10,229 nt of DNA from Candidatus Lindowbacteria bacterium RIFCSPLOWO2_12_FULL_62_27 (GCA_001784175.1 MFPR01000008.1:1-10229), one strand, 5' to 3'. Shown: positions 1 through 10,229, counted from the first letter of the stretch. The notes: generated by a model not told the origin, from the letters alone. Program-made: numbers and translations.

Positions 1-1
1 T

Positions 2-805
2 CAGGGCGTCGACGTGTGGCTCAACAATCCCCGCCGGCCCCTCGAGGCCTCCGGAACGAGCGGCATGAAGGCCGCGATCAACATGACGATGAACCTGAGC
101 TTCCTCGACGGCTGGTGGGACGAGGCCTACACGCCGGACGCCGGCTGGGCGATCGGCGAGGCGGCCGAAACGGAAGGCGAGGCCGAACGGGACAGGATCG
201 AGGCGCAGGCGATTTACAATCTGATCGAACGGGAAATCGCGCCGAAATTTTATGACCGCGACGACATGGGACTGCCCCGCAAATGGATCGCCATGATGAA
301 GTCGGCCCTGAAGAAACTCGCGCCCGTGTTCAATACCCACCGCATGGTGGCGGAATACACGGAACGCATGTACCTCCCGGCCCACCGCGCCGGGGCGCGG
401 CTCTCCGCCAGGGGCGCGGCGCCGGCCAGGTCGCTGGCGGCCTGGCGCGGCCGGATCGCGCGAGACTGGCACGCCGTGCGGATTTGCGTGGAGGCGATGG
501 GCGCGGACAAGGAGGTCAAGGCCGGCGACCGCGTTCCCGTCTCGGCGCGGGTTCACCTCGGGGATCTGAAGCCATCCGACGTTTCAGTCGAGCTGTACCA
601 CGGAGAACTCGACGGCGCGGCGGGGACCCTGACCGGGGCGGCCGTCGAGATGACCACCGACCACGCGCACGGCCCGGAATTCGTCTACCGCGCCGGCATG
701 GTCTGCCCGCGCAGCGGCCAGCACGGCTGGACCGTCCGCGTCCTCCCGCGCCACCCCGATCTCGTCCACCCGCACACCCCGCCCTTTCTGACCTGGGCCG
801 ACTGA
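2..805 (+). CDS. glgP: Alpha-glucan (glycogen/maltodextrin) phosphorylase, C-terminal part
   Basis: This enzyme releases glucose-1-phosphate from alpha-1,4-glucans by phosphorolysis with a pyridoxal phosphate cofactor, in the cytoplasm. The gene is cut by the window edge: the frame is open from base 2 and reads QGVDVWLNNPRRPLEASGTSGMKAA, of which the part ending EASGTSGMK is the family's PLP-lysine signature (lysine codon at 68-70). The following LSFLDGWWDEAY and GWAIGE stretch is typical of the short, single-chain bacterial/archaeal alpha-glucan phosphorylase branch rather than the animal/E. coli MalP branch. About 267 codons are present, so most of the catalytic domain lies upstream. The last ~110 residues form a less conserved, probably beta-rich C-terminal extension. 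The next gene is convergent, with only 16 bases between the two stop codons and no clear intrinsic terminator. The family call is firm; the natural substrate (glycogen or maltodextrin) cannot be told. Confidence 0.92.
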   Translation, partial: QGVDVWLNNPRRPLEASGTSGMKAAINMTMNLSFLDGWWDEAYTPDAGWAIGEAAETEGEAERDRIEAQAIYNLIEREIAPKFYDRDDMGLPRKWIAMMKSALKKLAPVFNTHRMVAEYTERMYLPAHRAGARLSARGAAPARSLAAWRGRIARDWHAVRICVEAMGADKEVKAGDRVPVSARVHLGDLKPSDVSVELYHGELDGAAGTLTGAAVEMTTDHAHGPEFVYRAGMVCPRSGQHGWTVRVLPRHPDLVHPHTPPFLTWAD

Positions 806-821
806 CCCGGGCCCCTCTTTC

Positions 822-1469
822 TCAAGCGCAGTCCGAGTAGGCCGCCTCAAGGTCCAGGACGAACTGGCGGACGTGCTTCTCAAAAAACCGCTTGACCGTC
901 TCCCACTTCACGCCCTCGCCGATGTAGACCGGGTCGGGCGAATCTTCGGCCTCGGCAAAAAAAACCAACGCCTTGCCGATGGTCAGAGTTGAAATCGCCG
1001 TTCCGTATCTGGTCGTCAAGGCCGCGGCCGCCTTCTGAAAGGGCATGTCTTGCAGGATGTAATACAGATCCACAAAATCACGCTTGACCCCCCTTTGCGT
1101 GATGGCGGCGATTTTCATGGAGACGATGTCCAGGGCGCTCGCCACTTTCACACCCTCAAAAGAATCTGTCTCCAGGAAGGGATATGGATATTGAAACAGA
1201 GAAAACTTGGATTCCGGGAAGATGGCGATGAACGTTCTCCTGTCCGCCTGACGAACGTCCGGCGACAGCCCCATGCGCCTGAATTTGGCCGTGAGGCCGT
1301 GTGAGTCGAACGCCTTCGGCGTAAAGAAGTCGAAATCGGTCGATATCCGATGCGACAACCGCAGAGCCAGCCCCGTCCCACCCGCGAGGACGGCGCCGTA
1401 GGAGTTCATCGCCGGGGCGATCTTGCGCAGGAGCGCCCGGGCATCCTTAGTCAAACAGCGGGCATTCAA
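822..1469 (-). CDS. AbiEii/AbiGii-type nucleotidyltransferase toxin
   Basis: The protein belongs to the MNT-fold nucleotidyltransferases, whose AbiEii members act as toxins of type IV toxin-antitoxin/abortive-infection systems. With the start chosen here it has 215 residues. The active-site signature is visible as GGTG at about residues 30-33, then SHRISTDFDFF with the metal-binding DxD at about 45-47. Further on, ALDIVSMKIAAITQRG and KRDFVDLYYIL match the conserved helical part of AbiEii proteins. The frame is open back to 1541, but that extension overlaps the upstream gene by 95 bases and has no ribosome site. A TTG at 1467-1469 has GGAGG seven bases upstream (1477-1481), so I start there. 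The ribosome site then lies inside the end of the partner gene and the two overlap by 23 bases, which suggests translational coupling. The catalytic motifs look intact. The target is unknown. Confidence 0.85.
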   Translation of the reverse strand: MNARCLTKDARALLRKIAPAMNSYGAVLAGGTGLALRLSHRISTDFDFFTPKAFDSHGLTAKFRRMGLSPDVRQADRRTFIAIFPESKFSLFQYPYPFLETDSFEGVKVASALDIVSMKIAAITQRGVKRDFVDLYYILQDMPFQKAAAALTTRYGTAISTLTIGKALVFFAEAEDSPDPVYIGEGVKWETVKRFFEKHVRQFVLDLEAAYSDCA

Positions 1470-1833
1470 ACCAACGCCTCCAGAAATTTCTTGACACCTC
1501 CGATATTTGCCTGCTGGTTTCGTTGACTTCTTGAATGACACGGGTCGGATAAACCATCTGGAGCCACTGAACGTCGGTCAGTCTTCCAATATCCAGGATG
1601 CGCGCGATGACGTATTTTTTGTGCCGCCTTAGATCAATGTTGTCCAAAGACGTATCCCAAAACAGCCGACGGAGTTGGCCCGGCACGGTTTTGACGGCGC
1701 GCAGCCGGCGGATTTTCTCCGACACGCCCGGATCGTCCGCGCGTCCCAGATAACGATGCCGCACCCGCCCGCCCTCGCGGTCGACCCGGTACGCGTATGC
1801 CCGCCGGCCCACCTTGCGAATGAGTATGCTCAT
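1447..1833 (-). CDS. DUF6922-like partner (putative antitoxin) of the AbiEii nucleotidyltransferase
   Basis: This is a 128-residue protein with two visible parts. Residues 1-40 form a basic beta-hairpin-like module (RKVGRRAYAYRVDREGG then VRHRYLG), a pattern common in small mobile-element and defence proteins. From about residue 55 the stretch LRRLFWDTSLDNIDLRRHKK, followed by VIARILDIGRLTDVQWL, resembles the DUF6922 family, which is often found directly upstream of AbiEii-type nucleotidyltransferase genes. By position it should be the antitoxin or regulator, taking the place of the AbiEi protein in the classical pair. The antitoxin role is inferred from context only. The ATG at 1831-1833 follows a strong promoter by only a few bases and has no Shine-Dalgarno sequence, so translation probably starts on an almost leaderless mRNA. 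The 3' end carries the ribosome site of the downstream toxin gene. Confidence 0.72.
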   Translation of the reverse strand: MSILIRKVGRRAYAYRVDREGGRVRHRYLGRADDPGVSEKIRRLRAVKTVPGQLRRLFWDTSLDNIDLRRHKKYVIARILDIGRLTDVQWLQMVYPTRVIQEVNETSRQISEVSRNFWRRWFECPLFD

Positions 1834-1841
1834 CTGGGGGT

Positions 1842-1870
1842 ATTATACACTACAATGTTGTGTAAATCAA
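1842..1870 (-). promoter_or_regulatory. Near-consensus promoter of the DUF6922/AbiEii pair, with dyad
   Basis: Read on the minus strand, TTGATT (1870-1865) and a perfect TATAAT (1847-1842) are separated by 17 bases, the optimal spacing for the housekeeping sigma factor. Transcription should start near 1835, only about two bases before the ATG at 1833. Within the promoter lie a TACAC/GTGTA inverted repeat (1846-1850 and 1860-1864) and a nested ACAA-TG-TTGT dyad (1852-1861). These lie in the spacer, and the TACAC arm touches the -10 box, so a bound autorepressor would block RNA polymerase. The promoter is seen directly; the operator role is inferred. Confidence 0.75.
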
Positions 1871-1882
1871 CGCCGCCGCCTG

Positions 1883-2371
1883 CTACTTTTTCAGGCCCCG
1901 GCCGAGAACGTCCTGGAGGAACTCGAGGAGGTCCGCCGACGTCACGATCCCGATGAGACGCGAGGTTTCGGGATCCACGATCGGAACGCTGTTGAACCGT
2001 TTGGCGCGCAACAGGCCCGCGCATTCGCGGATGCCGCTGTCCGGCGGAAGGGTGAAAACCTCCTTCGTCATGAAGGACTGCACCCGCAGGTTCGCGGTCT
2101 GCCGGTCCCGGGCCGTCTCGATCTTGGAGCCCACAAACGCGCTGATCACCCGCTGAAGATCCCCCTTCGCCACCATCCCCACCAGCCGGTCGGGACCACC
2201 GGGCCGCTTCTCGGTCACCGGCAAATGGTGGAACCCGCGCCGCTCCATGATCCGCATCGCCTCTCCGGCGGTTGTCCCCGGCGTGATCGTCACCGGATCG
2301 GGCGTCATGATCCGATGGAGGGAATAATTCGAATACTTCTTCCTGTCCGGTTCCACGGCGCCACGGTACAT
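1883..2371 (-). CDS. Two-CBS-domain protein
   Basis: This is a small protein made almost entirely of a tandem CBS pair (a Bateman module). Such modules bind adenine nucleotides or S-adenosyl compounds and act as cytoplasmic energy or ligand sensors. The first domain runs from IMTPDPVTITPGTTAGEAM to the LVGMVAKGDLQRVI strand-helix. The second runs from FMTKEVFTLPPDSGIRE through FNSVPIVD to LIGIVTSADLLEFL. Nothing else is fused to it, so it probably works by binding a partner or a nucleotide. The ATG at 2369-2371 gives 162 residues. A TTG at 2407 would add 12 residues that do not look conserved, and neither start has a well-spaced ribosome site. It shares the short region 2408-2493 with the divergent porin gene, so the two may be co-regulated. 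The stop is 13 bases before the promoter of the DUF6922 gene. The partner cannot be told from sequence. Confidence 0.85.
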   Translation of the reverse strand: MYRGAVEPDRKKYSNYSLHRIMTPDPVTITPGTTAGEAMRIMERRGFHHLPVTEKRPGGPDRLVGMVAKGDLQRVISAFVGSKIETARDRQTANLRVQSFMTKEVFTLPPDSGIRECAGLLRAKRFNSVPIVDPETSRLIGIVTSADLLEFLQDVLGRGLKK

Positions 2372-2433
2372 GCCTTCGCAGAAAAAAACACGGCCTCCGC
2401 TTGACAAAGGCCGCCCCGTAAGTTTTATATGTC

Positions 2434-2463
2434 AAACTTAACTTGGCTAGTACAAGTTAGTTT
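2434..2463. promoter_or_regulatory. Dyad in the CBS/porin divergent control region
   Basis: A perfect 7-base inverted repeat, TAACTTG (2439-2445) and CAAGTTA (2453-2459), has a 7-base spacer. It is extended by AAAC (2434-2437) and GTTT (2460-2463) with one bulged base on the left. It sits 30-60 bases upstream of the porin ATG. A TTGACA lies at 2401-2406 on the + strand with only a weak TATATG 19 bases later, and TATAAA is present at 2429-2424 on the minus strand, so promoter positions are uncertain. The dyad could be an operator for either divergent gene or a hairpin in the porin mRNA leader. Confidence 0.5.
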
Positions 2464-2493
2464 ATCTTACAACGTAAAGAGGGAGGTATTGAA

Positions 2494-3780
2494 ATGAAGT
2501 ACGCAGCATCTAATTTTTGGCGGGCCGGGGCGGTCCTCCTGCTCCTCGGCGGGGTGGCCGGCGCGGTCCGGGCGGCGGGCACGGACGAGCTCGAGCGGCG
2601 AATCGACGTGCTGAGCCGCGAGATCGAGGAGCTCAAGACGATGGGACGCGGCGCGAGCGGGACCGAGTACGGCGCTGTTCAGAAAACCCGCGTGGGGGGA
2701 TACATGGAACTCCACTACCTCTCCACGCAAAAGGGCGACGGGGAGAATTTCGATTTTCACCGCTACGTCCTCTACGTGGGACACCGGTTCAGCGACTGGA
2801 TCCAGTTTCATTCGGAATTGGAGTTCGAGCACGGGTTCATCAACGACCGGCAGGGCGAGTTCGAGCTCGAACAGGCCTATATCGACTTCAAGCCGAAGGA
2901 GGACTTCGGGATCCGCGCCGGGGTGATCGTCGCGCCGATGGGCGTCATCAACCAGTTCCACGAGCCGCCCACGTTTCACGGCGTGGAGCGGCCGGACGTA
3001 GACAACAAGATCATTCCGTCGACGTGGTTTGCGGCGGGCGCCGGCGTCTACGGGAGCCTCACGCCGAATCTCAAGTATCAGATCTACGGCATCAACGCCC
3101 TCCAGTTCGTCAGCGGCGGCCGGGACGGCACCAAGGCCACCGGGCTGGGCGCGCAACTCGGCACCGACGGCATCCGCAACCTCCGGCAGAAGCAATTCGG
3201 CGGCGAGCAAAACGGGGATGTGCTCGACATCGGCATCGCCGCGCGGCTTGACTACGCCGTCGAACGCTATCCGCTGAATCTCGGCTTCTCTTATTATGGA
3301 GGCGCGGCCGACGACAAAGTCCTGGACACCGCCGGCAATCCTGAACTCACCGGCTTGGTCTTCGACGCGCGCTACAGGCAGGACCGGCTGGATTTCGCCG
3401 GCGAGTGGGCGCAATTCGATGTCGACGACGCCGACAAACTCAAGTCGGCCTACGGCGCCGACCAGGCCGCCCGGCTCGAGGGATGGTACGCCCAGGGCGC
3501 CTACTGGCTCCTGCAGCCGGGCGATCGAAACGGCCTTCTGGCCGACGCGGGACTGGCCGGGTTTGTCCGATACGAAAAGTTCGACACCGCCAAGAAAATG
3601 CCGGCGAATGCGACGGACCGCGCGCAGAACAACCGCGACCGCACGCAGTGGGTGTACGGCATCACCTTCAAGCCGGTGGCCAATCTCGCGGTCAAACTCG
3701 ACTACACGAGCTTCAACGACGCCGACGGGACAACCTTCGACAGCGACAAACTCAACGCCGGCATCGGCTGGCAGTTCTGA
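2494..3780 (+). CDS. Outer-membrane porin, OprO/OprP-like
   Basis: This is a 428-residue outer-membrane beta-barrel protein, probably a diffusion channel for small anions or other solutes. An N-terminal signal peptide (hydrophobic core AGAVLLLLGGVAGAV, likely cleaved after VRA or RAA near residues 27-28) is followed by a short coiled-coil stretch (DELERRIDVLSREIEELKTM, about 31-50), as is common in porins of this type. The barrel follows. The stretch GVIVAPMGVINQFHEPPTF with GVERP, at about 143-167, resembles the conserved early-barrel region of OprO/OprP-like proteins. Alternating amphipathic strands continue to GIGWQF, whose terminal phenylalanine fits the barrel-assembly signal. The start is fixed by GGGAGG (2481-2486), seven bases before the ATG. 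It has no haem motif, unlike the porin at 5883-7130. The substrate cannot be assigned from sequence. Confidence 0.82.
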   Translation: MKYAASNFWRAGAVLLLLGGVAGAVRAAGTDELERRIDVLSREIEELKTMGRGASGTEYGAVQKTRVGGYMELHYLSTQKGDGENFDFHRYVLYVGHRFSDWIQFHSELEFEHGFINDRQGEFELEQAYIDFKPKEDFGIRAGVIVAPMGVINQFHEPPTFHGVERPDVDNKIIPSTWFAAGAGVYGSLTPNLKYQIYGINALQFVSGGRDGTKATGLGAQLGTDGIRNLRQKQFGGEQNGDVLDIGIAARLDYAVERYPLNLGFSYYGGAADDKVLDTAGNPELTGLVFDARYRQDRLDFAGEWAQFDVDDADKLKSAYGADQAARLEGWYAQGAYWLLQPGDRNGLLADAGLAGFVRYEKFDTAKKMPANATDRAQNNRDRTQWVYGITFKPVANLAVKLDYTSFNDADGTTFDSDKLNAGIGWQF

Positions 3781-3795
3781 TCGTTTCGCGCTTGT

Positions 3796-3812
3796 TGCCC
3801 CAATGCGGGGCA
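3796..3812 (+). terminator. Short GC hairpin after the porin gene
   Basis: A perfect 6-base stem, TGCCCC (3796-3801) with GGGGCA (3807-3812) and a 5-base loop, lies 16 bases after the porin stop. There is no T-run behind it, so it is at best a weak or factor-assisted terminator or a 3'-end stabiliser. Confidence 0.35.
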
Positions 3813-3828
3813 GAGTTGACAATCAGGG

Positions 3829-3906
3829 GGGAAGGGGTCAAGCATGAAGTTATTGAAGTTATTATCCATCCATAACTTCAAAAACTTAATGCCTGACCCC
3901 CGTTTC
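3829..3906. repeat. Palindromic element, copy 1 (REP/MITE-like)
   Basis: This 78-base element is repeated at 4404-4485 in the same orientation. Its ends are inverted repeats, GGGGTCAAGCAT and ATGCCTGACCCC, with one mismatch. Inside, AAGTTATTGAAGTTAT pairs with ATAACTTCAAAAACTT (one mismatch) around the loop TATCCATCC, so the whole unit folds into one long hairpin on either strand. No transposase is encoded in it. This is the shape of a non-autonomous element such as a REP/RAYT-mobilised palindrome or a MITE. It truncates the cytochrome gene read leftward from 4295: the cytochrome frame runs into it after residue ~129. Confidence 0.85.
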
Positions 3907-4295
3907 CGATAAACTTTCGCCCCCGGATCCTTTTTGGACCGGATGTCGTGCGATCCGTGGCAGTCGGAGCACCGCGCCGCCTCCGTGTCGCCGCGCTCCC
4001 ATGCTTTTCCGTGGATGCTCGCCGCATAGACGTCCTGCACGTCCGAATGGCACGCGGAACAGTCGACGGCCGGGGGAAGGCCGGGCGATGAGGCGTTTGC
4101 CTCGCCCGAATGGCAGTCGGCGCAGTCGAGGGAGGCGTGAACACTCGGTTTCAGAAGGTCGAGGACGCCCTCCCGATTTTGGTCCGCCCAGTCTGCCGCG
4201 GCCGCCGATGTCATCAGCCCCCAAACGCCGGCGACAAGAGCGATTCCGATTCGATCCTTAATCTTATAACTCTGCGCCGCCTTTGTGGCATTCAT
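3907..4295 (-). pseudogene. Multihaem cytochrome c, N-terminal fragment truncated by the repeat
   Basis: About 130 codons of an exported multihaem cytochrome remain. A signal peptide (IGIALVAGVWGLMTSAAAA, about residues 17-35) is followed by three CxxCH haem sites: CADCH (58-62), CSACH (79-83) and CSDCH (109-113). The last sits in HGKAWERGDTEAARCSDCHG and then SHDI, a pattern of periplasmic multihaem cytochromes, some of which continue into a cytochrome b561-like membrane domain. At 3906 the frame enters palindromic copy 1 and reads element-derived and porin-antisense sequence to a stop at 3702, so the expected further haem sites are missing. The ATG at 4293-4295 overlaps the end of the preceding cytochrome remnant by 32 bases and has AAGGAG ten bases upstream. 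It is probably not functional. The full-length family is uncertain. Confidence 0.8.
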
Positions 4296-4404
4296 GGCAG
4301 TTGGTCTCCTTCCACATGTCCCCCACATCTCCGGGATGGTCATACTCCTCGGCCGACGTGTACCGCTGGGCGAGCGTGCCTTTTTGGTCGACCAGCTTCG
4401 TCAG
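4264..4404 (-). pseudogene. C-terminal remnant of an ImcH/NapC-type cytochrome, paralogue of 7373-8914
   Basis: Translated on the minus strand this reads LTKLVDQKGTLAQRYTSAEE then YDHPGDVGDMWKETNCHECH and KGGAEL before TAA (4264-4266). It matches the last ~45 residues of the intact cytochrome at 7373-8914 (FLKLVGEGG to KGGAELY), including the final CHECH haem site. The rest of the gene is missing: palindromic copy 2 begins at the 5' edge, and the sequence beyond 4485 has no cytochrome coding. Many base differences from the intact copy are synonymous (for example ACC/ACG, TGT/TGC, GAA/GAG), so this is a remnant of an older, once functional paralogue and not a fresh duplication. There is no start codon of its own, so it is not expressed as a protein. 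Confidence 0.85.
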
Positions 4405-4485
4405 GGAAGGGGTCTAGCATGAAGTTATTGAAGTTATTATCCATCCATAACTTCAAAAAACTTATCTATGCCTGACCCCCGTTTC
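4404..4485. repeat. Palindromic element, copy 2 (REP/MITE-like)
   Basis: This second copy is 82 bases long. It differs from copy 1 by one T for A in the left end (GGGGTCTAGCAT) and by four extra bases in the right half (AAACTTATCTATGCC against AACTTAATGCC). It has the same orientation, the same terminal inverted repeats and the same internal hairpin. The shared block runs from GGGAAGGGG to CCCCCGTTTC. It abuts the 5'-truncated cytochrome remnant at 4264-4404, so the two copies bracket the ~500 bases of broken cytochrome genes. Confidence 0.85.
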
Positions 4486-4545
4486 GAGGAGAACGATTCT
4501 GACAAGCATGGAGATCACCCGCCTCCAAGCATCCCTGTATAAAAT

Positions 4546-4567
4546 GGGGGCCGCGCGGGCGGCCCCC
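4546..4567 (-). terminator. Likely terminator of the FG-GAP protein gene
   Basis: A perfect 9-base GC stem, GGGGGCCGC (4546-4554) with GCGGCCCCC (4559-4567) and a 4-base loop, lies 120 bases past the stop of the minus-strand gene at 4687-5778. On that strand it is followed by CATTTTATA, a modest T-rich tail. On the + strand it is followed by TCATTCCTCTTTC, with no gene upstream to serve. The rest of 4486-4686 shows no coding sequence. Confidence 0.6.
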
Positions 4568-4686
4568 TCATTCCTCTTTCCGGCCTCTGAATCGGCTCTC
4601 GGACCTTACCGGCAAAGGGGGTTCAGCGAGATCGACGGGCCGTGATCGTGGAATTCCATATAAGAAACCGAATTCAAACGTTTCCG

Positions 4687-5778
4687 TCACTCGAATCGCG
4701 CGCGCCTCGCCTCCTTTGACAGGCGCCCGGTTGCCGGCATCAATCGGTAGAGCGCCGTCCGGCGCTTGCCAGCGTCCACGACCGCAACCACCACCCGCCC
4801 GGCGACCAGTGCCATCGCGGGGATGGATCCCTCCACCGTCGGCGTGCCGCCGATGACTTTCAATATCTCTTGACCGCCCTCCCGGGCCGCCGCCAGAACG
4901 GCAATCCGGCTTCGGTGTTCGCCGGCTTTGAAAAACCCGCCGCCCTCCAGGTCGGGGTCGTTCACGGCGATCACGATCTCGTCGCCTTTCATTCCGTCCA
5001 CGTCCGTTACCAGCGGCGGCACGCGCCAGCTCCCGGTAGCCTTGGCAACGCCTTCCGGAAGATCCAGCGGGGGCCGGCCCACGGCCAGATCAAGACGGAA
5101 CGCCGGCTGCATCTTCGACCAGAGGACAACCGCCTCGTCGGACTCGATTCGAACCAGCTCCTCATCCTCGACTTCGCCGAGGCGCGCAAACTCGAAGAGG
5201 CCCGTGCCGTCCGGCAGCGCCAGTTTGCCGATGGATCGCGGAAGCGCGCCCGGCACGCCCATCTCGACCACCACGGGCCGCGGGCCATCGCCGGCCGCTT
5301 TTTGCGAAAACAGCACCGGACCGTCCCGCCGGTAGAACCGGCCCGCCGTCTGACTCTCCATGCGGGTCTTGCCCTTCACCGAGACATAAAATGTCGACTG
5401 GACCCGCCCGTCGGGATGGACGGACGAAACGAAGAAACGGACCGCGTCTTTCGCGCCCAACCGTTCCTTGTCCGGCGCCTCGATAAAACCGCCCGACACC
5501 GCCCGTCCGGCCGGCATGACCACGTCGATCGTCTTCCAAATCCGCCGGCTTGGCTGCAGAAGAAAAACGGATTTGCCGGCCACCGCCAGACACAGAGGCT
5601 TGCGGTCCGGGCCGGCCACATCAAACGCGACCACTTCGGCCTCGATCGGCGCCTGCCACGGTTCCAATATATACGGCGCCGCTTCGTCGAGATCGGCCCC
5701 GGCCCGCGCGGGCGCGAGGGGCAGGACGGCGCCGAACGCGAGTATGAGGGCGGCTGTGATGAGACTCCGTGCGCTCAT
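4687..5778 (-). CDS. Exported FG-GAP/VCBS-like beta-propeller protein, function unknown
   Basis: This is an uncharacterised secreted protein of 363 residues. The signal peptide is clear: SARSLITAALILAFGAVLPL followed by APARA and a likely cut before GADLDEAAPYI, with no lipobox cysteine. The rest is rich in short beta strands. One stretch, VTDVDGMKGDEIVIAVND, is the calcium-binding-loop signature of FG-GAP/VCBS propeller repeats, and degenerate relatives occur near the N-terminus (VVAFDVAGPDRKPLCLAVAG). It has no CxxCH motif, so it is not itself a cytochrome. It follows the haem-porin gene on the same strand, and a scaffold or assembly role for the surface complex is possible but only inferred. 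Two ATGs compete. The one at 5790 touches its GAGAGG with no spacing; the one at 5778 lies 12 bases beyond it and is preferred. Family assignment is moderate. Confidence 0.68.
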   Translation of the reverse strand: MSARSLITAALILAFGAVLPLAPARAGADLDEAAPYILEPWQAPIEAEVVAFDVAGPDRKPLCLAVAGKSVFLLQPSRRIWKTIDVVMPAGRAVSGGFIEAPDKERLGAKDAVRFFVSSVHPDGRVQSTFYVSVKGKTRMESQTAGRFYRRDGPVLFSQKAAGDGPRPVVVEMGVPGALPRSIGKLALPDGTGLFEFARLGEVEDEELVRIESDEAVVLWSKMQPAFRLDLAVGRPPLDLPEGVAKATGSWRVPPLVTDVDGMKGDEIVIAVNDPDLEGGGFFKAGEHRSRIAVLAAAREGGQEILKVIGGTPTVEGSIPAMALVAGRVVVAVVDAGKRRTALYRLMPATGRLSKEARRARFE

Positions 5779-5814
5779 GACGATTGGCATCCTCTCTTCA
5801 TTCGTAAACGGCGC

Positions 5815-5870
5815 CCCCCGCTCTCCTCCATGGAGAGCGGGGGACAGGGAGTATAAATTGAGACGCTCAA
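5815..5870 (-). terminator. Tandem hairpins between the haem-porin and FG-GAP genes
   Basis: Reading the minus strand from the haem-porin stop, a small hairpin comes first: TTGAG-CGT-CTCAA at 5870-5858, followed by TTTATAC. A strong one follows with a perfect 12-base stem, CCCCCGCTCTCC (5815-5826) and GGAGAGCGGGGG (5832-5843), and a 5-base loop. Neither has a long T-run. They may terminate part of the transcript, or protect the 3' end of the porin message so that the FG-GAP gene is made at a lower level. Confidence 0.5.
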
Positions 5871-5882
5871 ATCATCAAATGC

Positions 5883-7130
5883 TCACCACAGGTACTGCAG
5901 TTCCACCACGGTGGCGTTCTGGTCCACCACCGTCGACGACGTCTGGTCCCTCTTGCCGGTCCACTCGATGACCACATGGCCGTACTCGAACGGCTCGATC
6001 TGAAGTCCCGCGACGTTCTGCCGGACGATGTCCGACGCCCGGTTGTCCTTGTTGTAGTCGATGAACTCGTGCCGAACGTACGCGGACAACGGCCAGGACA
6101 TCTTGGCGTACTTCTCAAGATCGTAGGCCTCAATCTGCCCATAATACAACTTGAGCTTGGGTTTCGTGCCGCCGTCCAAAAACCGCCGTTCGCCCCAGGC
6201 CCAAAATCCTGTCAGCTTGTAGTTGTCCAGGATGTAGTTGCCCATCACGGCGTGCCGCTTGAACTTGCTTGGAACCGCCCCCGCGGTGCCCGCCCATGAA
6301 GGCTTGGACACATTCCCGTCGTAGAAGTAGTACCCGACCATCGAACCGTTGTCGTCGTAGGTGTAATCGGCGGTGGCGTACCAGTCCCGATGGTTGTCCG
6401 TGTCGGTCGAGTTAAACACGCTGGCCTTGCCTTTGCCGCCGTTGACCAGCCCCGCGGCGAAAAAGACGTCGTCATGCTTGCGGGAATATTCGATGCCGTA
6501 GTCCCGGCTGAAAAAGGCGTAACCGGCCTGGCGGTTGGCCGTGGCCGTGTCCTCGGTTGTGAGGACCAGCGGTCGCGCGTAACTCAGGCGGGAGCCGCCG
6601 CCGAACCGGTGGATCAGCGACGGCATGATCTGCCCGACCCGGACCGAATTGTACTGCGGCCCGTCGGAGGACGTCCACTGGAGAAAGCCCTCGGCCAGTT
6701 TCGTCCGACCGCCGTCGTCGCTTTCCGGCTGCGTATTGGTCGCAGGCTTGCCTGCGTTCTCATGCAGGTAGATTTCCGTGAAATACGAGAATTGCTCCGT
6801 CAGCGCGCCGCCGGTGTAGATGGCGAAGGCGTGATGCTCGAAGGTAGACCGTGGATCGCTTGTCTCAGAGTACTTGACACGGAATTTCGTGCTGAAACTC
6901 AAATGCTCATTCACGTTCGGCCCGGCCTTCTCCTGCTCATACCGGTGGCCTCGCCGCAGGAATTCCTGACCGTCCTTGTTCAAATCCCACTGCCCCCGGT
7001 GACACGCGCTGCAGGACACGCTGTACTTGCGCCCCCACGCCGCAATCGCGTCCGCCGGCTGGGCTTGAGCCAGGATAAACCCCACGAGAAGCGTCAGGCT
7101 TAAGACGCCGTAGAAAAATTTTGACTTCAT
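5883..7130 (-). CDS. Monohaem cytochrome-porin fusion, Cyc2-like outer-membrane protein
   Basis: This 415-residue protein joins one c-type haem site to an outer-membrane beta barrel. A signal peptide (FFYGVLSLTLLVGFILAQA, cut near AQPADA) is followed at once by AWGRKYSVSCSACHRG with the haem motif CSACH at residues 40-44, then LNKDGQEFLRRGHR. This matches the layout of Cyc2, the Fe(II)-oxidising fused cytochrome-porin, in which a short haem plug domain (R..G..C..CH....LN.FG..F...GY pattern) precedes a ~16-strand barrel. The remainder is aromatic-rich amphipathic beta strands ending in VVELQYLW, a terminal aromatic that fits barrel assembly. The protein would carry electrons across the outer membrane. 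The start is the ATG at 7128-7130 with AAAGGGGG eight bases upstream; a TTG two codons earlier is too close to it. Sequence similarity to true Cyc2 could not be measured, so iron oxidase is a hypothesis. It lies downstream of the cytochrome/NrfD genes on the same strand. Confidence 0.78.
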   Translation of the reverse strand: MKSKFFYGVLSLTLLVGFILAQAQPADAIAAWGRKYSVSCSACHRGQWDLNKDGQEFLRRGHRYEQEKAGPNVNEHLSFSTKFRVKYSETSDPRSTFEHHAFAIYTGGALTEQFSYFTEIYLHENAGKPATNTQPESDDGGRTKLAEGFLQWTSSDGPQYNSVRVGQIMPSLIHRFGGGSRLSYARPLVLTTEDTATANRQAGYAFFSRDYGIEYSRKHDDVFFAAGLVNGGKGKASVFNSTDTDNHRDWYATADYTYDDNGSMVGYYFYDGNVSKPSWAGTAGAVPSKFKRHAVMGNYILDNYKLTGFWAWGERRFLDGGTKPKLKLYYGQIEAYDLEKYAKMSWPLSAYVRHEFIDYNKDNRASDIVRQNVAGLQIEPFEYGHVVIEWTGKRDQTSSTVVDQNATVVELQYLW

Positions 7131-7372
7131 CTTCAAAACCCCCTTTGCTGTTGAGTTCGTAGTTCACTTCGTAGTTCAACCGTTTGTAAAACGGATTAGA
7201 TCATATATGCAAATGACATTCCAGAGAGAATTACTGGTAGAAAAACTGGTTAACCGATTGTAAATACTAGTGTAGTTAAGATGCCCGATTAAGGCCGGTT
7301 TCGGTCTGTTTTGTAGCCGATACTTACATTTGTCGTATATCATTACAGCAACAGGACACTGGCGGGCGCTTG
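7131..7372 (-). promoter_or_regulatory. AT-rich leader of the haem-porin gene with direct and inverted repeats
   Basis: This non-coding stretch between the cytochrome and haem-porin genes is clearly more AT-rich than its neighbours. It holds two tandem copies of TTCGTAGTTCA with a 12-base period (7156-7166 and 7168-7178), a perfect CCGTTT-GTA-AAACGG dyad next to them (7180-7194), and a GGTTAACC palindrome (7248-7255). On the minus strand a TATGAT at 7206-7201 could be a -10 box, but no good -35 box stands at the right distance. TTAATC and TAGTAT with a 17-base spacer, further upstream, form another weak candidate. The haem-porin therefore probably has its own regulated promoter or leader control. 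No small gene with a ribosome site was seen. Confidence 0.5.
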
Positions 7373-8914
7373 TCAATACAGTTCCGCGCCGCCTTTGTGG
7401 CATTCATGACAGTTGGTTTCCTTCCACATGTCCCCGACATCGCCCGGGTGGTCGTACTCATCTGCCGAGGTGTAGCGCTGTGCAACGGCAACGCCGCCTT
7501 CGCCGACGAGTTTCAGAAACGAGTGGCAGGTGTTGCAGTCCCGCGTCATTTTCTTTCCGTGGTTGCCGGTGGATACAAGATCATCGTTGTGGCAGCGGAA
7601 ACATCCCGGGGAATTCAGGTGGCCGATATGGTCCGGATACGATTTCCAGGACGCGCGCATTTCCGGGAACTGGCTCTTCTTGTACAACTCCTGCACGGCC
7701 AGGATGGCGGCCGTGACCCGTTTCGGATCGCCCCTGGCCAGGTCCGGATACGACTCGGCATAGAAATCGCGCAGGTGGGCCGCGATGCCTGACATCGCCT
7801 GCGGCGCGGCCGCATACTCCCGATCCAGCGACTTCACCGCCTCGCGCTTGATGTAGGGCAGGCCGCGGTCGAGGGCGCCGGCTTCGAGCGCGTCGTTCAC
7901 GGCGGCTTGCGGCGAGGCGAACTTGTGCGCCGGCCGGTTGTGGCAGTCCATGCAGTCCATGCGGCGAACGCGCGCGAGGGCGAGGTCGGAGTCGGACGGC
8001 GGCGCGGAGGCGGACCGAAATTCCTTGACCTCGCCCGTGACCCGGTCCGTCGACCGCACCCAGACGATCTCCTCCCGGGACTCGTCCTTCGGAATGTACT
8101 CGATCAGATGATTGATGTTCATGTGAAGGTGGATGCCGGTCTGGCTCTTGCCGACAATGCCGCCGCCGACGTTGACGATCACGCGGGTCGGCGCCGGCGT
8201 ATTTTTCTCGTCGGATTTGAAATGCGGGTAGGTCCGCTCCTTGGGCGAGTAGAACTGCTGGGGCCAGTGGCACTGCTCGCAGGTTTCCTGCGCGGGCCGG
8301 AGGTTCTTGATGGGCGTCGGGATGGGTCTGGGATATTTGCCCATGAGCACGGCGTAGACCTGGTAGGACCCGGAAATTTTGGATTTGGCGAACCATCCGG
8401 CGCCCGATCCGATGTGGCAGGAAGCGCATTTGACGCGCGCGTGCGCCGAAGTCTGATAGACGGTGAATTCCGGCTTCATGACCTGATGACAGACTTCCCC
8501 GCAGAAGGAAACCGACTCGGTGTAGTGATAGGTGTGGTAGAGGCCGGCGCTGGACAGCACCAGAAAAATGACGATGCCGGCCAGAAAGGCCATCGTGGTG
8601 TTGCGGTGGACGGGATTGGAGAAATCGATGCGGAGCGACTTGAGAACGGTCGCGTCAGGATTTCGGAGGATCTGCCGCCGCGTCCACCATGCCCCGGCCG
8701 GAATCAGGATGACGCCGAAGACGAGGACGGGAGGCAGGATCATCCACATGATCATCCCGAAATAGGGGGAATCGATCTTCAGGGCATGGTCGGTCACCCA
8801 GAGAACCGCCTCCACGAGGAGAACCAGAAAGACGATCAGAATCCCCGCCATCGTGATGGGATTGTAGAAATATTCCGAGTACTTGTGGCCGGCCGCCGGC
8901 TGCTCCCCGCTCAT
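7373..8914 (-). CDS. NapC/NirT-type inner-membrane multihaem cytochrome c, ImcH-like
   Basis: This is a 513-residue membrane-anchored quinol-linked cytochrome. Three hydrophobic helices lie at about residues 21-40, 50-76 and 107-126. A periplasmic haem domain follows: CGEVCH (138-143, a C-x3-CH variant), CASCH (163-167), CEQCH (212-216), CMDCH (321-325), CFRCH (438-442), CNTCH (460-464) and CHECH (502-506), so six canonical sites and one variant. The stretch VMKPEFTVYQTSAHARVKC is typical of the NapC/NirT group. Three helices with seven haem sites is also the layout of Geobacter ImcH, an inner-membrane cytochrome used in metal reduction. The frame is open to 9112, but the start is the ATG at 8912-8914: it overlaps the nrfD stop as ATGA and has GGGGAGG seven bases upstream. 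The protein should pass electrons between quinone/NrfD and periplasmic carriers. A C-terminal paralogue fragment lies at 4264-4404. Confidence 0.9.
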   Translation of the reverse strand: MSGEQPAAGHKYSEYFYNPITMAGILIVFLVLLVEAVLWVTDHALKIDSPYFGMIMWMILPPVLVFGVILIPAGAWWTRRQILRNPDATVLKSLRIDFSNPVHRNTTMAFLAGIVIFLVLSSAGLYHTYHYTESVSFCGEVCHQVMKPEFTVYQTSAHARVKCASCHIGSGAGWFAKSKISGSYQVYAVLMGKYPRPIPTPIKNLRPAQETCEQCHWPQQFYSPKERTYPHFKSDEKNTPAPTRVIVNVGGGIVGKSQTGIHLHMNINHLIEYIPKDESREEIVWVRSTDRVTGEVKEFRSASAPPSDSDLALARVRRMDCMDCHNRPAHKFASPQAAVNDALEAGALDRGLPYIKREAVKSLDREYAAAPQAMSGIAAHLRDFYAESYPDLARGDPKRVTAAILAVQELYKKSQFPEMRASWKSYPDHIGHLNSPGCFRCHNDDLVSTGNHGKKMTRDCNTCHSFLKLVGEGGVAVAQRYTSADEYDHPGDVGDMWKETNCHECHKGGAELY

Positions 8915-10134
8915 AACCCCGCCTCCCCGCTGTCTGGTCCCTCCTTCTGCCATGGCGGGAACAGTTTGACAAGAACCGCGAGAATCACAAACGGAAGCAC
9001 CATGATGATCGCGGCGCTCAAGAGTCCCTCGCGGCCGGCGATGCCCAGTTTGTAGGTGGTCAGTCCCCGGAAACTTTTCGAGACGAACTGGCCGCCGATC
9101 ACGACGTTCCACCGCATCGCAAGCACCCCCAGCAAAATCAGGAGGCTGCTGATGGCATAGACCGCCTTTCTCACCCGCTCGTGCACGCGGGCGATCCGGG
9201 CGAATCCCAAAAGCAGCATGGGCACGATCGATCCCAGAAAAACCTGCACGACGAGCATGCTGAGATACAGCATGCCTTCTAGCATCACCACCGTGATGTC
9301 GTAGTGCTCCTCGGCCTCGTAGGATTTCTGGATCATCTCAAGCGCTTCGAGGCTGAAGGAGACGACGAGGGCGACGAGGAGGTACCGGGCGATGGTGTCG
9401 ACGCAGTCCATCCGTTTTCCCACGACCTGCTCGCCGCGCAGCCAGCATGAGAACATGTAGATCACCATGACGGCGGCGATGCCGGACACCATCGCTGAAA
9501 AAAGAAAGATGATCGGCATGAGCGCGGTCGACCACCAGGGGATGGCCTTGATGGAGCCGAAGATGAACCCGACGTATCCGTGCAGGAGGACGGCCGACGG
9601 GATGCCGACGACGGTGATGGCGCGGCCGATTTTGTCGTCGAGTTCGAGGGCCCGGGGCGAGAGGTTGTCGACACCGAGCGTCAGGATTTTGTAAAACCAG
9701 CGAAGCGGCGCGGGTTTGGTTTTCGACAGGGTCACGATGTCCTTGCGATAGTCAAACCAAAGTTCCAGCAAAAGGACGATGGTGAGATACCAGAGATAGA
9801 CGAACCCGAACATGGCCATGGCCGAGGTGGGATTCGGCGTGACCAGGATTTCGTAGGCCCGTTCCGGCCGGCCCAGGTGCGCGTTGAGCGGCATGGGCGC
9901 GACGAGCAGAAACGCCAGCGAGGTCAGGAGCGACAGCCGGTAGGCGGGCGCCATCGCCCGCACGTTGAAGACGCGCACGAGGGACGCCAGAATGAACGCG
10001 CCGGCCACGAGGCCCGTGATGTACGGATAGAGGACGATCAGGACGCTCCACTGAAGCTCCACTTCGTTCGGATAAATAAACCCGGACACCCGCTCGAGCG
10101 CCTCGTAGAATTCCTCGATCAGATGCGGATCCAT
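8911..10134 (-). CDS. nrfD: NrfD-like quinone-interacting membrane subunit
   Basis: This 407-residue polytopic protein belongs to the NrfD/PsrC family, which exchanges electrons between the membrane quinone pool and an iron-sulfur partner. About nine hydrophobic segments are seen (near 30-52, 65-82, 105-125, 172-192, 203-228, 248-264, 281-310, 324-342 and 369-391). Family hallmarks are PMPLNAHLGRPERAY (80-94), with its Arg-Pro-Glu, and MRWNVVIGGQFVSKSFRG (340-357) in the C-terminal bundle. The start ATG at 10132-10134 lies one base after the stop of the iron-sulfur subunit gene, with AAGGAGG nine bases upstream, and the 3' end overlaps the cytochrome start as ATGA. Tight coupling to both neighbours indicates one complex. 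The subtype (Nrf, Dsr/Hme, Qrc or Act-like) cannot be settled. Linkage to an ImcH-like cytochrome argues for a quinone-periplasm electron shuttle and against nitrite reduction, so the symbol denotes the family only. Confidence 0.92.
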   Translation of the reverse strand: MDPHLIEEFYEALERVSGFIYPNEVELQWSVLIVLYPYITGLVAGAFILASLVRVFNVRAMAPAYRLSLLTSLAFLLVAPMPLNAHLGRPERAYEILVTPNPTSAMAMFGFVYLWYLTIVLLLELWFDYRKDIVTLSKTKPAPLRWFYKILTLGVDNLSPRALELDDKIGRAITVVGIPSAVLLHGYVGFIFGSIKAIPWWSTALMPIIFLFSAMVSGIAAVMVIYMFSCWLRGEQVVGKRMDCVDTIARYLLVALVVSFSLEALEMIQKSYEAEEHYDITVVMLEGMLYLSMLVVQVFLGSIVPMLLLGFARIARVHERVRKAVYAISSLLILLGVLAMRWNVVIGGQFVSKSFRGLTTYKLGIAGREGLLSAAIIMVLPFVILAVLVKLFPPWQKEGPDSGEAGL

Positions 10135-10135
10135 T

Positions 10136-10228
10136 TCATCTCACCTCCTTGTCCAGACCCTTGTAGACCAGTTTGGGCTGGGTGCCCAGATGAGGTTTCA
10201 GGACGTTGACGCGGTTTTCCTGCGAGAA
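10136..10228 (-). CDS. C-terminus of an NrfC/HybA-like 4Fe-4S electron-transfer subunit (partial)
   Basis: Only the last 30 codons are in the window: FSQENRVNVLKPHLGTQPKL then VYKGLDKEVR before TGA. The LKPHLGTQPKL-Y-GLDKEV ending is typical of the ferredoxin-like subunits with four [4Fe-4S] clusters that partner NrfD proteins, where VYYIGLD-like sequence closes the chain. No cysteines fall in this fragment, so the cluster ligands lie outside the window. It ends one base before the nrfD start and holds its ribosome site. Its position upstream of nrfD strongly supports the call. Confidence 0.7.
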   Translation of the reverse strand, partial: FSQENRVNVLKPHLGTQPKLVYKGLDKEVR

Positions 10229-10229
10229 T

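Follow-up and report, generated by a model that had tools for sequence, protein, structure and literature searches.

A quinone-linked cytochrome module beside a Cyc2-like monohaem porin in a groundwater bacterium, and a similar gene set in unrelated genomes

The minus strand of this Candidatus Lindowbacteria contig places an inner-membrane quinone module upstream of a porin-like gene with a single haem motif, which raises the question of whether these genes form one electron route from the quinone pool to the cell surface, as a preliminary description had proposed. To our knowledge, the Acidithiobacillus rus operon aside, little is known of the link between Cyc2-like monohaem porins and the inner membrane, and the outer partners of ImcH have not been fixed. 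The window, meaning the whole stretch of DNA analyzed here, is an entire contig (C8) of 10,229 nt from a 44-contig draft genome of 4.39 Mb that is 94% complete. The source bacterium is uncultured and of groundwater type, and the nearest named record, JACQOF010000066.1, is an unclassified groundwater MAG.

Gene content of the locus

Reading along the minus strand, the C-terminus of an Fe-S subunit is followed by NrfD, a heptahaem cytochrome, a 236-nt gap, a monohaem porin-like protein, and an exported protein, so that every gene previously claimed was recovered at its coordinates. The window holds 11 haem-type DNA patterns against 0.45 expected, a number that none of the shuffled sequences reached. 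Together, gene content, Pfam matches, and haem motifs establish that a quinone module of ImcH/NapC type has a one-haem porin as its same-strand neighbor.

The first gene, encoding a 4Fe-4S (NrfC/TtrB-like) subunit, runs off the contig end, leaving the last ~30 residues (10136..10229, minus strand; stop at 10138-10136). Although no cluster motif falls within the window, the iron-sulfur identity given earlier holds by way of the tail QENRVNVLKPHLGTQPKLVYKGLDKEVR, which is nearly identical to that of the complete 4Fe-4S subunit in a family relative (locus L031 of genome G001), itself a match to TtrB, DsrO, and NrfC models, all below the curated cut-off. A single nucleotide separates the stop of this gene from the start of an NrfD-type integral membrane quinone-interacting subunit (8911..10134, minus strand), whose Pfam NrfD match (E 6e-39; 135 bits against a gathering score of 25.8) places it in the family, and the NrfD stop in turn overlaps the cytochrome start (ATGA), which bears out translational coupling within the module. 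NrfD copies 81-96% identical to this one occur in a second contig of the same genome (C5) and in the two family relatives, G001 and G002.

The third gene (7373..8914, minus strand) encodes an ImcH-like heptahaem inner-membrane cytochrome c of 513 aa with three predicted transmembrane helices and a Pfam NapC/NirT match (E 7e-12). The seven candidate haem sites reported before are present as one CX3CH at residue 138 and six CX2CH at residues 163, 212, 321, 438, 460, and 502, while the hydropathy peaks (20-38, 53-71, and 102-120) are all N-terminal and are directly followed by the CX3CH site. Published ImcH homologues of the Geobacter group measure 495-519 aa, with three N-terminal transmembrane helices, a CX3CH by the transmembrane domain, and five to nine CX2CH motifs (PMC6295460); the window protein agrees with them in length, helices, CX3CH placement, and CX2CH count. 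It is also like Geobacter sulfurreducens ImcH specifically, a protein of about 500 aa with three N-terminal transmembrane helices, an adjacent CX3CH, six CX2CH, and an N-terminal region of NapC/NirT type, and the ImcH/NapC-like identity is thereby upheld. Relatives in G001 and G002 are 66-71% identical, a search of PDB sequences with an ImcH profile matched NrfH alone, and plasmid searches yielded one weak NapC/NirT match for ImcH and none for a clustered porin. By analogy with its family, the window homologue is predicted to act as a quinol oxidase. It differs from the ImcH family in being translationally coupled to FeS-NrfD and in having a one-haem porin downstream; among 40 ImcH loci, 7 have FeS and NrfD genes no more than 5 kb away. 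The pairing of a 4Fe-4S subunit with an NrfD membrane subunit is shared with NrfCD, TtrBC, and Hmc-type modules, but here all NCBIfam equivalog scores are far below cut-off and the partner is an ImcH homologue.

The coupling does not extend to the porin, contrary to the proposed linkage: an AT-rich intergenic gap of 236 nt (7137..7372), with a GC content of 0.415 against 0.61 for the window, separates the two. A scan of this gap returned neither a sigma-70-type promoter match nor a convincing terminator, and its position and composition make it a likely transcription boundary between module and porin.

Beyond the gap lies a fused monohaem cytochrome-porin of about 415 aa (5883..7130, minus strand), for which an ATG at 7130 is a better placed start than the listed TTG at 7136. 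It carries a signal peptide, one CXXCH (CSACH, at residue 42 counted from the TTG), and a C-terminal Trp, in keeping with the earlier account of a porin-like protein with a single haem motif. Its N-terminus, AIAAWGRKYSVSCSACHRGQWDL, resembles that of Cyc2, and it shares with Cyc2 the signal peptide, the single CXXCH near the N-terminus, a porin-like remainder of 400-500 residues, an aromatic last residue, and a length of at least 365 aa. The Cyc2 consensus additionally comprises AXPXFAR[QK][TY] upstream of the CXXCH and PXL after it (PMC8406198). The window porin departs from the former (AIAAWGRKY, with P to A, F to W, and A to G) and from the latter, a motif placed 4 aa after the CXXCH (CSACHRGQWDL, where W replaces P and L is kept); these mismatches rule it out as a strict Cyc2. 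Judged by its sequence features, it is a member of the wide Cyc2-like fused cytochrome-porin superfamily, and its neighbors, unlike those of Cyc2, are a quinone module and not oxidase genes. With regard to the 16-strand beta barrel of Cyc2, the window porin offers its C-terminal Trp and its homology to other monohaem porins; an AlphaFold2 model built from a two-sequence alignment only had a pLDDT of 30, too low to be of use, and a porin-profile search of PDB sequences gave no match. No decahaem gene was found in the window, nor the large haem-free porin with a decahaem insert that characterizes Mto/Mtr systems.

The last gene (4687..5790, minus strand) encodes an exported protein whose association with the porin is conserved in G001 and G002; its orthologues in L015 and L032 (48% and 45% identical) likewise come after a monohaem porin gene. 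It had been described as propeller-like; the signal peptide supports export, and the propeller fold stays putative: the protein has no Pfam match, and its AlphaFold2 model, again from two aligned sequences only, reached a pLDDT of 34. Neither this protein nor the porin matched Pfam, NCBIfam, or PHROGs.

Family relatives, a second module copy, and rearrangement

The proposed single-locus order was compared with two other genomes of the family, from sister genera, and wherever the surroundings were resolved, mainly in G001, the porin occurs without the NrfD and cytochrome genes. In G001, FeS-NrfD-ImcH runs on into a gene whose product has nine or more haems together with a region resembling cytochrome b561, and no porin is present there. 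The G001 porin, which belongs to another subclade and is about 25% identical to that of the window, lies in the order histidine kinase, NtrC-type regulator, porin, tetrahaem cytochrome, and exported protein (read from two contigs joined by a 31-nt overlap inside the porin gene), and this locus contains no FeS-NrfD-ImcH gene. In G002, the porin orthologue (L015, 69% identical) is followed by a tetrahaem c554-like cytochrome, the exported protein, and citrate synthase. The contig begins ~500 nt upstream of this porin, and those ~500 nt contain no ImcH 3' end; one ImcH copy in G002 is followed at its 3' end by unrelated genes. Thus, porin and exported protein form a conserved pair and ImcH and porin do not, a non-conservation that rests mainly on G001 because two family relatives were compared. 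G001 rules out the ImcH-porin order as family-conserved.

A second FeS-NrfD-ImcH copy lies at the end of contig C5 of the same genome (NrfD 96% and ImcH 67% identical). It has no porin beside it; the genes that follow encode a PIN protein and a different exported protein, and beyond them lies a molybdoenzyme operon whose best model is TtrA, far below cut-off, and which includes an FeS subunit, a TorD-type chaperone, and Rieske/cytochrome b genes. C5 ends in the same Fe-S tail, and since C8 and C5 both stop inside the Fe-S gene with almost identical sequence, the assembly evidently broke at this duplicated segment.

The window also retains a degraded remnant (3900..4410, minus strand) of one more ImcH paralogue: its 3' end, with 87% DNA identity over 101 nt to the window ImcH 3' end, leads into the N-terminal portion of a multihaem subunit related (blastp 36%, E 3e-13) to the multihaem/b-type subunit downstream of ImcH in L031. 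Two copies of a palindromic element bound this remnant, one of 67 bp with 29-nt arms that are 90% complementary (3834..3900) and the other, 98% identical over 56 nt, with an approximate 3' limit (4404..4475). Because the G001 module and the remnant both show ImcH running into a multihaem subunit, the ancestral family arrangement was probably FeS-NrfD-ImcH-multihaem/b, and the window locus has been rearranged. A second module copy without a porin, together with sister porins that have a tetrahaem cytochrome and, where their upstream side is resolved, no module, further suggests that two units were brought together in the window lineage.

A compact porin-cytochrome gene set in other phyla

We surveyed 386 genomes spread over the domain, finding an ImcH-like match in 42 and a monohaem-porin match in 61; two further searches, in two phyla, targeted the window porin subfamily, and the gene neighborhoods of 74 porins were read. 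In 6 of the 74, a quinol-type cytochrome lay within 4 kb of the porin; each time it was downstream, shared the porin's strand, and was separated from the porin by a gene for a small monohaem cytochrome c. In two of these genomes (G357 and G396), the order is porin, cytochrome c (cbb3/class I), and an ImcH-like heptahaem cytochrome, and in the other four (G197, G064, G044, and G837), the last gene encodes a NapC/NirT-like tetrahaem cytochrome (Pfam E 2e-7 to 1e-10). Leave-one-out searches recovered every one of these four proteins from the others (E 2e-37 or better), which makes them one family but shows no more than that. The six genomes span no fewer than three phyla, with G357/G396, G064, and G837 in phyla that were searched separately, and fall into five families. 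Moreover, ORFs with at least three haems numbered 22 within 4 kb of monohaem porins against 7 further out over similar lengths, a threefold difference; the corresponding count for NapC-type genes, 6 near and 0 far, is partly circular because the search model was built from four of those matches.

A tree of 62 monohaem porins groups the window porin with L015 (support 100) and then with L150 and L199 (97 for the four-row set). Five of the six cluster porins fall within one seven-row clade (support 100), and the G837 cluster porin belongs to the window's own subfamily, which also includes L150, L199, and L224-L239. L150 and L199, two of the window porin's nearest kin, have no quinol cytochrome nearby; among 16 additional subfamily loci, a single one has such a cytochrome close by.

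Based on these neighborhoods, we tentatively propose a minimal conduit with six to nine haems in total, one conserved cluster that would connect surface and quinone pool through a Cyc2-like monohaem porin, a small monohaem cytochrome c, and a quinol cytochrome, either NapC-like with four haems or ImcH-like with seven. Its members come from at least three phyla and two porin subclades, one of them the subclade of the window porin, and the window locus would be a looser ImcH/NrfD-based relative. This proposal is less probable than its opposite in our estimate. The clusters suggest that monohaem porins may be wired to the quinone pool, with function and direction inferred from gene content. An incomplete literature search found no description of a tandem of Cyc2-like porin, monohaem carrier, and quinol cytochrome.

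The contrast drawn at the outset with known conduits needs correction, as a surface-to-quinone locus as such is already known (PMC12442390, PMC13264449). The MtoAB-MtoD-CymA/ImoA system of Sideroxydans is alike in principle, combining an outer-membrane conduit, a periplasmic monohaem carrier, and a NapC-type quinone cytochrome at one locus; MtoAB, however, has a porin of 26 strands into which a decahaem cytochrome is inserted (PMC12442390), whereas in the window a single haem is fused to the porin and the locus lacks a carrier gene. The six-genome clusters resemble this system with a Cyc2-like porin replacing MtoAB. Porin-cytochrome clusters in karst MAGs likewise place an inner-membrane ImcH or NapC near an outer-membrane porin, but their porins have 25-36 strands and decahaem partners (PMC13264449). 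Overall, the claim of a single-locus quinone-to-surface route finds support in similar clusters of unrelated genomes, although it does not describe one conserved locus in the family. Our results suggest that the window pairing is peculiar to its genome and that a similar, tidier gene set exists in unrelated bacteria. The cross-phylum cassette is a more valuable lead than the window adjacency, suggesting a simple quinone-pool-to-surface wiring, and a one-haem porin with a small cytochrome c and a quinol cytochrome makes a compact hypothesis that is testable with three genes. Part of the Cyc2-like superfamily may, as the clusters suggest, communicate with the quinone pool, possibly outward, so Cyc2-like genes alone should not count as markers of iron oxidation.

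Possible electron routes

We hold with moderate confidence that the locus consists of two separate electron-transfer units lying side by side, an adjacency specific to the window genome and not a conserved operon. The first unit, FeS-NrfD-ImcH, a coupled operon with at least two copies in the genome, would oxidize menaquinol at the inner membrane through NrfD/FeS and/or the NapC-like part of ImcH and pass the electrons onto the heptahaem periplasmic domain, from which a soluble or anchored periplasmic cytochrome could deliver them to the porin haem. The second unit, the porin and the exported protein, would, like Cyc2, set a single haem into a barrel of the outer membrane and there exchange electrons with small or dissolved extracellular partners. 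Both units probably share a periplasmic carrier encoded away from the window locus, and the tetrahaem c554-like cytochrome between porin and exported protein in the sister genomes could be that carrier. Against this two-unit arrangement stand the common strand, the lack of an intervening gene, and the lack of a promoter match in the gap. Since porin and quinol cytochrome are clustered elsewhere, the adjacency may have a functional reason.

Outward electron flow is favored because ImcH homologues have been reported only from Fe(III) reducers, where they are read as quinol oxidases (PMC6295460). Against this preference, Cyc2 itself works inward.

It appears rather unlikely, though deserving weight, that the adjacency is a pure rearrangement scar, with the module feeding a multihaem/b-type subunit (as in G001 and the remnant) or a molybdoenzyme (as in C5) and the porin serving other cytochromes elsewhere in the genome. 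The ImcH-end/multihaem remnant bracketed by palindromic elements shows that the locus was rearranged, and the contig ends inside a duplicated FeS-NrfD segment; yet a porin of matching physiological class would be an unlikely neighbor by chance, and the two gene classes cluster in other genomes.

We consider it improbable that the locus is a dedicated conduit, in which the module was recruited to the porin in the window lineage, is co-expressed with it, and passes electrons from ImcH to the porin haem directly or through a soluble cytochrome. Such a conduit agrees with the shared strand and order and with the comparable porin/cytochrome c/NapC-ImcH clusters of six genomes in five families. The published ImcH survey saw no mtrAB/mtoAB beside imcH and did not report on Cyc2-like porins (PMC6295460), leaving a place that a Cyc2-like porin would fill. 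However, the locus has no carrier gene, its gene order is reversed relative to the six-genome clusters, and the AT-rich 236-nt gap and the different arrangement in G001 argue against it.

An inward route, in which the porin would oxidize dissolved Fe(II) or some other donor in the manner of Cyc2 and ImcH/NrfD would reduce the quinone pool, is given a similarly low probability. Cyc2 homologues do oxidize Fe(II) (PMC8406198), and CymA- and CbcL-type proteins occur in both electron directions (PMC6295460), but the restriction of ImcH homologues to Fe(III) reducers and the departure of the window porin from the strict Cyc2 motif speak against it. Least probable of all is that the porin plays no part in respiration and is an ordinary channel for substrates, its haem being structural or sensory. 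This would suit the very divergent barrel sequence and the several monohaem porins that stand alone or beside two-component regulators but fits poorly with the Cyc2 precedent and with the threefold enrichment of multihaem ORFs near such porins (22 against 7).

Gene tandems and recurrent neighbours of the monohaem porins

The comparison of porin neighbourhoods shows that six genomes from five families share a tandem comprising a monohaem porin, a small monohaem cytochrome c and a further cytochrome, either NapC-like and tetrahaem or ImcH-like and heptahaem (L173:8962-11341, L182:8798-11095, L187:167-2632, L233:8399-10944, L102:7634-10874 and L143:7263-10497). This arrangement seems not to have been described earlier. 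In another porin clade, a cytochrome of 446-484 aa with four to five CXXCH motifs regularly lies directly 5' of the monohaem porin (loci L162, L164, L169, L171, L174 and L178) and is a different recurring partner.

In two loci of family relatives, a tetrahaem c554-like cytochrome with an N-terminal membrane anchor is encoded between the porin and the exported protein (L015:1833-2474; L032:953-1666), and the window carries no such gene between its corresponding genes (gap 5791-5882). Moreover, several monohaem porins (L036, L037, L038 and L199, the last from near kin of the window porin) have as neighbours a histidine kinase together with a response regulator of the sigma-54/NtrC type, which suggests that these porins are under inducible control.

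The second module and the paralogue remnant

At the end of another contig, the window's own genome holds a second copy of FeS-NrfD-ImcH (L006:3866-17193, with surroundings), near genes for a PIN protein, an exported protein, a TtrA/Dms-like molybdoenzyme, an FeS protein, a chaperone, a Rieske protein and cytochrome b. In the window, two copies of a MITE- or REP-like 67-bp palindromic element (3834-4475; ends GGGGTC...GACCCC) flank a broken ImcH tail and the start of a multihaem gene.

Remaining genes of the window

A second porin-like outer-membrane protein, haem-free and with a signal peptide, is encoded at 2494-3780 (plus strand), oriented towards this remnant. The open frame at 2-805, cut by the contig end, had no Pfam match and, judged by eye, looks like an alpha-glucan phosphorylase C-terminus. 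The overlapping AbiEii-type nucleotidyltransferase and DUF6922 genes (822-1833, minus strand) look like a toxin-antitoxin pair.
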